A program made the position numbers and the translations under genes. The notes beneath the pieces are model-generated. The model saw only the letters and a program-made list of their open reading frames with translations, was not told where the DNA came from and did no database searches. This document shows positions 1 through 64,000 of a DNA stretch of 64,000 bases, piece by piece. How positions within the stretch are numbered: the first letter of the stretch is position 1; each line of letters starts with the position of its first letter. Origin of the DNA: an uncultured Gemmiger sp. (GTDB taxonomy: Bacteria; Bacillota; Clostridia; Oscillospirales; Ruminococcaceae); contig CALXHP010000002.1 of assembly GCA_944388135.1 (NCBI GenBank), forward strand, positions 83,633 to 147,632. The letters run 5' to 3'.

Positions 1-298
1 TGCCACCCACCGTGACCAGGATCTGGGGCACTTCGTATTTCAGATCGAAGCGGCGTTCCAGATACCGGCAGATCTCGGCCCGCAGTTCTTTCAGGCCGGC
101 GTTGGCGGTGTATTTGGTGCGGCCCTGTTCCAGACTGCGGATTCCCGCATCCCGGACGCTCCAGGGCGTTTTGAAGTCCGGCTCCCCCACGCCCAGCGAG
201 ATGCAGTGCGGCATTTCGGTGGCCAGATCAAAGAACTTGCGGATGCCGGACGGACGCATCGCCTGCGCGGCAGGGGCAAGCAGTTCGTTGTAATTCAT
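1..298 (-). CDS. Pyridoxal-phosphate aminotransferase, class I/II (N-terminal part, runs off the window)
   Basis: The first 99 residues read MNYNELLAPAAQAMRPSGIR and continue with FFDLATEM, ISLGVGEPDFKTP and TKYTANAGLKELR. The GVGEPDF and Y-T-x-x-x-G-L-x-E-L-R motifs are typical of the N-terminal region of fold-type I aspartate/aromatic aminotransferases, which move amino groups between amino acids and 2-oxo acids using PLP. The catalytic lysine lies beyond the window edge, so the substrate cannot be judged. The ATG (298-296) overlaps the TGA of the upstream Lrp-type regulator by one base (TGATG), so the two are probably translationally coupled. Lrp-aminotransferase pairs are common in Clostridia. 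Confidence 0.85.
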   Translation of the reverse strand, partial: MNYNELLAPAAQAMRPSGIRKFFDLATEMPHCISLGVGEPDFKTPWSVRDAGIRSLEQGRTKYTANAGLKELRAEICRYLERRFDLKYEVPQILVTVGG

Positions 299-777
299 CA
301 CAGCATTGTCCACTCTCTTTCGTCGGTCTCGTCGGCCTGATACAGGCGGCCGCCCCGCTTATAGGCGCGCAGCACAAAGCTGGTCGCCGTGGAGATCACG
401 TCGTCCAGCGGCGACAGGCGCTTGGCCACAAAGAGGGCAATTTCCTGGAAGCTGCGGCCTTTGATGATGACCTGCAGATCGTAACTGCCGCTCATCAGCA
501 GCACGGTATCCACCTCATCAAAGCCTGCAATAATGGTGCCGATATCATCGAAACCGCGGGACTTGTGGGGCGTGACCCGCAGCTCGATCACCGCTTCCAC
601 CAGGTTGACGCCGGCCTGTTCCCAGTCCACCAGCGTTTCGTAGCCGCGGATATAGCCCTTGGCCACGGCTTCATCCATCATGGCTGCCACTTCTGTGGGG
701 GTCTTGTCCAGCATCGCCGCAATGTCCTCGATGGGCATACGGGCATTCTTTTCCAAAATGCGCAGCAATTCTTCCAT
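298..777 (-). CDS. Lrp/AsnC family transcriptional regulator
   Basis: 159 residues. An N-terminal winged helix-turn-helix (about 1-50: MEELLRILEKNARMPIEDIA, then VAAMMDEAVAKGYIRGYETL) is followed by an AsnC-type ligand-binding/oligomerisation domain (about 60-145, with DEVDTVLLMSGSYDLQVIIKG). Family members bind amino acids and control amino-acid metabolism genes, often including their own. The start codon follows GAGGTG. The gene overlaps the downstream aminotransferase by one base, suggesting that this is its target and operon partner. A perfect palindrome covers its -35 region (see 822-840). The family is clear; the ligand is unknown. Confidence 0.9.
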   Translation of the reverse strand: MEELLRILEKNARMPIEDIAAMLDKTPTEVAAMMDEAVAKGYIRGYETLVDWEQAGVNLVEAVIELRVTPHKSRGFDDIGTIIAGFDEVDTVLLMSGSYDLQVIIKGRSFQEIALFVAKRLSPLDDVISTATSFVLRAYKRGGRLYQADETDEREWTML

Positions 778-810
778 ATTTGATACACCTCTTTACGTAT
801 ATATGGTTTG

Positions 811-840
811 ATTATAGCATAGATGCAAACCGATTGCATC
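811..840 (-). promoter_or_regulatory. Promoter and palindromic operator of the Lrp-type gene
   Basis: On the minus strand TATAAT (816-811) lies 17 bases after ATGCAA (839-834). A perfect inverted repeat, GATGCAA-N5-TTGCATC (822-840), covers the -35 element and part of the spacer, about positions -36 to -18. This is what an autorepression site would look like. The -35 hexamer is weak, and binding by the Lrp-type protein is inference. Confidence 0.55.
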
Positions 841-850
841 CCCTTTTATG

Positions 851-889
851 GAAAAAGAGCCCCCGTACCACAGTACGGAGGCTCTTTCC
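851..889 (-). terminator. Rho-independent terminator of the 906-1889 gene
   Basis: A 15-base imperfect stem (854-868 with 873-887, AAAGAGCC...GGCTCTTT) is followed on the minus strand by five Ts. It ends the rfb/membrane-protein transcript before the Lrp promoter. Confidence 0.85.
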
Positions 890-905
890 CTGTTTTTCTT
901 TTTGA

Positions 906-1889
906 TCAGCCTACGGCCTCGTCGGAATCCCCGTCGGTGCTTTCGCTTTCCGCTGTGGAATCAGAGGACGCGGCATCTTCTTCCCCGCCGGATTCCTCCG
1001 CGGCTCCATCGGTGGACTCAGCCGGTTCCTCTGTGGAATCCTCCGGTGCCGGGGTCTGTTCAGCAGTCAGTTCTTCCGACGTGGTGCCCGAGGCCGCGTC
1101 GGTCATTGCCGAGTTCAGCTGGCTTTCCACCATGGACTGGGTGTCCTGGGTGACCGCCGCCGTGGGCGAGGGCTCCGGCGTGGCTTCCACCTTCATCTCG
1201 CTCTCCTGAAGAGCGCTGAGGTACCATTCCCGGTTGTCCCCACGGGTGAACACATAGTCCATATACTTGACGGGCTCGGTGGGCGCCGTCAGCGAAAGTT
1301 CCCCGCTGGTGCTGTTGCTGGTGGTGGGAATGTACCCTACGGTGACGTACATCTTGCCGCCGGAGGTGGAGATCTTCTCCACTTCGGGGGTATACTGGGC
1401 CACCGAGCTGGTGACCGGTACCAGGTAGCACTGTTTTTCTTCGTTGTACTGGTAAACGAATTCATCGGTGCTGAAACTGCCGTCGGTCACGGGATAATCC
1501 GGTCCCAGAAGATTGGCGATGTAGGTGTCGATCTCCAGTTTGGGGATCATGGCCGAGCCGGTATCGGGATCACGCTCGTACTGGTCCAGGCTCTCGCCGT
1601 TTTTCTGGATCTCATACACAGTGCCCCAGATGGCCGCCTGTTTGAATACGCCCGGATCCACATCATTCACATTGTCGAATGTCATGGGGTCCAGCATGAC
1701 CATGCCATAGAGCCGGTCGGCATAGGATTCCCGGCGGCCGGAGTCATCCAGCGCCGTACGCAGGGCGCTGACGCCCCACCCCAGCACGGTGAACAGACCG
1801 ATCAGTGCCAGCAGCAGCGACACCGCCCCCAGCACCTGCCGCGCCAGACGACGGCTGTTGCGGACTTGTTCTTCTCTGTAATTTGCCAT
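906..1889 (-). CDS. Membrane-anchored protein with acidic Ser/Glu-rich tail, function unknown
   Basis: 327 residues, not recognised. One membrane helix lies near residues 16-40 (VLGAVSLLLALIGLFTVLGW), giving a short basic cytoplasmic end and an exported body. Residues about 45-235 form a soluble domain with no motif known to me. The last 85 or so residues are low complexity, rich in Glu, Ser, Thr, Ala and Asp, like a flexible extracellular spacer. It starts 63 bases after rfbB, so it may be read through from the dTDP-rhamnose genes, which would fit an envelope role. AGGAG lies 14 bases before the ATG, a rather long spacing, so the start is less certain. Confidence 0.65.
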   Translation of the reverse strand: MANYREEQVRNSRRLARQVLGAVSLLLALIGLFTVLGWGVSALRTALDDSGRRESYADRLYGMVMLDPMTFDNVNDVDPGVFKQAAIWGTVYEIQKNGESLDQYERDPDTGSAMIPKLEIDTYIANLLGPDYPVTDGSFSTDEFVYQYNEEKQCYLVPVTSSVAQYTPEVEKISTSGGKMYVTVGYIPTTSNSTSGELSLTAPTEPVKYMDYVFTRGDNREWYLSALQESEMKVEATPEPSPTAAVTQDTQSMVESQLNSAMTDAASGTTSEELTAEQTPAPEDSTEEPAESTDGAAEESGGEEDAASSDSTAESESTDGDSDEAVG

Positions 1890-1952
1890 TGTGGATTATG
1901 AAGCTCCTAAAGATGTGCGGGCCAACAGCCCAAAAGATGCCTGCGAGGCAGA

Positions 1953-3017
1953 TTACTTGTTCTTGTACATCTGCTCGTAGTATTTCTGATAATCGCCGCT
2001 GGTCACGTGGCTCATCCACTCGGGATGGGCCAGATACCAGTCGATGGTCAGCACGATGCCCTTCTCAAAGGGAGTCTCGGGGTACCAGCCCAGATCCTCC
2101 TTGATCTTGGTGGGATCAATGCCGTAGCGGCGGTCATGACCCAGACGGTCAGCCACATGGGTGATCAGTTCCTCGCTGATGCCTTCGTCCTTCAGGCGGT
2201 CATGGAGCTGAGCGATCACCGTTTTGACAATGAAGATGTTGGGGCGTTCGTTGTGGCCGCCCACGTTGTAGACCTCACCGTCCTTGCCGCCGGTGGCCAC
2301 CATGTCGATGGCCTTGCAGTGGTCCATGACATACAGCCAGTCCCGGATCTGCATGCCGTCGCCGTAGACGGGCAGCTGTTTGTGCTGCTTGGCGTTGTTG
2401 ATGAGCAGCGGGATCAGCTTTTCGGGGAACTGATAGGGGCCGTAGTTGTTGGAGCAGCGGGTAATATTCATCGGCATGCCGTAGGTGTCGTGGAACGCCT
2501 TGACAAACATATCGGCGCTGGCCTTGCTGGCGGAATAGGGGCTGTGGGGGCACAGCGGCGTGGTCTCCATGAAATAGCCCTCGGCACCCAGAGCACCGTA
2601 GACCTCATCGGTGGAGACCTGCAGATACTTTTTGCCTTCCTTCCAGGTCTTGGCCTCGGCATCATACCAGGCGTCCTTGCAGCACTGCAGAAGGTTCACG
2701 GTACCCAGCACGTTGCTCTCCACAAAAATTTCGGGATTCTTGATGCTGCGGTCCACGTGGCTTTCCGCCGCGAAGTTGATGACGTAATCGGGGTCATACT
2801 TGGCGATCAGCTCGGTGACCAGAGCCTTGTCGCAGATATCCCCCTGCACAAAGATGTGGCGGGCATCATCCTCAATGTCCTGCAGATTTTCCAAGTTGCC
2901 GGCGTAGGTCAGCTTATCCAGGTTGATCAGGCGGATGTCCTCATACTTGTCCAGCATGTAGTGGACGAAGTTGGACCCGATAAAACCGGCACAGCCGGTG
3001 ACAAGATATGTTTTCAT
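1953..3017 (-). CDS. rfbB: dTDP-glucose 4,6-dehydratase
   Basis: 354 residues, normal for RmlB. It converts dTDP-glucose to dTDP-4-keto-6-deoxyglucose with bound NAD, the second step of dTDP-L-rhamnose synthesis in the cytoplasm. Visible: the Rossmann motif TGCAGFIGSN (7-16), the active-site stretch STDEVYG (135-141, Asp137/Glu138) and the SDR Tyr161/Lys165 pair in YSASK. The start MKTYLVTG was chosen because it begins the Rossmann strand and has GGAGA upstream; the frame stays open for 50 more codons. It lies seven bases after rfbD. Third gene of rfbA-rfbD-rfbB; no epimerase gene (rfbC) is present here. Confidence 0.96.
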   Translation of the reverse strand: MKTYLVTGCAGFIGSNFVHYMLDKYEDIRLINLDKLTYAGNLENLQDIEDDARHIFVQGDICDKALVTELIAKYDPDYVINFAAESHVDRSIKNPEIFVESNVLGTVNLLQCCKDAWYDAEAKTWKEGKKYLQVSTDEVYGALGAEGYFMETTPLCPHSPYSASKASADMFVKAFHDTYGMPMNITRCSNNYGPYQFPEKLIPLLINNAKQHKQLPVYGDGMQIRDWLYVMDHCKAIDMVATGGKDGEVYNVGGHNERPNIFIVKTVIAQLHDRLKDEGISEELITHVADRLGHDRRYGIDPTKIKEDLGWYPETPFEKGIVLTIDWYLAHPEWMSHVTSGDYQKYYEQMYKNK

Positions 3018-3024
3018 ACAGTGA

Positions 3025-3927
3025 TCATTCTCCGTTCCAGTTTGCAAAAAAGTCCGTAAGCGCTTCCTTCCAATCCCGCATTTCGTCGCCCACGGTGCAG
3101 CGCAGCATGCGGTTGTCCAGGGCACTCCATTCGGGGCGGTTGGCGCTTTCGGGATGAGCCGCGGCATATTCGGCGCTGGTGCAGGGAATCACCTTGCAAC
3201 CCAGTCCCGCGCCTTTCATGATGGCAGCGGCAAAGTCCGCCCAGCTGCAGATCCCGTTGCCGGTGCAGTGGTAGATGCCGTAATCGTGGCTGACAGCCAG
3301 TTTCAGGATATGGTAGGCCAGGTCTACCGCATTGGTGGGATTGCCCAGCTGATCGTTGACCACCGTGATCTTCTCATGGGTTTTGCCCAGATTGACCATG
3401 GTTTTGACGAAGTTCTTGCCGTAATAGCTGTAGAGCCACGCCGTACGCACAATGATATGACGGCGGCAGAACCGCTCCACATACTGCTCGCCCAGCAGCT
3501 TGGTCTGACCATAGGCCGAAATGGGTGCCGGCAGTGCGCATTCATCCAGGGCCACACCGCCGGTGGGGGCACCGGAAAATACATAGTCGGTGGAGATGTG
3601 GATCAGACGGGCATTGACCTTATCGCAGGCCAGGGCAAGGTTGCGGGGGCCAATGGCATTGACGGTGAACGCCGCGTCCCGGGATGTCTCACAACCGTTG
3701 ACATTGGTGAATGCCGCACAGTTGATGACAGTATCCGGCTGGTGACGGCGGATATAGTTGATGGTGGCTTCCCGGTCGGTGATGTCCAGCTCATCCACAT
3801 CCACCGGGATTACCGTGGCTTTGCGCAGACGCTCCGGCAGGGGGCCCAGAATACAGCCTTCCTCCGCCAGCTGATGCTGCAGTTCGGTGCCAAGCTGACC
3901 CCGGCACCCCGTAATCAAAATTTTCAT
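3025..3927 (-). CDS. rfbD: dTDP-4-dehydrorhamnose reductase
   Basis: 300 residues. It reduces dTDP-4-keto-L-rhamnose to dTDP-L-rhamnose with NAD(P)H, the last step of the pathway. Visible: the N-terminal Rossmann motif ITGCRGQLG (5-13), ISTDYVF (111-117) and the YxxxK pair Tyr139/Lys143 in YGQTK. The start at MKILITG was preferred over an ATG five codons upstream because GAGAGGA lies at good distance and the Rossmann strand begins there. It starts 11 bases after the rfbA stop. Confidence 0.95.
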   Translation of the reverse strand: MKILITGCRGQLGTELQHQLAEEGCILGPLPERLRKATVIPVDVDELDITDREATINYIRRHQPDTVINCAAFTNVNGCETSRDAAFTVNAIGPRNLALACDKVNARLIHISTDYVFSGAPTGGVALDECALPAPISAYGQTKLLGEQYVERFCRRHIIVRTAWLYSYYGKNFVKTMVNLGKTHEKITVVNDQLGNPTNAVDLAYHILKLAVSHDYGIYHCTGNGICSWADFAAAIMKGAGLGCKVIPCTSAEYAAAHPESANRPEWSALDNRMLRCTVGDEMRDWKEALTDFFANWNGE

Positions 3928-3938
3928 CGCAAATCCTC

Positions 3939-4826
3939 TCAATACAGCAGCTTATCGTCGGCAACGTTCTTCAGGTGCTGGCCGTAGGGAGATTTGCCGT
4001 ACCGTGCGGCACTTTCCAACAGCTTTTCCTTGCTGATCCAGCCGTACTTGTAGGCGATCTCCTCCGGAGCCGAGATCTTGATGCCCTGGCGCTGCTCCAC
4101 CGTCTGTACAAAGGTAGCCGCCTCCACCAGGGAGTCCATGGTACCGGTGTCCAGCCAGGCATATCCACGGCCCAGCAGCTGCACATCCAGTTTTCCCTCA
4201 GCCAGGTACATGGCATTCAGCGTGGTAATCTCCAGCTCGCCCCGGGCACTGGGCTTGACCTGTTTGGCCATCTCCACTACATCCTTATTGTAGAAATACA
4301 GGCCGGTGACCGCGTAATTGCTCTTGGGATGTTCGGGTTTTTCTTCAATGGCGGTGGCGCGGCCTTCCTTGTCAAAGGAAACCACACCGAAGCGCTCGGG
4401 GTCGTTGACATAGTACCCGAACACCGTGCTGCGGCCTGCCTCGGCATTGGCAGCCGCGGCCTTCAGGCGCTTGGAGAAGCCGGCGCCGTAGAAGATGTTG
4501 TCCCCCAGAACCATGGCGCAGCAATCGCCGTTGATGAATTCCTCACCCAGCAGGAACGCCTGGGCCAGGCCGTCGGGGCTGGGCTGGACCTTGTACTGCA
4601 GGTGCAGGCCGTACTGGCTGCCGTCCCCCAGCAGCGCTTCAAACCGCGGTGTATCGGTGGGGGTGGAGATGATCAAAATATCCTGAATGCCTGCCAGCAT
4701 CAGCGTCGACAGCGGATAGTAGATCATCGGCTTATCATACACAGGCAGCAGCTGTTTGGAGGTGACCATCGTCAGCGGGTAGAGTCTGGTGCCGGCACCA
4801 CCGGCAAGGATAATCCCTTTCATCAT
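3939..4826 (-). CDS. rfbA: Glucose-1-phosphate thymidylyltransferase
   Basis: 295 residues. It makes dTDP-glucose from dTTP and glucose-1-phosphate, the committed step of dTDP-rhamnose synthesis. Visible: the nucleotidyltransferase signature GGAGTRLYP (9-17), [11 protein letters not shown] (about 24-34), and [13 protein letters not shown] with the metal-binding Asp. Two adjacent ATGs follow AAGGAG (5 and 8 bases), so the first residue may be either Met. First gene of the rfb run, preceded by a good promoter at 4916-4944 and a leader of about 80 bases. Confidence 0.96.
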
Positions 4827-4915
4827 TACAACTCCTTATACTGAATTTGACAGTGCGCGCCGCCCATCCCACGGGTGGTTCCCATTGGGGCATAATCTCA
4901 CACAATATTGATGTC

Positions 4916-4944
4916 ATTATACCGCATTTACCGGGCCAGCGCAA
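4916..4944 (-). promoter_or_regulatory. Sigma-A type promoter of rfbA
   Basis: Minus strand TTGCGC (4944-4939), 17-base spacer, TATAAT (4921-4916). The resulting leader before rfbA is about 80 bases; no riboswitch is recognised in it. Confidence 0.7.
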
Positions 4945-5020
4945 GGGGCAAATCCGGTGCCGCACCGGCCCGCAAGCCCCGGAAATTGTTTCCAGTTTGT
5001 TACCATTTGTTTACGAACGC

Positions 5021-5049
5021 TTGACGCCGCCGACACCATATGATACAAT
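5021..5049 (+). promoter_or_regulatory. Sigma-A type promoter of the small lipoprotein gene
   Basis: TTGACG (5021-5026), 17-base spacer, TACAAT (5044-5049), followed by a leader of about 77 bases. The 306-base gap 4827-5132 holds this promoter and the divergent rfbA promoter; nothing else was recognised. Confidence 0.75.
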
Positions 5050-5132
5050 ATACGCAGTGTAATTGACGATGGCCCGGTACGCCATCTTGTAATACGGAAC
5101 TTTGAACGATGAATTAAGGAGGCGTTTTCGCG

Positions 5133-5471
5133 TTGAAACGCTTTTTATGTGCGGCTTTCTTTATCGCGCTGGTAGCGCTGCTGGCCGCCTGCGGCGTGCT
5201 GAACAATGGACGTTCGGCTGCGCAGGCAACCGCCACCCCCACCAGTTCCACTTCCCGGACGCAGCAGTCCAGCACCAATGTGAAAGTCAATGAGACCGCT
5301 GCCAAGGTGGATGTGGTGACCGCCCAGAGTAGCCAGACACCTTCTTCCACCGCCGCTCCCGCACAGGCTGAGACCCCCTCCACCGGGGATTATCCGGTTT
5401 TGTATCTGGCCGGGATCGTAGGTCTGATTCTGATTTGTTCGGCCGGCCTGCTGATGCTTCGAAAGATTTGA
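5133..5471 (+). CDS. Small surface lipoprotein with sorting-signal-like C terminus
   Basis: 112 residues, TTG start ten bases after AAGGAGG. An N-terminal signal peptide ends in a lipobox, LAAC (17-20), so Cys20 is probably lipid-modified. Residues 27-80 are Ser/Thr/Ala/Gln-rich and disordered-looking. The C terminus has TPSTG (81-85) followed by Asp, a hydrophobic stretch (88-109) and Arg-Lys-Ile, the layout of a sortase sorting signal ((S/P)PxTG-like). A class B sortase is encoded next. Having both a lipobox and a sorting-like tail is odd. Alternatively it is simply a protein with two membrane anchors. A hairpin terminator follows directly. Confidence 0.7.
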   Translation: MKRFLCAAFFIALVALLAACGVLNNGRSAAQATATPTSSTSRTQQSSTNVKVNETAAKVDVVTAQSSQTPSSTAAPAQAETPSTGDYPVLYLAGIVGLILICSAGLLMLRKI

Positions 5472-5476
5472 ATTGC

Positions 5477-5499
5477 AACGCCCTGCGGGGCGTTTTTTT
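5477..5499 (+). terminator. Terminator of the small lipoprotein gene
   Basis: AACGCCC/GGGCGTT seven-base stem with TGCG loop and a seven-T run. It sits before the sortase gene, so sortase expression would need read-through or a promoter not recognised here. Confidence 0.85.
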
Positions 5500-5535
5500 A
5501 TTTCCCGCAAACTTTGCAGAAAGGAGTCGACGCCG

Positions 5536-6471
5536 TTGGCCAAGCGTTACAGAAGGCTGCGCGGCAACACCGCCTACTATCCCTTTGCCGCCCGTACCGG
5601 TTTGCGCGCCCGGCAGCGGCGGCAGGCGCGCTGGCTGCGCCTGGGTGGCGTGGCGGCCCTGGCACTGGCGGCGGCATTGCTGGTCCGGCAGACGGTTTTT
5701 CATGGCGGGCAACCGACACCTCCGGCCCCTGTTTCCGGCATTGAGGCCACCGGGGAATCCGGCCGGGTAACGGTGGTTCCCATTGCCGCCACCCGGGATG
5801 CCCTGGCCGGAACCGAAGCTGCCGATGCGGCAGCCCGCCAGACTTCGGAGTCTGCCCCCACCCCCGCCCCCGGTGCGTCTGACCGGGTGCTGCCGCAATA
5901 CCGGGCCCTGTACGCCCAAAATTCCGATATGGTCGGCTGGCTGCGCATAGACGGCACCGAAATCAATTTGCCGGTTGTGCAGACCCCCGGTGACAATGAG
6001 CATTATCTTCGCCGCGGCTTTGATGGTCTGTATGCCACCGGCGGCACCCTGTTCCTGGACGAAAGCTGCTCCATCGATCCCGAGGACCCTACTGCCAACT
6101 GGCTGATCTATGGCCACAACATGGCGGACGGGTCCATGTTCGGGGAACTGACCCTTTACCGGGAGCAGGAGTTTTGGCAGCAGCATCCCACTTTCTCCTT
6201 TGACACCCTCTATGAGACCGGCACTTGGCAGGTGGTCGCCGCCCTGGACACCACCCTGGGCGCCGATGCCCTGCCCTACTACACCTTTTTTGATGCCGCC
6301 ACCAAACAGGAGTGGCAGGAACGGGTGGATGCCATTCTGGATCTGGCACTGTACGACACCGGTGTCACCCCGGAATACGGCCAGCAGCTGCTGATCCTTT
6401 CTACCTGCGGCGATACAAAGCCCGCCACCGAGACCCGCTTTGCCCTGCTGGCCGTGCGGGTGGACGACTGA
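5536..6471 (+). CDS. Class B sortase
   Basis: 311 residues with a TTG start nine bases after AAAGGAG; an upstream in-frame ATG at 5473 lies inside the terminator and was rejected. A basic N terminus (1-32) precedes a membrane helix (about 36-51), then a spacer, then the sortase domain (about 120-311). Catalytic residues are visible: His194 in LIYGHNM, Cys291 in LSTC and Arg301 in TETRF. Sortases cleave a C-terminal motif of exported proteins and attach them to peptidoglycan or to other proteins. The adjacent small lipoprotein with TPSTG is a natural substrate candidate. The domain resembles the second sortase at 39143-40123. Confidence 0.9.
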   Translation: MAKRYRRLRGNTAYYPFAARTGLRARQRRQARWLRLGGVAALALAAALLVRQTVFHGGQPTPPAPVSGIEATGESGRVTVVPIAATRDALAGTEAADAAARQTSESAPTPAPGASDRVLPQYRALYAQNSDMVGWLRIDGTEINLPVVQTPGDNEHYLRRGFDGLYATGGTLFLDESCSIDPEDPTANWLIYGHNMADGSMFGELTLYREQEFWQQHPTFSFDTLYETGTWQVVAALDTTLGADALPYYTFFDAATKQEWQERVDAILDLALYDTGVTPEYGQQLLILSTCGDTKPATETRFALLAVRVDD

Positions 6472-6490
6472 AGATTTTCCTCACCGTTTA

Positions 6491-6532
6491 GTCTTGCATT
6501 TTCGGTAGGAATCGGCTATGATGTTGCAAGAC
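6491..6532 (+). promoter_or_regulatory. Promoter with flanking inverted repeat before the YdbC-like gene
   Basis: TTGCAT (6494-6499), 17-base spacer, TATGAT (6517-6522). A perfect 8-base inverted repeat, GTCTTGCA (6491-6498) and TGCAAGAC (6525-6532), has one arm on the -35 element and the other on the expected start point, so it is likely a DNA-level operator and not a transcript hairpin. Confidence 0.6.
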
Positions 6533-6559
6533 CATCTATATGAAAGGAGCCTGTGAAGT

Positions 6560-6781
6560 ATGGCAGAATTTACCTATGAAATTACCGAGCGCATTGCCGT
6601 GCTCTCCACCAATGCACGCGGCTGGGAGCGCCAGCTGAACATGATCAGCTGGAACGGCAACGCCCCGAAATATGATATCCGCGACTGGTCCCCGGACGGC
6701 AGCCGCATGGCCAAGGGCATCAGCCTGACCGCCGAGGAACTGAAAACCTTGCGGGATATCCTCAACGACATGGAACTGTGA
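6560..6781 (+). CDS. YdbC/PC4-like single-stranded DNA-binding protein
   Basis: 73 residues. The sequence (YEITERIAVLSTNARGWERQ, LNMISWNGNAPKYDIRDW, then ELKTLRDIL) matches the short bacterial PC4/YdbC family, whose beta-sheet plus helix fold dimerises and binds single-stranded DNA. Its cellular role in Firmicutes is poorly known. AAAGGAG lies ten bases before the ATG. The HD-domain gene follows after seven bases, so both are probably one transcript from the promoter at 6494-6522. Confidence 0.85.
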   Translation: MAEFTYEITERIAVLSTNARGWERQLNMISWNGNAPKYDIRDWSPDGSRMAKGISLTAEELKTLRDILNDMEL

Positions 6782-6788
6782 GGTCCTT

Positions 6789-7391
6789 ATGGAAGATTAC
6801 CACGCCCAATTTGTGGAGATCTACACCAAGAACATCACCCGTCCCGGCGCGGACCGGCTGCTGAACTGGCTGGAAACCACAGACTTTTTCACAGCCCCCG
6901 CTTCCACCCGGTTTCATGGTGCCTGTGAGTATGGCCTGGTCATGCACAGCATCAACGTCTACCACGCCATGATGCAGCATTTCTTCACTGAAGGGGAAAA
7001 TGCCGAAAGTTACGCCATCTGCGGATTGCTCCATGATCTGTGCAAGGCAAACTTCTACAAAGTCAGCACCCGCAATGTGAAGAACGACGCCACTGGCCAA
7101 TGGGAAAAGGTCCCCTTCTACCAGGTTGCCGACCAGCTGCCCTATGGCCACGGCGAGAAAAGTGTTTACCTGATCGAGCATTTTATGCGTTTGAAAACCG
7201 CCGAAGCCGTGGCCATCCGCTGGCATATGGGCGGCTTTGATGACGCGGTACGCGGGGGCAGTTTTGCCGTCAGCGACGCCTACAACAACTATCCCTTGGC
7301 CGTCAAACTCCATATTGCCGACCTGACCGCCACCTATCTGATGGAACAGGGTACCAGCAGTGTGGAGAACGGGCATCCCAAAAGCAAATGA
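6789..7391 (+). CDS. HD-domain hydrolase
   Basis: 200 residues. Metal-binding histidines and the HD pair fit the HD superfamily: His43 (RFHGA), His53 (VMHS) and His82-Asp83 in CGLLHDLCK. Such proteins are usually metal-dependent phosphohydrolases acting on nucleotides. The substrate cannot be told from sequence. It follows the YdbC-like gene by seven bases, with GAGG at the junction, and is followed by a strong terminator. Confidence 0.8.
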   Translation: MEDYHAQFVEIYTKNITRPGADRLLNWLETTDFFTAPASTRFHGACEYGLVMHSINVYHAMMQHFFTEGENAESYAICGLLHDLCKANFYKVSTRNVKNDATGQWEKVPFYQVADQLPYGHGEKSVYLIEHFMRLKTAEAVAIRWHMGGFDDAVRGGSFAVSDAYNNYPLAVKLHIADLTATYLMEQGTSSVENGHPKSK

Positions 7392-7400
7392 CCCTTTATA

Positions 7401-7437
7401 AAAATATCCCGCCGGAACTCCGGCGGGATATTTTTCT
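7401..7437 (+). terminator. Terminator of the YdbC/HD operon
   Basis: Long stem AAAAATATCCCGCCGG (7401-7416) with its complement (7421-7436), AACT loop, ending in Ts. A-richness on the other side means it may also act on minus-strand transcription. Confidence 0.9.
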
Positions 7438-7494
7438 TGTTATTCGGGCAGCGTGACCGTCCATTCGGCCAGTACGGCCAACTCCCTGGTGTTT

Positions 7495-7689
7495 TTATCC
7501 ACCACCTGTACCTGCTTCCCGCATGCCGCCATCCGCCATACATTCCTCTACATCTCGTTCCCATCCGGGTAGAATGCGCCGCAGAGCTCCCCGCACCATT
7601 GCCGCATGTTCCCTCATGGCCCAGCGCAGGCCGGTTTCGGGGTCATCCAGAATCATCCGGGGCAGATCGGCTGTACCGGTCTCTTTCAT
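7495..7689 (-). pseudogene. Truncated ECF-type sigma factor (N-terminal remnant)
   Basis: 64 residues starting after a strong AAAGGAGG. DPETGLRWAMREHAAMVRGA, then LRRILPGWERDVEECMAD, resembles sigma-70 region 2.1-2.3 of ECF sigma factors, where D-x-E-E/D-C normally leads into an (Q/D)-E/D-V-F-x-x-x-W core. Here the match stops at ECMAD, followed by a short unrelated tail and a stop. A second frame just downstream (7442-7533) encodes MAACGKQVQVVDKNTRELAV followed by LAEWTVTLPE, possibly the end of another deleted protein. I read the 7438-7776 stretch as a decayed regulator locus. It could also be a genuine small protein, since the RBS is intact. Confidence 0.4.
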
Positions 7690-7777
7690 TCTGTTTCCTC
7701 CTTTTCCTTTGTTTTCCTTTCACCTGGATAAACAAATCCCACCGGGAAATTCTTACAGCAATTCCGGACAAAAAGCC

Positions 7778-7815
7778 AAAAAAACAGCCGCCCCGGCCCA
7801 TGCCGGAGCGGCTGT
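7778..7815 (-). terminator. Terminator of the ftsZ-divIVA transcript
   Basis: Stem ACAGCCGC/GCGGCTGT (7784-7791 with 7808-7815), with inner CCGG pairing; seven Ts on the minus strand. Confidence 0.85.
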
Positions 7816-7826
7816 TCGCTATTCAC

Positions 7827-8810
7827 TTATGTTTTACTCTGATCGTCGATCTTATCGATCTCATTTTGCAGCATTTGCGATACCGGATGTTTTGCATTGC
7901 GCAGTCTGCGGGTACCGGCCGGTTTTGCGGGTGCCTGCTGGGCACTGCGATGGGAACGCACCGGCTGAGCGGTTGCTTTTACCCGGAACTGCGGTGTCGC
8001 GGTCTTTTTCTGCTCGGGCTGCGTCGGTTCCGGAACATTCCACTCCGGTGTTCCCTGAGCAAAATCTCGCATCTCGGTCCCCAATTCCTTGAGTTCCGCT
8101 TCGGTATCGTCCAACGCCTGATAAATGGCACGGGTAAGGCCATCCATATCCAAAGTCGCGGCACTGAGACGCTGATCCACACGGGCCAGACGGTCACGCA
8201 CCAGCATCACACCCGCTGCAATGCCGCGGGCATTTTCCGCCATGCGCGATTTTTGTGTATCCGCCTGTTGTTTCAGTTCCCGCTCGGCACTTTCTGCGTA
8301 CAATTTGGCGTCTGCCAGAATTTTACGGGCTTCCAGCCTGGCTTCCCGCACCGCATCGGGGGTGGGGGCGGCCTGGTTCTGCTGGCGCGCTGCCAACTGT
8401 TTTTGCAGATCGTCCACCTGCTGCTGCAGGTCATGACATTTCAGCTGCCAGATGTTGGCATTTTTCTGGCTTTCTTTCTGGCCGGACTGGTATGTATCCA
8501 GCTGTTTCTGCAGCGCTTCCAGCTGTTCTTCCCCTTCACGGCGCTTGGCCTCGGCTGTCTCGGCACGCTGGTTGGCCGCGGCCGTTTCCGCCTGCAGCGC
8601 CTGAATCCTGGCATCGGCACCGTCACGCTCGCTGCGCACGGCATCCAGCTCGGACTGCAGGCGAGCCAGCTTCTGTTCGTATTCCATCGAACGCTGCTGT
8701 GCTTCGTCTGCCAGGTCATTCATATACGCCAGCACATCATTTTTATTGAATCCTCCGAACAGACGGGAACGGAACCCCTGTTCCTGTATGTTCTTAGCAT
8801 CAGATGGCAT
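7827..8810 (-). CDS. divIVA: DivIVA-domain coiled-coil protein
   Basis: 327 residues. The N-terminal segment FGGFNKNDVLAYMNDLADE (about 18-36) matches the DivIVA/GpsB signature, here preceded by SRLFGG as in clostridial members. A long Gln/Glu/Ala-rich coiled coil follows (about 37-140), then a second coiled stretch around 155-245, a Pro/Thr/Gln linker and a basic tail. DivIVA proteins sit at curved membrane at poles and septa and recruit division or wall-synthesis partners. The gene directly follows ftsZ (36 bases) and shares its terminator. The C-terminal half is longer than in B. subtilis DivIVA. The symbol is a family assignment. Confidence 0.8.
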   Translation of the reverse strand: MPSDAKNIQEQGFRSRLFGGFNKNDVLAYMNDLADEAQQRSMEYEQKLARLQSELDAVRSERDGADARIQALQAETAAANQRAETAEAKRREGEEQLEALQKQLDTYQSGQKESQKNANIWQLKCHDLQQQVDDLQKQLAARQQNQAAPTPDAVREARLEARKILADAKLYAESAERELKQQADTQKSRMAENARGIAAGVMLVRDRLARVDQRLSAATLDMDGLTRAIYQALDDTEAELKELGTEMRDFAQGTPEWNVPEPTQPEQKKTATPQFRVKATAQPVRSHRSAQQAPAKPAGTRRLRNAKHPVSQMLQNEIDKIDDQSKT

Positions 8811-8846
8811 GGCGTTTTACATCCTCTCGCGGCAAAATGGCAAAAA

Positions 8847-10064
8847 TCAGGAGCGCTTGTTCAGGATGCTGAGCAGATCATCAAAGTAATCGCCGTCATC
8901 CTCTTCCTCGGCCGGTGCCGCACTGGTGCCCACCTGGGTATCCACACCCGTGTTGAAGGACTGGGTGAAGATGGGGTTGGGCATGACCGGGCTGATGTCC
9001 GGTGCAGCGGGCTGGGCCTTTTCGGCGGGCTGGGCAGCCTCCACAGGCTGGGTAGCCGCAGCACGCTTGGCATCCACATGAGCCTGGATGGGCTCGTCAA
9101 CCTCGGGCGTGCTCTCAAAACCGGTGGCGACGACGGTAATGCTCATCTCGTCGCTCAGGCGCTCGTCGAACGCAGTACCCCAGATGATGTTGGCATCGGG
9201 ATGCGCAGACTGGGTAATCATGGAAGCAGCGGTCTCTACATCGTCCAAGCCGATATCGGGGCTGGAAGTGATGTTGATGATGACACCGCGTGCACCGGCA
9301 ATGCTGGTCTCCAGCAGCGGGCTGGAGATGGCCGCCTTGGCAGCGTTCTCGGCCTTGCCGGCGCCCTTGGCCACGCCGACACCCATGTGGGCGAAACCGG
9401 CGTCCTTCATGATGGAACGCACGTCGGCGAAGTCCAGGTTGATGAAGGCCGGGATGTTGATCAGGCTGGAAATGCTCTCCACGCCCTGACGCAGCACATT
9501 GTCGGCAGCTTCAAAAGCGTTCATCAGCGTGATCCGCTCCTGGCTGATGAGCTTCAGGCGCTCGTTGGGAATAACGATCAGAGAGTCCACATGCATCATC
9601 AGGGAAGCAATACCCTGCTCAGCCAGGCTCATCTTGCGCTTGCCCTCAAAGGCAAAAGGCTTCGTCACGATGCCGACGGTCAGGATGCCCAGGTCATGGG
9701 CGGTCTCCGCCACAACAGGAGCCGCACCGGTACCGGTACCACCGCCCATACCGGCAGTGATAAAGACCATCTGTGCGCCCTTCAGCGCATTGGAGATCTC
9801 ATCTTTGCTTTCTTCGGCAGCGCGCTGACCCACTTCCGGGTCGGCACCGGCGCCACGGCCCTTGGTGAGCTTGGCGCCCAGCTGGACCTTCTGCGTGGCC
9901 TTGGAGTTGAGCAAGGCCTGCTGATCGGTGTTCATCGCAACGAACTCGACCCCGGACAGGCCGGACTCCACCATGCGGTTCACAGCGTTGCCGCCGCCGC
10001 CACCTACGCCGATGACCTTAATGTTGGTCACATTTTGCATTTCTTCGTCGAGAACGAATGCCAT
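8847..10064 (-). CDS. ftsZ: Cell division protein FtsZ
   Basis: 405 residues. This tubulin-like GTPase polymerises into the Z ring at midcell. Visible: the GTP-binding start VIGVGGGGGNAVNRM (about 17-31), the tubulin signature GGGTGTG (107-113), the T7-loop region around NLDFADVRSIM, and a C-terminal peptide DYFDDLLSILNKR that binds partners such as FtsA/SepF. The linker (about 325-380) is Ala/Pro/Gln-rich. AGGGGG precedes the ATG. murA lies upstream and divIVA downstream; no ftsA or ftsQ is seen here. A promoter lies at 10166-10194. Confidence 0.98.
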   Translation of the reverse strand: MAFVLDEEMQNVTNIKVIGVGGGGGNAVNRMVESGLSGVEFVAMNTDQQALLNSKATQKVQLGAKLTKGRGAGADPEVGQRAAEESKDEISNALKGAQMVFITAGMGGGTGTGAAPVVAETAHDLGILTVGIVTKPFAFEGKRKMSLAEQGIASLMMHVDSLIVIPNERLKLISQERITLMNAFEAADNVLRQGVESISSLINIPAFINLDFADVRSIMKDAGFAHMGVGVAKGAGKAENAAKAAISSPLLETSIAGARGVIINITSSPDIGLDDVETAASMITQSAHPDANIIWGTAFDERLSDEMSITVVATGFESTPEVDEPIQAHVDAKRAAATQPVEAAQPAEKAQPAAPDISPVMPNPIFTQSFNTGVDTQVGTSAAPAEEEDDGDYFDDLLSILNKRS

Positions 10065-10165
10065 GAGTGTATCCCCCTAAAATGTAAAAGTGTCAGCGGA
10101 CCCAGGGTCATTGCCACAAAATTGGGCACACTGGTCCGTGAATTTTTTGCATATAACCGATTATT

Positions 10166-10194
10166 AGAATACCAAATTTCAGGTCCAATTTCAA
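10166..10194 (-). promoter_or_regulatory. Promoter of ftsZ
   Basis: Minus strand TTGAAA (10194-10189), 17-base spacer, TATTCT (10171-10166), giving a leader of about 95 bases. The 228-base gap between murA and ftsZ holds only this. Confidence 0.6.
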
Positions 10195-10292
10195 TACCTG
10201 TGGGGAAAATTCGTAAAAAAATGCCTGTTTCGGCGCAGAATCACCAACTGTAGGGGGCAGCCGGCAAATTATTTGGCACAATCGTAGAATTT

Positions 10293-11594
10293 TTATTTTC
10301 GCACTTTTTCCTGTTCCGGGCTGACGCATTGCCGGCGGGCACACCGCGCCCCCAGCCGTGCCAGATCACCGGGCAGATCCGCATAGCCGCGCCGGATATG
10401 CCCGGGGTCCCGCAGCAGCGTGGTGCCGCGGGCTGCCAGCGCCGCGACCAGCAGCGCAGCCCCGCCCCGCAGGTCGGGGGCTTCCACGGCGGCCCCATGC
10501 AAGGCAGCGCCCCCGGCAATATACAGAGTCCGGCCGGAGGCACGGCAATCTGCCCCCATGGCGGCAAAGCCCGAGGCGCAGGCGAACCGATTGGCAAACA
10601 GATGATCATAGATCTCACTGGGGCCCTCTGCCTCCAGCAGGACCGCTGCCGCCAGAGGGGCGGTATCCGTGGCAAAAGCCGGCCAGCCGTTGGCATACAG
10701 GTGCTGCCCCCCGCGCAACGGGCGCCGGGGGTCCCGGGCAATCTGGGCCCACCGTTCCCCCTGCTTCACATTCACGCCGCAGTCCTGCAGAAAGTGCAGA
10801 AAGGTGCCGTAGGTTTCCGGCGCACAGTCTTCTATCGTGATCTGCCCGCCTGCAGCAGATACCGCCGCCGCATAGGTGGCCGCGGCAATCCGGTCGGGCA
10901 GCGGATCATAGGCGATGCCCTCCAGTGCCTGCCGTCCCCGAATCACCAGCACCGGCGTGCCCGCCCCGGTGATTTTTGCCCCGCAGGCGCGCAAAAAATC
11001 TGCCAGATCGCATACTTCCGGCTCACAGGCTGCCCCCCGCAGCACCGTAGTTCCCATGGCACAGCACCCGGCCATCATCAGTGTCATGGTTGCGCCCACA
11101 CTGGGCAGGCGGAGCGTAAAATCCGTTCCCTGCAGCGGGCCGAACCGCCGCAGGGTGACCGCATCCCCCTCCAACTGCACGGTGGCCCCCATAGCCGCCA
11201 ATCCGGCCAGATGGATATCCACGGGGCGGGGTCCCAGGCGGCAGCCACCCGGCAAGGGCAGGCGCACCATCCCTGCCCGGCAGAGAAGCGGCGCCAGATA
11301 AAATACCGAACTGCGCATGGCTCCCGCCAGTGGGGCAGGGATCTCGCCGCACAGTTCTTTTGCCTGCACCGGAAGGGTACAAAGATCCGGTCCATGGCGG
11401 ACCGCTTTGGCTCCCACCGCCTGCAGCAGCGCCAGGCTGGTCTGCACATCGGTCAGGTCCGGTACCCCCCGCAAACGGCAGGGACCGCCGCACAGAAGGC
11501 TAGCCGCCAACAACGGCAGTACACTGTTTTTGGCAGCCGCCGGGCGAAGAATCCCGTACAGGGGTTGCCCGCCTGTTATGGTGATTGTCTGCAT
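10293..11594 (-). CDS. murA: UDP-N-acetylglucosamine 1-carboxyvinyltransferase
   Basis: 433 residues from MQTITITGGQ; the open frame extends far upstream without an RBS. The enzyme transfers enolpyruvate from PEP to UDP-GlcNAc, the first committed step of peptidoglycan synthesis. Visible: Lys22-Asn23 of the PEP/UDP-GlcNAc site (AAAKNSVLPL), catalytic Cys118 in GGCRLGPRPVD (Cys115 of E. coli, target of fosfomycin) and the later PDRIAAATY with the catalytic Asp. AAAGGGGG precedes the ATG. Firmicutes often have two MurA paralogs; which one this is cannot be decided here. Confidence 0.93.
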   Translation of the reverse strand: MQTITITGGQPLYGILRPAAAKNSVLPLLAASLLCGGPCRLRGVPDLTDVQTSLALLQAVGAKAVRHGPDLCTLPVQAKELCGEIPAPLAGAMRSSVFYLAPLLCRAGMVRLPLPGGCRLGPRPVDIHLAGLAAMGATVQLEGDAVTLRRFGPLQGTDFTLRLPSVGATMTLMMAGCCAMGTTVLRGAACEPEVCDLADFLRACGAKITGAGTPVLVIRGRQALEGIAYDPLPDRIAAATYAAAVSAAGGQITIEDCAPETYGTFLHFLQDCGVNVKQGERWAQIARDPRRPLRGGQHLYANGWPAFATDTAPLAAAVLLEAEGPSEIYDHLFANRFACASGFAAMGADCRASGRTLYIAGGAALHGAAVEAPDLRGGAALLVAALAARGTTLLRDPGHIRRGYADLPGDLARLGARCARRQCVSPEQEKVRK

Positions 11595-11625
11595 GATGGC
11601 CCCCTTTGCCACAGATTCGACAAAA

Positions 11626-11651
11626 AGCAAAAATTTGCGGCGCACGCCGCA
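11626..11651 (-). terminator. Terminator of the spoVFA-spoVFB operon
   Basis: TGCGGC-GTGC-GCCGCA stem-loop (11636-11651) followed on the minus strand by AATTTTTG. It separates spoVFB from murA. Confidence 0.7.
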
Positions 11652-11748
11652 CCGGGGCACCGTGCGCTTCAGACACAGTGCCTCGCTGCTTTTTCGCTGT
11701 TGTTTTACTAACTTATATGGATTTTGGCTGCAGGTTATGCCCGTTTTG

Positions 11749-12336
11749 TTAGAGCAGCATGGGCTGTATCTGCACGCCGCGCAGCGCGCTTTCCAACGCA
11801 TCCGGCAACTGGGAAAAATCGCTTTTGAGACTGTTGGGTTTCTTGTAGCTGTCGTCCTGACCGAAGGGCACAAAGAAATAGTGTTTGCGCTGAAGAAGCG
11901 CCGCCAACGCCGGAGCACTGCCCGAGAGCCCGTCATTGGTAGAAGGGGCCACCAGAACAGGACAGCCGCCCCGCAGCAGGCTTTTGGCCGCCAATGTCAC
12001 CGGGGTGGAACTGATACCGGCCGCCAAAAGCGCCATCGTGGTCCCTGTGGCAGGTGCCACGATCAGCGCGCTGGCCAGATGTTCCGGCCCCAGCGGTTCC
12101 ACCGCCTGCAAGGTGGTCATGGGATGGTGACCGGTAAGTTCCCACAGTGTGGTCTGCAGCGTCCGGGCCGTACCGAACCGGGTGTCCTGGGTGGCTGCGC
12201 TGGCGCTGAGGATGGGAAGGACCTCCCACCCCCGGCGCCGCAGTTCCCGGATCTGCGGCAGCACTGCCGCAAAGCTGCAAAAGCTACCGCACAGGGCAAA
12301 CGCCACCGTGCGCGAAGCTTCCATTGGAGATTTCAT
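11749..12336 (-). CDS. spoVFB: Dipicolinate synthase subunit B
   Basis: 195 residues from MKSPMEASRT, chosen because AGGGGGAG lies six bases upstream. It is a flavoprotein-like subunit: VAFALCGSFCSFAAVLPQI (11-29), then ALIVAPATGTTMALLAAG and CPVLVAPSTND, the phosphopantothenoylcysteine-decarboxylase-like fold. With SpoVFA it oxidises dihydrodipicolinate to dipicolinic acid in the mother cell; DPA is then taken up by the forespore. ATG and the spoVFA stop overlap as ATGA, so the subunits are coupled. spoVA uptake genes are about 9 kb away. Confidence 0.93.
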   Translation of the reverse strand: MKSPMEASRTVAFALCGSFCSFAAVLPQIRELRRRGWEVLPILSASAATQDTRFGTARTLQTTLWELTGHHPMTTLQAVEPLGPEHLASALIVAPATGTTMALLAAGISSTPVTLAAKSLLRGGCPVLVAPSTNDGLSGSAPALAALLQRKHYFFVPFGQDDSYKKPNSLKSDFSQLPDALESALRGVQIQPMLL

Positions 12337-13121
12337 GCAAGACTCCCCCTTTCTTCCAGCAAAGCCAGTACGGTTTGTGCAATCAGCACCCCTGCTGTAC
12401 GCGGTGCACACTTGCCGGGCAAGGCCAGGGCATGCTCTGCCCGGATTCCCAAATCCGCCGCAGCAGCAAAATCCGTACCGCCGGGACTGCTGGCCAGATC
12501 AATGATCAGGGCCTCCGGCGGCAGTTTTTTCAGCAACGGTCGGGACAGAATCAGCGCCGGGGCGGTATTGATCACTGTGTCAAAATCCGGCAGCAAGTCA
12601 GGCAGAGCAGTCAACGTCACCGCATGGTGCCCCGCACACCGGGCGTTGGCCCTCTGTTCCCCGTTGCGGGCTGCCACCGTGACGTGGCCCCCCAACAGTT
12701 CCAGGCGCCTGGCCACCGCACGCCCTACCCGGCCATAGCCCACTACCAGAAAATCGCTTTCCCAGATGGTGCGCTGCCGCAGCCGAAGCAACATGGCCAG
12801 GCAGCCTTCCGCGGTAGGTACGGCGTTCAGGCACTCCAGTTCCGGGCGCTGAAAGTAATCCACCATCGGCAGGTTGGCCTCCCGGGCAGCGCGCTCTACC
12901 GGAGCGCCGGGACGCCCTGCCAGCAGCAGCGTTCCCTGCCGTGCTGTCTGCAAGGCACGCGCCACTTCATCGCTGACCCGGTCCTGAGACATGGGCAGCA
13001 GCACAAAATCCGCCCGGGCGGCCGCGTCCGGTCCGACCACATGATGTCCTGCCGTCCGCAGCGCCTGTGCCGCCGCACGCTGACGGGCATCATACCCCAC
13101 CACACAAAAGGTTTTCGGCAT
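12333..13121 (-). CDS. spoVFA: Dipicolinate synthase subunit A
   Basis: 262 residues, a little shorter than the usual 290-300. Two dinucleotide-fold segments are visible: an N-terminal one (FCVVGYDARQRAAAQAL, about 5-21) and a central GxGxxG one (FLVVGYGRVGRAVARRL, about 122-138) with the D-isomer dehydrogenase look of DpaA. It is the NAD(P)-binding subunit of dipicolinate synthase. First gene of a two-gene operon. A sporulation-sigma-like -10 lies upstream (13144-13152). Confidence 0.92.
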   Translation of the reverse strand: MPKTFCVVGYDARQRAAAQALRTAGHHVVGPDAAARADFVLLPMSQDRVSDEVARALQTARQGTLLLAGRPGAPVERAAREANLPMVDYFQRPELECLNAVPTAEGCLAMLLRLRQRTIWESDFLVVGYGRVGRAVARRLELLGGHVTVAARNGEQRANARCAGHHAVTLTALPDLLPDFDTVINTAPALILSRPLLKKLPPEALIIDLASSPGGTDFAAAADLGIRAEHALALPGKCAPRTAGVLIAQTVLALLEERGSLA

Positions 13122-13143
13122 CGTGCTCCCTCCTCTTCTGGGT

Positions 13144-13152
13144 CATACTATG
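13144..13152 (-). promoter_or_regulatory. Possible sporulation-sigma (E/K type) -10 element before spoVFA
   Basis: CATAGTATG on the minus strand resembles the CATAnnnTA -10 of mother-cell sigma factors. An ATA or AC about 14-17 bases upstream could serve as the -35. The match is short and unproven. No TATAAT-like promoter is seen in this gap. Confidence 0.3.
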
Positions 13153-13198
13153 GCGGGGACTTTGTCTATGTTCCTGCCGCCTCACCAGCAAAAGCATA

Positions 13199-13232
13199 CA
13201 AAAAGAGCCCTGTCCTTTCGGACAGGGCTCTT
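13199..13232 (-). terminator. Terminator of the LytM-like gene 13245-15452
   Basis: 13-base perfect stem AAGAGCCCTGTCC/GGACAGGGCTCTT (203-215 with 220-232 of the 13 kb block) followed by five Ts on the minus strand. Confidence 0.9.
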
Positions 13233-13244
13233 GCGTAGCCGAGA

Positions 13245-15452
13245 TCAATAGTATTTGAGGGCGTCGCACTGACCGCGCCAGATCTGCAAGGGATCTACCG
13301 GCACCGTGCCGATCCGCATCTCCGCCACGGTGGTTCTGCCGCAGGTGGCCAGCGTCTGCCCCTGTTTGACAGACTCGCCCGCCTTGACATCCACCTTTTG
13401 CAGGTTGTAGAAGATGCTCTTGACGCCGGCACCATGGTCGATGACCAGGGTATAGCCGAAATCGCCCCCCAAGTCCTTGGCCAGCAGTACCTTGCCGCTG
13501 GCCGGGGCAATCAGCAATTCACCGGATTTGGTATTCAGCACCACATTGGTCGCGGTACGTCCACCGGTGCCGTTGTTGCTGCTGCGCTCATTGTAGCTGC
13601 GGCCCACATACTCGGTGGTGCCGAAATCCAGCTCCACATCCAGCGTATTGAGGAAAGGCTGCACAAAATTCCCGTTGGACCACGCGATGGACTCTTCACT
13701 CTGGGTCAGAAGTTTTTGCAGCTCCGCCGGAATATCGTTCTGGCCGATATAAGGCGATACGCGCTGGGAATTGGTGGAGTAGTCCTTATACTCCCAGCCG
13801 GCCTCCCTGATGTTCAGCTCCAGCGTCTCCGTATAGCCGCCGGCGTGGACCACAACAGTCTGGGCACCGGCAGCCTGATTCCAAGGGATGGGCAGATAGC
13901 ACACCCAACCGGAACTGGCCTTGAAAAAACCCATGTTTTCCAGCTCAGTCTCGATGGTGGGTGCCTGACCATCCAGGGTATCGCCCACCCGGACAGCTAC
14001 CACGCTGCCTTGCGTGGCCGAAGTACCCGATATAGTCACAGAGGGACGCACACCCACCGTAAAGTTGAACTGCCAGGTCTCACTGCCGGTGACCGAAGTA
14101 TCCCCCGGCACCGAACTGGCATCGCTGTATACCACCAGTTTGGCCGTATAGGTACCGTTGGCGGTAAACTGGAAAGCGGTAAAGGTGTCCGTATCGCCTT
14201 CAAAGATCACATTCTCCGCCTCGTCCGTCACGGTCAGCTCCGTACGGTAATCCGAGGGGGATACCACAAAATCAGGCGACGCCTGTTCTACCGTTTCCTC
14301 CAAAGTCACCGGTGTGCTGCTGAGGGTGTCGGCATAGGTGCGCTTGAAAATGTTGCCGATGACCGGGACCTTCCACTTGTAGGCAGTGGGCTCCAATTCC
14401 TGGCCGGCAAATTTGACGGTGATCTGAGGCAGCATATCCGGCGTGGCGCTGCGGTAAAGCCACGCCACACCAAACCCTGCAATGACCAGCACCACAAACA
14501 GGACCAGCAGCAGCCATTTGGCCATGCCGGACAAACCGCTGCGCAGATGATCCCGCAGGGTGGCCGGGCCTTCCTCGCTCTCGGCATCCTCGGGAGGCAC
14601 CGAATCCGTGGGGGCGGTTTCCTCTTCCGCCTCCGCTTCCTCCTCACTGACGCGGGACATAATCTGTTCCACCGAAAGCTGAACCGTACGTGTCAGGTCC
14701 GACAGACGCTTTTCGTCCTCTTCGGGCAATTCCTCTTCCTGCTCCGGTTCCTCTTCGGCAGATCCGGCGACGTCGGTTTCTTCCTCGGATTCCGGCGTCC
14801 CGTCTGCGTTTTTCTCAGGCTCTTCCTCGTCCTGTGCTCCGCCGTTTTCTTCCGCCGTCTCTTTCTGCGTGTCCGTTTCCCCCGGCATTGCAGCTGCTTC
14901 CGGCTCGGGAGCGGTTTCTTCCGGCGTTTCGGCAGAATGAGGCTCCTCGGTTGTTTCAGGCTGCTCTTCCGTTGCAGGCGGTTCTTCCGGTTTGCCGTCT
15001 TCCGCCGCAGAGGCTTCCTTCTCCGAAGGACTTTCTTCCTCAGACTGCGGTGTGCCTTCCGGCCCATCCGGCTTTTCCTCGGAAGCAGGCTCTTCCTCCA
15101 AAGGCACAGATGCCTCCGTAGGCTCTGGCGGTTCTCCGGCTTCGGGTGCTTCCGGTGTTTCCGGCTGCTCCGGCGCCATCTTTTCCGATGCCTCCGGCGC
15201 AGTGGTTTTCTCTGCCGTTTCCCCTTGGGCTGCGGCAGCTGCTTTCTTTTCCGGCGAAAGGTCTGCCTTGTGCTCCTCGGCCTTGGTTTCTTCGGTTTCT
15301 GCAGGCTTGGTTTCCGTCTTGTTTTCCGCAGACTGAACGGCCGCCGCAGATTTTACCGAAGCCGCTGCCGGTGTACCGTTCTTTTTTCTGCGTCTGCGGC
15401 GTTTGCCACTTGTTTTCTGCTCAGGCGTGGTTCTGTTCTTCTCGTCTTGCAT
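13245..15452 (-). CDS. Membrane-anchored LytM/M23-like protein with long acidic cytoplasmic domain, catalytic residues lost
   Basis: 735 residues from MQDEKN. A basic start (GKRRRRRKK) is followed by about 280 residues of Glu/Pro/Ala-rich low complexity, a membrane helix (about 309-331), an extracellular M23 N-terminal-type beta domain with QGSVVAVRVGDTLDG, and a C-terminal LytM fold (IAPASGKVLLAKD, TLVIDHGAG). All M23 zinc/catalytic positions are changed: the HxGxD region reads RTATNVV, the YxHL region reads FYNL and the HLH region reads EMRIG. It is thus probably a binding or scaffold protein, like FtsEX/SpoIIQ-type degenerate LytM proteins. The upstream gene is its paralog. Start uncertain by some codons, since the RBS spacing is long. 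Confidence 0.75.
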   Translation of the reverse strand: MQDEKNRTTPEQKTSGKRRRRRKKNGTPAAASVKSAAAVQSAENKTETKPAETEETKAEEHKADLSPEKKAAAAAQGETAEKTTAPEASEKMAPEQPETPEAPEAGEPPEPTEASVPLEEEPASEEKPDGPEGTPQSEEESPSEKEASAAEDGKPEEPPATEEQPETTEEPHSAETPEETAPEPEAAAMPGETDTQKETAEENGGAQDEEEPEKNADGTPESEEETDVAGSAEEEPEQEEELPEEDEKRLSDLTRTVQLSVEQIMSRVSEEEAEAEEETAPTDSVPPEDAESEEGPATLRDHLRSGLSGMAKWLLLVLFVVLVIAGFGVAWLYRSATPDMLPQITVKFAGQELEPTAYKWKVPVIGNIFKRTYADTLSSTPVTLEETVEQASPDFVVSPSDYRTELTVTDEAENVIFEGDTDTFTAFQFTANGTYTAKLVVYSDASSVPGDTSVTGSETWQFNFTVGVRPSVTISGTSATQGSVVAVRVGDTLDGQAPTIETELENMGFFKASSGWVCYLPIPWNQAAGAQTVVVHAGGYTETLELNIREAGWEYKDYSTNSQRVSPYIGQNDIPAELQKLLTQSEESIAWSNGNFVQPFLNTLDVELDFGTTEYVGRSYNERSSNNGTGGRTATNVVLNTKSGELLIAPASGKVLLAKDLGGDFGYTLVIDHGAGVKSIFYNLQKVDVKAGESVKQGQTLATCGRTTVAEMRIGTVPVDPLQIWRGQCDALKYY

Positions 15453-15547
15453 GGTGTTATGCCACTCTCCTGTTCCCCTCATTGCACAAAACACTGAAAG
15501 TACCGGGGCATCCCCGGTCTTTCATCTATACGCAAAGGCACAGCGGC

Positions 15548-16780
15548 TTATTCCGACTCGCGGTATTGCAGGCCGCTGCTGCCCAGAATCGCTTTGTCGG
15601 GATCGACGGATTTGTTGCCGATCCGCAGTTCATAAATCAGATCATGCTGTTCCCCGGCAGTTCCCACGGCATCGCCCGTGGAAACAGTCTGCCCCTGCTG
15701 GGCCGTGACGGTTTCCAGACCATAGAGGTAGCTTTTCACCCCACAGCCATGGTCGATGACTACGGTACCGCCGGTAAGGGTCAGCGTCCCGGCAAAGACC
15801 ACCTTGCCGTTCTGGGGCGCCGTGATCGTTTCCCCGGGGTCAGCCGCATAAGTCAGGCCGGTGGCCTGTCCGCTGCGCTGGCCGTTCACCATCTGCACCA
15901 CACCGTAGGACAGGGTCACTGCCCCAGCGCTGGGGCGCTGGAAGGCGCCGGACCAGAGTTTTTCGCTTTCGCCGGTGGTATACAGCGGCCAAATGGCATT
16001 GCGGAATTGCTCTGCGCCGCCGGTTTCCTCCTCAGCTTCCACCACGGCATTGCCGTATTCCGTCTTGCTGACCGAAAGAAGGATTTCCTGGGTCAGACTG
16101 CCGCAGGTCAGCGTCATGGTATGGTCGCCGCTTTCCGCATTATAGGTCACAGGGATATACCCCATGTACCCATTGGTCGTTTTGCGGAACCACACGGTCC
16201 CCAGATCCGTTTCCAGGGACGGTTCCCCGTCCAGAATACCGGAAAGTTCAATGGCAACCACACTGCCCTGGGCCGCCCGCTCACTGCTGAGTGTAACGGT
16301 GGGTGTCAGCTGCATGGTATAGGATGCGTGATAGGCATACCACCCCTGTGGGTCGGCGGGAGGCTCATTTTCCTGGTGGTAGGCAGTGACGGTGATCTCA
16401 TATTCGCCGTTCTGCGTGTAGGTATAGGTATTGCAATCCTCCACACCGGCAGACCATGTGGTACCGTCGGGAGCGGTGATCGTGACCTCCGCCCGGGTCA
16501 CCCAGTCGGGCAGCACAAGCTGCGGCACAGAATCGGTAAAGGTTCCCAGTTTCTGTACCGTCAGGTTGGTGAGGCTCTGGTAGGTCTTGTTCACCGAATC
16601 CCCCAGTACCGGCACGACCCAGTCCCAGCCATTGGGTTCCAGGGGTGTCTCGCCAAAGGAAACCGGCTCCTGGGGAAGAGAATCCTCCCCGGTGCGGCTG
16701 TACAGAAATGCCGCTGTGCCGCCCAAAATCAGCGCGACCATGGCGATGACCATCACAAGCCAAAGCAGCAATTTGCGCAT
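15548..16780 (-). CDS. Membrane-anchored LytM/M23-like pseudoenzyme, paralog of the next gene
   Basis: 410 residues. An N-terminal membrane helix (about 4-27) leads to an exported region: LEPNGWDWVVPVLGDSVNKT parallels LEPTAYKWKVPVIGNIFKRT of the gene at 13245-15452; AQGSVVAIELSGILDG parallels its M23 N-terminal domain; and ITAPQNGKVVFAG with VVIDHGCGVKSYLYGL parallels its LytM domain. HxGxD, YxHL and HLH are again replaced (ATGLTYA, YLYGL, YELRIG), so no peptidase activity is expected. It lacks the long acidic cytoplasmic part. AAGGAG precedes the ATG. It lies 95 bases before the paralog, probably in one transcript. Confidence 0.75.
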   Translation of the reverse strand: MRKLLLWLVMVIAMVALILGGTAAFLYSRTGEDSLPQEPVSFGETPLEPNGWDWVVPVLGDSVNKTYQSLTNLTVQKLGTFTDSVPQLVLPDWVTRAEVTITAPDGTTWSAGVEDCNTYTYTQNGEYEITVTAYHQENEPPADPQGWYAYHASYTMQLTPTVTLSSERAAQGSVVAIELSGILDGEPSLETDLGTVWFRKTTNGYMGYIPVTYNAESGDHTMTLTCGSLTQEILLSVSKTEYGNAVVEAEEETGGAEQFRNAIWPLYTTGESEKLWSGAFQRPSAGAVTLSYGVVQMVNGQRSGQATGLTYAADPGETITAPQNGKVVFAGTLTLTGGTVVIDHGCGVKSYLYGLETVTAQQGQTVSTGDAVGTAGEQHDLIYELRIGNKSVDPDKAILGSSGLQYRESE

Positions 16781-16880
16781 AAACTCTCCTTACCAAGCCG
16801 CCCTCCGGGCCGGTAAAAAGCGCCGTTTTCCGGGCGGCTTGCGGCGGGACCGCAAAGCGAGCCATCGCTTTACGGTGACT

Positions 16881-16915
16881 AAAAAGCCGGGCGCGGTCAG
16901 GTTTGCGCCCGGCGG
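16881..16915 (-). terminator. Terminator after the small acidic membrane protein gene
   Basis: GCCGGGCGC/GCGCCCGGC stem with an eight-base loop, followed by TTTTTAG on the minus strand. Confidence 0.8.
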
Positions 16916-16952
16916 CTTATTCATTTGTACTCTGCGTCAGCAGACTGTCCGA

Positions 16953-17192
16953 TCAAAGACCGGCATCGTCGGCATCATCGGATTTTGCAGGTTCGTCCTG
17001 AATCGGTTCGTAGACGGGGTCCTCGTCAAAATCATCGTCGTCCTCGTCCTCATACTCGTCGTTGAAAAGCAGACGCTCATACTCGTCCAGTTCCTTTTCA
17101 CGGCGATAGAGGTAGATGGCTGCTGCGGTCAAAGCACCGGCCGCGGCAAACAAAAACGCCAACACGGCACCAAACGTTGATTTTCTCATCAT
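16953..17192 (-). CDS. Small single-pass membrane protein with acidic tail
   Basis: 79 residues from MMRKSTFGA (AAAGGAG eight bases upstream; the frame is open further but lacks an RBS). One hydrophobic segment (about 6-28) is followed by a basic YRREKE and then a strongly acidic tail rich in Asp and Glu. No family is recognised; the type resembles small YtxH-like or regulator-type membrane proteins. It has its own promoter (17292-17320) and terminator, so it is an independent unit upstream of the LytM pair. Confidence 0.6.
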   Translation of the reverse strand: MMRKSTFGAVLAFLFAAAGALTAAAIYLYRREKELDEYERLLFNDEYEDEDDDDFDEDPVYEPIQDEPAKSDDADDAGL

Positions 17193-17291
17193 GGGGCATT
17201 CTCCTTTCCGGGATCGGGGCCGTTTCCGCGGCCTTACGGTTCTGTTGATCCCGTTATGCGGGGAAAGTTTTCCACGCACCGGGTCCCCTTT

Positions 17292-17320
17292 ATTATACCC
17301 GACCCCGCGGCGGAATACAA
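17292..17320 (-). promoter_or_regulatory. Promoter of the small acidic membrane protein gene
   Basis: Minus strand TTGTAT (17320-17315), 17-base spacer, TATAAT (17297-17292). The leader to the ATG is about 93 bases. Confidence 0.7.
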
Positions 17321-17354
17321 CACCGCATATGTAAAAATTTGGCGGATTCAGTTT

Positions 17355-18380
17355 CTATTTTTTCAGGTACGCTGCATAGGCATTGGGTACAGCATACACT
17401 TGCCTCAATTGCTCTGGCGCAGCCCACACCCAGCCTTCCGGCAGCGGGCAGACCGGGGCCGTGCCATGCCATCCGCCCAGGTTCCAGATCTTATGGGTAA
17501 AGACATGGCGGGCGGCAGGCAAGGCCTCGTCCCAGCTCACCTGTACGCCGATCTTTGCCAGTTCCGCGGCCAGTTCTTCCCGGGTCAGGGCTTTTTCCCA
17601 GGCGGCAGGCTGCCACAGCCCCGCCAGAAGCCCTTTGGCGGGGCGGCGCTGGAGCAAAAGTCCCGCCGGACTTTCCACCATGGCCACCGTCACCGCCGCC
17701 GGTGTTTTGGCTTTGGGGGCCGGTTTCACCGGCAGTTCCGCCTGCCGCCCTGCCGCGTATCCCCGGCAGATCTCCGCCAGAGGACAGCTTTCGCAATGGG
17801 GTGTACCGGGCACACAGATCAGCGCCCCCAGTTCCATCAGCGCTTCATTGTAGGGGCCAGGGGTATCCTTGGGCATCTGTTCCAGCACCCGCCCGGTGAA
17901 AAGCCGCCTGGTGGCAGGCTGCATGACATCGGCCCCGTCATTGTACAGCCGGGCAAAGACCCTCAGCACGTTACCGTCCACCGCAGGGGCCGGAATACCG
18001 AAGGCAATACTGGCAATCGCTCCCGCCGTATAGTCCCCGATGCCGGGCAGTGCCCGCAGGGCATCATAATCGGCAGGCAGGTCACCGCCGTACTGTTCGC
18101 AGACGATGCGGGCAGCTTTCTGCATATTGTTGACCCGGTTATAGTAACCGAGCCCCTGCCACAGTTTGCGCAGAGCGTCCGGCTCGCAGGCTGCCAGCGC
18201 CGCCGGGTCGGGCAATGCTGCAATAAAACGATTGTAATAGGGAATGGCTGCGGCCACACGGGTCTGCTGGAGCATGATCTCGCTGACCCAGATATGATAG
18301 GCAGAAGGCTCCTGCCGGAAAGGCAGGAGCCTTTTGTTTGCCTGAAACCATTGCAACAGCGGCGGCGCAATAGGCCGCAT
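17355..18380 (-). CDS. mutY: A/G-specific adenine glycosylase
   Basis: 341 residues. It removes adenine mispaired with 8-oxoguanine, part of the GO repair system. Visible: catalytic Glu34 in SEIMLQQTRV, the helix-hairpin-helix LPGIGDYTAGA, the catalytic Asp in VDGNVLRVFAR, the 4Fe-4S ligands C-x6-C-x2-C-x5-C in CVPGTPHCESCPLAEIC, and a C-terminal NUDIX-like 8-oxoG recognition domain (about 225-341). The ATG overlaps the asnS stop (TGATG) with GGAGG nine bases upstream; a TTG two codons earlier is too close to the RBS. Confidence 0.95.
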   Translation of the reverse strand: MRPIAPPLLQWFQANKRLLPFRQEPSAYHIWVSEIMLQQTRVAAAIPYYNRFIAALPDPAALAACEPDALRKLWQGLGYYNRVNNMQKAARIVCEQYGGDLPADYDALRALPGIGDYTAGAIASIAFGIPAPAVDGNVLRVFARLYNDGADVMQPATRRLFTGRVLEQMPKDTPGPYNEALMELGALICVPGTPHCESCPLAEICRGYAAGRQAELPVKPAPKAKTPAAVTVAMVESPAGLLLQRRPAKGLLAGLWQPAAWEKALTREELAAELAKIGVQVSWDEALPAARHVFTHKIWNLGGWHGTAPVCPLPEGWVWAAPEQLRQVYAVPNAYAAYLKK

Positions 18381-19768
18381 CAGCAAAATCCTCCACAGGT
18401 GCGCGGGAACGGGATCACATCCCGGATGTTGGGAATACTGGTCACATACATCAGCAGACGCTCGAAGCCCAGGCCATACCCTGCGTGCTTGACACTGCCA
18501 AAGCGGCGCAGGTCAAGGTACCACTCGTAATCGGCACAATGCAGCCCCAGCTCGTCGATACGGGCCTGCAGCACGTCCAGCCGCTCTTCACGCTGGGAAC
18601 CGCCGATCAGCTCGCCGATGCCGGGCACCAGCATGTCGGCCGCAGCCACCGTCTTGCCGTCCTCGTTCTGGCGCATATAAAACGCCTTGATCTCCTTGGG
18701 ATAGTCGGTGACAAAGACTGGCTTTTTGAAGATCTGCTCGGTGAGATAGCGCTCGTGCTCGGTCTGCAGGTCCATGCCCCAGGACACTTTGTACTGGAAG
18801 TTTGCATCGTTCTGCTTCAGCAGTTCGATGGCGTCGGTGTAGCTGACCCGGGCAAAGTCCGAATTGGCCATCAGTTCCAGCCGCTCGATGAGGCCCTTGT
18901 CAAAGAACTGGTTGAAGAAGGCCAGTTCGTCGTGGCAATTATCCAGCAGGTAACGGATGACATATTTGGTCATCGCCTCGGCGGTGTCCATGTAAGTGTT
19001 CAGATCGGCAAAGGCCATTTCCGGCTCGATCATCCAGAACTCGGCCGCATGGCGGGTGTCATAGCTCTTCTCGGCACGGAAGGTGGGCCCGAAGGTGTAC
19101 ACATTGCCCAGAGCCATGGCCATGGCTTCCGCTTCCAGCTGACCGGAAACCGTCAGGTTCACCGGGCGCTTGAAGAAGTCCTTGGAGTAATCCACGGCGC
19201 CGCCCTCAGTGCGGGGGATGTCGTTGAGGTCCATGGTGGTCACCTGGAACATCTCGCCGGCGCCTTCGCAGTCGGAACCGGTGAAAATGGGGGTGTGCAC
19301 ATAGGTGAAGCCCCGCTCATGGAAAAACTGATGAATGGCAAACGCCGCCTGACCACGAACGCGGAACGCCGCGTTGAAGGTGTTGGTACGGGGACGCAGG
19401 TGGGTCATGGTACGCAGATAATCCATGCCCATCTTCTTCTTTTGCAGCGGGTACTCGGGGCCGCAGCTGCCCAGCACCTTGATCTCGTCGGCGTTGATCT
19501 CAAAGGGCTGTTTGGCGTTGGGGGTCAGCACCAGGGTGCCGGTGACCTCAAAGCTGGTATACAGGCCGCACTTGGCGATCTCGCCATAATTGGTCAGTTT
19601 GTCAGCCTGGAAAACGATCTGTACAGGCTTGTAGCAGCTGCCGTCAGACAGCGAGATAAAGCCGATATTTTTAGAATCGCGCACCGTTTTGGCCCAACCG
19701 CAGACGGTGACTTTGGTGCCGTCGGCGGGGGTGGCCTTGTACAGCGATACGAGTTCGGTTCTCTGCAT
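18380..19768 (-). CDS. asnS: Asparaginyl-tRNA synthetase
   Basis: 462 residues, normal for the family. Class IIb enzyme that charges tRNA-Asn. N-terminal OB-fold anticodon-binding domain ([19 protein letters not shown], about 20-38), then the class II catalytic core with motif 2 ([20 protein letters not shown]) and motif 3 near the C terminus ([13 protein letters not shown]). The start MQRTEL follows AGAGGAG; the open frame upstream overlaps the promoter and was rejected. mutY is coupled downstream by a TGATG overlap, an unusual pairing of translation and repair genes. The promoter carries a palindrome over the start point. Confidence 0.97.
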
Positions 19769-19788
19769 GGGTGGTCCACTCCTCTTAC

Positions 19789-19837
19789 TAAAAACAATGA
19801 TTGTTTTTATTATAGCGGGTCGGGACCGAATTGTACA
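19789..19837 (-). promoter_or_regulatory. asnS promoter with palindrome over the start point
   Basis: Minus strand TGTACA (19837-19832), 17-base spacer, TATAAT (19814-19809). A perfect inverted repeat TAAAAACAA-TGA-TTGTTTTTA (19789-19809) begins at the edge of the -10 and covers about -7 to +14, a typical repressor position. No T-box was found in the short leader. Confidence 0.6.
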
Positions 19838-19859
19838 GCATTTTTTTGCCGGGTCTTTC

Positions 19860-21011
19860 TCATTCCGGATGGCCGCCCAACAACACCGCCAGCGCTTCGG
19901 CCGCATACTGGCCGGCGCGTACCGCCTCGGCCACCGTGTTGGCGTGGCCGCCGATCTCGATGAGAAGGCTGCCGGTGGTCAGGTCCTGGTTATAATACCG
20001 GTAGGCACACATGACCGGACGGGTCAGCCCGGGGGTTCGCTGTTCCATCGCCTGCTCCCAGGCGGCCGCAAACCGCAGATTCAACCGCCAGTTGGGCAGC
20101 CGGATGCTGGAGCCGTTATCGCACCCGGCAATGATCATGACCTGAGCGGTATCCTCACCGTTTACGGTGCACAGGGGTTTGACCCGGGTGCCGTCGGCAT
20201 CTTCGATGGCGTCACGGTGCACATCCAGCACCACTTTGATGGAGGGATATTTTTCCAGATAGGCCTGGGTGGTGGCATAGCTGCGGTCATAGCTTTCGGT
20301 ATAGCTGGGTGAATCGTGGAGGGTGGTATCGTGGAGAGTGTTGATGCCCGCCCCATTGAGGACTTCCGCCATCTTCTCCCCTACGGCACACATATTCAGT
20401 TCGGTGTTCTGGGTGCGGGCGGTAAAATCCGGATCATAGATCAGGTCCGGCCAGGTCTGATAGGTCTCGGTGGCGTGGGTGTGCAGGATCAGTACCTGGG
20501 GTTCGCTGCTGTTCACCTCAATATCGAAGGGCAGCGACGGTGTCGTGACCGCAGCCCGCAGGTCGGCATCGCTGTACTGGGTCAGATTGTGGATGCCGCC
20601 CGCCCCCAGGGTGATATACCCGTTGCCGCTGCCCTGACCGTAAGTTTCCGCCCGGATGGCACCGGGGTTATCGATCTGGGGCGCCGTACTGGGCAGCGGC
20701 GTAACCGTAGGTTCCGGGGTCGGGGAAGCCTCTTCGGCAACGGCGGCGGCCGGTTGTGTGGTCTGGGGTTCCGGCGTGGGGGTCGGTGCGGGCGTTGCCT
20801 CGGCGGAGGTTTGCGTACCGGGACGCGGTTTTTCCACCGGGGCCGGCCAGTTCAGGGAGACCGCAGCCGCCGGGTCCTGGCAGAGGAGCGCCCCCCGGAT
20901 CAGCAGGTCCCGCCCGGGCAGACAAAGAACGGCCGCCAGCGTCAGCGCAGTACCTCCCGCCAGCAGCACAGTGCACAGCAATACGGCCAGGCAGCGGCGC
21001 AGCAAGGCCAT
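19860..21011 (-). CDS. spoIIP: Stage II sporulation protein P (septal peptidoglycan hydrolase)
   Basis: 383 residues from [14 protein letters not shown] lies seven bases before the ATG, better than an upstream in-frame start. A signal-anchor (about 8-30) is followed by a Pro/Thr/Glu-rich linker (about 60-115) and the SpoIIP catalytic domain: LHTHATE (176-182), DVHRD (263-267), the later CDNGSS and IEIGGHANT. SpoIIP is an amidase/endopeptidase working with SpoIID and SpoIIM to thin the septum for engulfment. It is transcribed away from rpsT. CATAAAGTA at 21041-21033 may be a mother-cell sigma -10. Confidence 0.93.
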
Positions 21012-21032
21012 GGGCTCCACCTCCATTCCCCC

Positions 21033-21041
21033 TACTTTATG
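21033..21041 (-). promoter_or_regulatory. Possible mother-cell sigma -10 element before spoIIP
   Basis: CATAAAGTA on the minus strand fits the CATAnnnTA pattern of sigma-E/K promoters and lies 22 bases before the start codon. A matching -35 at usual spacing is not convincing. Confidence 0.3.
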
Positions 21042-21082
21042 CGGTTTTTGGGCCTTTCATGAATATTTTTTTGAAAAAACAC

Positions 21083-21111
21083 TTGCAAGGGCTGAAAAAA
21101 TGTGGTAGGAT
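21083..21111 (+). promoter_or_regulatory. Promoter of rpsT
   Basis: TTGCAA (21083-21088), 17-base spacer, TAGGAT (21106-21111), 39 bases before the start codon. Confidence 0.65.
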
Positions 21112-21149
21112 AACTTGTACTGTTATGGGGAACCAAGGAGGTGGAACGA

Positions 21150-21416
21150 ATGCCTAACATCAAATCTCAGAAGGACCGCGTTGTCCAGGCCAAGAAAGAG
21201 GCCATGCACAACAAGGCCATCAAGTCCAACCTGAAAACAGTGATCAAAAAGGCAGACGCTGCCATCGACAGCAATGCTGCTGACAAAGACGCCGTCATGA
21301 AAGCCGCCGTCTCTGCCATTGACTCTGCCAAGAGCAAGGGTGTCATCCATAAGAACACCGCTGCCCGCAAGGTCAGCCGCATGGCTAAGCGCGCCAACAA
21401 GGCTGCTGCTCAGTAA
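21150..21416 (+). CDS. rpsT: 30S ribosomal protein S20
   Basis: 88 residues from MPNIKSQKDR, eight bases after AAGGAGG. The Lys/Ala-rich three-helix protein with KRVxxxxKKxxxNKAxKSxLKT-like spacing binds 16S rRNA. It is a single-gene unit with its own promoter and terminator, next to spoIIP as in many Clostridia and Bacillus relatives (rpsT near gpr/spoIIP). A GTG three codons upstream overlaps the RBS and was rejected. Confidence 0.97.
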   Translation: MPNIKSQKDRVVQAKKEAMHNKAIKSNLKTVIKKADAAIDSNAADKDAVMKAAVSAIDSAKSKGVIHKNTAARKVSRMAKRANKAAAQ

Positions 21417-21430
21417 TTGATCGCATGAAC

Positions 21431-21464
21431 AATGCCCGCCGGGGATTTCCCCGACGGGCATTTT
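21431..21464 (+). terminator. Terminator of rpsT
   Basis: AATGCCCG/CGGGCATT outer stem with inner GGGG/CCCC, ending TTTTC. It lies between the convergent rpsT and spoVAE genes. Confidence 0.85.
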
Positions 21465-21471
21465 CATTTTG

Positions 21472-21828
21472 TCAGTTCTGGTCCCGGCTTTTGCCCACCA
21501 GCGCCGCCAGCAGCGCAAACAGCAGGCTGGCAGCAATGCCCCCGGAAGCCGCGGTCAGCCCGCCGGTAAAAATGCCCGGCAGTCCGCACTGGTCCACCGC
21601 CTGTCTGACCCCCTGGGCCAGCAGATGCCCGAACCCCAGCAGCGGCACACTGGCCCCGGCTCCGGCCAGGTCCACCAGGGGCTTGTACAGCCCTGCTGCG
21701 CTGAGGATGACCCCGCCCACCACATAGCCGGTAAGAATCCGGGCCGGGCTCAGGCTGGTATAGTCGATCAGCAGCTGACCTACGACGCAGATCAGCCCCC
21801 CTACCACAAAAGCCCACAGGTAATTCAT
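21472..21828 (-). CDS. spoVAE: SpoVAE (SpoVAEb-type) spore membrane protein
   Basis: 118 residues, mostly hydrophobic, with about four membrane helices (MNYLWAFVVGGLICVVGQLL at the start). It matches the SpoVAC/SpoVAE small membrane family that forms the Ca-dipicolinate channel in the spore inner membrane. The ATG overlaps the spoVAD stop as ATGA. It resembles the SpoVAC at 22854-23297 (AFxVGGxICxVGxxL). Confidence 0.9.
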   Translation of the reverse strand: MNYLWAFVVGGLICVVGQLLIDYTSLSPARILTGYVVGGVILSAAGLYKPLVDLAGAGASVPLLGFGHLLAQGVRQAVDQCGLPGIFTGGLTAASGGIAASLLFALLAALVGKSRDQN

Positions 21829-22847
21829 ACAGTCCCCTCCCCTGCCAGTTCCACACAGTGGGCAATGCCGGGAATGCTCTCCCCCTGCAAAAAGGTGGTC
21901 TGGCTCATCAACGCCCCGGTAGCCATAAAGAGTACCCGCCGGTATTGCCCCTTTTGCAGTGCGGGCAAAATATGGGTGCAGAGTACGGCGGCACTGCATC
22001 CCGGTCCACTGCCCCCTGCCTGGACGTTCTGGCTGGCCACATCGTACAGCAGGCAGCCGCAGTCCCGATGATTGGGCAAAGGCAGGCCCTCCCGCGCCAT
22101 CTGCTCCTGCAGAAGGGCACTGCCCACCTCGCCCAAATCGCCGGTAAAAATGACATCAAAATCCGACGGCGCCGTTCCGGTGGCGCCGAAGTATCGCAGC
22201 AGTGTGGAGACAGCCGCCGGCATCATGGCAGCCCCCATATTGTTGATGTCGTGCACTTCATAATCCTGCACCCGCCCGAATGTCACCGACAGTACCGGAA
22301 CGCCCTTTTGCCCTGCGCCCCGCAGCAGGCAGGCCCCCGCTGCGGTAGCGGTCCACTGGGCCGTGGGCGTGCGTTTGGCGCCATAGTCCAGCGGTGTCCG
22401 GAATTGGCGTTCCGCCGCGCAGAAATGGCTGCTCGTCATTGCCAGCAGCTGATGCGCCACGCCCCCCGCCGTGAGAGAAGCTCCCAGGCAAAGACTCTCC
22501 GCCATGGTGGAACAGGCACCGTAAAGGCCGGCGAAGGGAATTTCCAGCGCCCGCATAGTATAGTTGCTGGCGGTGCACTGGGCCTGCAAGTCTCCCGCCA
22601 GCGCCAGGTCCACTTCCTTGCGGCTGATGCCTGCCTTGCGCAAACATATTTCGACCGCCTTTTGCTGCAAAAAGCTCTCCGCCTGTTCCCAGTTGGCACA
22701 GGCCTCTTCCGGGAAGGCTGCATCCTCGGTAAGGAAATCAAATCCTGCCGCCAGCGGACCTTCACTTTCCTTTTTGCCCCCTGCCGCGGCCCAGGCCGCA
22801 ATGACCGGCGGCTTATCAAACAGTACCGTATCTTTTCTGCGGATCAC
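21825..22847 (-). CDS. spoVAD: SpoVAD, dipicolinate-binding spore protein
   Basis: 340 residues, thiolase/ketoacyl-synthase-like fold (LYGACSTMAESLCLGASLTA, TPTAQWTATAAGACLL, HDINNMGAAMMPAA). In B. subtilis SpoVAD binds DPA on the outer face of the forespore inner membrane and lacks synthase activity. The likely start is a GTG (22847-22845) after AAAGGTGGGG; no nearer ATG fits. It sits between spoVAC and spoVAE with tight spacing. With the spoVF operon it gives the cell both DPA synthesis and uptake. Confidence 0.93.
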   Translation of the reverse strand: MIRRKDTVLFDKPPVIAAWAAAGGKKESEGPLAAGFDFLTEDAAFPEEACANWEQAESFLQQKAVEICLRKAGISRKEVDLALAGDLQAQCTASNYTMRALEIPFAGLYGACSTMAESLCLGASLTAGGVAHQLLAMTSSHFCAAERQFRTPLDYGAKRTPTAQWTATAAGACLLRGAGQKGVPVLSVTFGRVQDYEVHDINNMGAAMMPAAVSTLLRYFGATGTAPSDFDVIFTGDLGEVGSALLQEQMAREGLPLPNHRDCGCLLYDVASQNVQAGGSGPGCSAAVLCTHILPALQKGQYRRVLFMATGALMSQTTFLQGESIPGIAHCVELAGEGTV

Positions 22848-22853
22848 CGGATG

Positions 22854-23297
22854 TCACCCCACCTTTCCCTGCAGCCAGTAGAGCAGCCCCCACAGGGCGG
22901 AGGCCGCCGTACCGTAGGCAATGACCGGCCCGGCTATACCGAAGATTTTCGCGCCTACCCCGGTGACCCAGCCTTCCGCCTTGAACTCAATAGCCGGGCT
23001 GACCACCGAATTGGCGAACCCCGTGATGGGCACCAACGTGCCGGCCCCTGCCTTGGCGGCCAGCTTCTGGTACCAGCCCAATGTGGTGAAGATCGCCGAA
23101 AGAAGGATCAGCCCGATGCTGGTCAGGGTTCCGGCCAGGGAGGCATCATACCAATACAGGAAAAACTGCCGCAGTCCTTCCCCCACCAGGCAGATGCCGC
23201 CGCCCACAAAAAATGCCCACAGGCAATCCCGCACAGCCGGTGAAGGCGGTGATGCCCGGGATACCATGTGAGCATACTCTTTTGGATTCAATTTCAT
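22854..23297 (-). CDS. spoVAC: SpoVAC spore membrane channel protein
   Basis: 147 residues. A short hydrophilic start (MKLNPKEYAHMVSRASPPSP) leads into about four to five membrane helices (DCLWAFFVGGGICLVGEGLR, PITGFANSVVSPAIEFKAEG). SpoVAC forms a mechanosensitive channel in B. subtilis spores. ATG 23297 was chosen; a GTG two codons upstream is also possible. The upstream acetyltransferase ends only 33 bases away, so spoVAC may be transcribed from inside or before that gene. Only AC, AD and AE are present; spoVAA, AB, AEa and AF are not in this run. Confidence 0.92.
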   Translation of the reverse strand: MKLNPKEYAHMVSRASPPSPAVRDCLWAFFVGGGICLVGEGLRQFFLYWYDASLAGTLTSIGLILLSAIFTTLGWYQKLAAKAGAGTLVPITGFANSVVSPAIEFKAEGWVTGVGAKIFGIAGPVIAYGTAASALWGLLYWLQGKVG

Positions 23298-23330
23298 GGT
23301 CACTACGCCCCCTTGGGGGGTAGTATGCCC

Positions 23331-23900
23331 TCAGGGGCCGTAAAATATCACATTTCCCCGGTAATAAGGCTCCGGGACCATCATACGGTAAAGATCCTTC
23401 AGTTCCCGGCCTACCACTTCATCCGGGGCACGGCCGCCGCAGGGCAGTGTCAGGATGCTGTACCGCACCCCAAAGACCCGGCTTTCCAGCCTGGTGGCAC
23501 AGGCCCCGGCCCGCAGATAGAACGCGATGCGGCGTTCCGCCACGGCACGGTCGGGGGCCTCGTCGGGATGCTCACACTCCAGGATCAGATCATCCAGGCG
23601 GTCTGTGTAATGCTGCGCCAGGGCGTGGAGGGCCCGGGTACCGACGCCGCCGCCCCGCAGGTCGCTGCGCACGGCAAAATAATCCAGCAAAGCGCTGCGC
23701 CGTCCCGGCAGCATCACCTGCCAGGCGTAGGCCTGCAGGATGCCGTTTTCATCTTCCAGGACCAACGGTTCATAGATACCCGCCTGCATCATCTCCCGCA
23801 CGGCGGAAAAGGGCTTGAGCTCCGCAGCGGGAAAATCCTGCACCATACGGGTCTCGTAAATTTGCTGCGCCGCAGCGCAGTCCAGCAAACAGATTTGCAT
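23331..23900 (-). CDS. GNAT family N-acetyltransferase
   Basis: 189 residues. The acetyl-CoA motif region is VRSDLRGGGVGTRALHALAQ (R-G-x-G-x-G/A-type loop) and the fold continues with ILECEHPDEAPDRAVAERRIAFY and LRAGACA. Substrate unknown. AAAGGAG precedes the ATG. Divergent from prmA; the spoVA genes follow on the same strand with a 33-base gap, so co-transcription with the spore genes is possible. A link to sporulation is inference from position. Confidence 0.85.
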   Translation of the reverse strand: MQICLLDCAAAQQIYETRMVQDFPAAELKPFSAVREMMQAGIYEPLVLEDENGILQAYAWQVMLPGRRSALLDYFAVRSDLRGGGVGTRALHALAQHYTDRLDDLILECEHPDEAPDRAVAERRIAFYLRAGACATRLESRVFGVRYSILTLPCGGRAPDEVVGRELKDLYRMMVPEPYYRGNVIFYGP

Positions 23901-23921
23901 GGGGGATTTCTCCTTTCTACA

Positions 23922-23954
23922 TTGAATTGTAAGGGGGTTTCCTGTATAATACAG
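23922..23954 (+). promoter_or_regulatory. Promoter of prmA-rsmE with palindromic -10
   Basis: TTGAAT (23922-23927), 17-base spacer, TATAAT (23945-23950). The -10 is embedded in a perfect 13-base palindrome, CTGTATAATACAG (23942-23954). Confidence 0.65.
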
Positions 23955-23980
23955 ATAATTTGAAACGGAGGACTTTTCTT

Positions 23981-24901
23981 ATGGAATGGACCGATATCAG
24001 CATTACCGTCGCCAAACGCGACGCCGACACGGCCGAAGCCATCGCCACCATGGTAGCCAACGGCGGCATTTATATTGAGGATTACAGCGACCTGGAAGAG
24101 CAGGCCTGGGAGATCGCCCATGTGGACCTGATCGAACAGGAACTGCTGGACAAACCCCGGGATGTGGTCATCGTACACATGTACCTGGCCCCCGACGAGA
24201 ATCCCGCCGAGATCCTGCCCCTGTTTGAAGAGCGGCTGAAAAACAGCGGCATCGACTACCAGCTGAATACCAACGGCGTGGAGCAGGAGGACTGGCAGAA
24301 CGCCTGGAAGAAGTACTACCATGCCATGGACATCGGCAACCGGCTGGCTATTGTGCCCGGTTGGGAGACCTACGATACCGACCGCATCGTCATCACCATG
24401 GACCCGGGCATGGCCTTCGGCACCGGCACCCACGAGACCACCAGCCTCTGCCTGGAGACACTGGACGCCCTGGTGAAGGGCGGCGAACGGGTGCTGGACA
24501 TCGGCACCGGGTCCGGCATTCTGGCCATTGCGGCGCTAAAACTGGGTGCCAAAGTGGCCGAAGGCGTGGACATCGACCCCATGTGCGTGCGCACCGCCGG
24601 GGAAAACGCCCAGCGCAACGGGGTGGCCGACCGGTTCACCGTGCTGGTGGGGGATCTGTCCGACAAAGCCAGCGGCCAGTACAACATCATCACCGCCAAC
24701 ATTGTGGCATCGGCCATTCTCTCTCTGGCGCCCCATGTACCGGCTTTGATGGCCCCCGGCGCCCGGTTCATTGCCAGCGGCATCATTGACGAGCGCAAGC
24801 AGGAAGTGCTGGACGGCCTGAACGCCGCCGGGCTGAAGCCGGTGGAAGTGAAAGAAAAGCGCGGATGGGTCTGCATCGTCTGCGAAAAGAAAGAGGCATA
24901 A
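23981..24901 (+). CDS. prmA: Ribosomal protein L11 methyltransferase
   Basis: 306 residues from MEWTDISITV, nine bases after CGGAGG. SAM-dependent methylation of L11. N-terminal substrate-recognition domain (about 1-100), then DPGMAFGTGTHETT (141-154), the motif upstream of the SAM fold in PrmA, SAM motif I VLDIGTGSG (171-179) and acidic motif VDIDPMC; the NIVA motif (ITANIVASAIL) marks the active site. rsmE follows after two bases, a common prmA-rsmE pair. Confidence 0.95.
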   Translation: MEWTDISITVAKRDADTAEAIATMVANGGIYIEDYSDLEEQAWEIAHVDLIEQELLDKPRDVVIVHMYLAPDENPAEILPLFEERLKNSGIDYQLNTNGVEQEDWQNAWKKYYHAMDIGNRLAIVPGWETYDTDRIVITMDPGMAFGTGTHETTSLCLETLDALVKGGERVLDIGTGSGILAIAALKLGAKVAEGVDIDPMCVRTAGENAQRNGVADRFTVLVGDLSDKASGQYNIITANIVASAILSLAPHVPALMAPGARFIASGIIDERKQEVLDGLNAAGLKPVEVKEKRGWVCIVCEKKEA

Positions 24902-24903
24902 CC

Positions 24904-25632
24904 ATGCCGCACCGCTATTTTACCAGAGAATTGGCCAACGGGCAAGCCGCCCTCACCGGCAGTGACGCCCACCATCTGGCCAATGTCATGCGGGCCCGCA
25001 TAGGGGAAGAAGTGGTCCTTTGCGGGCCGGACGGTCTGGAATACACCGGTACCGTGACGGCCATCACCCCGGGGCGGGTGGAATTTTCCGTCAGTGAAGG
25101 CGCCCCCAGCAAGGCAGAGCCCACCGTGGCTACCACCTTGTTCGCAGGCTATCCCAAACAGGGCAAGCTGGAGGAGATCATCCGCCACAGCGTAGAATTG
25201 GGTGTGCAGGAGATCATCCCCTTTTTCAGTCGCTACTGTGTGGCCACACCCAAAAAGGAAGAGGCCAAAAACGAGCGGTACAACCGTATTGCCGCCGAAG
25301 CGGCCAAGCAGGCAGGCCGGGCCCAGATTCCCCATGTGGCCATGCCCCTGGAGAATTTTGCCGCTGTCTGCGGGGCCCTTTCCGGCTATGACAAGTCCCT
25401 CTTCTTCTACGAGGGCGGCGGCGCGCCCCTGCGGCAGTTGCTGACCCCCGGCAGTGTACAGCGTCTGGCACTGATCACCGGTAGTGAAGGGGGATTTTCC
25501 GCCGAGGAGGCGGCCGCCGCCGCGGCCGCCGGTGCGGTAACGGTGGGGCTGGGTCCCCGCATCCTGCGGTGCGAGACCGCCCCCCTGGCCGCCCTGACTG
25601 CCGCCATGCTGCTCACCGGCAATCTGGAGTAA
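24904..25632 (+). CDS. rsmE: 16S rRNA (uracil-1498-N3)-methyltransferase
   Basis: 242 residues from MPHRYFTREL. SPOUT-class methyltransferase: N-terminal PUA-like RNA-binding region (about 1-70), then KLEEIIRHSVELGVQEIIPF, the KNERYNRIAAEAAKQAGRAQ signature, LITGSEGGFS and GLGPRILRCETAPLAALTAA forming the trefoil knot SAM site. The gene is two bases after prmA and ends at a terminator. Confidence 0.95.
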   Translation: MPHRYFTRELANGQAALTGSDAHHLANVMRARIGEEVVLCGPDGLEYTGTVTAITPGRVEFSVSEGAPSKAEPTVATTLFAGYPKQGKLEEIIRHSVELGVQEIIPFFSRYCVATPKKEEAKNERYNRIAAEAAKQAGRAQIPHVAMPLENFAAVCGALSGYDKSLFFYEGGGAPLRQLLTPGSVQRLALITGSEGGFSAEEAAAAAAAGAVTVGLGPRILRCETAPLAALTAAMLLTGNLE

Positions 25633-25642
25633 CCCATACTAT

Positions 25643-25676
25643 GGCAGGCCTCCCCCTGAGGGTGCCTGCCCTTTTT
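25643..25676 (+). terminator. Terminator of prmA-rsmE
   Basis: GGCAGGC/GCCTGCC stem with a loop of about 14 bases, then CTTTTT. Confidence 0.75.
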
Positions 25677-25713
25677 GCAGGGGGGAACAAGCCTCCCTTT
25701 TGGCACAGACACA

Positions 25714-25748
25714 TAAAACGGCATAGCCTTGCAGGCTATGCCGTTTTT
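25714..25748 (-). terminator. Terminator after the MerR-type gene (bidirectional)
   Basis: AAAACGGCATAGCC/GGCTATGCCGTTTT 14-base stem, TTGCA loop, with T-runs on both strands; it also backs up the rsmE terminator. Confidence 0.9.
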
Positions 25749-25755
25749 CTTCGGT

Positions 25756-26211
25756 TCAGTTTTCGCCGTGACCTTTGGCGTGGGTAAAGGCCGCCCGGTA
25801 TTCTTCGGGGATGTCCTCCACCGTCTGCCCGTCATGGATGGAGGTGGTGCCGGCCTCCTGGGACGTCTGGTAAAACCAGAGTTTGTAATCCAGCATATCC
25901 AGCGTCTTTTGCAGCTGGGCCATCTGCTGCTGCACCGCCCGGCGGCGGTTGGCAAACAGCTGCAGCCGTTCCGGAATGGTGGCATCCCCCTGGCGGCACA
26001 GATCAATATACTGTCGGATTTCCTTGATGGACAGGCCCGACTGTTTCAGACATTCGATGATGGTCAGCCACTCGTAGTCGCTCTCCTTGAACATCCGGAT
26101 GCCGCCGTCCGAGCGCTCCACATAAGGCAGCAGCCCTTCCTTGTCATAGTAGCGCAGCGTGGAAGGGGCCACCCCCAGACGCTTCGCCATCTGTCCCACC
26201 GTATATTGCAT
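25756..26211 (-). CDS. MerR family transcriptional regulator
   Basis: 151 residues. The N-terminal MerR winged helix (YTVGQMAKRLGVAPSTLRYY, DKEGLLPYVERSDGGIRMF, about 3-41) is followed by a dimerisation coiled coil (about 80-115) and a short C-terminal region without the Cys pattern of metal sensors, so it is of the small-molecule or protein-stress class; ligand unknown. It sits 16 bases after a nucleotidyltransferase gene and shares its promoter (27233-27261). Confidence 0.9.
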   Translation of the reverse strand: MQYTVGQMAKRLGVAPSTLRYYDKEGLLPYVERSDGGIRMFKESDYEWLTIIECLKQSGLSIKEIRQYIDLCRQGDATIPERLQLFANRRRAVQQQMAQLQKTLDMLDYKLWFYQTSQEAGTTSIHDGQTVEDIPEEYRAAFTHAKGHGEN

Positions 26212-26227
26212 GGTTTTCTATCCTTAC

Positions 26228-27157
26228 TCAGAACAATTTGTCCGCCGGGTACAGTCCCTCGGCGCTCATCTTCTGCAGTGCAGCCACCAGATCCGGCTTA
26301 TCCTCCCGGTAGGTAATGCCGTACCACTTGTCGGCGCTGGTCAGCACATGGACCGCGGCTTCTTTCCGCTGGAGGGACGCGGTCACCACCGAGGGCAGAT
26401 AATACTCACATTTGAGCGGATTCACCGGCAGGTTCTCCTGCAGGAAAGCCGCAAACCCGGCCTTGGCTTCCGCAATGTAGCCGGGGGTAAAGCCCCACAG
26501 ATTCATCGAGACCACCGTGTCGGCAGCCAGATCGGTCCAGGTGGCGCCCCCATCCTCGGAATAATGGATACCGCCTTCGTAGGGCTCGATGCAGGTGCGC
26601 TCGGTGACGCTGACCAGGTCGCCCTTCTCATCGATCACGCAGACGCCGCGGCTCACACTGCCGTTGGCGCTGACGGTATTGCCCAGCAAAAAGCCCACCA
26701 TGGACCAGGCATAGCGGTCGCCATCCTCATGGGTGCTGAGGTAGTCGTAGATCAGTTGGAACCCTTGGGGGCCATAGTAGTCGTCTGCGTTGATGACCGC
26801 AAAGGGGGCATCCCCGATGGCCTCCTCTGCCACCAGGATGGCATGGGCCGTGCCCCAGGGTTTTACACGGCCTTCCGGCACGTTGAATCCTTCGGGCAGT
26901 TTGTCCAGCTGCTGGTAGGCATAGCGCACCTCAAAACCGGCGCGCCGGGCCCGGGCACCCACAGCCTCCTTGAAGGCTTCCTCGATCTCATGCTTGATGA
27001 TGAAAACCACCGTCTCAAACCCGGCACGGCGGGCATCGTACAGGCTGTAGTCAATGATGGCCTCCCCGGAAGGTCCCACCGGGTCGATCTGTTTCAGTCC
27101 ACCGTAACGGCTGCCCATACCGGCTGCCATTACCACCAGAATCGGTTTTTTCGCCAT
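26228..27157 (-). CDS. Sugar-phosphate nucleotidyltransferase family protein
   Basis: 309 residues. The N-terminal signature VVMAAGMGSRYGGLKQIDPV (8-27) and FAVINADDYYG (metal-binding Asp pair) fit the NTP-transferase superfamily of GlmU/GalU-like enzymes that activate sugar phosphates with NTP. The Y-x-x-L-K-Q-I-D-P-V-G-P-S-G-E variant is a clostridial subgroup whose substrate is not known to me. GGAAGGAG precedes the ATG; own promoter at 27233-27261. The MerR gene follows. Confidence 0.85.
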   Translation of the reverse strand: MAKKPILVVMAAGMGSRYGGLKQIDPVGPSGEAIIDYSLYDARRAGFETVVFIIKHEIEEAFKEAVGARARRAGFEVRYAYQQLDKLPEGFNVPEGRVKPWGTAHAILVAEEAIGDAPFAVINADDYYGPQGFQLIYDYLSTHEDGDRYAWSMVGFLLGNTVSANGSVSRGVCVIDEKGDLVSVTERTCIEPYEGGIHYSEDGGATWTDLAADTVVSMNLWGFTPGYIAEAKAGFAAFLQENLPVNPLKCEYYLPSVVTASLQRKEAAVHVLTSADKWYGITYREDKPDLVAALQKMSAEGLYPADKLF

Positions 27158-27232
27158 AAAAAAGCTCCTTCCTCCATCGGTAGGCGGCCCGCGTGATCGG
27201 ATGGCCGGTACCGGTTGTTATCCACTGCCTTT

Positions 27233-27261
27233 ATGATACACGCTCCCCCGCTTTCTTGCAA
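27233..27261 (-). promoter_or_regulatory. Promoter of the nucleotidyltransferase-MerR operon
   Basis: Minus strand TTGCAA (27261-27256), 17-base spacer, TATCAT (27238-27233). The leader is about 70 bases. Confidence 0.65.
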
Positions 27262-27332
27262 GAGCTCCACCCCAAAGCAGACAAAATCACAAAAATCTTA
27301 CGCAATTCCTGGTAGCATTCCCCTGCAGAGAA

Positions 27333-27341
27333 TGGTATAAT
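27333..27341 (+). promoter_or_regulatory. Extended -10 promoter of the patatin-EI operon
   Basis: TGGTATAAT, a TGn-extended -10, lies 40 bases before the start codon. The -35 at normal spacing (TAGCAT) is poor, as allowed for extended -10 promoters. Confidence 0.65.
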
Positions 27342-27380
27342 AGGTATAAATATCCACTGATTTGCAAGGGGGAGTGCAAC

Positions 27381-28568
27381 ATGCAGACAGCCGGACCTGT
27401 GCGTGCGCTGGTACTGGCAGGCGGAGGTGCCAAGGGCAGCTACCAGATCGGTGTCTGGCGCGCGCTGGAAGAACTAAACTGGCATCCGTCGATCATCACA
27501 GGGGCCAGTGTGGGCACATTGAACGGCTGCATGTTTGCCATTGGCAAGGCCCGGGAAGCCGAGGCGCTCTGGCGTTCCCTGGAGATTCACGACGTTCTGG
27601 ATGTTCCTGCCACCCGCACCCCCGAGGAACTGAACAGCTTTTTTCTGGATGTGATCCGCAGCGGCGGTCTTAATGTGGAGCCGCTGGCAGAACGGATCGA
27701 CGCCCTGATCGACGAGGAAGCCGTCCGCCGGTCCCCCATTCATTTCGGCCTGGTCATGACCGAGATGTCCAATCTGCGCAGCATCCAGTGCCCCATTGAA
27801 TCGATCCCCCAGGGACGGCTGAAAGATTACCTGTTGGCTTCCAGCGCCTGTTTTCCGGCACTGCGTCCCCGGGAGATCGACGGTGTCAAATACATCGACG
27901 GCGGTTGGCGGGACAACATGCCCCTTCAACTGGCTGCCAGGATGGGCGCCACCGAATTGTTGGGGGTGGACATCGACGGCATCGGCTTTGTACGGCAAAA
28001 CAACACCGGCCTGCCTACCCGCATCGTGCGCAGCCATTGGAATCTGGGACCTACCCTGGATTTTGATCCTGCCCGGGCTGCCCGCAACATTGCCCTGGGG
28101 TATTTTGATACCATGCGGCTGTTCGGACGCTTCGGCGGCACAGCCTATGCCATTCTGCCGGATCGCGACGGTTTTCTGGCCCGATTTGCGGTACAATATC
28201 AGCAGCTTCTGGCCGAGGTCAACCGCCGGGCTCCCGGCATGGACCGGGTAGAAAAGACGGCCCGGCAGCGCAGCGGCTATCCTGCCCCCTTTGCCCCCAA
28301 CCCCAGCGCCCCCACCCGGGGTGCGATGGCCCCGTTGGAACTGGCAGCGGAACGGCTCCATGTACCGGAGGATCTGCCCTACAGCCCCAAGCTTTTGGCT
28401 GCCACTTTTATGGGCAGTTTTGATAAAGATCCGGCCGACCGTTTTCCCGCCCTGCTGGAGGGCAAAGAGGGCAGTCTGGTGACCGAACGAGCGATGGCCA
28501 CCGCCGTACCGGAAGAGTTCGTGACCGCCCTGGTCAGCCGCGCACTGGCCGAAACACCCCTGCTGTAA
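27381..28568 (+). CDS. Patatin-like phospholipase
   Basis: 395 residues. The N-terminal patatin domain (about 8-215) shows the oxyanion loop GGGAKG (14-19), nucleophile Ser43 in GASVG and the catalytic Asp173 in DGG, the Ser-Asp dyad of serine acylhydrolases that cleave phospholipids or lipid esters. No signal peptide, so probably cytoplasmic or at the inner membrane face. The last 170 residues are not recognised. The start codon follows AAGGGGGAG. Next comes an enzyme I-like gene after 19 bases, an unusual partner. Confidence 0.9.
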   Translation: MQTAGPVRALVLAGGGAKGSYQIGVWRALEELNWHPSIITGASVGTLNGCMFAIGKAREAEALWRSLEIHDVLDVPATRTPEELNSFFLDVIRSGGLNVEPLAERIDALIDEEAVRRSPIHFGLVMTEMSNLRSIQCPIESIPQGRLKDYLLASSACFPALRPREIDGVKYIDGGWRDNMPLQLAARMGATELLGVDIDGIGFVRQNNTGLPTRIVRSHWNLGPTLDFDPARAARNIALGYFDTMRLFGRFGGTAYAILPDRDGFLARFAVQYQQLLAEVNRRAPGMDRVEKTARQRSGYPAPFAPNPSAPTRGAMAPLELAAERLHVPEDLPYSPKLLAATFMGSFDKDPADRFPALLEGKEGSLVTERAMATAVPEEFVTALVSRALAETPLL

Positions 28569-28587
28569 CCGCCAAAGGAGGCCTGTC

Positions 28588-30171
28588 ATGTATACATTTA
28601 CCGGTGTATCTGCATCGGTGGGCATTGCGATCGGCCCGGTAGAACAGATCGACCACGGCACCGCGGGACTGCATCGTATTGTGTGCGATCCGTTCCGGGA
28701 ACGTGCGTTGTATGATGTGGCCGTTGTTTTGGCCAAAGACGAACTGCGCCGCCTGAGCCAGCGCGCCAAAGGACCGGATGCAGATATTCTTTTGTTCCAG
28801 ATCGCCTTGCTGGAGGATGAATCCTTTACCAATGAGATCGGCGATTACATAGCCGCCGGTGCCGGCGGTGCCGCAGCCGTAGAGCGCGCCGAGCAGATTT
28901 TTGCCGGACGGCTGAATAACGTGGACGATGAATACATCCGGGAGCGCAGCGTGGATGTCTGCGATGTTTGCCGCCGGGTGGTGGATATTCTGGACGGGCG
29001 GCCCCGGCGCCGTCTGCACCTGAAACGCCCCAGCATCCTGGTGGCGGACCGCTTTTTCCCCAGCGATCTGTTCAGTCTGGACCGTCGTATGATTCTGGGT
29101 CTGGCCAGCAACCAGGACAGTACCGTCAGTCACGCCGCCATCATGGCGCGCAGTATGGGGATCCCTGCCGTGGTCCAGCTGGGGGATGGTGTGGCGGCCC
29201 TTGCTGCCGGCCATCTGGCCATACTGGATGCCTCGGACGGGGGTACCGCCACATTTGTCATTGAACCGGACGGCGCCCACGTGGCCCAGGCTGACTGCAA
29301 GGTTGCCGAAAGCCGCCTTCACGGCCGCGTTCCCGACCCTGTGGCGGCACTGCCCTGCCTGACAAAAGACGGCACTGCTTTCCGGCTGTTGGCGGCCACC
29401 AACTCCACCTCAGACCCCGGGGAATTGCTTCCCCAGGGGGCAGCGGGCATCGGCCTGCTGCGCACCGAGTCGGTCATTCTGGACGATCTGACAGAGGATG
29501 CTCAGTTTGATCGCCTGCGGGAAAAGCTGCAATACTCCGACGGCGCCATGATCGCCGTCCGTACCTGTGACACCCATGCCGACGACGATTCCCCCTGGAC
29601 CGCCGAAATGGCCAAGCGGCTGCACGGTCACCGGTTGTTCTGGCCCCAGATTAAAGCACTGCTCCGGGCAGCCCCCTACGGCGACCTGCGGGTCCTGTTC
29701 CCCATGATCGCCGGGGTGGAGGACTGGGATGCCTGTTTGAAGGAGGTGGATACCTGCCGCACCGAATTGCGCAAAAACGGGTCTACAGTGACCCTTCCGC
29801 CCATGGGCTGCATTGTGGACATGCCCTCGGCTGCTTTGATGGCCGGGGAGCTCATCGAACACGGTGCCCAGATGCTGGTCATCGATATTGAGGACCTGAC
29901 CCGGTATACCCTGGGGTTGGTCCAGGACTCTGCCGCTGCGGTAAGCCGCGTGGACAACCCTGCCGTGCAGCGCCTTGTGAAAGAAGTGCTGCAGCAGGCG
30001 GAAGCCCACGGCGTGGAAGTCTATCTGTGCGGCATCACCATTGAGAGTATCAGCCGGATCCCCGCCTATCTCCATCTGGGTGTGCGTACCTTCAGTGTGG
30101 AACCCGCAGCCCTGCTGCCTCTGAAAAAACTGCTGATGGAAGAAGATCTCCGTCAGGAAAGGAACAAATAA
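28588..30171 (+). CDS. Divergent PTS enzyme I-like (PEP-protein phosphotransferase family) protein
   Basis: 527 residues against about 570 for enzyme I. Visible: N-terminal HPr-binding-like helical part (about 1-140), phospho-His loop QDSTVSHAAIMARSMGIPAV with His182, the PEP-domain motif GIGLLRTES (287-295) and a C-terminal LCG with Cys481. Several PEP/Mg residues differ from standard enzyme I: D-I-G-G-D-K reads CDTHADD (327-333), V-E-I-P reads VDMP (410-413) and T-N-D-L reads IEDL (434-437). It may be a weak or specialised phosphotransferase. HPr is encoded at 61062. Same transcript as the patatin gene; AAAGGAGG precedes the ATG. Whether it is the cell's only enzyme I cannot be judged here. 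Confidence 0.8.
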   Translation: MYTFTGVSASVGIAIGPVEQIDHGTAGLHRIVCDPFRERALYDVAVVLAKDELRRLSQRAKGPDADILLFQIALLEDESFTNEIGDYIAAGAGGAAAVERAEQIFAGRLNNVDDEYIRERSVDVCDVCRRVVDILDGRPRRRLHLKRPSILVADRFFPSDLFSLDRRMILGLASNQDSTVSHAAIMARSMGIPAVVQLGDGVAALAAGHLAILDASDGGTATFVIEPDGAHVAQADCKVAESRLHGRVPDPVAALPCLTKDGTAFRLLAATNSTSDPGELLPQGAAGIGLLRTESVILDDLTEDAQFDRLREKLQYSDGAMIAVRTCDTHADDDSPWTAEMAKRLHGHRLFWPQIKALLRAAPYGDLRVLFPMIAGVEDWDACLKEVDTCRTELRKNGSTVTLPPMGCIVDMPSAALMAGELIEHGAQMLVIDIEDLTRYTLGLVQDSAAAVSRVDNPAVQRLVKEVLQQAEAHGVEVYLCGITIESISRIPAYLHLGVRTFSVEPAALLPLKKLLMEEDLRQERNK

Positions 30172-30172
30172 G

Positions 30173-30210
30173 AAAAAACCACCTGTCTGTCCGGCAGGTG
30201 GTTTTCTTTT
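30173..30210 (+). terminator. Terminator between the EI-like gene and the pseudokinase gene (bidirectional)
   Basis: AAAACCACCTG/CAGGTGGTTTT stem (175-185 with 195-205) with T-rich flanks on both strands; serves the two convergent genes. Confidence 0.9.
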
Positions 30211-31879
30211 ATGGATTCTGCGTACTGTCTGAGGAGGCGCTGCCGGAATCGGCTCCGTCGGAGCTGCTTTGGCTGTCGCTTCCGCCGGTGGTGGCCACCA
30301 GCGTATCATCCCGTTCCCCCGCAATGAATACACTGACGATGGTCTTTCCGGCATCAAATTTGGTTCCGGCCAACACATCGGTCTTGGCCACACAGCCTTC
30401 CGCCATAGTGCCGTCGTTTTCCACAATCTGCATCTTATACTGGATGCCCCGTTCGTCCAGCTGTTTGCTGGCGTTGGATTGGGTGAATCCAATAATGTCG
30501 GGCATTTCCACCAGATTGGGACCTTTGCTGACCACGATCTGGATGATCTCCCCTTCTTCCGTTCTGAGAGTTCCCGCCACCGGGTCCTGGCTGATCACGA
30601 CCCCCGCCGGCACATCGGAGCTGTTTTCCTCGGTCATCACGATGCGATACCCCGTATACAGATCATTGTCTTTGATTTCGCTGGTATAGCGTTTACCCAC
30701 CAGATCGGGGATTGTCTCCCCCGTGGAGGAGCCGGTACCGCTGTCTTCCGCCGAATCGGTCACCGCCGGGGTGGCCGTGGGCACAGGGGTGCGCTCACCG
30801 CCGGCATCCAGAAGACTCCACACCAGCAAGATTGCCAGCACCGCAATAACGGCCAGGGAAACCCCCATAATCTTACGGGTGCTGATCTGGTTGTCCCCCC
30901 GCTCAAACATGGCATTGGCCACATTGGGATCGGTGAGCGCGCTCATCAGCTCGGGAACGGTCTGCATCCGCCGGGCCGGGTCCAGGCGCAGGGCACAGGC
31001 CAATACCTGAGAGAACCAGGTGGGGACCCCTGCTTCCAGACTGTGCGCCGATTCCAGGCTGTCCCGCACTTTGCGCTGGGGTGCCGAGACCGGCGTCTGG
31101 CCGGTCACCATTTTATAGCAAACAGCCGCCAGGGCATAGACATCGGTATACCGGCCGCTGAATTCCGCCGCCGAGTATTGCTCCGGCGCCGCATAACCCG
31201 GATACAACTGGCTTTTCAGCTCGCTGCCTCCGGTCCGCAGTGCCAGTGTGCCGTACCCCGTCAGTCTGGCCGTACCGTCAATGGGCAGAAGAATATTATC
31301 CGGACAGATGCCGCGATGGATCAGGCCCGATTTATGCAGCTGGGTGACACCTTCCATAATGGGCTGAAGCAGCGTCCGGGCTTCCGCCGGGGTCAGCGTG
31401 CGGCTGCGCAGGTTGAGATAGTGGGAAAGCGTCATCCCCTTCTCACTTTCCTCAACGGCATAGACGGTATTGTTTTCCTCCAGAACATCCAGGATGGTGT
31501 TCAGCCCGGTGGCCGGGGTCAGATTGTGGAGATCATCATACAGGTCCTTGAAGTCCATCCGGCTTGTCTTGAAAAGGACCTCTTTTCCCTCTTTGGGCAT
31601 CAGGGAACCGTCCGCACTGCGCCCATTGCACAGCGTTACCGGAAAATATTCTTTGATCAGCACAAACTTTTTTTCTTCATTGAGTACGCCGCGGTAGGCC
31701 AGGCCGTCACCGTCGGCGCTGAGATAGCTGCCCACCGTATACCGCCCCGCCAGCTGGGTGCCCAGCGGCAAGGCCCCTTCCGGATTCTGATTTTCCAGGG
31801 AACGCCCGCAATGGGGGCAGTCGCCGCCATAGCCGTCTGTCAGAGGCTGCAGGCAGTGAGGGCAAAGAAGTTCAGCCAT
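30209..31879 (-). CDS. Zinc-ribbon / Ser-Thr pseudokinase / transmembrane / PASTA protein
   Basis: 556 residues from MAELLCPHC (AAAGGA six bases upstream). Zinc ribbon with Cys6, Cys9, Cys21 and Cys24; kinase-fold domain about 45-320; membrane helix 336-356; two PASTA repeats about 388-454 and 456-522 outside; Ser/Gly-rich tail. PknB/PrkC-type kinases sense muropeptides through PASTA. Here the ATP Lys76 (VLIKE) and Asn195 remain, but HRDxK reads HRGIC (188-192, Asp lost) and DFG reads GYG (208-210, metal Asp lost). I therefore expect no normal phosphotransfer; it may act as a muropeptide-responsive scaffold or nucleotide sensor. A standard PrkC could be elsewhere in the genome. Confidence 0.85.
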   Translation of the reverse strand: MAELLCPHCLQPLTDGYGGDCPHCGRSLENQNPEGALPLGTQLAGRYTVGSYLSADGDGLAYRGVLNEEKKFVLIKEYFPVTLCNGRSADGSLMPKEGKEVLFKTSRMDFKDLYDDLHNLTPATGLNTILDVLEENNTVYAVEESEKGMTLSHYLNLRSRTLTPAEARTLLQPIMEGVTQLHKSGLIHRGICPDNILLPIDGTARLTGYGTLALRTGGSELKSQLYPGYAAPEQYSAAEFSGRYTDVYALAAVCYKMVTGQTPVSAPQRKVRDSLESAHSLEAGVPTWFSQVLACALRLDPARRMQTVPELMSALTDPNVANAMFERGDNQISTRKIMGVSLAVIAVLAILLVWSLLDAGGERTPVPTATPAVTDSAEDSGTGSSTGETIPDLVGKRYTSEIKDNDLYTGYRIVMTEENSSDVPAGVVISQDPVAGTLRTEEGEIIQIVVSKGPNLVEMPDIIGFTQSNASKQLDERGIQYKMQIVENDGTMAEGCVAKTDVLAGTKFDAGKTIVSVFIAGERDDTLVATTGGSDSQSSSDGADSGSASSDSTQNP

Positions 31880-31900
31880 AGAGGTTCCTTTCATCGTATA

Positions 31901-31938
31901 CAAGAAAAGAGAGCAAGGTGCGGCCCTTCGCTCTCTTG
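31901..31938 (-). terminator. Terminator of yebC
   Basis: AAGAGAGC/GCTCTCTT stem (907-914 with 930-937), then TTTTCTTG on the minus strand. It lies upstream of the pseudokinase gene, so that gene needs read-through or an unrecognised promoter. Confidence 0.7.
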
Positions 31939-31948
31939 TTTCTCGTTT

Positions 31949-32686
31949 TTACCGGTCGAGATCTTCCTCGTTCTCCAGAGAATGCCAGGCATTCTGCACG
32001 TCGTCATCGTCGTCCAGCGCGTCCAGCAGCTTGCCCATCTGGGTCAGCTGGTCAGGATCGGTCAGGGTGGTGGTGGTGGCAGGCACCTGCGCCACATCGG
32101 CAGAGATGAAGGTGTAGCCCTTGTTCTGCAGCGCATCGCAGACGGCGGTGAAGTTTTCCGGCGTGGTGGTGACCTGTGCCGCTTCCTCGCCGGCATCAAA
32201 GTCCTCGGCACCGGCATCCAGGGCATCCATCATCAGCTCGTCGGGATCCTTATCCTCCAGGTCTACCACAATGACGCCCTTCTGGGTGAACATAAAGCTG
32301 ACACAGCCCATCTGGCCCAGATTGCCGCCGAACTTGTCGAAGTAATGGCGCATATTGGCAGCCGTGCGGTTGCGGTTGTCGGTCAGGGTTTCCACCATGA
32401 CTGCCACGCCGCCGGGGCCGTAGCCTTCATAGGTCATGGCTTCGTAATCCGCCTTGTCGCCACCCTCGGCGCGCTTGATGATACGCTGGATGTTGTCGTT
32501 GGGCACGCTGTTGGCCTTGGCCTTGGTGATCAGGGCCGCCAGTTTGGAGTTGGAGGCGGGGTTGGAACCGCCCTCCTTGACAGCCACGGCGATCTCACGG
32601 CCGATCTTGGTGAATACCTTGGCACGGGCGCCGTCGGTCTTTTCCTTCTTACGCTTGATGTTGTTCCATTTGCTATGTCCGGACAT
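31949..32686 (-). CDS. yebC: YebC/PmpR family protein (translation/transcription regulator)
   Basis: 245 residues from MSGHSKWNNIKRKKEK, the universal YebC N terminus; the frame is open 14 codons further upstream. Three-domain fold, with AMTYEGYGPGGVAVMVETLT and DNRNRTAANMRHYFDKFGGN as typical core motifs. Members have been described as DNA-binding regulators and, more recently, as ribosome-associated factors that help at proline stretches. It has a strong promoter and its own terminator, so it is a single-gene unit. Confidence 0.95.
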   Translation of the reverse strand: MSGHSKWNNIKRKKEKTDGARAKVFTKIGREIAVAVKEGGSNPASNSKLAALITKAKANSVPNDNIQRIIKRAEGGDKADYEAMTYEGYGPGGVAVMVETLTDNRNRTAANMRHYFDKFGGNLGQMGCVSFMFTQKGVIVVDLEDKDPDELMMDALDAGAEDFDAGEEAAQVTTTPENFTAVCDALQNKGYTFISADVAQVPATTTTLTDPDQLTQMGKLLDALDDDDDVQNAWHSLENEEDLDR

Positions 32687-32754
32687 AAATTTGGGTCCCC
32701 CTCGTTTGTATTCATTCAGGCTTTTCACTTTGAGCCGATAATTACCAGTTAAGT

Positions 32755-32783
32755 ATTATAGCACAACCGGACGTCCTTTTCAA
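32755..32783 (-). promoter_or_regulatory. Promoter of yebC
   Basis: Minus strand TTGAAA (32783-32778), 17-base spacer, TATAAT (32760-32755). Confidence 0.8.
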
Positions 32784-32838
32784 GTACCGCTTCCCAGGCT
32801 CCCCTTGGGAATCTGGGCGTTTTTTCCTTGGTTGATAC

Positions 32839-32864
32839 AAAAAAGTCCCGCCGCAGGGCGGGAC
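32839..32864 (-). terminator. Terminator of the PucR-type gene
   Basis: GTCCCGCC/GGCGGGAC stem (845-852 with 857-864) with a four-base loop and six Ts on the minus strand. Confidence 0.9.
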
Positions 32865-32877
32865 CAAGGGTTCAGAA

Positions 32878-33963
32878 TCAATATTTTGCCGGATTTGCGG
32901 AGAGGTATTTCTTAACCATAAGGGCCACTTTAAAGACGATGGCATCATCAAAGTTGCGCAGATCCAGGCCGGTGAGCTTGCGGATCTTTTCCAGACGGTA
33001 GACGAGGGTATTGCGGTGCACAAACAGTCCGCGGCTGGTCTCGGAAACGTTCAGGTTGTTTTCAAAGAACCGCTGAATGGTGAAAAGGGTCTCCGCATCC
33101 AGAGAGTCGATACTTTCCTGTTTGAACACTTCCCGCAGGAACGCCTCGCAAAGAGTGGTGGGCAGCTGATAGATCAGCCGGGCAATGCCCAGATGGTCGT
33201 AGCTGATGACCTGGCGTTCGGTGTCGAACACCTTGCCCACTTCCATGGCGATCTGGGCTTCCTTGAAGCTGGAGGCCAGGTCCTTGATGTTGTTGATGGG
33301 GGTACCGATGCCCACCACCGCTTTGATGTAGTGGTCCCCCTGCAGGGTATCCACAATGGAGGTGGCCAGCTTTTCCATATCCCGAGTGTTGTTGTCCGGT
33401 TTGATTTCCTTGACAAGAACGGTATCGCTCTCGCTGATATTGAAAACAAAATCTTTCTGCTTGTCCGGGAAAAGACCGCTGACCACATCGTAGGCGGAGA
33501 TATCGTTGCCCGAAGTCACACGGATCAACAGCACCACGCGCTGGGCATCCGAGATGAAATGCAGCTCCCGGGCTTTGGCGTAGATATCGCCGGGCAGAAT
33601 ATTGTCCAGCACCACATTCTTGATGAAATTGGTCTTGTCGAACTTTTCATCATGGTATTGCTTGATGCACTGCAGGCTGATGGACAACATGGCCGCGAAC
33701 TGCGCAGCGGTGGGGTCGGTGCCCTCCACAAACGCCGCATAATCGTTATGCTTGGCATTGGAAAACTGGTGGTAAGAGTACCCATCCCGCACAAAAGCGT
33801 CCCCTGCCGTCTGACGTACGGCAGCGACCCCGTCGCGTACTTCGCCGATCTGCCCCAGTTCAGAGCAGGAAATGACCGTCCCGGTCTCGTCCACGACGCC
33901 GACCACACGGTCCACAGCCTCTTTCATCTGGTACACCACGTTCTGGAATACCCTGTTCGCCAT
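32878..33963 (-). CDS. PucR/CdaR-type transcriptional regulator
   Basis: 361 residues. A GGDEF-like central domain (about 150-260) and a C-terminal PucR helix-turn-helix (about 290-350: TLFTIQRFFENNLNVSETSR, GLFVHRNTLVYRLEKIRKLT) identify the CdaR/PucR family, usually activators of sugar-acid, purine or amino-acid use. The N-terminal 130 residues resemble the sugar-diacid recognition type. The gene is single, with strong promoter and terminator, so the targets are not evident from context; glycan genes follow on the same strand. Confidence 0.88.
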   Translation of the reverse strand: MANRVFQNVVYQMKEAVDRVVGVVDETGTVISCSELGQIGEVRDGVAAVRQTAGDAFVRDGYSYHQFSNAKHNDYAAFVEGTDPTAAQFAAMLSISLQCIKQYHDEKFDKTNFIKNVVLDNILPGDIYAKARELHFISDAQRVVLLIRVTSGNDISAYDVVSGLFPDKQKDFVFNISESDTVLVKEIKPDNNTRDMEKLATSIVDTLQGDHYIKAVVGIGTPINNIKDLASSFKEAQIAMEVGKVFDTERQVISYDHLGIARLIYQLPTTLCEAFLREVFKQESIDSLDAETLFTIQRFFENNLNVSETSRGLFVHRNTLVYRLEKIRKLTGLDLRNFDDAIVFKVALMVKKYLSANPAKY

Positions 33964-34050
33964 AATCTGTGACTCCCCTTTTGTTCAATTGGGTGTTTTG
34001 GCAAAATGCCTTTTGGTAAACTGCCCGAAAACAGAAAGCTCCTGATGTAT

Positions 34051-34079
34051 ATTTTACACAATTGAGTTGACTTTTGCAA
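34051..34079 (-). promoter_or_regulatory. Promoter of the PucR-type gene
   Basis: Minus strand TTGCAA (34079-34074), 17-base spacer, TAAAAT (34056-34051). The leader is about 80 bases. Confidence 0.7.
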
Positions 34080-34131
34080 CATATTTTAACGAAAAAAGCA
34101 ATATTTTCTTGTACAACTTTTGATTTATACA

Positions 34132-34170
34132 AAAAAACGCCCCGTTGAACAAAAATTCAACGGGGAAAAA
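34132..34170 (-). terminator. Terminator of the glycan gene pair
   Basis: CCCCGTTGAA/TTCAACGGGG stem (140-149 with 156-165), followed by CGTTTTTTT on the minus strand. Confidence 0.9.
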
Positions 34171-34176
34171 CGTCCG

Positions 34177-34803
34177 TCATTTTGACGACGATTTCTTGGA
34201 ATCCTCCTTCAGGGCACCGGTTCCGCCCTCCACAACGCCCCGGCGCTGGAACACATAAGAGAAGCTGTGGAAAAAGATCTTCAGGTCCATTCCAAAGGTG
34301 AGATGGGCTGCATATTCCCCATCATACTGTGCCTTCACGTCGATGGGCAGCTCGTCCCGGCCGTTGACCTGGGCCAGACCGGTAAGACCGGGGCGGATGT
34401 CGTTGGCATGGACCTTGTCCCGGGCCTCAATGAGGTCGTACTGGTTGTACAGGGCTGGCCGGGGACCGATGATGCTCATCTGCCCTGCCAGGATATTATA
34501 AATCTGGGGAAGCTCATCCAGGCTGGTCTTGCGCAGAAAGGCACCGCTCTTGGTGATGTAACTGTCTGCATTTTTCAGCAGATGGGTGGGCACATCATGG
34601 GGGGTATCCCCGCGCATGGTACGGAATTTCAGGATATTGAAATGGGTCTTACCCTGCCCCACCCGGCGCTGTTTGAAGAAAACCGGCCCCGGGGAATCAC
34701 ATTTGATCCAGATGGCAATGATCCCCATAGGGATCGCCAGGACGACCACCGCCAGCAGAGAGAGAACAAAGTCCAGCAGACGCTTGATATAGTGTTGGTA
34801 CAT
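34177..34803 (-). CDS. Sugar-phosphate undecaprenyl-phosphate transferase (WcaJ/PglC family)
   Basis: 208 residues, the small monotopic PGT type. One N-terminal membrane-embedded helix (about 9-33), then DSPGPVFFKQRRVGQGKTHF and NILKFRTM (motifs binding phosphate and metal), the SLDELPQIYNILAGQMSIIG catalytic Asp-Glu region, and GPRP...RPGLTGLAQVNGRDELP. It places the first sugar-1-phosphate on undecaprenyl phosphate to start a surface glycan. It follows the CapD-like dehydratase by four bases, which likely provides its UDP-sugar substrate, as in PglC/PglF pairs. Confidence 0.92.
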   Translation of the reverse strand: MYQHYIKRLLDFVLSLLAVVVLAIPMGIIAIWIKCDSPGPVFFKQRRVGQGKTHFNILKFRTMRGDTPHDVPTHLLKNADSYITKSGAFLRKTSLDELPQIYNILAGQMSIIGPRPALYNQYDLIEARDKVHANDIRPGLTGLAQVNGRDELPIDVKAQYDGEYAAHLTFGMDLKIFFHSFSYVFQRRGVVEGGTGALKEDSKKSSSK

Positions 34804-34807
34804 GGCA

Positions 34808-36799
34808 TCAGCCTCCCTTTGCTTCGTTGTCGTTCTGACGTTCTTGCAGCTGCTTTTCCAGTTCTTCTTTGGAGAACAGCCCGGTATTGCCGCTCATGGC
34901 CACCACCGTATGGTCGGCACGGACGCGGCGGTTGGGATGATAACTGGGCACCATATGCTGCAGGCATTCCACCACGGCGTCGTCGTTATGGTGGGCCGCC
35001 ACCAGCAACGCCTGCAGACCGTTGTAAAAATCTGCCAGGTCGATTTCCATAGGCGGAGCGATGAAAATCTTGTTGTGGGCGGTTTTGCGCATCTTATCCT
35101 GTTCGGTGTCCATAAGAAGCTCTTCGTAAAGCTTTTCTCCGGGCCGCAGGCCGGTGATCTTGATCTGCATGTTGACGCCCGGCTCATATCCATAAAAACG
35201 GATCAACCGGTTGGCCAGGTCCATGATCTTCACCGGTTTGCCCATATCCAGCACGTAGATACTGCCGCCCCTGGCAAGGCCGCCGGCCTGAAGCACCAAC
35301 TGTGCCGCCTCGGTAATGGTCATGAAATAGCGAACGATGTCCGGGTGGGTGATGGTCACGGGACCGCCCCGCTTGATCTGTTCTTCAAACAGCGGGATCA
35401 CACTGCCGTGGCTGCCCAGCACGTTGCCGAACCGTACCGCCATACATTTCATATCGGTGCCGCCGTCAAAGGACTGGATCAGCATTTCGCACAGGCGTTT
35501 GGTGCAGCCCATAACGTTGGTGGGGTTGACCGCTTTGTCGGTGGAAAGCTGGACAAACCGCTCCACCCCATGTTCTGCCGCCGAGGTAAGCAGATTCTTG
35601 GTGCCGAACACATTGTTTTTGACGGCTTCCGCCGGGCTGATCTCCATCAGGGGCACATGTTTGTGGGCCGCCGCATGGAACACCACCGAGGGATGGTAGG
35701 TGTCAAACACCTCATCCAGCCGCTCTTTGTCCCGGATGGAGCCGATCAGCGTAATGACTGGTGCATCGGCACCGTATTTGTTGCGCAGCTCCGTTTCCAG
35801 CTCGTAGGCGCAGTTTTCATAGATATCAAAGATCAGCAGCCGCCGGGGCTGATACCGCATGATCTGGCGGCAGAGTTCGCTGCCGATGGAACCGCCGCCG
35901 CCCGTGACCAACACCACCTTATCGTGGAGGTATTCCGAGATCTGGGCATTGTTCAGCTGGATCTCATCCCGGGAGAGGAAGTCCGCGGTGTTCAGTTCCC
36001 GGAACCCTGCTGCCACGGGATTGCCGTTTTCATCCACCGCCTGGGGGTCGGAAAGCATCCGTACCCGGCAGTGGGTGGAGTTGCAGAGGTTGATGATCTC
36101 GCTGAGGCGATCCCCTTTCAGGGTGGTGATGGCGATGACGATCTCCATGATGTGGTACTTGCGCACCAGTTCGGGGATATCGGAGATGGTGCCGCGCACC
36201 GGCACCCCCTGCACACGCAGCCCCTTTTTGGTCAGATCGTCGTCCACAATACAGATGGGGTCGCCAAAACTCTGGTTCTTGTTCTTGCAGAGGTTGACTG
36301 CCCAGGCACCGGCGTTGCCCGCACCCACGATCAGAAGAGGGGTGGGATTTTCCTGTTTATGGGAGCGTGCCCCCCGAACCGTCTTGATCAGGCGCCACAA
36401 AAAGCGGACGCCGGCAATGGCGGCGGTATTGAATACCGCGCCGAAGATCAACACGGCACCGCTGATGGGGCGGCTGCGGTAGAACAGGTCGAACAGCATG
36501 ATCAGGCCCGTAGCCAACCCGGACAGACAGGTCAGCCGGGCCAGATCCCGCATGCCGGCGTACTCCCACATGATCTCATACAGGCCGCCGAACCAGAACA
36601 CGATCATATAGATCGGCAGCACATAGTAGAGCATGGGCGCCATAGCCCGCAGAATCTCGGCTCGCTGGTAGGCCTCCCCACTGTCAAAACGCAGCATAAC
36701 GGCCAGCCAATAGCAAAAAACGATCAGGCCGCAGTCCAGCAGCATCAGCAGGATGCGCCGGGGCAGGCCTTTGATGATTTGTTTGGAATCCTGTTGCAT
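34808..36799 (-). CDS. CapD/WbpM/PglF-like UDP-sugar 4,6-dehydratase, membrane-bound
   Basis: 663 residues. Four N-terminal membrane helices (about 15-140) precede a CoA-binding-like Rossmann domain (LLIVGAGNAGAWAV, 155-168) and an SDR dehydratase domain (VVLVTGGGGSIGSELC, 295-310; HAAAHKHVPLME; STDKAVNPTNVMGCTKR, with Met replacing the usual Tyr as in this family). It makes UDP-4-keto-6-deoxy-HexNAc from UDP-GlcNAc, the precursor of bacillosamine or FucNAc-type sugars. Operon with the following transferase; glmS upstream feeds UDP-GlcNAc supply. Confidence 0.93.
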   Translation of the reverse strand: MQQDSKQIIKGLPRRILLMLLDCGLIVFCYWLAVMLRFDSGEAYQRAEILRAMAPMLYYVLPIYMIVFWFGGLYEIMWEYAGMRDLARLTCLSGLATGLIMLFDLFYRSRPISGAVLIFGAVFNTAAIAGVRFLWRLIKTVRGARSHKQENPTPLLIVGAGNAGAWAVNLCKNKNQSFGDPICIVDDDLTKKGLRVQGVPVRGTISDIPELVRKYHIMEIVIAITTLKGDRLSEIINLCNSTHCRVRMLSDPQAVDENGNPVAAGFRELNTADFLSRDEIQLNNAQISEYLHDKVVLVTGGGGSIGSELCRQIMRYQPRRLLIFDIYENCAYELETELRNKYGADAPVITLIGSIRDKERLDEVFDTYHPSVVFHAAAHKHVPLMEISPAEAVKNNVFGTKNLLTSAAEHGVERFVQLSTDKAVNPTNVMGCTKRLCEMLIQSFDGGTDMKCMAVRFGNVLGSHGSVIPLFEEQIKRGGPVTITHPDIVRYFMTITEAAQLVLQAGGLARGGSIYVLDMGKPVKIMDLANRLIRFYGYEPGVNMQIKITGLRPGEKLYEELLMDTEQDKMRKTAHNKIFIAPPMEIDLADFYNGLQALLVAAHHNDDAVVECLQHMVPSYHPNRRVRADHTVVAMSGNTGLFSKEELEKQLQERQNDNEAKGG

Positions 36800-36864
36800 G
36801 AATCTATGGTCCTTTTATCTTCATCGAACCCGGAGCCGGGTCGGAAATTGCTGTATATAAAGGT

Positions 36865-36873
36865 ATTATAACA
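36865..36873 (-). promoter_or_regulatory. Extended -10 promoter of the CapD-like gene
   Basis: Minus strand TGTTATAAT (36873-36865) with a TGn extension; the -35 position (AGACAA) is poor. It sits directly after the glmS terminator. Confidence 0.6.
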
Positions 36874-36875
36874 CA

Positions 36876-36912
36876 AAACCGCCCCGTTTGTCTTGTGGCA
36901 AACGGGGCAAAA
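36876..36912 (-). terminator. Terminator of glmS
   Basis: GCCCCGTTTG/CAAACGGGGC stem (881-890 with 899-908), then GGTTTTGTG on the minus strand. Confidence 0.85.
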
Positions 36913-36967
36913 CTGGCGCACACTGCCCAAAAATATACAGTAATTTTTGGTAAATAGGCCGAAGTAC

Positions 36968-38809
36968 TTATTCTACCGTAACGCTCTTGGCCAGATTGCG
37001 GGGTTTATCCACATCCAGACCCTTGGCACAGCTTACATAATAGGCCAGCAGCTGCAACGGGATCACGGCCAGGCTGGTGGCAAAATGGGGGTCGGTCTTG
37101 GGCACATAGACGGTGAATCCGGCGGTGTCCTCGATGCTGTAGTTGCCGTAGGTGGTCAGTCCCATCAGGAAGGCGCCACGGCTCTTGACCTCCACCATAT
37201 TGGAAACGCTCTTTTCAAACAGGTCAGGCTGGGTCAGGATGCCCACCACCAGAGTACCGTTTTCCACCAGGGAAATGGGGCCATGCTTCATCTCACCTGC
37301 CGCAAAGGCCTCCGAGTGGATGTAGCTGATCTCCTTGAACTTCAGGCTGCCCTCCAGCGCCACGGCGTAGTCCAGCCCGCGGCCGATGAAGAAGGCGTCC
37401 TTGGCGTTGGCATACTTGCTGGCAAACCACTGAATACGCTCTTTGTCCGCCAGGATCTTTTCGATCTTGTCGGGCAGCGCTTCCATCTCTGTGATCAGGG
37501 ACTCGTACTGTCCCTCGGCCAGGGTGTCCCGGACCCGGGCAAACTCCGTTGCCAGCAGATAGCAGGCTGCCAGCTGGGTGCTGTAGGCTTTGGTGGTAGC
37601 CACCGAGATTTCGGGGCCGGCCCAGGTATACATGGTGGCGTCGGCCTCCCGGGCAATGCTGGACCCCACCACGTTCACGATACCGATGGTGCGCACGCCC
37701 CGCTCCTTGCACAGCCGCAGCGCGGCCAGCGTGTCGGCGGTCTCACCGCTCTGGCTGATGACCAGCGCCAGAGAATCCTTCTCCAGCACCGGGTTGCGAT
37801 AGCGGAACTCACTGGCCACATCCACCTCTACCGGCAGGCGGGCCAGGCTTTCAAATACATAGCGAGCCGCCATGCCCACATGGTAGGCAGAACCGCAGCC
37901 GATGATATAGATGCGGCGTACCGTGCGGATGGCGTCCTCGTCCAGGGCCAGTTCCGACAGATCGATCTTGCCGTCCTTCAGGCGGGGCGAGATGGTATCC
38001 CGCACGGCAGCGGGCTGTTCATGGATTTCCTTCATCATGAAATGCTCATAGCCGCCCTTTTCGGCCGCCTCGGCATCCCATTCGATGGTGGTGGTCTCAT
38101 GGGTGACGGGTTCCTTGTCGATGTTGAAGAACTCGACGGAATCCGGTGTCAGCCGTGCGATCTCCAGATTGTCGATGTAGTAAACGGTGCGGGTATATTT
38201 GAGAAGCGCCGGCACATCGGAGGCGATGATGGAACCGTTGTCGCACCAGCCTACAATGAGGGGGCTGTCCTTGCGCACCGCGTACAGCGTACCGGGCTGA
38301 TCGGCAAACAGAATGCCCAGGGCATAAGACCCCCGCACGTGAAGCATCATGCGGGAGATGGCGTCCAGGGCATCCCCCGCAGACTCCCCGGTATAGTAGT
38401 AGTCCAGCAGCTGGGCCACCACCTCGGTATCCGTCTGAGAAACGAAGGTGAACCCCCGGTTGGTCAGACGTTCCTTGATTTCCAGGTAGTTTTCGATGAT
38501 GCCGTTGTGTACCACAGCGATCTTCTGATCCCGGGAATAGTGGGGATGGGCATTCACCACAGAGGGCTCCCCGTGGGTGGCCCAGCGGGTATGGCCGATG
38601 CCGCAGCTTCCCGGCACGGCGTTCCCGCCGTCGGTCATTTCATGCAGGACCTTCAGACGGCCTTTTGCTTTGACCACTTCGATCTTTCCGGCAGCGTTCT
38701 GCACCGCCAGCCCGGCCGAATCATAGCCGCGATATTCCAGTTTTGCCAGACCATCCAGCAAAATCGGTGCGGCCTGGGCCGCTCCTGTAAAACCTACGAT
38801 ACCACACAT
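36968..38809 (-). CDS. glmS: Glutamine-fructose-6-phosphate aminotransferase (isomerising)
   Basis: 613 residues. It makes glucosamine-6-phosphate from fructose-6-phosphate and glutamine, the entry to UDP-GlcNAc for wall and surface glycans. Visible: N-terminal nucleophile Cys2 (MCGIVGFTG), YRGYDSAGLA, RWATHGEPS of the glutaminase domain (1-240), two SIS isomerase domains (GCGSAYHVG, SQSGETADT) and the C-terminal LAKSVTVE. GGAGGG precedes the ATG. No glmS ribozyme was recognised in the leader; the promoter lies only about 90 bases upstream of the ATG. Confidence 0.97.
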   Translation of the reverse strand: MCGIVGFTGAAQAAPILLDGLAKLEYRGYDSAGLAVQNAAGKIEVVKAKGRLKVLHEMTDGGNAVPGSCGIGHTRWATHGEPSVVNAHPHYSRDQKIAVVHNGIIENYLEIKERLTNRGFTFVSQTDTEVVAQLLDYYYTGESAGDALDAISRMMLHVRGSYALGILFADQPGTLYAVRKDSPLIVGWCDNGSIIASDVPALLKYTRTVYYIDNLEIARLTPDSVEFFNIDKEPVTHETTTIEWDAEAAEKGGYEHFMMKEIHEQPAAVRDTISPRLKDGKIDLSELALDEDAIRTVRRIYIIGCGSAYHVGMAARYVFESLARLPVEVDVASEFRYRNPVLEKDSLALVISQSGETADTLAALRLCKERGVRTIGIVNVVGSSIAREADATMYTWAGPEISVATTKAYSTQLAACYLLATEFARVRDTLAEGQYESLITEMEALPDKIEKILADKERIQWFASKYANAKDAFFIGRGLDYAVALEGSLKFKEISYIHSEAFAAGEMKHGPISLVENGTLVVGILTQPDLFEKSVSNMVEVKSRGAFLMGLTTYGNYSIEDTAGFTVYVPKTDPHFATSLAVIPLQLLAYYVSCAKGLDVDKPRNLAKSVTVE

Positions 38810-38897
38810 TGGCGTATCCCTCCCTGTTTGGGTGTGATGCTCTTGGATCTCTATTTAGAATTCTTGCGATTTTCTTTAGAACATGGAACTGTTTATC

Positions 38898-38926
38898 AGT
38901 ATATTCGATTTGGCGGAAAATGTCTA
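38898..38926 (-). promoter_or_regulatory. Promoter of glmS
   Basis: Minus strand TAGACA (38926-38921), 17-base spacer, TATACT (38903-38898). The 333-base gap 38810-39142 holds this and the sortase terminator; about 170 bases next to the sortase stop show nothing recognisable. Confidence 0.75.
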
Positions 38927-38935
38927 CCCGTTTAC

Positions 38936-38973
38936 CAAAAAAGACGGGCGGCCGTCAAGGGCAACGGCCGCCC
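38936..38973 (-). terminator. Terminator downstream of the second sortase gene
   Basis: GGGCGGCCGT/ACGGCCGCCC stem (946-955 with 964-973), then CTTTTTT on the minus strand. It lies about 170 bases past the sortase stop. Confidence 0.8.
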
Positions 38974-39142
38974 GCCGGCGCATTCTCCCTTTCCGGTTTC
39001 TTACACCATAAGAACCTTTTTGAGTCCTGCGCATTACTCAGCATACCACATTTTGGAAACATCGGCAAGGGAAAAGTATGACCGGGGCCTCTTTTGCGGT
39101 GTTTACAAAATTATATGAGGTATTACCTTAAAAAATTTTATT

Positions 39143-40123
39143 TTATTCGTTATCCACCCGGCGAGCCACCACCACATACCGGCCGTTGCTGCTGGAATAC
39201 TCACAGGTGGAAAGGGTCAGCAGCTGTTCCCCGTAGCTGGGGCGAATTCCGGTGTCCACGTCGCTGCGGGAGATGACCTCGTCCACATATTCATTGTAGG
39301 CGGCTTCATCCATATCGATATACCGATTATAGACAAAGCTGGTATCCGCCACCACATCAATGGAGAACGCGGCAAATACCTCATAGGTGCCGTCGCCATA
39401 CACGGTATCAAACTCTATCTCGGGATGTTCGGTATAATAGGAGGCATCTTTGTACCCGGTAAGGCACCCGAAAATCGTGCCGGTTTTCATATTGTGCCCA
39501 TACACAATAAGGTTTTCGCTTTGATCATTGGCGCCCAGCGTGGTGTTTTCGTCCAGATACGGTACCCCGTAGACACTGTATTCCTTATTAAAGTCGTGAC
39601 GAAGGTAAAAATCCTTGTTGTTGGGCGCATACATGACCGGGAAGTCCAGATTGGTATCCTGGATGGAGATCCAGCCGATGAAATCGCTGTTTCTGTCCCG
39701 CAATGCCGCAAAGCGGGCACTGTTGCTTTCTCCGTTTTCACCGGTGGCCTCCGGATCGATCAAAGCCTGCAGATCGGCAAATTCACTTTCTGCCTGGCGG
39801 TCGTCAAAGTACCGTTTTACCAGAATTCCCCCGCTGACCAGAAAAACGATCAGGCAGACGATTATGGCAATGTTATAGACCAGGTTGGACTTACCTTTTT
39901 TCTTGTCGGACTTGCCCCGGGAAGGCTCCGGTTTCTTCTTTTGCCGGGGCTGCTCAGCGCCCTGCACCGGATGCGGCGGTTCAGCATCCGGCACCGGCCG
40001 GACAGGTGCCCGGGGTGGTTGCGGTTCCTGGGCAGGAACCTGTATCTGCTGTGTGCGGGCAGCGGCTTCCCGGCGCTGATTCTGCACAGCATAGGGATCA
40101 TCATTGCGGTGGATCTTAGCCAT
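39143..40123 (-). CDS. Class B sortase (second copy)
   Basis: 326 residues from MAKIHRND after GAGAGG. Residues 1-80 are cytoplasmic, Pro/Gln/Lys-rich; membrane helix 82-103; sortase domain about 135-326 with His210 (VYGHNM), Cys307 (LSTC) and Arg315 (NGRYVV). Compared with the sortase at 5536-6471 the catalytic domain is clearly related (YGHNM-x-x-G-x-x-F-G-x-L), but the N-terminal region is different and longer. No substrate gene with a sorting signal lies next to it. Single gene with its own promoter and terminator, so it may be the housekeeping enzyme. Confidence 0.9.
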   Translation of the reverse strand: MAKIHRNDDPYAVQNQRREAAARTQQIQVPAQEPQPPRAPVRPVPDAEPPHPVQGAEQPRQKKKPEPSRGKSDKKKGKSNLVYNIAIIVCLIVFLVSGGILVKRYFDDRQAESEFADLQALIDPEATGENGESNSARFAALRDRNSDFIGWISIQDTNLDFPVMYAPNNKDFYLRHDFNKEYSVYGVPYLDENTTLGANDQSENLIVYGHNMKTGTIFGCLTGYKDASYYTEHPEIEFDTVYGDGTYEVFAAFSIDVVADTSFVYNRYIDMDEAAYNEYVDEVISRSDVDTGIRPSYGEQLLTLSTCEYSSSNGRYVVVARRVDNE

Positions 40124-40153
40124 GGTGTCTTTCCTCTCGTCAAATTTGTCTTT

Positions 40154-40182
40154 ACTATACGCCGTTTGGCCGCAAAATGCAA
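40154..40182 (-). promoter_or_regulatory. Promoter of the second sortase gene
   Basis: Minus strand TTGCAT (40182-40177), 17-base spacer, TATAGT (40159-40154), immediately after the pheT terminator. Confidence 0.7.
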
Positions 40183-40196
40183 GGGTGCTCATTTTC

Positions 40197-40231
40197 CAAA
40201 AAACGCTGTGCGCATTTTGCGCACAGCGTTC
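40197..40231 (-). terminator. Terminator of pheST
   Basis: Perfect 12-base stem AACGCTGTGCGC/GCGCACAGCGTT (202-213 with 219-230) with five-base loop and Ts on the minus strand. Confidence 0.92.
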
Positions 40232-40245
40232 TGGTCAAGGCCGGA

Positions 40246-42669
40246 TCACTCGCGGATCTCGATGCCCAGTTTGAATTTCAGATTGCCCAGGATCTTCTTG
40301 ACAAAGCGGTCAATTTCTTCCGGTGCGAAAGGTTTGTCCCCCGGCTGGAAGTAGAGACTGAAGGCCATGCTCTTCTTACCGGCGCCCAGCTTCTCGCCGC
40401 GGTAGATATCGAACAGTTCCACCTTGGTCAGCTGCTTGCAGGCACGCTGCATTTCAGCCATCAGGGTACCGCACTCGGTCTCCTCGGGAGCCACCAGGGC
40501 CAGGTCACGCTGGACCGGGGCCAGTTCGGGAATGGGCGTATAATGCAGTGCCTTGGGCACCAGATCATAGAACTTGGGCCAGTCAATTTCGCCCAGATAG
40601 ATGTTCTGGTTGCTGCGGCTGTCCTTCGGCAGTTTGAGCTCCGAGGTCACATCGTTGGCCAGCTTGCCGAACACGCCCACCTTCTCCCCGTTGCAGAGGA
40701 TGTAGGCGGCAATACCGGGATGGAGCCAGGCCACATCGGTGGCGCGCTCCACCGTCATCTCGGCACCGAAAGCCGTGCCCAGCGCTTCCACAGCGCCCTT
40801 GACGGCGAAGAAATCTTCCCCGTCGCCCCAGGCCGCAAAGCCCAGATGGAGGCGTTCCTCGGGCAGTTCGGTGACGGGCTGCTGCTTCGGGATATAGATG
40901 TTGGACAGCTCGAAGATGCGGCCGTCGTTGTTGCCCTTCTTCAGGTTATCCACCACCACGTTCAGCAGAGACGGTGCCAGCAGCGTGCGCATGATGGTCA
41001 GATTGGAAGAAATGGGGTTGAGGATGCGAATGACGTTGCGTTCCGGTGCGTCGGCCGCAATATGGAGCATATCCAGATCGGCATCTGCGTAGAAGGCCAG
41101 CGTCTCGGCCTCATAGAAGCCCTGGGCGCACATGGCACGCTTGGCCTTGGCCCGGGCTTTCTGTACGGTGGTCAGGCCGCCGGTGGTGACCTGGGCAGCC
41201 TTCAGGAAGGTGGGCTTGATATGGTCGTAGCCATACTCGCGGATGACTTCCTCGGCCAGATCGGGTTCGCCAATTTCAATGTCTTCCCGCCAGCGGGGTG
41301 CGGTGACCTGCATCGTGTCGCCGTCCGCTTCCAGCGTCACCTCGAACTGCAGGCGGCGCAGGATCTCCAGCACTGCCTCGGTGGGCACCGTAATGCCCAG
41401 GATGGCGTTGATGCCGCTGATGGTGGCGGTGAACTTCTTGCCCTCCCGGGGGGCACCGGCGGAGCAGTCGAAGTGGGTGGCGGTGACTTCGCCGCAGTCC
41501 AGCTCCTGGATCAGGTGCAGGGCGCGGGCCATGCCCAGCTCGGTGGTATACTCCGAGATGCCCTTTTCATAGTGGCTGGAGGCGTCGGTGTTCTGACCAA
41601 GGCCGCGGGCCGTTTTGCGGATATTGTCCCGGGCAAACTTGGCAGACTCAAAGAGCAGCTGGGTGGTGGTATCCTTGATCTCGCTGTTCAGACCGCCCAT
41701 GACACCGGCCAGTGCCACCGGCTTGCTGCCGTCGCAGATGACCAGATTGTTGGGGGTCAGCTTGAATTCCTTGCCGTCCAGGGTGGTGATCTCTTCCCCG
41801 TCCTTGGCGCGGCGGACAATGATCTGGCAGCTTTCCAGCGTGTCCATGTCAAAAGCGTGCATGGGCTGGCCGATCTCCAGCATGACATAGTTGGTGATAT
41901 CCACCACGTTGGAGATGCTGCGCAGACCGCAGAGGGCCAGCTGACGGCGCATCCAACGGGGAGAAGGGCCGGGGGTGATGTTATGGACGTAATGGCCGAT
42001 ATACCGCGGGCAGAGATCCGGCGCTTCCACCGTGATGGAAAGACGGGGATCGGTGGTGTCCGATTCGGTATAGTCGATGGCAGGCATCTTCAGAGGCTTG
42101 CCCAGCACCGCAGCCACTTCCCGGGCGATGCCCAGAACGCTCTGGCAGTCGGGGCGGTTGGAGGTGACGGCAATATCAAAGATATAATCGTCCAGGCCCA
42201 CCACCTGCTGGATGGGGGTGCCGGGGACGGTATCCTTGGGCAGGTCCAGCAGGCCGTAGACCTCAGCGCCGGGATACAGGTCGTCGTTCAGGCCCAGTTC
42301 CTCACCGCTGCAGAGCATACCGTTGGACTCGATGCCCATCAGGGGCTTGGCCTTGATCTTTACGCCGCCGGGCAAGGTGGAACCGTCCAGTGCTGCGGGG
42401 GTGTGCATCCCCTCATAGACGTTGGGCGCACCGGTGGAGATCTGAATGTCATGGCCGTATTCGCCGCAGTCCACCTTGCAGATGTGCAGGTGGGTGCCTT
42501 CCTGGGGAACACACTCGGTCACAACGCCCACCACGACCTTGTCGATCTCGGCAGACAGGTCGATGAGTTCCTCCACCTCAAAGCCACAGTCGAAGAGCTT
42601 CTTTTCCAGTTCCTCGGCGGTGACGTCAATGTCAACATACTGTTTCAACCAGCTGAATGGTACTTTCAT
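40246..42669 (-). CDS. pheT: Phenylalanyl-tRNA synthetase beta subunit
   Basis: 807 residues, usual length. N-terminal tRNA-binding EMAP-like domain (about 40-155: VVVGVVTECVPQEGTHLHIC), B3/B4 editing domain (about 210-380), B5 domain (about 400-475), the catalytic-like domain and a C-terminal ferredoxin-fold anticodon-binding domain (about 715-807, YTPIPELAPVQRDLALV). With PheS it forms the alpha2-beta2 enzyme charging tRNA-Phe. AGAGGGGG precedes the ATG; 16 bases after pheS. Confidence 0.97.
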   Translation of the reverse strand: MKVPFSWLKQYVDIDVTAEELEKKLFDCGFEVEELIDLSAEIDKVVVGVVTECVPQEGTHLHICKVDCGEYGHDIQISTGAPNVYEGMHTPAALDGSTLPGGVKIKAKPLMGIESNGMLCSGEELGLNDDLYPGAEVYGLLDLPKDTVPGTPIQQVVGLDDYIFDIAVTSNRPDCQSVLGIAREVAAVLGKPLKMPAIDYTESDTTDPRLSITVEAPDLCPRYIGHYVHNITPGPSPRWMRRQLALCGLRSISNVVDITNYVMLEIGQPMHAFDMDTLESCQIIVRRAKDGEEITTLDGKEFKLTPNNLVICDGSKPVALAGVMGGLNSEIKDTTTQLLFESAKFARDNIRKTARGLGQNTDASSHYEKGISEYTTELGMARALHLIQELDCGEVTATHFDCSAGAPREGKKFTATISGINAILGITVPTEAVLEILRRLQFEVTLEADGDTMQVTAPRWREDIEIGEPDLAEEVIREYGYDHIKPTFLKAAQVTTGGLTTVQKARAKAKRAMCAQGFYEAETLAFYADADLDMLHIAADAPERNVIRILNPISSNLTIMRTLLAPSLLNVVVDNLKKGNNDGRIFELSNIYIPKQQPVTELPEERLHLGFAAWGDGEDFFAVKGAVEALGTAFGAEMTVERATDVAWLHPGIAAYILCNGEKVGVFGKLANDVTSELKLPKDSRSNQNIYLGEIDWPKFYDLVPKALHYTPIPELAPVQRDLALVAPEETECGTLMAEMQRACKQLTKVELFDIYRGEKLGAGKKSMAFSLYFQPGDKPFAPEEIDRFVKKILGNLKFKLGIEIRE

Positions 42670-42685
42670 TCCAGACTTCCCCCTC

Positions 42686-43708
42686 TCAATCCTCGAACTG
42701 CTTCAGGAAACGCAGATCGTTTTCAAACATCAGGCCGATGTTGTTGATGCCGTACTTGAGCATGGCAATACGCTCGATGCCGATGCCGAAAGCAAAGCCG
42801 GAATAGACCTTCGGGTCGATGCCGCAGTTTTCCAGCACGCTATGGTGCACCACACCGGCACCCAGGACCTCGATCCAGCCGGTATGCTTGCAGAGAGAGC
42901 AGCCCTTACCGCCGCACTCGAAGCAGGAAACGTCCACCTCCACACTGGGTTCGGTGAAGGGGAAGTAGGACGGGCGCAGACGGGTCTTGACCTCCGGGCC
43001 AAACAGAGCCTGGACAAATTTGTCCAGCATACCCTGCAAGTCGCACAGCGTGATGCCCTTGTCCACCACCAGGCCTTCCATCTGATGGAACATGGGGCTG
43101 TGGGTGGCGTCCGAGTCGGAACGGAACACGCGGCCCGGTACCAGCACCTTGATGGGGGGCTTTTCCATATCCATGACGCGGATCTGGCCACCGCTGGTCT
43201 GGGTACGCAGCACGATGTCTTCGGCCACATAGAAAGTATCCTGCATGTCACGGGCCGGATGGTTCTTCGGCACGTTCAGGCGGGTGAAGTTGTGGTCGTC
43301 GTCCTCGATCTCGGGGCCTTCGTAGATTTCAAAGCCCATGCCGGAGAACACATCCACGATCTCGTTCTTGACGAGGGTGATGGGATGCAGGTTGCCGGTG
43401 GTGCGGGTCTTGGAAGGCAGTGTGATGTCCACCGTCTCCGCCGCGTTGCGGGCTGCCAGGGCCGCCTTCTCCACCTGGGCAGACAAAGCCTGATACTGTG
43501 CCTCGGCCCAGGTCTTGAACTCGTTGATGGTCTTGCCCATGGCGGGGCGATCCTCTTTGGGCACGTCCCGCAGGGATTTGGTGAGCCCTGCCACCGCGCC
43601 GTTCTTGCTCAGAAACTTCTGCCAGAATTCCGACAGTTCCGCCTCATTGGTGACGGCTGCGCCTGCCTGTTCGATGGCAACACGCAATTCCTTGATTTTT
43701 TCTTCCAT
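42686..43708 (-). CDS. pheS: Phenylalanyl-tRNA synthetase alpha subunit
   Basis: 340 residues from [11 protein letters not shown]; the longer open frame runs into the T-box leader and was rejected. N-terminal coiled coil (about 1-85), class II catalytic domain with motif 2 ([20 protein letters not shown]), F-P-F-T-E-P-S-x-E and motif 3 ([14 protein letters not shown]). The [12 protein letters not shown] cysteine cluster sits between. Controlled by the upstream Phe T-box, with the promoter at 44038-44066. Confidence 0.97.
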
Positions 43709-43745
43709 AGTACACCTCTGCTCTGTACGGGGCGGGGCAAAACAA

Positions 43746-44031
43746 AAAAGGCCTCGTCCCTGGATTTGCTCAGGGACGAAGCCTTGTAAAAAACTCCGCG
43801 GTACCACCCGTGTTCCGCCTCCCACAAAAGGGCGCGGCACTCTTTGTCTGCCGGTAACGGTGCAGGGCCGTTGCGCACTACTGCGCTGCCCTGCCGGGCA
43901 GCGGTTCCCGCGCACCACTCGGGAGCGAACTTCCGCGGGGATGCCTTGCAGGCGGCTTGCAGCCGATGACCGCCCTCTCTGTTCCAACAAATCCCCGTGT
44001 ACTTTCTCCGTCGGCGTGTTTTGTCAATACG
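43746..44031 (-). promoter_or_regulatory. T-box riboswitch, phenylalanine-specific, leader of pheST
   Basis: About 290-base leader on the minus strand. The T-box sequence GGTGGTACCGCGGAG (43808-43794) directly precedes an intrinsic terminator (stem 43749-43764 with 43771-43785, then TTTTTTG). In Stem I the 5' side has AGTA and the 3' side has GAA-G-TTC (specifier TTC, 43929-43927), i.e. a Phe codon, as expected. Uncharged tRNA-Phe should pair with the specifier and the T-box bulge and stabilise the antiterminator. Exact 5' end inferred from the promoter. Confidence 0.93.
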
Positions 44032-44037
44032 AATATT

Positions 44038-44066
44038 AGTATAGCCAGGCTGCGGGGATTTGTCAA
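44038..44066 (-). promoter_or_regulatory. Promoter of the pheST T-box transcript
   Basis: Minus strand TTGACA (44066-44061), 17-base spacer, TATACT (44043-44038): near consensus. Confidence 0.88.
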
Positions 44067-44079
44067 GGCCGGCATGACG

Positions 44080-44104
44080 CAAAAAGAGGGCCCGAAGGCC
44101 CTCT
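44080..44104 (-). terminator. Terminator of the BI-1 family gene
   Basis: GAGGGCC-CGAA-GGCCCTC stem (086-092 with 097-103), with TTTTTG after it on the minus strand. Confidence 0.88.
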
Positions 44105-44118
44105 CCCCTTTTGGCGGA

Positions 44119-44835
44119 TCAGTCGTTGCGGCGGCCGACCATGCGCAGGATATACAGGAAGATGTTGATGAAATCCAGATACAGATTCAGCGCACCGATG
44201 ATGGAGGCTTTGTGCAGCATGGCTGCGTTGCCCCCAAAGTAGGCGTAGTGATGTTTGAGCATCTGGGTATCATAGGCGGTCAGCCCCATGAAGATCAGCA
44301 GACCGATGGCGCAGAGCACCAGATCCACCAGGCCGAAGTTCACCCCCATCAGGCTGAACAGTCCGCCTACCAGAGAGCAGACCAGCATGGCAATGAGGCC
44401 GGCAAACAGCTTGGGCCCCCAACCGGTCAGGTCCCTCTGGGTGGTTGCACCGTAAACGGCCATCACACCAAAGTAGACGGCACCCACCAGGAACGCCAGC
44501 ACCAGGCTGCCTACCTGATATACCAGGAAAATGGTGGAGAGGTTGAGGCCGTTGAGGATCGCATAGCCGAAGAACAGGCCGGTGGCCGTGCTGGGCTGGA
44601 TATGGGTGATCCGTGCCGAGAGGACGAACACCATCACCAGCTCGGCAATGGCGGTGAGGAAGATCAGACCGGTGGAGGCAAACAGCCAGACCAGACCGCT
44701 GACCACGGTGCCGATGCCCACGGCAAAGGTCACCAGCAGGCCGGCGAACATCCAGCCGAAAGTTTTGGTCATATACTGACTTAGCGTGCCGAACGGGCTT
44801 TCCGCATAAGAAATGTCGTTGTAATTTTGGTACAT
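44119..44835 (-). CDS. Bax inhibitor-1/YccA family membrane protein
   Basis: 238 residues with about seven membrane helices and the C-terminal BI-1 signature (TAYDTQMLKHHYAYF, then LHKASIIGALNLYLDFINIF). Bacterial homologs (YetJ, YccA) are pH-sensitive calcium leak channels or modulators of membrane protease FtsH. It is single, with a terminator, and diverges from hemW with overlapping -10 elements. GAAAGGGG precedes the ATG. Confidence 0.93.
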   Translation of the reverse strand: MYQNYNDISYAESPFGTLSQYMTKTFGWMFAGLLVTFAVGIGTVVSGLVWLFASTGLIFLTAIAELVMVFVLSARITHIQPSTATGLFFGYAILNGLNLSTIFLVYQVGSLVLAFLVGAVYFGVMAVYGATTQRDLTGWGPKLFAGLIAMLVCSLVGGLFSLMGVNFGLVDLVLCAIGLLIFMGLTAYDTQMLKHHYAYFGGNAAMLHKASIIGALNLYLDFINIFLYILRMVGRRND

Positions 44836-44837
44836 GG

Positions 44838-44867
44838 TTGATTCCCCTTTCTTAATACGGTATTATA
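44838..44867 (+). promoter_or_regulatory. hemW promoter overlapping the -10 of the BI-1 gene
   Basis: Plus strand TTGATT (44838-44843), 17-base spacer, TATTAT (44861-44866). On the minus strand TATAAT (44867-44862) lies in the same bases, facing the BI-1 gene; its -35 (ATGGTT, 44890-44885) is weak. The two transcripts should compete for polymerase. Confidence 0.6.
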
Positions 44868-44947
44868 GCCATAAAAGATGTGAAAACCATCACAAATTTA
44901 TGAAGTACCTGTTAACAGTATCCTATAGAAAGGCAAAAAAGTCAACA

Positions 44948-46018
44948 ATGGATTCTTTTGGTATCTATCTGCACATTCCCTACTGCAAGTCCAAGTGCCG
45001 CTACTGTGATTTTTACTCCGCCCCGGGGGCCCGAGGGGTACCCCAGTCTTACGTGGATGCCCTGTTACGGGAACTTGCCAAAAAGCACCGCCGTCCCGAC
45101 ACCCTTTATTTCGGCGGCGGCACCCCGGCGCTGCTCTCCCCCACCCAGGTGGATCGTCTGGTCCGGGCCGCAGACCCGCTGCCGGGGGCAGAGATCACCC
45201 TGGAAGCCAACCCCGACACCGTGACGGCAGATTCCCTGCGGGGATTCCGGGCTGCCGGCGTCACCCGCATCAGTTTCGGTGTGCAGAGCGCCGACGACGC
45301 CCAGCTCCGCCGTCTGGGGCGTACCCATACAGCCGCCGGAGCCGCCGGGGCCTTGCGCATGGCCCGGGAGGCAGGTTTCCCCGAGATCTGCGGCGATATC
45401 ATGCTGGCGCTGCCCCACTACACCAACGAAGAATTCGATGCCACCCTGCATCTGCTCCGGGAGGGGGGCTGCACCCACATTTCCGCTTACCTGCTGAAGA
45501 TCGAACCCGGCACCGCCTTTGCCAGATTTCCCCCGGAAGGCCTGCCTACCCCCGATCAGGCCGCCGATTTTTATCTTTATGCCGTCCGGCGCCTGGAAGA
45601 AGCCGGTTACCGGCAGTATGAGATCAGCAACTTTGCCCGCCCCGGGCACGAAGGGCGGCACAATCTTCTGTACTGGAACTGCCGGGATTATTGGGGGGTA
45701 GGTCCTGCCGCCCACAGCTGTCTGAACAACCGGCGCAGTTTCTGGCCGGACGATGTGCAGGGCTTCATCAACGGCAGCACCGCGGAGCAGGCGGAGGGTG
45801 TCTGTGATGCCGAGGATTTCCTGCTGATGCAGCTGCGTCTGTGCAAAGGGCTTGACCTGGACGAGTATGCCCGGTGGGGCGGCCATCTTACCAAAATTCA
45901 GATGGATTTTCTCCGTCATTGTGTTGCCGCCGGCTATGCGGCGTTTGAAGGCAATGTCCTGCGCCTGACCCCCGCCGGAATGGTGGTGCAGAACGCCATT
46001 CTGGAAGCCCTGATCTGA
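44948..46018 (+). CDS. hemW: Radical SAM heme chaperone HemW
   Basis: 356 residues from MDSFGIYLHIPYCKSKCRYC. Cys13, Cys17 and Cys20 form the CxxxCxxC 4Fe-4S radical-SAM site; Tyr19-Cys20-Asp21 and the lack of the fourth Cys typical of HemN point to HemW, a heme-binding chaperone and not a coproporphyrinogen oxidase. GGGTP and YEISNFARPGHE are family motifs. The RBS is weak (AAAGG about 15 bases upstream). Longer in-frame starts overlap the promoter. Confidence 0.92.
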   Translation: MDSFGIYLHIPYCKSKCRYCDFYSAPGARGVPQSYVDALLRELAKKHRRPDTLYFGGGTPALLSPTQVDRLVRAADPLPGAEITLEANPDTVTADSLRGFRAAGVTRISFGVQSADDAQLRRLGRTHTAAGAAGALRMAREAGFPEICGDIMLALPHYTNEEFDATLHLLREGGCTHISAYLLKIEPGTAFARFPPEGLPTPDQAADFYLYAVRRLEEAGYRQYEISNFARPGHEGRHNLLYWNCRDYWGVGPAAHSCLNNRRSFWPDDVQGFINGSTAEQAEGVCDAEDFLLMQLRLCKGLDLDEYARWGGHLTKIQMDFLRHCVAAGYAAFEGNVLRLTPAGMVVQNAILEALI

Positions 46019-46020
46019 CC

Positions 46021-46062
46021 CAAAAAAGGGAGACAACCCCTGTTAGGTTGTCTCCCTTTTGT
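46021..46062 (+). terminator. Terminator between hemW and the ABC importer operon (bidirectional)
   Basis: AAAAGGGAGACAACC/GGTTGTCTCCCTTTT 15-base stem with seven-base loop and T-runs on both strands; serves both convergent units. Confidence 0.93.
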
Positions 46063-46067
46063 TTGTT

Positions 46068-46637
46068 TTATTCTGCGAATTGCCGTACCGGCCAGCCCAG
46101 CAGTTCCGTTGCCGCCGCGTCGTGGGTCACAAGGATGACCGGGCGGTCCCCCGCCAGCCGCACCACGGCAGCCGCCGCCTGGGCTACCAGCTCAGCATCC
46201 ATCCCCGTGAAGGGCTCGTCCATCAGCAGGGTTTTGGCGTCCTTGCAGAGCAGCGCCCGTAGCAGAGCCGCACGGCGTTTCTGCCCCCCGGAAAGTTTGC
46301 CCGCCGGAAGGATCAGATCGCTGTGGGTAAACCCCAGCGCCCGCAGTTCGGTTTCGGCCTCCCGCAGGGTCAGCCCATGGCCGGCCAGCACCAGATTCCC
46401 GCCTGCCGTCAATTGGGGGCAGAGACGGTCCTCCTGAAATACCGCCGCCGGGGTTTCCACGCCGGACACCGTACCGGAATCCGGAGTTTCCAGCCCCATC
46501 AGGATGCGCAGCAGCGTGGTCTTACCGCAGCCGGAAGGTCCCATCAGCACCATGGGCCGATCCACCGTCCAGCTGAAATCTTCCAGCACCGCCTTACCGT
46601 CGAAGCGCTTGCAGAGGTTTGCCATGACAATGCTCAT
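46068..46637 (-). CDS. ABC transporter ATP-binding protein (SsuB/TauB-like)
   Basis: 189 residues, short for the family (usually 240-260). Walker A GPSGCGKTT (33-41), Q-loop FQEDRLCP, ABC signature LSGGQKRRAALLRALL, Walker B LLMDEP and H-loop THD are all present; only the N-terminal strands and C-terminal helices are trimmed. It powers uptake by the preceding permease. ATG overlaps the permease stop as ATGA. Last gene of an SBP-permease-ATPase operon. Confidence 0.92.
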   Translation of the reverse strand: MSIVMANLCKRFDGKAVLEDFSWTVDRPMVLMGPSGCGKTTLLRILMGLETPDSGTVSGVETPAAVFQEDRLCPQLTAGGNLVLAGHGLTLREAETELRALGFTHSDLILPAGKLSGGQKRRAALLRALLCKDAKTLLMDEPFTGMDAELVAQAAAAVVRLAGDRPVILVTHDAAATELLGWPVRQFAE

Positions 46638-47395
46638 CCGTGCACCTCCCCGCAAAGCCGCATCTTGGCCGCCCGCAGCAGCCGGGCCGCCACGGCCGAC
46701 AAGAGGGCCGACAGCAGCACGATCACCAGCGTCCAGGCAAATACATCCGGTGTGGAAAGGGTGATCTTGGCGCGGTAGAGAGCATCCCCCACCGAATGAT
46801 CCGGCAGGCCGATGACCTCCGCCGAAACACCGCTTTTCCAGCACATGCCCATGGCTGCAATGCAGCTTTCACAGAAAGACGGGAAGATGCCCGGCAGCCA
46901 GATATACCGCAGCCGGGCCATCCAGGACAGCCGGTATACCTTTGCCATCTCCAGCAGCTGGGGATCGGTGTCGGCAATCCCCGCCAGCACCCCGGCGTAA
47001 ACCACCGGCAGCACGTGGGTAAAGCTGACCACCACCGAAAGGTTGCTGCCGCTGACCCACAGCAATGCCAGAATGACAAAGCTGGCCACCGGCATGGCGC
47101 GGATCAGCTGCATGACCGGGTCCACAAAGACCCGTACTGCATGCCAGCGGGCCCCTGCCGCTCCCAGGATCAGCCCCCCTGCCACCGCCAGCAGAAAACC
47201 GGCTACGATGCGCAGGGCGCTGAAAGCGATCCGGTGCCAGAAGGCAGCAGTGGGAAGCAATTGTCCCAGCGCCGCCAGTGTCTGGAGCGGCGTGGCCAGA
47301 AACAGCCCGCCATGGCCCAGCGTCAGGGCAGCGATCTGCCACACAATGACCCAGGCTACAATGGCAAGCAGCCGTTCCCGGTACTTAGACGCCAT
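46634..47395 (-). CDS. ABC transporter permease (SsuC/TauC-like)
   Basis: 253 residues with about six membrane helices. The EAA-type loop is YAGVLAGIADTDPQLLEMAK, VYRLSWMARLRYIWLPGIFP, which contacts the ATPase. Members import nitrate, sulfonate, taurine, pyrimidine-thiamine precursors and similar small solutes. The ATG (47395-47393) lies inside the 3' end of the binding-protein gene (11-base overlap), implying coupled translation. Confidence 0.92.
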   Translation of the reverse strand: MASKYRERLLAIVAWVIVWQIAALTLGHGGLFLATPLQTLAALGQLLPTAAFWHRIAFSALRIVAGFLLAVAGGLILGAAGARWHAVRVFVDPVMQLIRAMPVASFVILALLWVSGSNLSVVVSFTHVLPVVYAGVLAGIADTDPQLLEMAKVYRLSWMARLRYIWLPGIFPSFCESCIAAMGMCWKSGVSAEVIGLPDHSVGDALYRAKITLSTPDVFAWTLVIVLLSALLSAVAARLLRAAKMRLCGEVHG

Positions 47396-48419
47396 AGTAG
47401 AAGTCGTCGGCCGGCATAGCACCGCCCACACTGGTGGGATCGGCGTCATAGAGGACCTGGAAGTAGTTCATCAGGTCGGTCTTCATCTGTTCGCCGCGCT
47501 CAAAAACGATGTTGCACTCGGGCAGCGCTTTCTGGGCCAGGGCAGCCTTGGCCACGATGCCGTAGCTTTCGCAGAGGGCTGCGGTGCCTTCCAGATCGGT
47601 GTTGGCAGCCTCCACGCTGGCGGCATAGCCGTTCAGGAACTCCTCAAAGGCATCGGGATCGGCTTCCACGGCATCCTTGCGGACCACCAGCACGCCGGTC
47701 ACCAGCTGGGAGCCGGCCACCTTCTGCCACTCGTCGTTCATATCCAGCGCCACACGCAGGCCTTCCACCTGGGAAAGGGCGCTGGTCACAAAGGGCTGGG
47801 GCAGCATGGCGATGGTCGCCTTGCCCGCCTGGACCTGGCTGAGCGCCTCGGTGGCTTCGCTGCAGTAGACGATGTTCACATCGGCATCCGGGTCAAGACC
47901 GTTCTGGCTGAGCACATAGCGCAGCACATATTCCGGCGTGGTGCCCTTGCCGGTGGTGACGATGGTCTGGCCCTTCAGGTCGGCCACAGACTGTACGGTG
48001 TCCCCGTTCTCCACAATGTACAGAACGCCCAGGGTGTTCACACAGGCAACCTCTACCTGGCCGTTGGTCTTCTGATACAGGGTGGCTGCCAGGTTGGCGG
48101 GAATGGCCGCCGCATCCAGATCACCCTTGACCAGCAGCGGCACGATCTCGTCAGCCGCACCGTACATGGTGAAGCTGTAGTTGGCGCCGTCATCGCTGTC
48201 CATCAGATTGACCAGGCCCATGGTGGTGGGGCCTTTCAGACCGGCCACACGCAAGCCCTCCGCTGCGGTTTCGGGACTTGTCGTGGCTTCCTCCACCGTG
48301 GAAGCCGGTGCGGATTCCGCCGTAGCCTCCGAAGTGGAAGAAGCGGCACCGCCGCAGGCTACCAAAGAAATGCACAAGGCTGCCGCCGTAACGGCTGCCA
48401 GAATACGTTTGAACTTCAT
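47385..48419 (-). CDS. ABC transporter substrate-binding lipoprotein (SsuA/ThiY-like)
   Basis: 344 residues. A signal peptide ends in the lipobox LVAC (Cys22), followed by a Ser/Glu/Ala linker (23-53) and an NMT1/SsuA-type fold (VAGLKGPTTMGLVNLMDSDD, LVKGDLDAAAIPANLAATLY, GQTIVTTGKGTTPEYVLRYV). The substrate is unknown; GPTTMGLV-x-LM is typical of a clostridial subgroup whose ligand is not established. AAGGAGG precedes the ATG. The promoter at 48454-48482 overlaps the palindrome at 48480-48497, next to a divergent Crp/Fnr gene. Confidence 0.9.
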   Translation of the reverse strand: MKFKRILAAVTAAALCISLVACGGAASSTSEATAESAPASTVEEATTSPETAAEGLRVAGLKGPTTMGLVNLMDSDDGANYSFTMYGAADEIVPLLVKGDLDAAAIPANLAATLYQKTNGQVEVACVNTLGVLYIVENGDTVQSVADLKGQTIVTTGKGTTPEYVLRYVLSQNGLDPDADVNIVYCSEATEALSQVQAGKATIAMLPQPFVTSALSQVEGLRVALDMNDEWQKVAGSQLVTGVLVVRKDAVEADPDAFEEFLNGYAASVEAANTDLEGTAALCESYGIVAKAALAQKALPECNIVFERGEQMKTDLMNYFQVLYDADPTSVGGAMPADDFYYGV

Positions 48420-48437
48420 AAATCCTTTTCCTCCTTA

Positions 48438-48497
48438 TTGCTTTTGCGGGACCACTATACTATAATGTTAAAAAATTGTCTGTTGCACAGGCAACAG
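48438..48497 (+). promoter_or_regulatory. Divergent promoters and Crp/Fnr-type palindrome between the importer and its regulator
   Basis: Plus strand: TTGCTT (48438-48443), 17-base spacer, TATAAT (48461-48466), for the crp-like gene. Minus strand: CAGACA (48482-48477), 17-base spacer, TATAGT (48459-48454), for the importer. Palindrome CTGTTGC-ACAG-GCAACAG at 48480-48497 is centred 41.5 bases before the predicted importer start point (class II activator position) and about +8 to +25 of the crp-like transcript (autorepression position). Confidence 0.7.
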
Positions 48498-48514
48498 TTA
48501 TGGGAGAGGTTCGG

Positions 48515-49207
48515 ATGGATTACACCCGTTACTACGATATTTTACGGCAGACCAGCCTGTTCCGGGGGATGCCGGACCGGGATCTGGAAACGCTGATGCA
48601 CTGCTTTTCCCCCCATGTGCGCCGGTACGACCGGGGGGAACTGTTGCTGCTGGCGGGATACGAGACCCACGAAGTCGGCATCGTGCTGGAAGGGGAAATC
48701 GTGGCCGCCAAACCCATGCCCGACGGCACTGCGGTGGTCATGACCCGCATGGGCCGGGGGGGACTGTTCGCCGATGTTCTGGCCGGCAGCCACAACAAAA
48801 GCCCGGTGAATGTGACGGCGGCTCTGCCCTGCCTGGTGCTTTACCTGCCCAGTGAAGCGCTGCTGCGCCCTTGCGGTGCGCTGCATCCCGCCCATCTGCA
48901 GCTGCTTCACAACTGGCTGCAGACCATCAGCGGCAAATATTTTGCTTTGGACCGTCGGCTGGAACTGCTGTGCTGCAAAAGCCTGCGGGGCCGTATCGGT
49001 CTGTGGCTGCTGGAGCAGCAGGAAGAAGCGGGGGCGGACACCTTCAGTACCGCCCTGACGCGGTCGGAGCTGGCGTCCTACCTGAACTGTGACCGCAGCG
49101 CCCTTTGCCGGGAGCTGAGCCGCATGCAGGAGGAGGGACTGATCGCCATTTTTCGCCGCAGTTTCAAGCTGCTGGACCCGGAGCGCCTGCGTTATACCGT
49201 GCAATGA
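48515..49207 (+). CDS. Crp/Fnr family transcriptional regulator
   Basis: 230 residues from MDYTRYYDIL. Cyclic-nucleotide-binding-like beta barrel (about 15-130) and a C-terminal Crp helix-turn-helix (about 165-220: TRSELASYLNCDRSALCREL SR). It lacks the N-terminal Fnr cysteine cluster, so it is not an oxygen-sensing Fnr; ligand unknown. Divergent from the SsuA-like importer with a palindrome between them, so it probably controls that importer and itself. Confidence 0.92.
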   Translation: MDYTRYYDILRQTSLFRGMPDRDLETLMHCFSPHVRRYDRGELLLLAGYETHEVGIVLEGEIVAAKPMPDGTAVVMTRMGRGGLFADVLAGSHNKSPVNVTAALPCLVLYLPSEALLRPCGALHPAHLQLLHNWLQTISGKYFALDRRLELLCCKSLRGRIGLWLLEQQEEAGADTFSTALTRSELASYLNCDRSALCRELSRMQEEGLIAIFRRSFKLLDPERLRYTVQ

Positions 49208-49237
49208 TTGAAGTTTTTGTCTCTTCTATGGTATAAT
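49208..49237 (+). promoter_or_regulatory. Promoter of the membrane protein-GT2-flavin reductase operon
   Basis: TTGAAG (49208-49213), 18-base spacer, TATAAT (49232-49237) with a TGn extension (TGGTATAAT). Confidence 0.75.
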
Positions 49238-49316
49238 GGGCACGTTTCCGGGTTCACCTTTCATGGCCGGACCGTTGTCTCTTCGGAAACCGGAAGTTCA
49301 GAAATGGGAGGATTGT

Positions 49317-50963
49317 ATGAGTTCCCTGTCTTTATGCAAATCGCGGCTGGCTGCACTGCCGCATCGCCTGCTGGAGCGGCAGAATCGTTGGCACACGCTC
49401 TGGCTTGTCTTTTCCTGGGCTTGCCTTCTCTTTGCCTGCCTGCGCACCTGGCAGGTCATTCAGGGCCGGATGTACTATCTGCTGGATTCCGATATGAGCA
49501 GCGACCTGGTTCTGAGCCATCTTTTGCGGCAGGAACATACGCTTTTGTCCACCAACTGGTACTATTCCACAGAGCTGCGGGTGTTCCACAACCACCTGGT
49601 ATTCGCCCCCCTGTTCTTCCTGTCTGACAACTGGCTCCAGGTCCGCACCATCGGCACGGCGATCATCCTGCTGGGGATGCTGGCCGCCTGCTGGTATTTC
49701 TGCCGCCAGGCCGGGATCGGGCATCTCTTCCCCGCCATCGGCACACTGCTGATGATGCCCATGTCGGAAGTCTATTTCCGCATTACACTGCTCACGGTCA
49801 GCTATCCGCCCCACCTGTTTGCCAGTTTTCTCAGTCTGGGATTGCTGCTGCACTATATCCGCACCGACAAACGCCGTACCCGGGTCATTTTGCTGACTGT
49901 ACAGATCCTGTTTTCCTTTGTCATCGGCATGAACGGTCTGCGGCAGGTGCTCACCTTTTACCTGCCTTTGCTTCTGACCGCTCTTTTTCTCTCCTTCGTC
50001 TGCTCCCGTCCCCGCGCCGACGTCACCCTTCCGGGACTGGCGATTCCCGAGCGTCGGCTGCTCACCGGCAGCCTGGCGGCATTCGCCGCCACCATGGCGG
50101 GGTGGCTGGTGAATATACGGATCTTTCGCTATCTGTACCATTACACCAGCCAGGAAGGCGTACATTTTGCCGCCTTTGACGGGGCCCGCCTGGAACGGCT
50201 GTTCTTCGGCTGGCTGGAGAGTTTCGGGTTCCAGACCGGTGAATATGTCACCTCGCCCCAGATGCTCTACAATGCCTTCTGCTTCTTGTCCCTGGCTGTT
50301 CTGCTCTGTGCGTACATCTCCCTGGCACGCCATCCCGAACGCTATACCCTGCCGGAGCGGATTTTTTATCTGCTGGCGTTTTTTGCTTTTTTGGCCTACG
50401 AGGGTTTGTACCTGTTTACCGACATGGTATACTATACCCGATACAACATACCGATCCTTGCCCTGCTGATGCCGGTGGGTGTTGATTATCTTTACCGGCT
50501 GCCCCGCTGCCGGTTGTGGCGCGGCGCTCTGCTGGGCGGCCTGGCTGCCCTTCTGCTCTGGTGCGGAAATGACTACTACACCAACCTTTGGCCCCAGAAC
50601 ATGACCGCCGGGCAGGAGGCCGCCGTCACCGCCCTGCGGGTGGCCGGCTACACCGAAGGGTACGCTTCTTTCTGGAACGCCAACGTCATGGTGGAGATTT
50701 CTAACGGGGCCTTCGACATCCGCACCTGGAAGCCCGGCGAGGATGTCACCGACCCGGATGCTTTGTATGCGTGGCTGCAGGAAGCCGACCATCTTTCCAC
50801 TGTACCGGAAGGGCCGGTGTTCCTCTTCTTCAACAAACGGCAGGGCGAGTACAATACAGCGTCCCAATTGCTGGACCAAGGCACCGTGGAATACGAGGAC
50901 GAGACCTATATTGCCATCGGTTACCCGTCCTATGAGGCAATGAAAGCCGACTTTTCTAACTGA
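49317..50963 (+). CDS. Polytopic membrane protein, probable GT-C-type glycosyltransferase
   Basis: 548 residues from MSSLSLCKSR after GGGAGG, with about ten membrane helices. DSDMSSDLVLSHLL in the first outside loop holds acidic residues of the kind used by GT-C enzymes, and WYYSTELRVFHN follows. No defined family recognised. The C-terminal 90 residues form a soluble extracytoplasmic part. It is followed after nine bases by a GtrB-like GT2, which makes undecaprenyl-phosphate sugar; the pair looks like the donor/acceptor enzymes of a Gtr-type glycosylation system, without a GtrA-like flippase here. This function is inference. Confidence 0.65.
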   Translation: MSSLSLCKSRLAALPHRLLERQNRWHTLWLVFSWACLLFACLRTWQVIQGRMYYLLDSDMSSDLVLSHLLRQEHTLLSTNWYYSTELRVFHNHLVFAPLFFLSDNWLQVRTIGTAIILLGMLAACWYFCRQAGIGHLFPAIGTLLMMPMSEVYFRITLLTVSYPPHLFASFLSLGLLLHYIRTDKRRTRVILLTVQILFSFVIGMNGLRQVLTFYLPLLLTALFLSFVCSRPRADVTLPGLAIPERRLLTGSLAAFAATMAGWLVNIRIFRYLYHYTSQEGVHFAAFDGARLERLFFGWLESFGFQTGEYVTSPQMLYNAFCFLSLAVLLCAYISLARHPERYTLPERIFYLLAFFAFLAYEGLYLFTDMVYYTRYNIPILALLMPVGVDYLYRLPRCRLWRGALLGGLAALLLWCGNDYYTNLWPQNMTAGQEAAVTALRVAGYTEGYASFWNANVMVEISNGAFDIRTWKPGEDVTDPDALYAWLQEADHLSTVPEGPVFLFFNKRQGEYNTASQLLDQGTVEYEDETYIAIGYPSYEAMKADFSN

Positions 50964-50972
50964 GGTAGCAAC

Positions 50973-51956
50973 ATGGAAAACCGCAACACCCCCGTTCTTT
51001 ACATCATTATCCCCTGCTATAATGAGCAGGAGGTCCTGCCTATCACGGCACCGCAGTTCCTGAAAAAAATCACCGATCTGAGTGCCGCCGGAAAGATCAG
51101 CCCCGACAGCCGCGTACTCTTTGTCAACGACGGCTCCAGGGACCGTACCTGGACTATCATCCGGGAGCTGGCCGCCGCAGATCCCCACTATGCAGGCATC
51201 TGCCAGAGCCGCAACCGCGGCCACCAGAATGCCGTGCTGGCCGGGCTGATGGAAGCCAAGGACCGCTGTGACATCACCATCTCCATCGATTGCGACGGGC
51301 AGGATGATATCAACGCCATGGACGCCATGGTGGATGCCTACCGGGACGGCTGCGATGTGGTGTATGGCGTGCGCAGCAAGCGGGACACCGACACTTTCTT
51401 CAAACGGTTCACCGCCGAGAGTTTTTATAAACTGCTCAACGCCATGGGCGCCGAGGTGGTCTTTAACCACGCCGATTACCGCCTGATGAGTGCGCGGGTC
51501 CTGCAGGAGTTTGCCAAATTCACGGAAGTGAATCTGTTCCTGCGGGGCATGGTACCGCTGGTGGGCTTCAAATCCACCTGCGTGACCTACGAACGCCACG
51601 AGCGCCTGGCCGGGGAAAGTCACTATCCCCTTTCCAAAATGCTTTCTCTGGCTTTTGACGGTATTACCAGCCTCTCCATCAAGCCCATCCGGTTCATCAC
51701 CGGCTTTGGTGTCGTTGTGGCTTTGATCAGTTTCATCGGGGTGCTGTGGGCGGTCATCGAGGCGGCTCTGGGCATGACCGTTTCCGGTTGGGCCAGTACC
51801 ACCAGCATCATCTGTTTCGTGTCCGGCGTACAGCTGATCTGCCTGGGCGTCATCGGCGAATACATCGGCAAGATCTATATGGAGACGAAACATCGTCCCC
51901 GCTACATCATCAGCGAGACTACCCCCAATTTTGAACACAAGGAGGAACAGCCATGA
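50973..51956 (+). CDS. GtrB/DPM1-like family 2 glycosyltransferase
   Basis: 327 residues. GT-A domain (about 1-235): IIPCYNEQEVLP, VNDGSRDRTW, SIDCDGQDD (metal-binding D-x-D region) and NHADYRLMS; then two membrane helices (about 236-300) as in bactoprenol-phosphate glucosyltransferases (CVIGEYIGKIYMETKHRPRY is the typical end). It should move a sugar from a nucleotide sugar to undecaprenyl phosphate on the cytoplasmic face. Between the membrane protein and a flavin reductase; stop and next ATG overlap. Confidence 0.92.
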   Translation: MENRNTPVLYIIIPCYNEQEVLPITAPQFLKKITDLSAAGKISPDSRVLFVNDGSRDRTWTIIRELAAADPHYAGICQSRNRGHQNAVLAGLMEAKDRCDITISIDCDGQDDINAMDAMVDAYRDGCDVVYGVRSKRDTDTFFKRFTAESFYKLLNAMGAEVVFNHADYRLMSARVLQEFAKFTEVNLFLRGMVPLVGFKSTCVTYERHERLAGESHYPLSKMLSLAFDGITSLSIKPIRFITGFGVVVALISFIGVLWAVIEAALGMTVSGWASTTSIICFVSGVQLICLGVIGEYIGKIYMETKHRPRYIISETTPNFEHKEEQP

Positions 51957-52525
51957 GTCGTCAGGTCTGGAAGGGGTCTACCCTGCTCAACCCGGAGCCA
52001 CCGGTTCTGGTGAGCTGCGGCAGTCCCGACAAACCGAATCTGATCACGGTAGGCTGGTGCGGCACCATCTGCACCCAGCCGCCCATGCTTTCCATCAGCG
52101 TGCGGCCGGAACGGTACAGCCATCATCTGATCCGGGAAAGCGGCGAGTTCGTGGTAAACCTGCCCACCGAATCCCTGGTCCGGGCGGTGGACTGGTGCGG
52201 GGTCAAGAGCGGCCGGGATGTGGATAAATTTGCCGCCATGAACCTGACCGCCGCGCCGGCTTCCAAAGTGGGCACCGTCCTGTTGGAGGAAAGCCCCCTC
52301 AATCTGGAATGTAAGGTCACCCAGGTGATCTCCCTGGGCAGCCACGATCTGTTTCTGGCCGAATGTGTGGCGGTGGATGTGGACGAACGGCTGCTCAACG
52401 AGGATGGCAAGCTTTGCCTGAACAAAGCCAGGCTGATCGTCTATTCCCACGGCGATTACCTGGCCCTGGGCCGTCGCCTGGGGACCTTCGGATACAGCGT
52501 GCGCAAGCGCAAGCCGCGCCGGTAA
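51953..52525 (+). CDS. Flavin reductase family protein (FMN-binding split barrel)
   Basis: 190 residues. Flavin-reductase-like fold with PPVLVSCGSPDKPNLITVGW (about 14-33), a Cys-containing TICTQPPMLSISVRPERYSH and FVVNLPTESLVRAVDWCGVK. It may reduce FMN or use bound flavin for electron transfer; the partner is unknown. ATG overlaps the GT2 stop (ATGA) with AAGGAGG upstream, so it is co-expressed with the glycosyltransferase genes without an obvious metabolic link. Followed by a strong terminator. Confidence 0.9.
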   Translation: MSRQVWKGSTLLNPEPPVLVSCGSPDKPNLITVGWCGTICTQPPMLSISVRPERYSHHLIRESGEFVVNLPTESLVRAVDWCGVKSGRDVDKFAAMNLTAAPASKVGTVLLEESPLNLECKVTQVISLGSHDLFLAECVAVDVDERLLNEDGKLCLNKARLIVYSHGDYLALGRRLGTFGYSVRKRKPRR

Positions 52526-52542
52526 ACTGCCCCCATAAACCG

Positions 52543-52587
52543 GAAAAGCCCTTCCGGCGGAACTGAACCGCCGGAAGGGCTTTTTGT
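52543..52587 (+). terminator. Terminator between the flavin reductase and the sugar-binding protein gene (bidirectional)
   Basis: 16-base perfect stem AAAGCCCTTCCGGCGG with its complement (545-560 with 568-583), seven-base loop, T-runs on both strands. Confidence 0.93.
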
Positions 52588-52596
52588 ATGCAGGAT

Positions 52597-53583
52597 TCAG
52601 GAAACCGGGAAGAGGACTTTCTGGCTGTCCAGCGCAAAGAGATTTTCCCGGTTGATGATGCGGGTGGCAGTATCCATGTGTTTTTCCACTTCGCTGCGCT
52701 GCCCGGTCAGCAGCTTGTAGGCGCTCTCCACCCCGAAGTACCCCATTTCGTAGGTGTTCTGGATGACCAGGGCATCCACCACACCCGTCTGCAAGGCATC
52801 CACCGTCACCAGGTTGGAGTCGAACGCCACCATCCACAGGGCATTGTGCAGCTGCAATTCTTCCACCGCCCGGGCCGCCCCCACACTGGTGGGCTCATTG
52901 AAGGCAAGCAGCGCGTTGATCTCCGGGTGGGCCCGCAGCATCTCCAGGGTATCCGCCTGGGCACTGGTCGCCTCGGCCAGGGTGTGGATGGTCGCCACCA
53001 CTTCGGCCCGGCCGCTTTTGGCGAAAGCATCCACCGCTCCCCGTTCCCGGTCCTGGCCGTTGGCGCTGTTCACGTCGTAGTTGACGATGCCCACTTTCAG
53101 GGAACCGGGCACACCATCCAGGGCGGCCTCGGCTGCCATCTGCCCCGCCCCGTAGTTGTCGGTTCCGATGTAGGTGGCCACACTTTCGGAATTGACCGCC
53201 GAATCTATGACCACGATCTTGACCCCCTGTTTGGCGGCCTCCTCAATGGCCGGGGCGTTGGCGTCAAAATCGATGGCCGAAAACACCAGGGCCTGGGCAC
53301 CGTTCCGGACCGCTTGGGCGATCATCTCGTTCTGGGCTTCATAGTCCTCCTCGGTCTCGGGACCGTCGATGGTCAGATCCATATTGTACTCGGTAGCCGC
53401 CGCTTCGGCCCCCACAAACACCGCTTTCCAAAAATCCGTCTGAGTGGATTTGGCCACCAGCGCCACCTTGTAGCGGGTGGAATCTGCCGACTGCACACCT
53501 GTGGTGCTTTCTGAAGAGAAGCACCCCGTAAGCAGCGCCAGCGCCAGCAGCAATACCGGCAGGGTCTTACATTGTTTTTTCAT
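52597..53583 (-). CDS. Periplasmic-binding-type sugar lipoprotein (RbsB-like)
   Basis: 328 residues from MKKQCKTLP (a GTG two codons earlier is possible). Signal peptide with lipobox LTGC (Cys21), then a two-lobed type I periplasmic-binding fold: KVALVAKSTQTDFWKAVFVG, ALVFSAIDFDANAPAIEEAA, GTDNYGAGQMAAEAAL and ALLAFNEPTSVGAARAVEEL. Such proteins bind ribose, galactose or other sugars. The gene overlaps the 3' end of a histidine kinase gene by 17 bases, but no permease or ATPase follows; it may serve signalling instead of transport. Confidence 0.88.
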   Translation of the reverse strand: MKKQCKTLPVLLLALALLTGCFSSESTTGVQSADSTRYKVALVAKSTQTDFWKAVFVGAEAAATEYNMDLTIDGPETEEDYEAQNEMIAQAVRNGAQALVFSAIDFDANAPAIEEAAKQGVKIVVIDSAVNSESVATYIGTDNYGAGQMAAEAALDGVPGSLKVGIVNYDVNSANGQDRERGAVDAFAKSGRAEVVATIHTLAEATSAQADTLEMLRAHPEINALLAFNEPTSVGAARAVEELQLHNALWMVAFDSNLVTVDALQTGVVDALVIQNTYEMGYFGVESAYKLLTGQRSEVEKHMDTATRIINRENLFALDSQKVLFPVS

Positions 53584-55291
53584 AGTCACCCTCCCGGTCC
53601 TCCGGCACCCGCGGCATGCGGATGGTCACTGTGGTTCCTTCGTCGGGAACGCTGTCGATGGACAGGCCGTACTGCGGCCCGAAATAGATGCGCAGCCGGT
53701 CATTTACATTCTTGATGCCGATGCCGGTGCGGTCGCTGGGTTCGTTTTTCAGCAGTTTGGCCACCTGCTCCGGCGGCATCCCGATCCCGTCGTCCACGAC
53801 CTTGAAGAGGATATCCTCGCCATCGGCACAGACCACGATCTCAATATGCCCCGGCTCCACCATCAGGTCCAGCCCGTGGGTGATGGCGTTTTCGATGATG
53901 GGCTGCAGGGTGATCTTGTTGCACAGGCAATGCAGGCAGTTTTCATCTACCGTAAAGTGGTAGGTAAACTGGTTCTTGTAACGGAACTTCTGGATCAGCA
54001 GGTAGGATTCCGCGTGCTGTAACTCCTTTTCAATGGGGATCAGCTCATGGCCGCGGCTGATGCTGATCCGGAACAGACGTGCCAATGCATGGACCATCTT
54101 GACGGCGTCGGCATTTTTGCCCCGCTCGCACATCCAGGCGATGGAATCCAGGGTGTTGTAAAGGAAGTGGGGATTGATCTGGGCCTGCAGGGCCTTGAGT
54201 TCTGTCTTGCGCAGGTTGATCTCCTCCTCCCGGACGGTGGTCATCAGCCGCTGGATGCGCCCTACCATATGCCCGAAGGAATCGGAAAGTTCCTGGACCT
54301 CCCGCGTGCCCGCCACCGGCTGGAAAGCAAACCCGTCGGCGTCCTGCTCAAACTGTTCCATGGCTCTTTCCAGCCGCTGCAGCGGATGGCTCAGCAGCCG
54401 GGAAATGATCCAGCCGGCCAACAGTGCCGCCGCCAGAATCAATGCCGAAGTCACCAATGTCACGCGGACCATCTGCCAGAAGCTATCATTCACCGTTTCA
54501 TCGATATAACTGACACCCACTACCCGCCAGTTGCTGTCCGGCACGTCCTGGATGCTGTAAATGACGGTGTCCTCCACATAGGTACCGTCGGGAAGCTGCG
54601 CCAGGCGGGCACCCTCCTCGCTTTTGATGCCGGCATAAAGAAGCTGCTGCTGGGGGTGATACACCATGTTGCCGTGTTCGTCCATCAGGTAACAATAGCC
54701 GTGCTGGCCGATGCCCACCCCGTTGATGCTGGCCCCCAGGCCGGAAAAGCGCACATCCACCGCCACCCAATGCACCGCACTGCCCGCAGGCATGGCCCGC
54801 ACCACGGTGACCACCCAGGGATAGTACCCTTCAAAGATGGATTCCACATGGGGGGAACTGATGTAGCCATCGCCGTAAAGTTCCGCCATATTCAGGTCAA
54901 AGGAAAGGTTCCGCAGGATCTTGGTGCGGGGGGTGTGGTCCAGCGCCCAGCACTCCTGCAGGGTACCGGCTTCGTCGTAGGTGGTCACCGCCACCACCTC
55001 GCTGCGGGCGTTCAGCCAGGCATTGAGGTAGGCATCCCGGGACTCCGTGGGCGTGTCCATCTCCGCCATCACGTCGTTGACAGTTTCTTCCAGGGTGTCC
55101 ACATAGTTGCTGACAGTTCCTACCACCTGGCTGACTGCCTGGGCACTGCTGGTGCGGGTCCCCTGGACCACCGACGCCCGGTAGCTGCGCAGAAAAGCCG
55201 CCACGCACAAAGCCAGTGTCACCGCCGCCACCCCGGTAATAAGCGCGACGATCAGCGGCGCTGTGCGGGGAGAGCGGTACCGTCGTTTCAT
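53567..55291 (-). CDS. Sensor histidine kinase (YesM/HisKA_7TM-less, LytS-like His_kinase type)
   Basis: 574 residues. Two membrane helices (about 12-34 and 274-297) flank an extracytoplasmic double Cache-like sensor (about 40-270), then HAMP (about 297-350), the phospho-acceptor motif QINPHFLYNT with His375 and a GHKL ATPase domain with DDGIGMPPEQ and GIGIKNVNDRL. This is the YesM-type sensor paired with AraC-type response regulators in carbohydrate sensing. Start overlaps the upstream regulator stop (ATGA) and its end overlaps the sugar-binding protein gene. Confidence 0.92.
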   Translation of the reverse strand: MKRRYRSPRTAPLIVALITGVAAVTLALCVAAFLRSYRASVVQGTRTSSAQAVSQVVGTVSNYVDTLEETVNDVMAEMDTPTESRDAYLNAWLNARSEVVAVTTYDEAGTLQECWALDHTPRTKILRNLSFDLNMAELYGDGYISSPHVESIFEGYYPWVVTVVRAMPAGSAVHWVAVDVRFSGLGASINGVGIGQHGYCYLMDEHGNMVYHPQQQLLYAGIKSEEGARLAQLPDGTYVEDTVIYSIQDVPDSNWRVVGVSYIDETVNDSFWQMVRVTLVTSALILAAALLAGWIISRLLSHPLQRLERAMEQFEQDADGFAFQPVAGTREVQELSDSFGHMVGRIQRLMTTVREEEINLRKTELKALQAQINPHFLYNTLDSIAWMCERGKNADAVKMVHALARLFRISISRGHELIPIEKELQHAESYLLIQKFRYKNQFTYHFTVDENCLHCLCNKITLQPIIENAITHGLDLMVEPGHIEIVVCADGEDILFKVVDDGIGMPPEQVAKLLKNEPSDRTGIGIKNVNDRLRIYFGPQYGLSIDSVPDEGTTVTIRMPRVPEDREGDYEKTM

Positions 55292-56553
55292 GTGCCTGCC
55301 TCCTCACCGGCGGCCTGGGCTGCCCGCTGCCGCCGCAGCGCCCCGGGGGATGTTCCGCTGTATTTTTTAAAGCAGTAGCTGAAATAGTGCTGGTCACTGT
55401 ACCCGCACCGGCGGGCGATCTCCTGCACCTGCAGATTGGTGGTGAGCAGCAATTGCTGGGCAGCCTCCATGCGGCGGCGCACCAGAATGTTGATGAAAGT
55501 CTCCCCTGCCGTTTTTTTGATGCAGGCACTGAGATGGTTGGGGCTGACATCCAGCATGGCACTGAGGGACGCCAGGGAAAGGTCCTCGTCCATATAGTGC
55601 TGTTCAATGATCTCCAGGGCACGCTCACAGAGGCCGCCGCCTTTGCGGGTTTCCGCCGTAAAGCTGACGCCGCCTTCGCTTTCCTCCGCGGCGCGAAGTG
55701 CTTCCAGCGCCTGTCGGTATGCACTGTTCAGCTCGATAAACTGGGTCACCGGACGTCCGACGCCCACCAGCACCCGCTTGCCCAGGGCGCGCTCGGTAAG
55801 CTGGCAGATCTCGTCCGCCAGAATGTGCAGGTACTCGTCCAGGTCTGACAGATTGCCCAGCAGCACCGCCACCACCCTGCCACTGGCAGGAAATACAAAA
55901 TGCCGCAGATACTTGTTGGCCAGCTGCTCCACCAGCCTGGTAAAGCCCGGCGCACAGGGCGTTCCGTCCGACATGGCCGCTGTGAGCACCACCAGCAGGC
56001 TCCGGTCATCCAGGCCGCGCAGCAGCCCGCAGGAAGCCGCGCTTTCCCGCAGGGAGGCTTCCATCCCTTCCGGCGGATTATCGTAATGCTCCAGCACCAG
56101 CGGAATGGCAAAGGCCGCACGGTCCCCCTGCCGGTTGTCGCTGCGGCGCAGACTGGCATAGCGCTGGTCAATTTTTTCGTGGATGGCTTTCAGCTCCGCC
56201 GCCAGGCCGTCCATCGTCAGCGGCTTGAGCATATAGCTGATGATGTTGTACTGGATGGCCTGTTTGGCATACTCGAAATCGTCATAGCCGCTGAGAAAGG
56301 CGATGTGCATGGCCGGGCGGATCTCCCGCACCTGGCGGGCCAGTTCAATGCCGGAAATAAAGGGCATCCGGATATCGGTAAGCAACAGATCCGGTTCCAG
56401 CCGCTCCACCAGTTCCAGGGCGTCCAACCCGTTGCTGGCACTGCCTACCAGGTGGAAGCCCAGCGCTTCCCAGGGGGTCATGGTGCAGACGGCGTCCCGC
56501 AGTTCGTCCTCGTCGTCAGCCACCACCACAGTGTAAATGTTTTTGTCTGGCAT
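55288..56553 (-). CDS. Response regulator with AraC-type DNA-binding domain (YesN family)
   Basis: 421 residues. Receiver domain (1-120) with Asp13-Asp14, phospho-acceptor Asp60 (LLTDIRMP) and Lys110; a central linker domain (about 130-300); C-terminal double AraC helix-turn-helix (about 310-405: LASLSAMLDVSPNHLSACIK, VQEIARRCGYSDQHYFSYCF). It probably activates sugar-use genes when the adjacent kinase signals. First gene of the three-gene operon; AAGGAG nine bases upstream, promoter at 56583-56611. Confidence 0.93.
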   Translation of the reverse strand: MPDKNIYTVVVADDEDELRDAVCTMTPWEALGFHLVGSASNGLDALELVERLEPDLLLTDIRMPFISGIELARQVREIRPAMHIAFLSGYDDFEYAKQAIQYNIISYMLKPLTMDGLAAELKAIHEKIDQRYASLRRSDNRQGDRAAFAIPLVLEHYDNPPEGMEASLRESAASCGLLRGLDDRSLLVVLTAAMSDGTPCAPGFTRLVEQLANKYLRHFVFPASGRVVAVLLGNLSDLDEYLHILADEICQLTERALGKRVLVGVGRPVTQFIELNSAYRQALEALRAAEESEGGVSFTAETRKGGGLCERALEIIEQHYMDEDLSLASLSAMLDVSPNHLSACIKKTAGETFINILVRRRMEAAQQLLLTTNLQVQEIARRCGYSDQHYFSYCFKKYSGTSPGALRRQRAAQAAGEEAGT

Positions 56554-56582
56554 ACAAGTTTTCTCCTTCTTTTGCTGGCTTC

Positions 56583-56611
56583 ATTATAGAGGGTTTTCGG
56601 CCATTATGCAA
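56583..56611 (-). promoter_or_regulatory. Promoter of the response regulator-kinase-binding protein operon
   Basis: Minus strand TTGCAT (56611-56606), 17-base spacer, TATAAT (56588-56583). Confidence 0.78.
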
Positions 56612-56652
56612 GAAAAAGCCCTCCCGGTTCACACGCCACATGCCGGGAGGGT
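56612..56652 (-). terminator. Terminator of the large membrane protein gene
   Basis: CCCTCCCGG/CCGGGAGGG stem (619-627 with 643-651), long loop, then CTTTTTC on the minus strand. Its T-run abuts the -35 of the next operon. Confidence 0.8.
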
Positions 56653-56666
56653 CATTCTTTTGCCGG

Positions 56667-59087
56667 TCAGAGCCAGAACTGGACCAGACGGCTTACGTTT
56701 TGATAGAGAGCGGGATTCTGTCCCAACAGACCCGGCTCCGCGGTGAAATAGACGCAGAAATTGTAGGCAGCCCCTGCCACCACTGCCAGCGGCAGCGCCC
56801 GGCGGTAAAGCTTTTGCAAGACATCCATACCGGGCTGGACGGCGTGGTCCTGCAAGACCTGTTCCGCCAGCAGCCAGGCCAATGCCGCCGCCAGCAGCAG
56901 CGGCCCCAGCCAGTCGCTCTGGTACCGATAGAGGACACCCGCCATCTCGCAATCCAGCACCACCAGCAGGAGCATGGCCCCCAGGGTAACCGCCAGCAGG
57001 GCCCGCAGATCCCGGTGCCGTCCCAGCCGGCGGCGGACCAGAGGCAGCACCGCCAGCCCCCACAGCAGGGGCAGGCAGACAAAACAGCCGCCATAGAACA
57101 GTTCTGTGATGGTCAGACCCATGTAGTTGGTTTCCATCCGGGTGGCTGTAAGATAGGGGAACACTGCGGTGAATCCCGGCACCCCCAGCAGGAAGGTGAC
57201 CACCGCCGGGGCAATGCGGCCCACACTGAATCCGCGGCCGGTCATATCGTTGCTGGTCAGGTTGTAGGTGGCACCGAAATCAAAGGGAGAGTCGAACCGG
57301 GCCGCGTTGTACCACATGAGCAGCGCCGCCACCGCCAGCACCGGCAGCAGGAAGGCCGCCGCCTCCCCCGCCCCGGCACGGCTGAAAAGCCGCTTTTCCC
57401 GGATGTATCGCCGCCAGAAAATGGGCAGCGCCAGCACCGCGAAAACTTCCATCTGAGGGCGGCAGCCTGCCACCAGCGCCATACACAGGCTGCCCAGCAC
57501 CAGATGAAGGAGCAGCCGTCCGTGCTTGTCCGCGGGGGTATTGGCAGCGGCCAGCCACTGCCAAAGGCCCGCCATAACAAAAGCCGCCCCGCAGAGGATG
57601 GCGTATTCATACACCGAGGGACGCAGCAGCAGATACCAAATCTGGCTGCCCGCCGCCAGGCCGGTGGCGGCAAGAAGATAGGCTGCCGCACTGGCCCGGG
57701 GGAACCAGCGGCGCAAAGCCTGTTTGACGCAGCCAAAAGATGCCCAGATGAAGAGCCAGGACAGCAGGATCATAGGCAGGCTGGGCGGCAGGTCCCCCAC
57801 CCCGGTCAGAGCCTCAAAGGGCAGCTGGAACAAAAGGCAGGGTACCAGGCCGAAGTAGACATAATAGCGGCCGTTATAGTAGGCCACATCCCACAGGGCA
57901 TCGGGGGCCGCCTCCTGCCGGGCGGCGGTGTCGTAGGGATTTTCCAGCGTAGCCATGGCTTCGGGCGGGTCCTTTTCCAGGTCCAAACGTCCGTTCAGCA
58001 GGCTGTGGGCCAGGGCACCGTACTGGGCGGCCGTATCACTGACTTCCGCGTTAATATGCTTGGTGAAGGTGATACGGCTTTCCCCATCCCAGCTGGCGGT
58101 GTTGTAGAAGGAGGTGGCCACCCCGGCGTTGAACCGGTCGGCAAAAGGCGCCAGGAAGGCCAGCCCCGCCAGCACTGCCATGACCAGCAGTACCGCCGGG
58201 CGGTACCGCCGGGTGTGTTCCAGATAGACATCCCGCCACAGCACGCTGGCCGGGCGCAGGGCGAACACCGTTCCCAGCAGAGCAAGCAGCGCCGCAAACC
58301 GTACCAAAGAGAAATCCAGCGGCCGGGGCACATTGGCATAAACCGTCTGCAAGGTATAGCTGAGGGGATACTGCCGGTACTCCCCCGTATAGGCATAGCC
58401 GGTCAGGGTCAGGGTGGAGGCCTTTCCCGAGAGATCCAGGCTCCGGGTCTGGCTGCGCACCGAACGCGACGCCACCTGCCAGGACCAGCTCTGCCGGGAG
58501 GTGGAACTGGCTTCATCGGTGGCGGCTACCGTCAGGGTGAACAACGGGTTCTGTACTTCCGGGTGGGGGCCGTCATACTGGTAGGTCAACCCCACCAGCT
58601 GCAGGTTGTAGAGTTCCCGGTCCAGTCCCGCAAAGGTCAGGGTGGTATGTTCCTCATCCAGTGTCAGCGGAGCCTCCGGGTCGGCGTCCTCCGTCAGGTA
58701 TGGCCGCAGGTCCACCGGTGTATAGCTGTGGGTGGCCCAGAAATTGAGATTGCAGACAAACAGTTCCAGCCCCAAAGCGGCAGCCAGCAACAGTCCCACC
58801 GCCCCGGCGGTGCGGAAGCGGGGCAGCCGGTGACGCAGCCGGAACCCGCACACTACCCCATCGGTCCAGAGGGCCATGCCGGTAATGCCCAGCAAACGGA
58901 AGGCGTCAAAATCCACCGTCAGTCCCGGCTTGGAGTAGACACAGGCCGCCCAGAGCCAGACGGCCAGCACCAGCCCCGGACCTGACCAGAGATCGGCACG
59001 GTTGGGGCTGCGGTGTTCCAGCCGCCCCGGCAGCCAGAGGAAAAACGCTGCCACCAGCAGCGTGAGAAGAATGGTAAGGATGAGCAT
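56667..59087 (-). CDS. Large polytopic membrane protein, probable GT-C-fold glycosyltransferase
   Basis: 806 residues. About four helices near the N terminus (1-120) flank an extracytoplasmic beta-rich insertion (about 125-260), then ten or so helices. The segment DVAYYNGRYYVYFGLVPCLL (about 415-435) follows a helix-rich region as in dolichyl-P-mannose-type GT-C enzymes, which take sugars from lipid carriers outside the membrane. No D-D/E-x motif is certain. Function is inference. Single gene; AGAGGAG before the ATG and a terminator after it. Confidence 0.6.
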   Translation of the reverse strand: MLILTILLTLLVAAFFLWLPGRLEHRSPNRADLWSGPGLVLAVWLWAACVYSKPGLTVDFDAFRLLGITGMALWTDGVVCGFRLRHRLPRFRTAGAVGLLLAAALGLELFVCNLNFWATHSYTPVDLRPYLTEDADPEAPLTLDEEHTTLTFAGLDRELYNLQLVGLTYQYDGPHPEVQNPLFTLTVAATDEASSTSRQSWSWQVASRSVRSQTRSLDLSGKASTLTLTGYAYTGEYRQYPLSYTLQTVYANVPRPLDFSLVRFAALLALLGTVFALRPASVLWRDVYLEHTRRYRPAVLLVMAVLAGLAFLAPFADRFNAGVATSFYNTASWDGESRITFTKHINAEVSDTAAQYGALAHSLLNGRLDLEKDPPEAMATLENPYDTAARQEAAPDALWDVAYYNGRYYVYFGLVPCLLFQLPFEALTGVGDLPPSLPMILLSWLFIWASFGCVKQALRRWFPRASAAAYLLAATGLAAGSQIWYLLLRPSVYEYAILCGAAFVMAGLWQWLAAANTPADKHGRLLLHLVLGSLCMALVAGCRPQMEVFAVLALPIFWRRYIREKRLFSRAGAGEAAAFLLPVLAVAALLMWYNAARFDSPFDFGATYNLTSNDMTGRGFSVGRIAPAVVTFLLGVPGFTAVFPYLTATRMETNYMGLTITELFYGGCFVCLPLLWGLAVLPLVRRRLGRHRDLRALLAVTLGAMLLLVVLDCEMAGVLYRYQSDWLGPLLLAAALAWLLAEQVLQDHAVQPGMDVLQKLYRRALPLAVVAGAAYNFCVYFTAEPGLLGQNPALYQNVSRLVQFWL

Positions 59088-59138
59088 AGAACGCTCCTCT
59101 ATCTGTGATTTTGGCAGCGGGATGCCCCGCCGCCCTGA

Positions 59139-60989
59139 TTATACCCCATTGCGCAGGGCGTTGTACAGCTTTTCCGCCTTGGCGTGGCTGATGCCTTTGA
59201 CTTCCTCCAGGTCGGAGATGCTGGCCGCCTTTACCGCAGCCACCGTTTTGAAATGGGCCAGCAGGGCCGCGCTGGTCTTTTCCCCCACGCCGGGCAGCGC
59301 CGTCAGGGTAGCCGCATAGGAGCGCTTTTTCATGGCCCGTTTGCGGTAGTCGTTGGCATAGCGGTGGGTCTCGTCCTGGATATTGGTCACAAAGGTGAAG
59401 ATGTTACGGTTGCGGTTGATGGCGATCTCGCCGCCCGCATCGTCCACAATGGCCCGGGTGCGGTGGTGGTCGTCCTTCACCATGCCGAAGGTGGGCACAT
59501 GCTCAAAGGCGGTGCCTTTCAGGGCAGCCTTCACGGCGCCCACCTGTCCCCTGCCGCCGTCGATGAGCAGCAGGTCGGGCAGGGTGGCAAACTGGTTCTG
59601 GGGGCCGTCCGGCTTTTCGCCCCGGCGGGCCGCCTCATACTCGGCAGCGCGGCGGGACAAAGTCTCGGCCAGGGAGGCATAGTCGTCGGTGCCGGCCACC
59701 GTTTTCATCTTGAAGCGGCGATACCCCGCACGATGGGGCTTGCCGTCTTTAAAGACCACCATGCCGCAGACGCTGGAACCGTCGCCCCAGTTGGAGATGT
59801 CGTAGCTTTCAATGACCCGGGGCGGGGCTTTCAGGCCCAGCATCTGGGCGGCTTCCTCCAGCAGTTTTTCCTCCCGGGTGTAGCGGCCGCTCTCCCGGCC
59901 CAGGCGCTCCACCGCATTGGTGTAGGCCATGGTGACCAGTTTGGCCACATCCCCCCGCTGGGGCACATACAGCTCCACCTTGCTGCCCCGGGCCTGGTTC
60001 AGCGCCTCATTCAGCGCTTCGGCGTCCGGGGGCAGGGCATCCACCGCAATGACCCTGGGGATGGTCTCTGCATCCAGGTAGTACTGGGGCAGAAACTCCT
60101 CCCGCACGGCGGCAATATCGGTGGTATCGTGGAACACAAACTCCCGTTTGTCGGTCAGGCGTCCGTCCCGGTAGCGCAGTACCGCCGCGCAAACCGCCCG
60201 GGTGGTACCGGCCAGGGCAATGATATCCATCTCGGTGTCGGCATCCATGACCACCTTCTGCCCCGCCGCCACCCGCTCGATGGCCTGGATCTGGTCCCGC
60301 AGCAGGGCAGCTGTCTCAAAATCCAGCCGTTCCGAGGCAGCCTCCATCTTTTCCTTTAATTGCTTGACGATGTCTTTCTTGCCGTAGCGGATCATCCGCA
60401 GCGCTCCCTGGACCGCCTCGTTGTAGGCTTCGCAGCTGATCTTGCCGCTGCACACTGCCATGCACTTGCCGATGTGGGCATTGAGGCAGGGCCGCCCTTT
60501 GCCAAAATCCCGGGGAAATTCCCGGTTGCACCGGGGCAGCAGGAAACAGTCCTGGGCCATCTCCACCATCTCCCGCACCGCAAAGGAGGAGGTAAACGGG
60601 CCGATATACTCGGCATCGTCGTCATCCTTCTGCAGCGCCGCCGAGACGCGGGGCCAGGGGCCCTTGGTCACCTTGACATAGCTGTACCCCTTATCGTCTT
60701 TGAGAAGGATGTTGTACTTGGGGGTGTGGGCCTTGATCTGGCTGGCTTCCAGCACCAGGGCCTCAAATTCGCTCTGGCAGACGATCACATCAAAGGTGAA
60801 GGCATGGGCGATCATCTGGGTGACCTTGGCATCATGGGGCACGCCCTCCCGGAAATACTGGGACACCCGGGTTTTCAGGCGCTTGGCCTTGCCGATATAG
60901 ATGATGGTATCGCTTTTATCCCGGATGATATAGACGCCGGGCAGCAGCGGCAGCATACAGGCCTTGCGGTAGAGTTCGGCTTTTGTCAT
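59139..60989 (-). CDS. uvrC: Excinuclease ABC subunit C
   Basis: 616 residues, normal. Nucleotide excision repair: UvrC makes both incisions around the lesion. GIY-YIG nuclease domain (18-46: GVYIIRDKSDTIIYIGKAKR), Cys-containing region, UVR domain (about 205-240: KEKMEAASERLDFETAALLR), RNase H-like endonuclease domain (ESYDISNWGDGSSVCGMVVF) and C-terminal helix-hairpin-helix (about 560-616). AAAGGAG precedes the ATG. Confidence 0.97.
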   Translation of the reverse strand: MTKAELYRKACMLPLLPGVYIIRDKSDTIIYIGKAKRLKTRVSQYFREGVPHDAKVTQMIAHAFTFDVIVCQSEFEALVLEASQIKAHTPKYNILLKDDKGYSYVKVTKGPWPRVSAALQKDDDDAEYIGPFTSSFAVREMVEMAQDCFLLPRCNREFPRDFGKGRPCLNAHIGKCMAVCSGKISCEAYNEAVQGALRMIRYGKKDIVKQLKEKMEAASERLDFETAALLRDQIQAIERVAAGQKVVMDADTEMDIIALAGTTRAVCAAVLRYRDGRLTDKREFVFHDTTDIAAVREEFLPQYYLDAETIPRVIAVDALPPDAEALNEALNQARGSKVELYVPQRGDVAKLVTMAYTNAVERLGRESGRYTREEKLLEEAAQMLGLKAPPRVIESYDISNWGDGSSVCGMVVFKDGKPHRAGYRRFKMKTVAGTDDYASLAETLSRRAAEYEAARRGEKPDGPQNQFATLPDLLLIDGGRGQVGAVKAALKGTAFEHVPTFGMVKDDHHRTRAIVDDAGGEIAINRNRNIFTFVTNIQDETHRYANDYRKRAMKKRSYAATLTALPGVGEKTSAALLAHFKTVAAVKAASISDLEEVKGISHAKAEKLYNALRNGV

Positions 60990-61014
60990 GGGACTCCTTT
61001 ACAAAACAGCAAAA

Positions 61015-61045
61015 ACAAAAAAAGCGGCGGGTTGCCCCCGCCGTT
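61015..61045 (-). terminator. Terminator of ptsH
   Basis: CGGCGGG/CCCGCCG stem (026-032 with 038-044) with TTTTTTTG on the minus strand; it separates ptsH from uvrC. Confidence 0.88.
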
Positions 61046-61061
61046 CCATTTGTGAGAAGAA

Positions 61062-61325
61062 TTACTCGGCAAAGCCGGAGCTGACCAGCTTGACCAGACC
61101 GTCGACCGCAGCCTGCTCGTCGGCGCCATCGGCAATGATGCGAATGGTCGTGCCGCCCACGATGCCCAGGCTCAGAACACCGAGCAGGCTCTTGGCGTTG
61201 ACGCGGCGCTCCTCTTTCTCGACCCAGATGGAGGACTTGTACTCGTTCGCCTTCTGGATGAAGAAGGTAGCCGGACGGGCGTGCAGACCAACCTGATTCT
61301 CAACGGTAACTTCTTTCACGTACAT
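61062..61325 (-). CDS. ptsH: Phosphocarrier protein HPr
   Basis: 87 residues. Carries phosphate from enzyme I to the sugar-specific EII proteins. His15 in GLHARPAT is the phospho-acceptor; Ser46 in NAKSLLGVL is the regulatory HprK/P site of Firmicutes. No ptsI follows. The enzyme I-like protein in this window (28588-30171) has altered active-site motifs, so the partner may be that protein or a ptsI elsewhere. AGGAGAG precedes the ATG; own promoter at 61429-61457. Confidence 0.97.
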   Translation of the reverse strand: MYVKEVTVENQVGLHARPATFFIQKANEYKSSIWVEKEERRVNAKSLLGVLSLGIVGGTTIRIIADGADEQAAVDGLVKLVSSGFAE

Positions 61326-61428
61326 AGTTATTCTCTCCTACTTTTGAAAATAATATGCCCCTGCGTTTCTACCGTGGGCGCTTGTTGTCAGGCGGTCTTG
61401 CGCATGATACGCCGCCTTGATTGTTTCT

Positions 61429-61457
61429 ATTTTATCCTATTTCGTCGATTTTGTACA
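61429..61457 (-). promoter_or_regulatory. Promoter of ptsH
   Basis: Minus strand TGTACA (61457-61452), 17-base spacer, TAAAAT (61434-61429). The leader of about 97 bases holds a GGCGG/CCGCC hairpin near its start. The 249-base gap to trmD has no other recognised element. Confidence 0.65.
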
Positions 61458-61574
61458 GTAGAATTTTGCAAATTTGGCAGGATTCTGTAATTCCGCCAAA
61501 TCTCAGCTTTTGCCTTTGTGCATATTCACCAGTTTATTTTCAACAATGTTGTAGATTGACAACAAAACTTTGTT

Positions 61575-62804
61575 TTATTTTGCCTCGTAACGCAATTTTA
61601 ATTCCTGGCAATAGACGGCAGAAGTAGGGTCGGTTTCCGGGTCATAAATTGCTTCCACGCCGGCAGGGCGCCAGCCCATCCGCCGGTACAGTGCCAGCGC
61701 CCGGGTATTGGTATCCAGCACCGTCAGGGTGGGATGCGCATGTTCCGGCAGCTTTTTGCGGGCAAAGTCCAGCATCTTGGTGCCGATGCCCTTGCCCCGG
61801 GCTTCCGCCGTCACGAACAGGTGGCTGATCTGCCCCGTCTTGTGGCAAACCCCCACCAGACCGTCCGCCGCGTCCTTGGTATAATGCAGGTAGAAGGCCC
61901 AGCCGTTTTGCCGGTCTGCCGCCAACTCTTCCCGGCAGTGCTCCGGCGTAAGGGTATCCAGGTACAAGGGAGTACAGACCTTCTCACACACCGCATACCG
62001 GCCTTCGGCAAACAGCCGGGCCGCGGCCGCCCACTGTTCGTCGGTTTTTACAAGACGCATATTTTCCCCGCGCTTCCACTTGGGCAGCTCGGTAATGGGA
62101 TGGGTGTCGCACCACTGTTCATAGAGGTCGGGGCGGCGCAGCCGGGTGCGGGTGCGGCTTTGTTCCCCCCGCCAGGCATCGATCTTCTGGTGGTCGCCGG
62201 TGAGCAACACCGGCGGCACCGGGCGCCCTTCCCACACTTCGGGGCGGGTATACTGGGGATATTCCAGCAGACCGTCCCAGTAGCTTTCGTCCTGGTAGCC
62301 CTTCTCCTCCGCCAGCACGCCGGGCTGCAGCCGCAGCACACTGTCCGCCACCACCAGGCTGGCCAGTTCCCCGCCGGTGAGCACATAGTCCCCGATGGAG
62401 ATTTCCTCGTCCCCGAAGGCGTCGATCACCCGCTGGTCAATGCCCTCATAGTGGCCGCAGACCAGCGTCAGGGCATCGTATTGGGCAAGGCGCTTGGCGG
62501 TTTCCTCGTTGTAGGGCTGGCCTGCCGCCGTGAGAAACACCACATGGGGCTTGGCCCGGCCCTGCCCGGCACATTGCTGCTGCACCGCCCGCAGGCAGTC
62601 GGCGATGGGCTGGGCGTAGAGCACCATACCGCAGCCGCCGCCATAGGGGTAGTCATCGGTCTGCCGCTGTTTGTTGGTGGTGTAGTCCCGGATCTGATGG
62701 CAATGGGCTTCAAACAGATTTTTGGCCCGGGCCCGGCCCAGAATACTGGCCGAGAGAAAGCTGTCACACAAGTCGGGAAAGAGCGTCACAATGTCAATGC
62801 GCAT
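61575..62804 (-). CDS. trmD: tRNA (guanine37-N1)-methyltransferase fused to a GNAT acetyltransferase domain
   Basis: 409 residues; TrmD alone is about 220-250. Residues 1-235 are a complete TrmD with the trefoil-knot SAM site (LVCGHYEGIDQRVID, 114-128; ISIGDYVLTGGELA, 135-148), which methylates G37 of tRNAs reading CNN/GGN codons. Residues about 249-405 form a GNAT domain: VTAEARGKGIGTKMLDFARK (331-350) binds acetyl-CoA, and NTRALALYRRMGWRPAG (366-382) closes it. No stop or frame change lies between. An ATG at residue 249 (62060-62058) follows GGGGAAAA, so a separate GNAT could also be made internally. Substrate of the acetyltransferase unknown. Three bases after rimM. Confidence 0.95.
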   Translation of the reverse strand: MRIDIVTLFPDLCDSFLSASILGRARAKNLFEAHCHQIRDYTTNKQRQTDDYPYGGGCGMVLYAQPIADCLRAVQQQCAGQGRAKPHVVFLTAAGQPYNEETAKRLAQYDALTLVCGHYEGIDQRVIDAFGDEEISIGDYVLTGGELASLVVADSVLRLQPGVLAEEKGYQDESYWDGLLEYPQYTRPEVWEGRPVPPVLLTGDHQKIDAWRGEQSRTRTRLRRPDLYEQWCDTHPITELPKWKRGENMRLVKTDEQWAAAARLFAEGRYAVCEKVCTPLYLDTLTPEHCREELAADRQNGWAFYLHYTKDAADGLVGVCHKTGQISHLFVTAEARGKGIGTKMLDFARKKLPEHAHPTLTVLDTNTRALALYRRMGWRPAGVEAIYDPETDPTSAVYCQELKLRYEAK

Positions 62805-62807
62805 GGC

Positions 62808-63338
62808 TTACTCCTTGTCGCCGTTGACGGCCTCGGTAAACATGCCGTCAATGGGGGTCACCGTGATGGTGCGGTTTTCCACATCAATGTCCCGCACAAA
62901 TTCCGGCACGGCGGGCAGCATATGGGTGCCGCCTTCCCCGTCGGTGACGGTGTAGATATCCTGGGCGGCGGGATGATCCACCGCTGTCAGGGTGCCGTAT
63001 TCCCGGCTGGTATCGGCATCCACCACCCGGCAGCCCAGCAGATCGTCGATGAAGTAGCGGCCTTTGGGCAGACGGGCATCCGCCTTGGCAAAATAGTAGG
63101 TACGCCCTACCTGGGCACGGGCGGCATCCATATCCGCCACACCGTCCAGACGCAACAAAATCACATTGCCCTGGGCGCGTACCCCCAGCACCCGCACTTC
63201 CCCGGTACCGTCGGCTTTGGCGAAAAGCCGCTTGAATTTGGCCAGAAACGCCGCGCCGTCACACAGGGGCAGCGCTTTCATCTCGCCCCGCACCCCGTGG
63301 GTGGAGACGATCTTGCAGGCGGGAAGATAGTTCTGCAT
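62808..63338 (-). CDS. rimM: Ribosome maturation factor RimM
   Basis: 176 residues from MQNYLPACKIV, 7-8 bases after GGAAGG. It binds S19 and helps assemble the 30S head. N-terminal barrel (about 5-85: ACKIVSTHGVRGEMKALPLC) and C-terminal PRC-like barrel (about 95-165: YYFAKADARLPKGRYFIDDL, LGCRVVD). Operon order rpsP-khpA-rimM-trmD. A hairpin terminator lies just upstream (63394-63430), so khpA and rimM may be partly uncoupled. Confidence 0.95.
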   Translation of the reverse strand: MQNYLPACKIVSTHGVRGEMKALPLCDGAAFLAKFKRLFAKADGTGEVRVLGVRAQGNVILLRLDGVADMDAARAQVGRTYYFAKADARLPKGRYFIDDLLGCRVVDADTSREYGTLTAVDHPAAQDIYTVTDGEGGTHMLPAVPEFVRDIDVENRTITVTPIDGMFTEAVNGDKE

Positions 63339-63393
63339 AGTTGTTTCAACCTTCCGTTTGAATGAATCCAACGGGCAAAAAGTGCCCGGCATA

Positions 63394-63430
63394 CAAAAAA
63401 GCACTCTGCCAAAACGGCAAAGTGCTTTTG
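63394..63430 (-). terminator. Intergenic terminator or attenuator between khpA and rimM
   Basis: AAGCACTCTGCC with GGCAAAGTGCTT (400-411 with 417-428, one mismatch) and TTTTTTG on the minus strand. Inside an operon it would lower downstream expression. Confidence 0.75.
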
Positions 63431-63434
63431 GCTT

Positions 63435-63668
63435 TTAGTCGATCTCGACGATGACTTTCTCGCCCTGGCGGACCGCAGCAGCACGCATGACAACGCGAAT
63501 GGCTTTGGCGATCCGGCCCTGCTTGCCGATGACGCGACCCATGTCGGCCTCGGCCACTTTGAGGTGATAAACGACGGTGCCGTCCTCACGGGCGGGGTCA
63601 ACGGTCACCTGCACGGCCTCCTTGTCCTCGACGAGGCCGCGGGCAACGGCTACTAAGAGTTCCTGCAT
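63435..63668 (-). CDS. khpA: KH-domain RNA-binding protein KhpA (YlqC)
   Basis: 77 residues. A single type II KH domain with the G-K-Q-G loop in RVIGKQGRIAKAIRVVMRAA. KhpA with KhpB binds many RNAs and affects cell elongation and division in Gram-positive bacteria. Conserved between rpsP and rimM. ATG after AGGGAGG. Confidence 0.94.
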   Translation of the reverse strand: MQELLVAVARGLVEDKEAVQVTVDPAREDGTVVYHLKVAEADMGRVIGKQGRIAKAIRVVMRAAAVRQGEKVIVEID

Positions 63669-63703
63669 GTGGCGTTCCCTCCCTCAGAAAAGTGAAGAGC
63701 TGA

Positions 63704-63943
63704 TTACAGAACAGCAGCCTTCTTCAGCAGCTCACGGACGGTGTCGGTGGGCTGAGCGCCGTTAGCGAGCCACTGCTTGGCCTTGTCGGCATCGATGCTC
63801 ACAACGCTGGGCGCCTTGGTGGGATCGTAGTAGCCGATCTCCTCGATGAAGCGGCCATCACGGGCAAAACGGCTGTCGGCAACAACCACACGGTAGAAGG
63901 GAGCCTTCTTGGCGCCCATACGGCGCAGACGAATCTTAACCAT
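63704..63943 (-). CDS. rpsP: 30S ribosomal protein S16
   Basis: 79 residues from [20 protein letters not shown], eight to nine bases after GGAGG; the five extra upstream codons overlap the RBS. S16 is an early-assembly 16S rRNA-binding protein. It heads the rpsP-khpA-rimM-trmD run. The promoter (often shared with ffh) lies outside the window. Confidence 0.97.
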
Positions 63944-64000
63944 TGTAAATTCCTCCAAATACTTGTTTACGGCCCTTGCGGGGCGAATTTTATATTGTAC

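Follow-up and report, generated by a model that had tools for sequence, protein, structure and literature searches.

A TrmD-GNAT fusion gene in Gemmiger and the recurrence of acetyltransferase domains at the C-terminus of a tRNA methyltransferase

Most bacteria cannot do without the tRNA methyltransferase TrmD, which also serves as a drug target. In a stretch of 64,000 nucleotides from an uncultured Gemmiger sp. (the window, meaning the whole stretch analysed), trmD continues in frame into a GNAT acetyltransferase, which raises the questions of whether the fused protein is real, how it arose and what its second domain does. The features concerned are as follows.

61575..62804, minus strand: trmD-GNAT fusion gene, 409 aa, a single open frame with an ATG start
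62100..62804, minus strand: TrmD (m1G37 tRNA methyltransferase) domain, residues 1-235 (PF01746, NF000648, TIGR00088)
62064..62099, minus strand: linker, residues 236-247 (alignment of 44 fused homologues)
61590..62063, minus strand: GNAT acetyltransferase domain, residues ~248-405 (PF13673, PF00583, PF13508 and structural model)
62058..62060, minus strand: ATG at residue 249, proposed internal start (codon comparison, 44 homologues)
61782..61799, minus strand: acetyl-CoA loop RGKGIG, residues 336-341 (loop pattern by alignment column)
61686..61688, minus strand: Tyr373, at the usual GNAT general-acid position (alignment of 44)
62808..63404, minus strand: rimM, directly upstream of trmD-GNAT (PF01782, PF24986)
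63435..63668, minus strand: KhpA-like KH protein (PF13083)
63704..63958, minus strand: probable rpsP (ribosomal protein S16), presumed from its own sequence and its customary operon position
61062..61325, minus strand: HPr (ptsH-like), the next gene downstream (PF00381)

The original prediction that one uninterrupted frame joins a TrmD to an acetyltransferase was borne out, both domains of the minus-strand protein scoring over curated cut-offs. The ATG follows the stop codon of rimM by 3 nt and is closely preceded by AAGGAG; uvrC is also located downstream, with HPr; and the window's own genome, which is 83% complete, contains one TrmD match. An antisense open frame of 543 codons runs over trmD and rimM (61734-63365, plus strand), and because the window holds many long antisense frames, it is most likely an effect of codon usage.

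In the Pfam scan, PF01746 matched residues 23-225 (E 1.7e-56; 191.5 bits against a cut-off of 27.3), and among the NCBIfam models TIGR00088 reached 280.2 bits against a cut-off of 195, with NF000648 likewise over its cut-off. The nearest solved structure to the TrmD half was 3ky7, the TrmD of S. aureus (1.4e-65), and the fold-search alignments gave approximately 42% identity to the solved S. aureus and H. influenzae enzymes. Residues G117, H118, Y119, E120, G121, I122, D123 and R125, together with G138, D139, Y140 and L142-E146, were invariant in the alignment of the 44 fused homologues, as were W243, K244, R245 and E247 of the linker. We take GHYEGID.R and the GDYVLTGGE region to be the TrmD knot and SAM-site motifs. 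The general base of E. coli TrmD is presumably Asp169; at the position that we assign to it, Glu was found in 44/44 fused proteins and in 16/16 unfused ones of Faecalibacterium, and the 193 other loci had Glu in 106 and Asp in 3, with 84 unmatched by the pattern. The TrmD part of a full-length structural model was poor, and the best 50 matches shown in a fold search with that model were all TrmD structures; the GNAT half was thus re-modelled alone.

For the GNAT half, PF13673 reached 45.4 bits over residues 285-384 (cut-off 23.6), PF00583 scored 40.0 against 20.7, and PF13508 was the third Pfam GNAT model over its cut-off. By alignment column, the loop pattern [RQ]xxGx[GA] was kept in 44/44 fused homologues (43 in a cruder count), and the column of residue 373 held Tyr in 42, Phe in one and Leu in one. 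A general-acid role of this tyrosine in related GNATs is described in the accessible parts of PMC4964394 and PMC10416765. Modelled on its own with AlphaFold, the GNAT gave a confident structure (pLDDT 94.9, pTM 0.88) whose top PDB matches were acetyltransferases, the nearest folds being PaiA (1tiq, TM 0.75, 18% identity) and LcGNAT (8osp, TM 0.76, 12%). PaiA 1tiq was also the nearest solved sequence by profile (1.5e-9), and LcGNAT is, according to the accessible part of PMC10416765, a canavanine acetyltransferase. The window protein drew no match at E 0.001 to the PaiA equivalog NF053587, whose cut-off is 250 bits. The best NCBIfam GNAT match was TIGR01575, the RimI model, and an identity as RimI was rejected at 38.8 bits against a cut-off of 86.4; this cut-off was passed in none of 35 Gemmiger genomes, so that the model may also miss the RimI of the genus itself.

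The dN/dS of the GNAT part was 0.05-0.16 between the window gene and its eight nearest usable relatives, and the medians, calculated only for pairs passing a divergence filter, were 0.41 in Gemmiger (356/435 pairs) and 0.24 in Faecalibacterium (80/91 pairs). The corresponding values for TrmD were 0.12 and 0.05, indicating that the GNAT part evolves faster than TrmD. Every pair used gave a GNAT value below 1 (maximum 0.86), and with synonymous sites close to saturation, the values can be trusted no further than their order of size. These ratios indicate that the GNAT domain is under purifying selection.

A full-length fusion frame occurred in 32 of 35 Gemmiger genomes, the window's own included, at 67-100% identity; two more (G312 and G320) had fragments spanning the TrmD-GNAT junction, and in G302, which is 82% complete, no TrmD match was found. 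Among 31 Faecalibacterium genomes, 14 carried the fusion and 16 an unfused TrmD, and G330 was broken at a contig end; 15 of the 16 unfused proteins end in a C-terminal tail that contains 7-9 lysines and arginines. In the TrmD tree, the 44 full fusions analysed grouped as a single clade (95/95). Because the parts are joined in both Gemmiger and Faecalibacterium, the fusion withstands the doubts that a stop or frameshift might lie between the domains or that close relatives might always hold them apart, and a sequencing, assembly or annotation artefact is exceedingly improbable, with nothing found in its favour and the same frame in 32 of the 35 Gemmiger genomes, including G220 and G326, each a single contig. 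A fused acetyltransferase had also been called unusual, which agrees with the sample of 297 genomes of the family, where six of the matches listed span both domains (one from Faecalibacterium and five from Gemmiger, the latter being all the members of that genus drawn).

Less remained of the proposal that the ATG at residue 249 allows the GNAT part to be made separately. That ATG is present in the window, following GGGGAAAA, as read directly, and it is what speaks for two proteins from one gene, with internal initiation yielding a free GNAT. The corresponding codon was ATG in 13 of the 44 fused homologues, GTG in one and no start codon in the other 30, making the two-protein arrangement very improbable; a conserved internal start was thus rejected.

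How the fusion arose is suggested by the next gene. In 21 of 22 relatives (9 fused and 13 unfused), an HPr frame was visible, opening 155-269 nt past the trmD stop over the same range with or without the GNAT part, and in most the uvrC start was visible beyond it. The GNAT reading frame was therefore added downstream of trmD, ahead of the HPr gene, in the lineage of Gemmiger and Faecalibacterium. The closest free relatives of the window GNAT found in 197 genomes of the order both belong to another family, f14: a free protein of 177 aa (L174; 83 bits to the window GNAT), and an Orn/Lys/Arg decarboxylase whose C-terminal part is a GNAT (L175; 81 bits), encoded at L175:118-1920 of G421.

The gene trees of the two genera disagreed. 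In the rimM tree, the fused Faecalibacterium grouped with 12 unfused ones (100/99) and with all 16 (98/85), and their grouping with Gemmiger was rejected (p-AU 0.003). In the GNAT tree, the fused Faecalibacterium were nested inside Gemmiger (99/95), and a Gemmiger-only clade was rejected (p-AU 0.04). The TrmD tree leaned to the same nesting (97/98), the alternative being kept at p-AU 0.51, or 0.44 with the 12. These topologies suggest that the fused gene may have passed laterally between Gemmiger and Faecalibacterium, an older gain of the fusion followed by losses being a possible alternative.

A GNAT gene standing beside trmD was rejected as the usual precursor, because just 2 of 144 unfused loci had a clear GNAT frame in the 1500 nt beyond trmD (some genomes counted twice; 123 with at least 1400 nt of downstream sequence), with a weak match at L217. 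The two clear frames open 738 nt downstream of trmD in L285 (G932) and 12 nt past its stop in L257 (G862), and they possibly represent states before fusion or after fission.

The original prediction called for C-terminal GNATs among TrmD homologues to be sought and mapped on a phylogeny, and that search uncovered several separate fusions. Besides the Gemmiger-Faecalibacterium lineage (A), 24 of 150 genomes of family f14 (lineage B), including that of the query L043, matched both domains of L043, with G1047 in pieces, and free GNAT homologues among the matches listed for the family were 30-42% identical to its GNAT. Lineage C, the genus g144, has fusions of 377 aa in four genomes (G371, G438, G508 and G410), with no TrmD match found in the remaining two; in its sister genus g159, TrmD was unfused in 4/4 genomes, three of which had a free GNAT homologue on another contig. 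A single case came from Eisenbergiella porci (L077), and family f31 contributed the rare cases G658 and G907, two among 78 genomes of which 75 had a match.

The GNAT tree placed lineages A, B and C in three separate groups with strong support, and each lineage grouped with free relatives of its own, A joining its relatives more weakly (94/64) and B having fused and free GNATs intermixed; a clade of A plus C was rejected (p-AU 0.00012). On a TrmD tree of 132 rows built by a quick method, a count of changes in the GNAT-fused label, losses included, gave seven with degraded copies excluded, eight with these as a separate group and nine with these counted as fused, five being forced by strongly supported branches. 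On this comparison of sequences, the TrmD-GNAT pairing is real and recurrent, and different GNATs have been added to the C-terminal end of TrmD in three lineages that lie well apart, along with three single or rare cases, which is convergence. The strict loop pattern is not kept everywhere: it is found in 10 of the 24 lineage B fusions, in many of which the loop ends in Ser, not Gly/Ala, and no loop pattern is seen in five related C-termini (L055, L205, L289, L291 and L292), whereas L287 and L286 show it once. No GNAT model scored over its cut-off on L055, L205, L286, L291 or L292.

Random draws of genomes allowed the frequency of such fusions to be gauged. TrmD was present in 151 of 162 genomes drawn from the class, and among the matches listed (a few weak ones lying outside) there were 14 frames longer than 310 aa besides that of the window, two long upstream only and 12 with extra C-terminal sequence. 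The 12 comprised two GNATs (G658 and G371), one GNAT remnant (G366), four cysteine desulfurase-like domains, four C-termini with no assigned family (all from family f44) and one phosphatase with a partial TrmD. The phylum draw, with TrmD in 161 of 164 genomes, added eight frames longer than 320 aa on the same basis, of which four were true fusions, all to PF09936. PF00583 matches averaged 13.6 per genome (range 2-50) in 41 genomes of the class, which corresponds to approximately 0.6% of genes at an assumed density of 0.95 genes per kb. With a GNAT share of 0.6-2%, the binomial tail for two GNATs in at most seven fusion events is 0.0008-0.008, a crude, post hoc figure that rests on our own event count and ignores the general readiness of GNATs to fuse. 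The recurrence of GNATs as TrmD partners thus appears unlikely to be due to chance.

TrmD had been described in the original prediction as a single-domain protein, which does not hold for every homologue, as TrmD-Tm1570 fusions (PF01746-PF09936) are described in the accessible parts of PMC11187310 and PMC1829167, and other kinds of partner were found here. The four TrmD-Tm1570 fusions of the phylum sample were L218, L221, L222 and L223. A cysteine desulfurase-like domain (PF00266) follows TrmD in proteins of ~615-640 aa at L109, L208, L210, L211 and L212, and L040, L079 and L080 were judged by eye to be of the same kind; seven such rows formed one clade on the TrmD tree, and the domain of L109 was closest to NifS/IscS models, below their cut-offs. 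One TrmD (L227:521-1909, G099) carries an MTA/SAH nucleosidase (168.6 bits on TIGR01704, cut-off 73.8), an enzyme that would remove the methyltransferase's own inhibitory product, and another (L228:511-1701, G088) an ASCH domain (PF04266, 4.6e-24), which is possibly RNA-binding. Approximately 90-290 extra C-terminal residues, with no family over cut-off, were present in L204, L206, L207 and L209 (family f44), L056 and L258. At L214:1749-3212 (G620), a partial TrmD match and a tyrosine phosphatase domain (PF13350) share one open frame, which may be real or an effect of assembly or frame. Fusions of TrmD are thus known as a kind, and the combination with a GNAT is one for which we found no description among the papers of the open literature that were listed (in one case 12 of 248), judging by titles, opening lines of abstracts and passages; nor did any of three papers listed for TrmD with a cysteine desulfurase appear to describe that fusion.

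Considering these results, we propose that the window protein works as a bifunctional enzyme, its GNAT acetylating an amine that it encounters in the translation apparatus, a reading to which we give a probability of roughly 0.4. The original prediction had suggested a tRNA base or a ribosome-assembly protein as a possible target of the acetyltransferase. The TrmD half would form the usual homodimer and make m1G37 in tRNAs carrying G36G37, and the GNAT half would bind acetyl-CoA and acetylate a primary amine. The C-terminal part of TrmD lies near the tRNA in known TrmD-tRNA structures, so that a tether there would place the acetyltransferase beside the tRNA and the translation machinery; the likeliest substrate would be an amine found there, whether in TrmD or a ribosomal protein (a lysine or the N-terminus) or on the bound tRNA. 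We favour this bifunctional enzyme because the fusion is conserved, the GNAT is under selection, the loop and tyrosine are kept, the fold is confident, GNATs recur as partners and, in G862, a GNAT frame opens just 12 nt past the trmD stop. Against it we count the readiness with which GNATs fuse in general, the 16 unfused Faecalibacterium TrmDs that do without a GNAT, the faster evolution of the GNAT part, the capture of different GNAT subfamilies, which need not share one substrate, and the closest homologues found, one lone and one linked to a decarboxylase, which point to small amines. Catalysis, moreover, need not always be kept, given the C-termini in which the loop pattern is missing and its looseness in lineage B.

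Nearly as likely is a tethered amine acetyltransferase, in which the GNAT would go on acetylating a small amine as its free ancestor did (a polyamine, an analogue of an amino acid or something similar), the fusion doing no more than assure its expression from the essential trmD operon. This possibility comes close behind, since small amines are suggested both by the nearest folds and by the homologue linked to a decarboxylase; PaiA acetylates polyamines and LcGNAT is near too, free and fused GNATs intermix in lineage B, and HPr adjoins trmD whether or not the GNAT is there. With that position of HPr in view, the original prediction's further suggestion, that the two domains may simply share a place in the operon, is also possible. 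It leaves the recurrence of GNATs as TrmD partners unexplained, however, and the resemblance to PaiA is weak, NF053587 being unmatched by the window protein and giving 22.6 of the required 250 bits on the free homologue L174. Rather unlikely is a GNAT that is no longer an enzyme and acts as a sensor or scaffold, its binding of acetyl-CoA tuning TrmD or its presence stabilising the dimer. Such a role would suit the five fusions that persist without the loop pattern and has a parallel in TrmD-Tm1570, in which, according to the accessible part of PMC11187310, TrmD alone kept 86% of the activity on tRNA-Leu and the second domain adds little, but the lineage of the window keeps the loop in every fusion and the tyrosine in all but two. 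Less probable still is that TrmD has repeatedly become an enzyme for both methylation and acetylation on tRNA, its GNAT acetylating an amine carried by TrmD's own substrates, the Pro, Leu and Arg tRNAs with G36G37. The product might be an acetylated nucleoside close to the anticodon that has yet to be described; alternatively, aminoacyl-tRNAs that are mischarged or unwanted might have their amino acid acetylated as quality control. If so, selection for methyl/acetyl coupling on tRNA would explain why unrelated GNATs were captured convergently.

Under the favoured bifunctional reading, a conserved second enzyme on TrmD in gut commensals may link tRNA methylation to acetylation, and this link is testable through natural comparisons among several independent fusions, GNATs that stand free and sister genomes in which TrmD is unfused. 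As the TrmD C-terminus also accepts cysteine desulfurase-like, MTA/SAH nucleosidase and ASCH domains, it may mark functional partners of m1G37 methylation. The interest lies more in the convergence than in the single gene.

Compared with single-domain TrmD, the window protein has the same full domain over curated cut-offs and the same place after rimM, and differs in its extra GNAT domain of 170 residues. It also has Glu at the position that we assign to the E. coli general base Asp169, a Glu that is common to its unfused relatives. Its C-terminus shares the GNAT fold with RimI, the S18-alanine N-acetyltransferase, though it scores far under the TIGR01575 cut-off. PaiA, a spermidine/spermine acetyltransferase, and LcGNAT are among its nearest folds, whereas both are free enzymes of low identity to it, and we know of no tRNA partner of either. 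TmcA is an acetyltransferase acting on a tRNA nucleoside, and neither it nor AcpA of V. cholerae is, to our knowledge, fused to TrmD. The accessible part of PMC10962704 names AcpA as the enzyme responsible for the acetylated acp3U of tRNA. The two set a precedent for the acetylation of tRNA nucleosides, and they are placed beside the window GNAT by description. A related architecture is TrmD-Tm1570 (e.g. 8b1n), a fusion with an active TrmD and a partner of unclear role according to the accessible part of PMC11187310; there, as in the window protein, a C-terminal partner follows a complete TrmD, but that partner is a second SPOUT methyltransferase (PF09936, not found in the Pfam scan of the window protein), whereas here it is an acetyltransferase.
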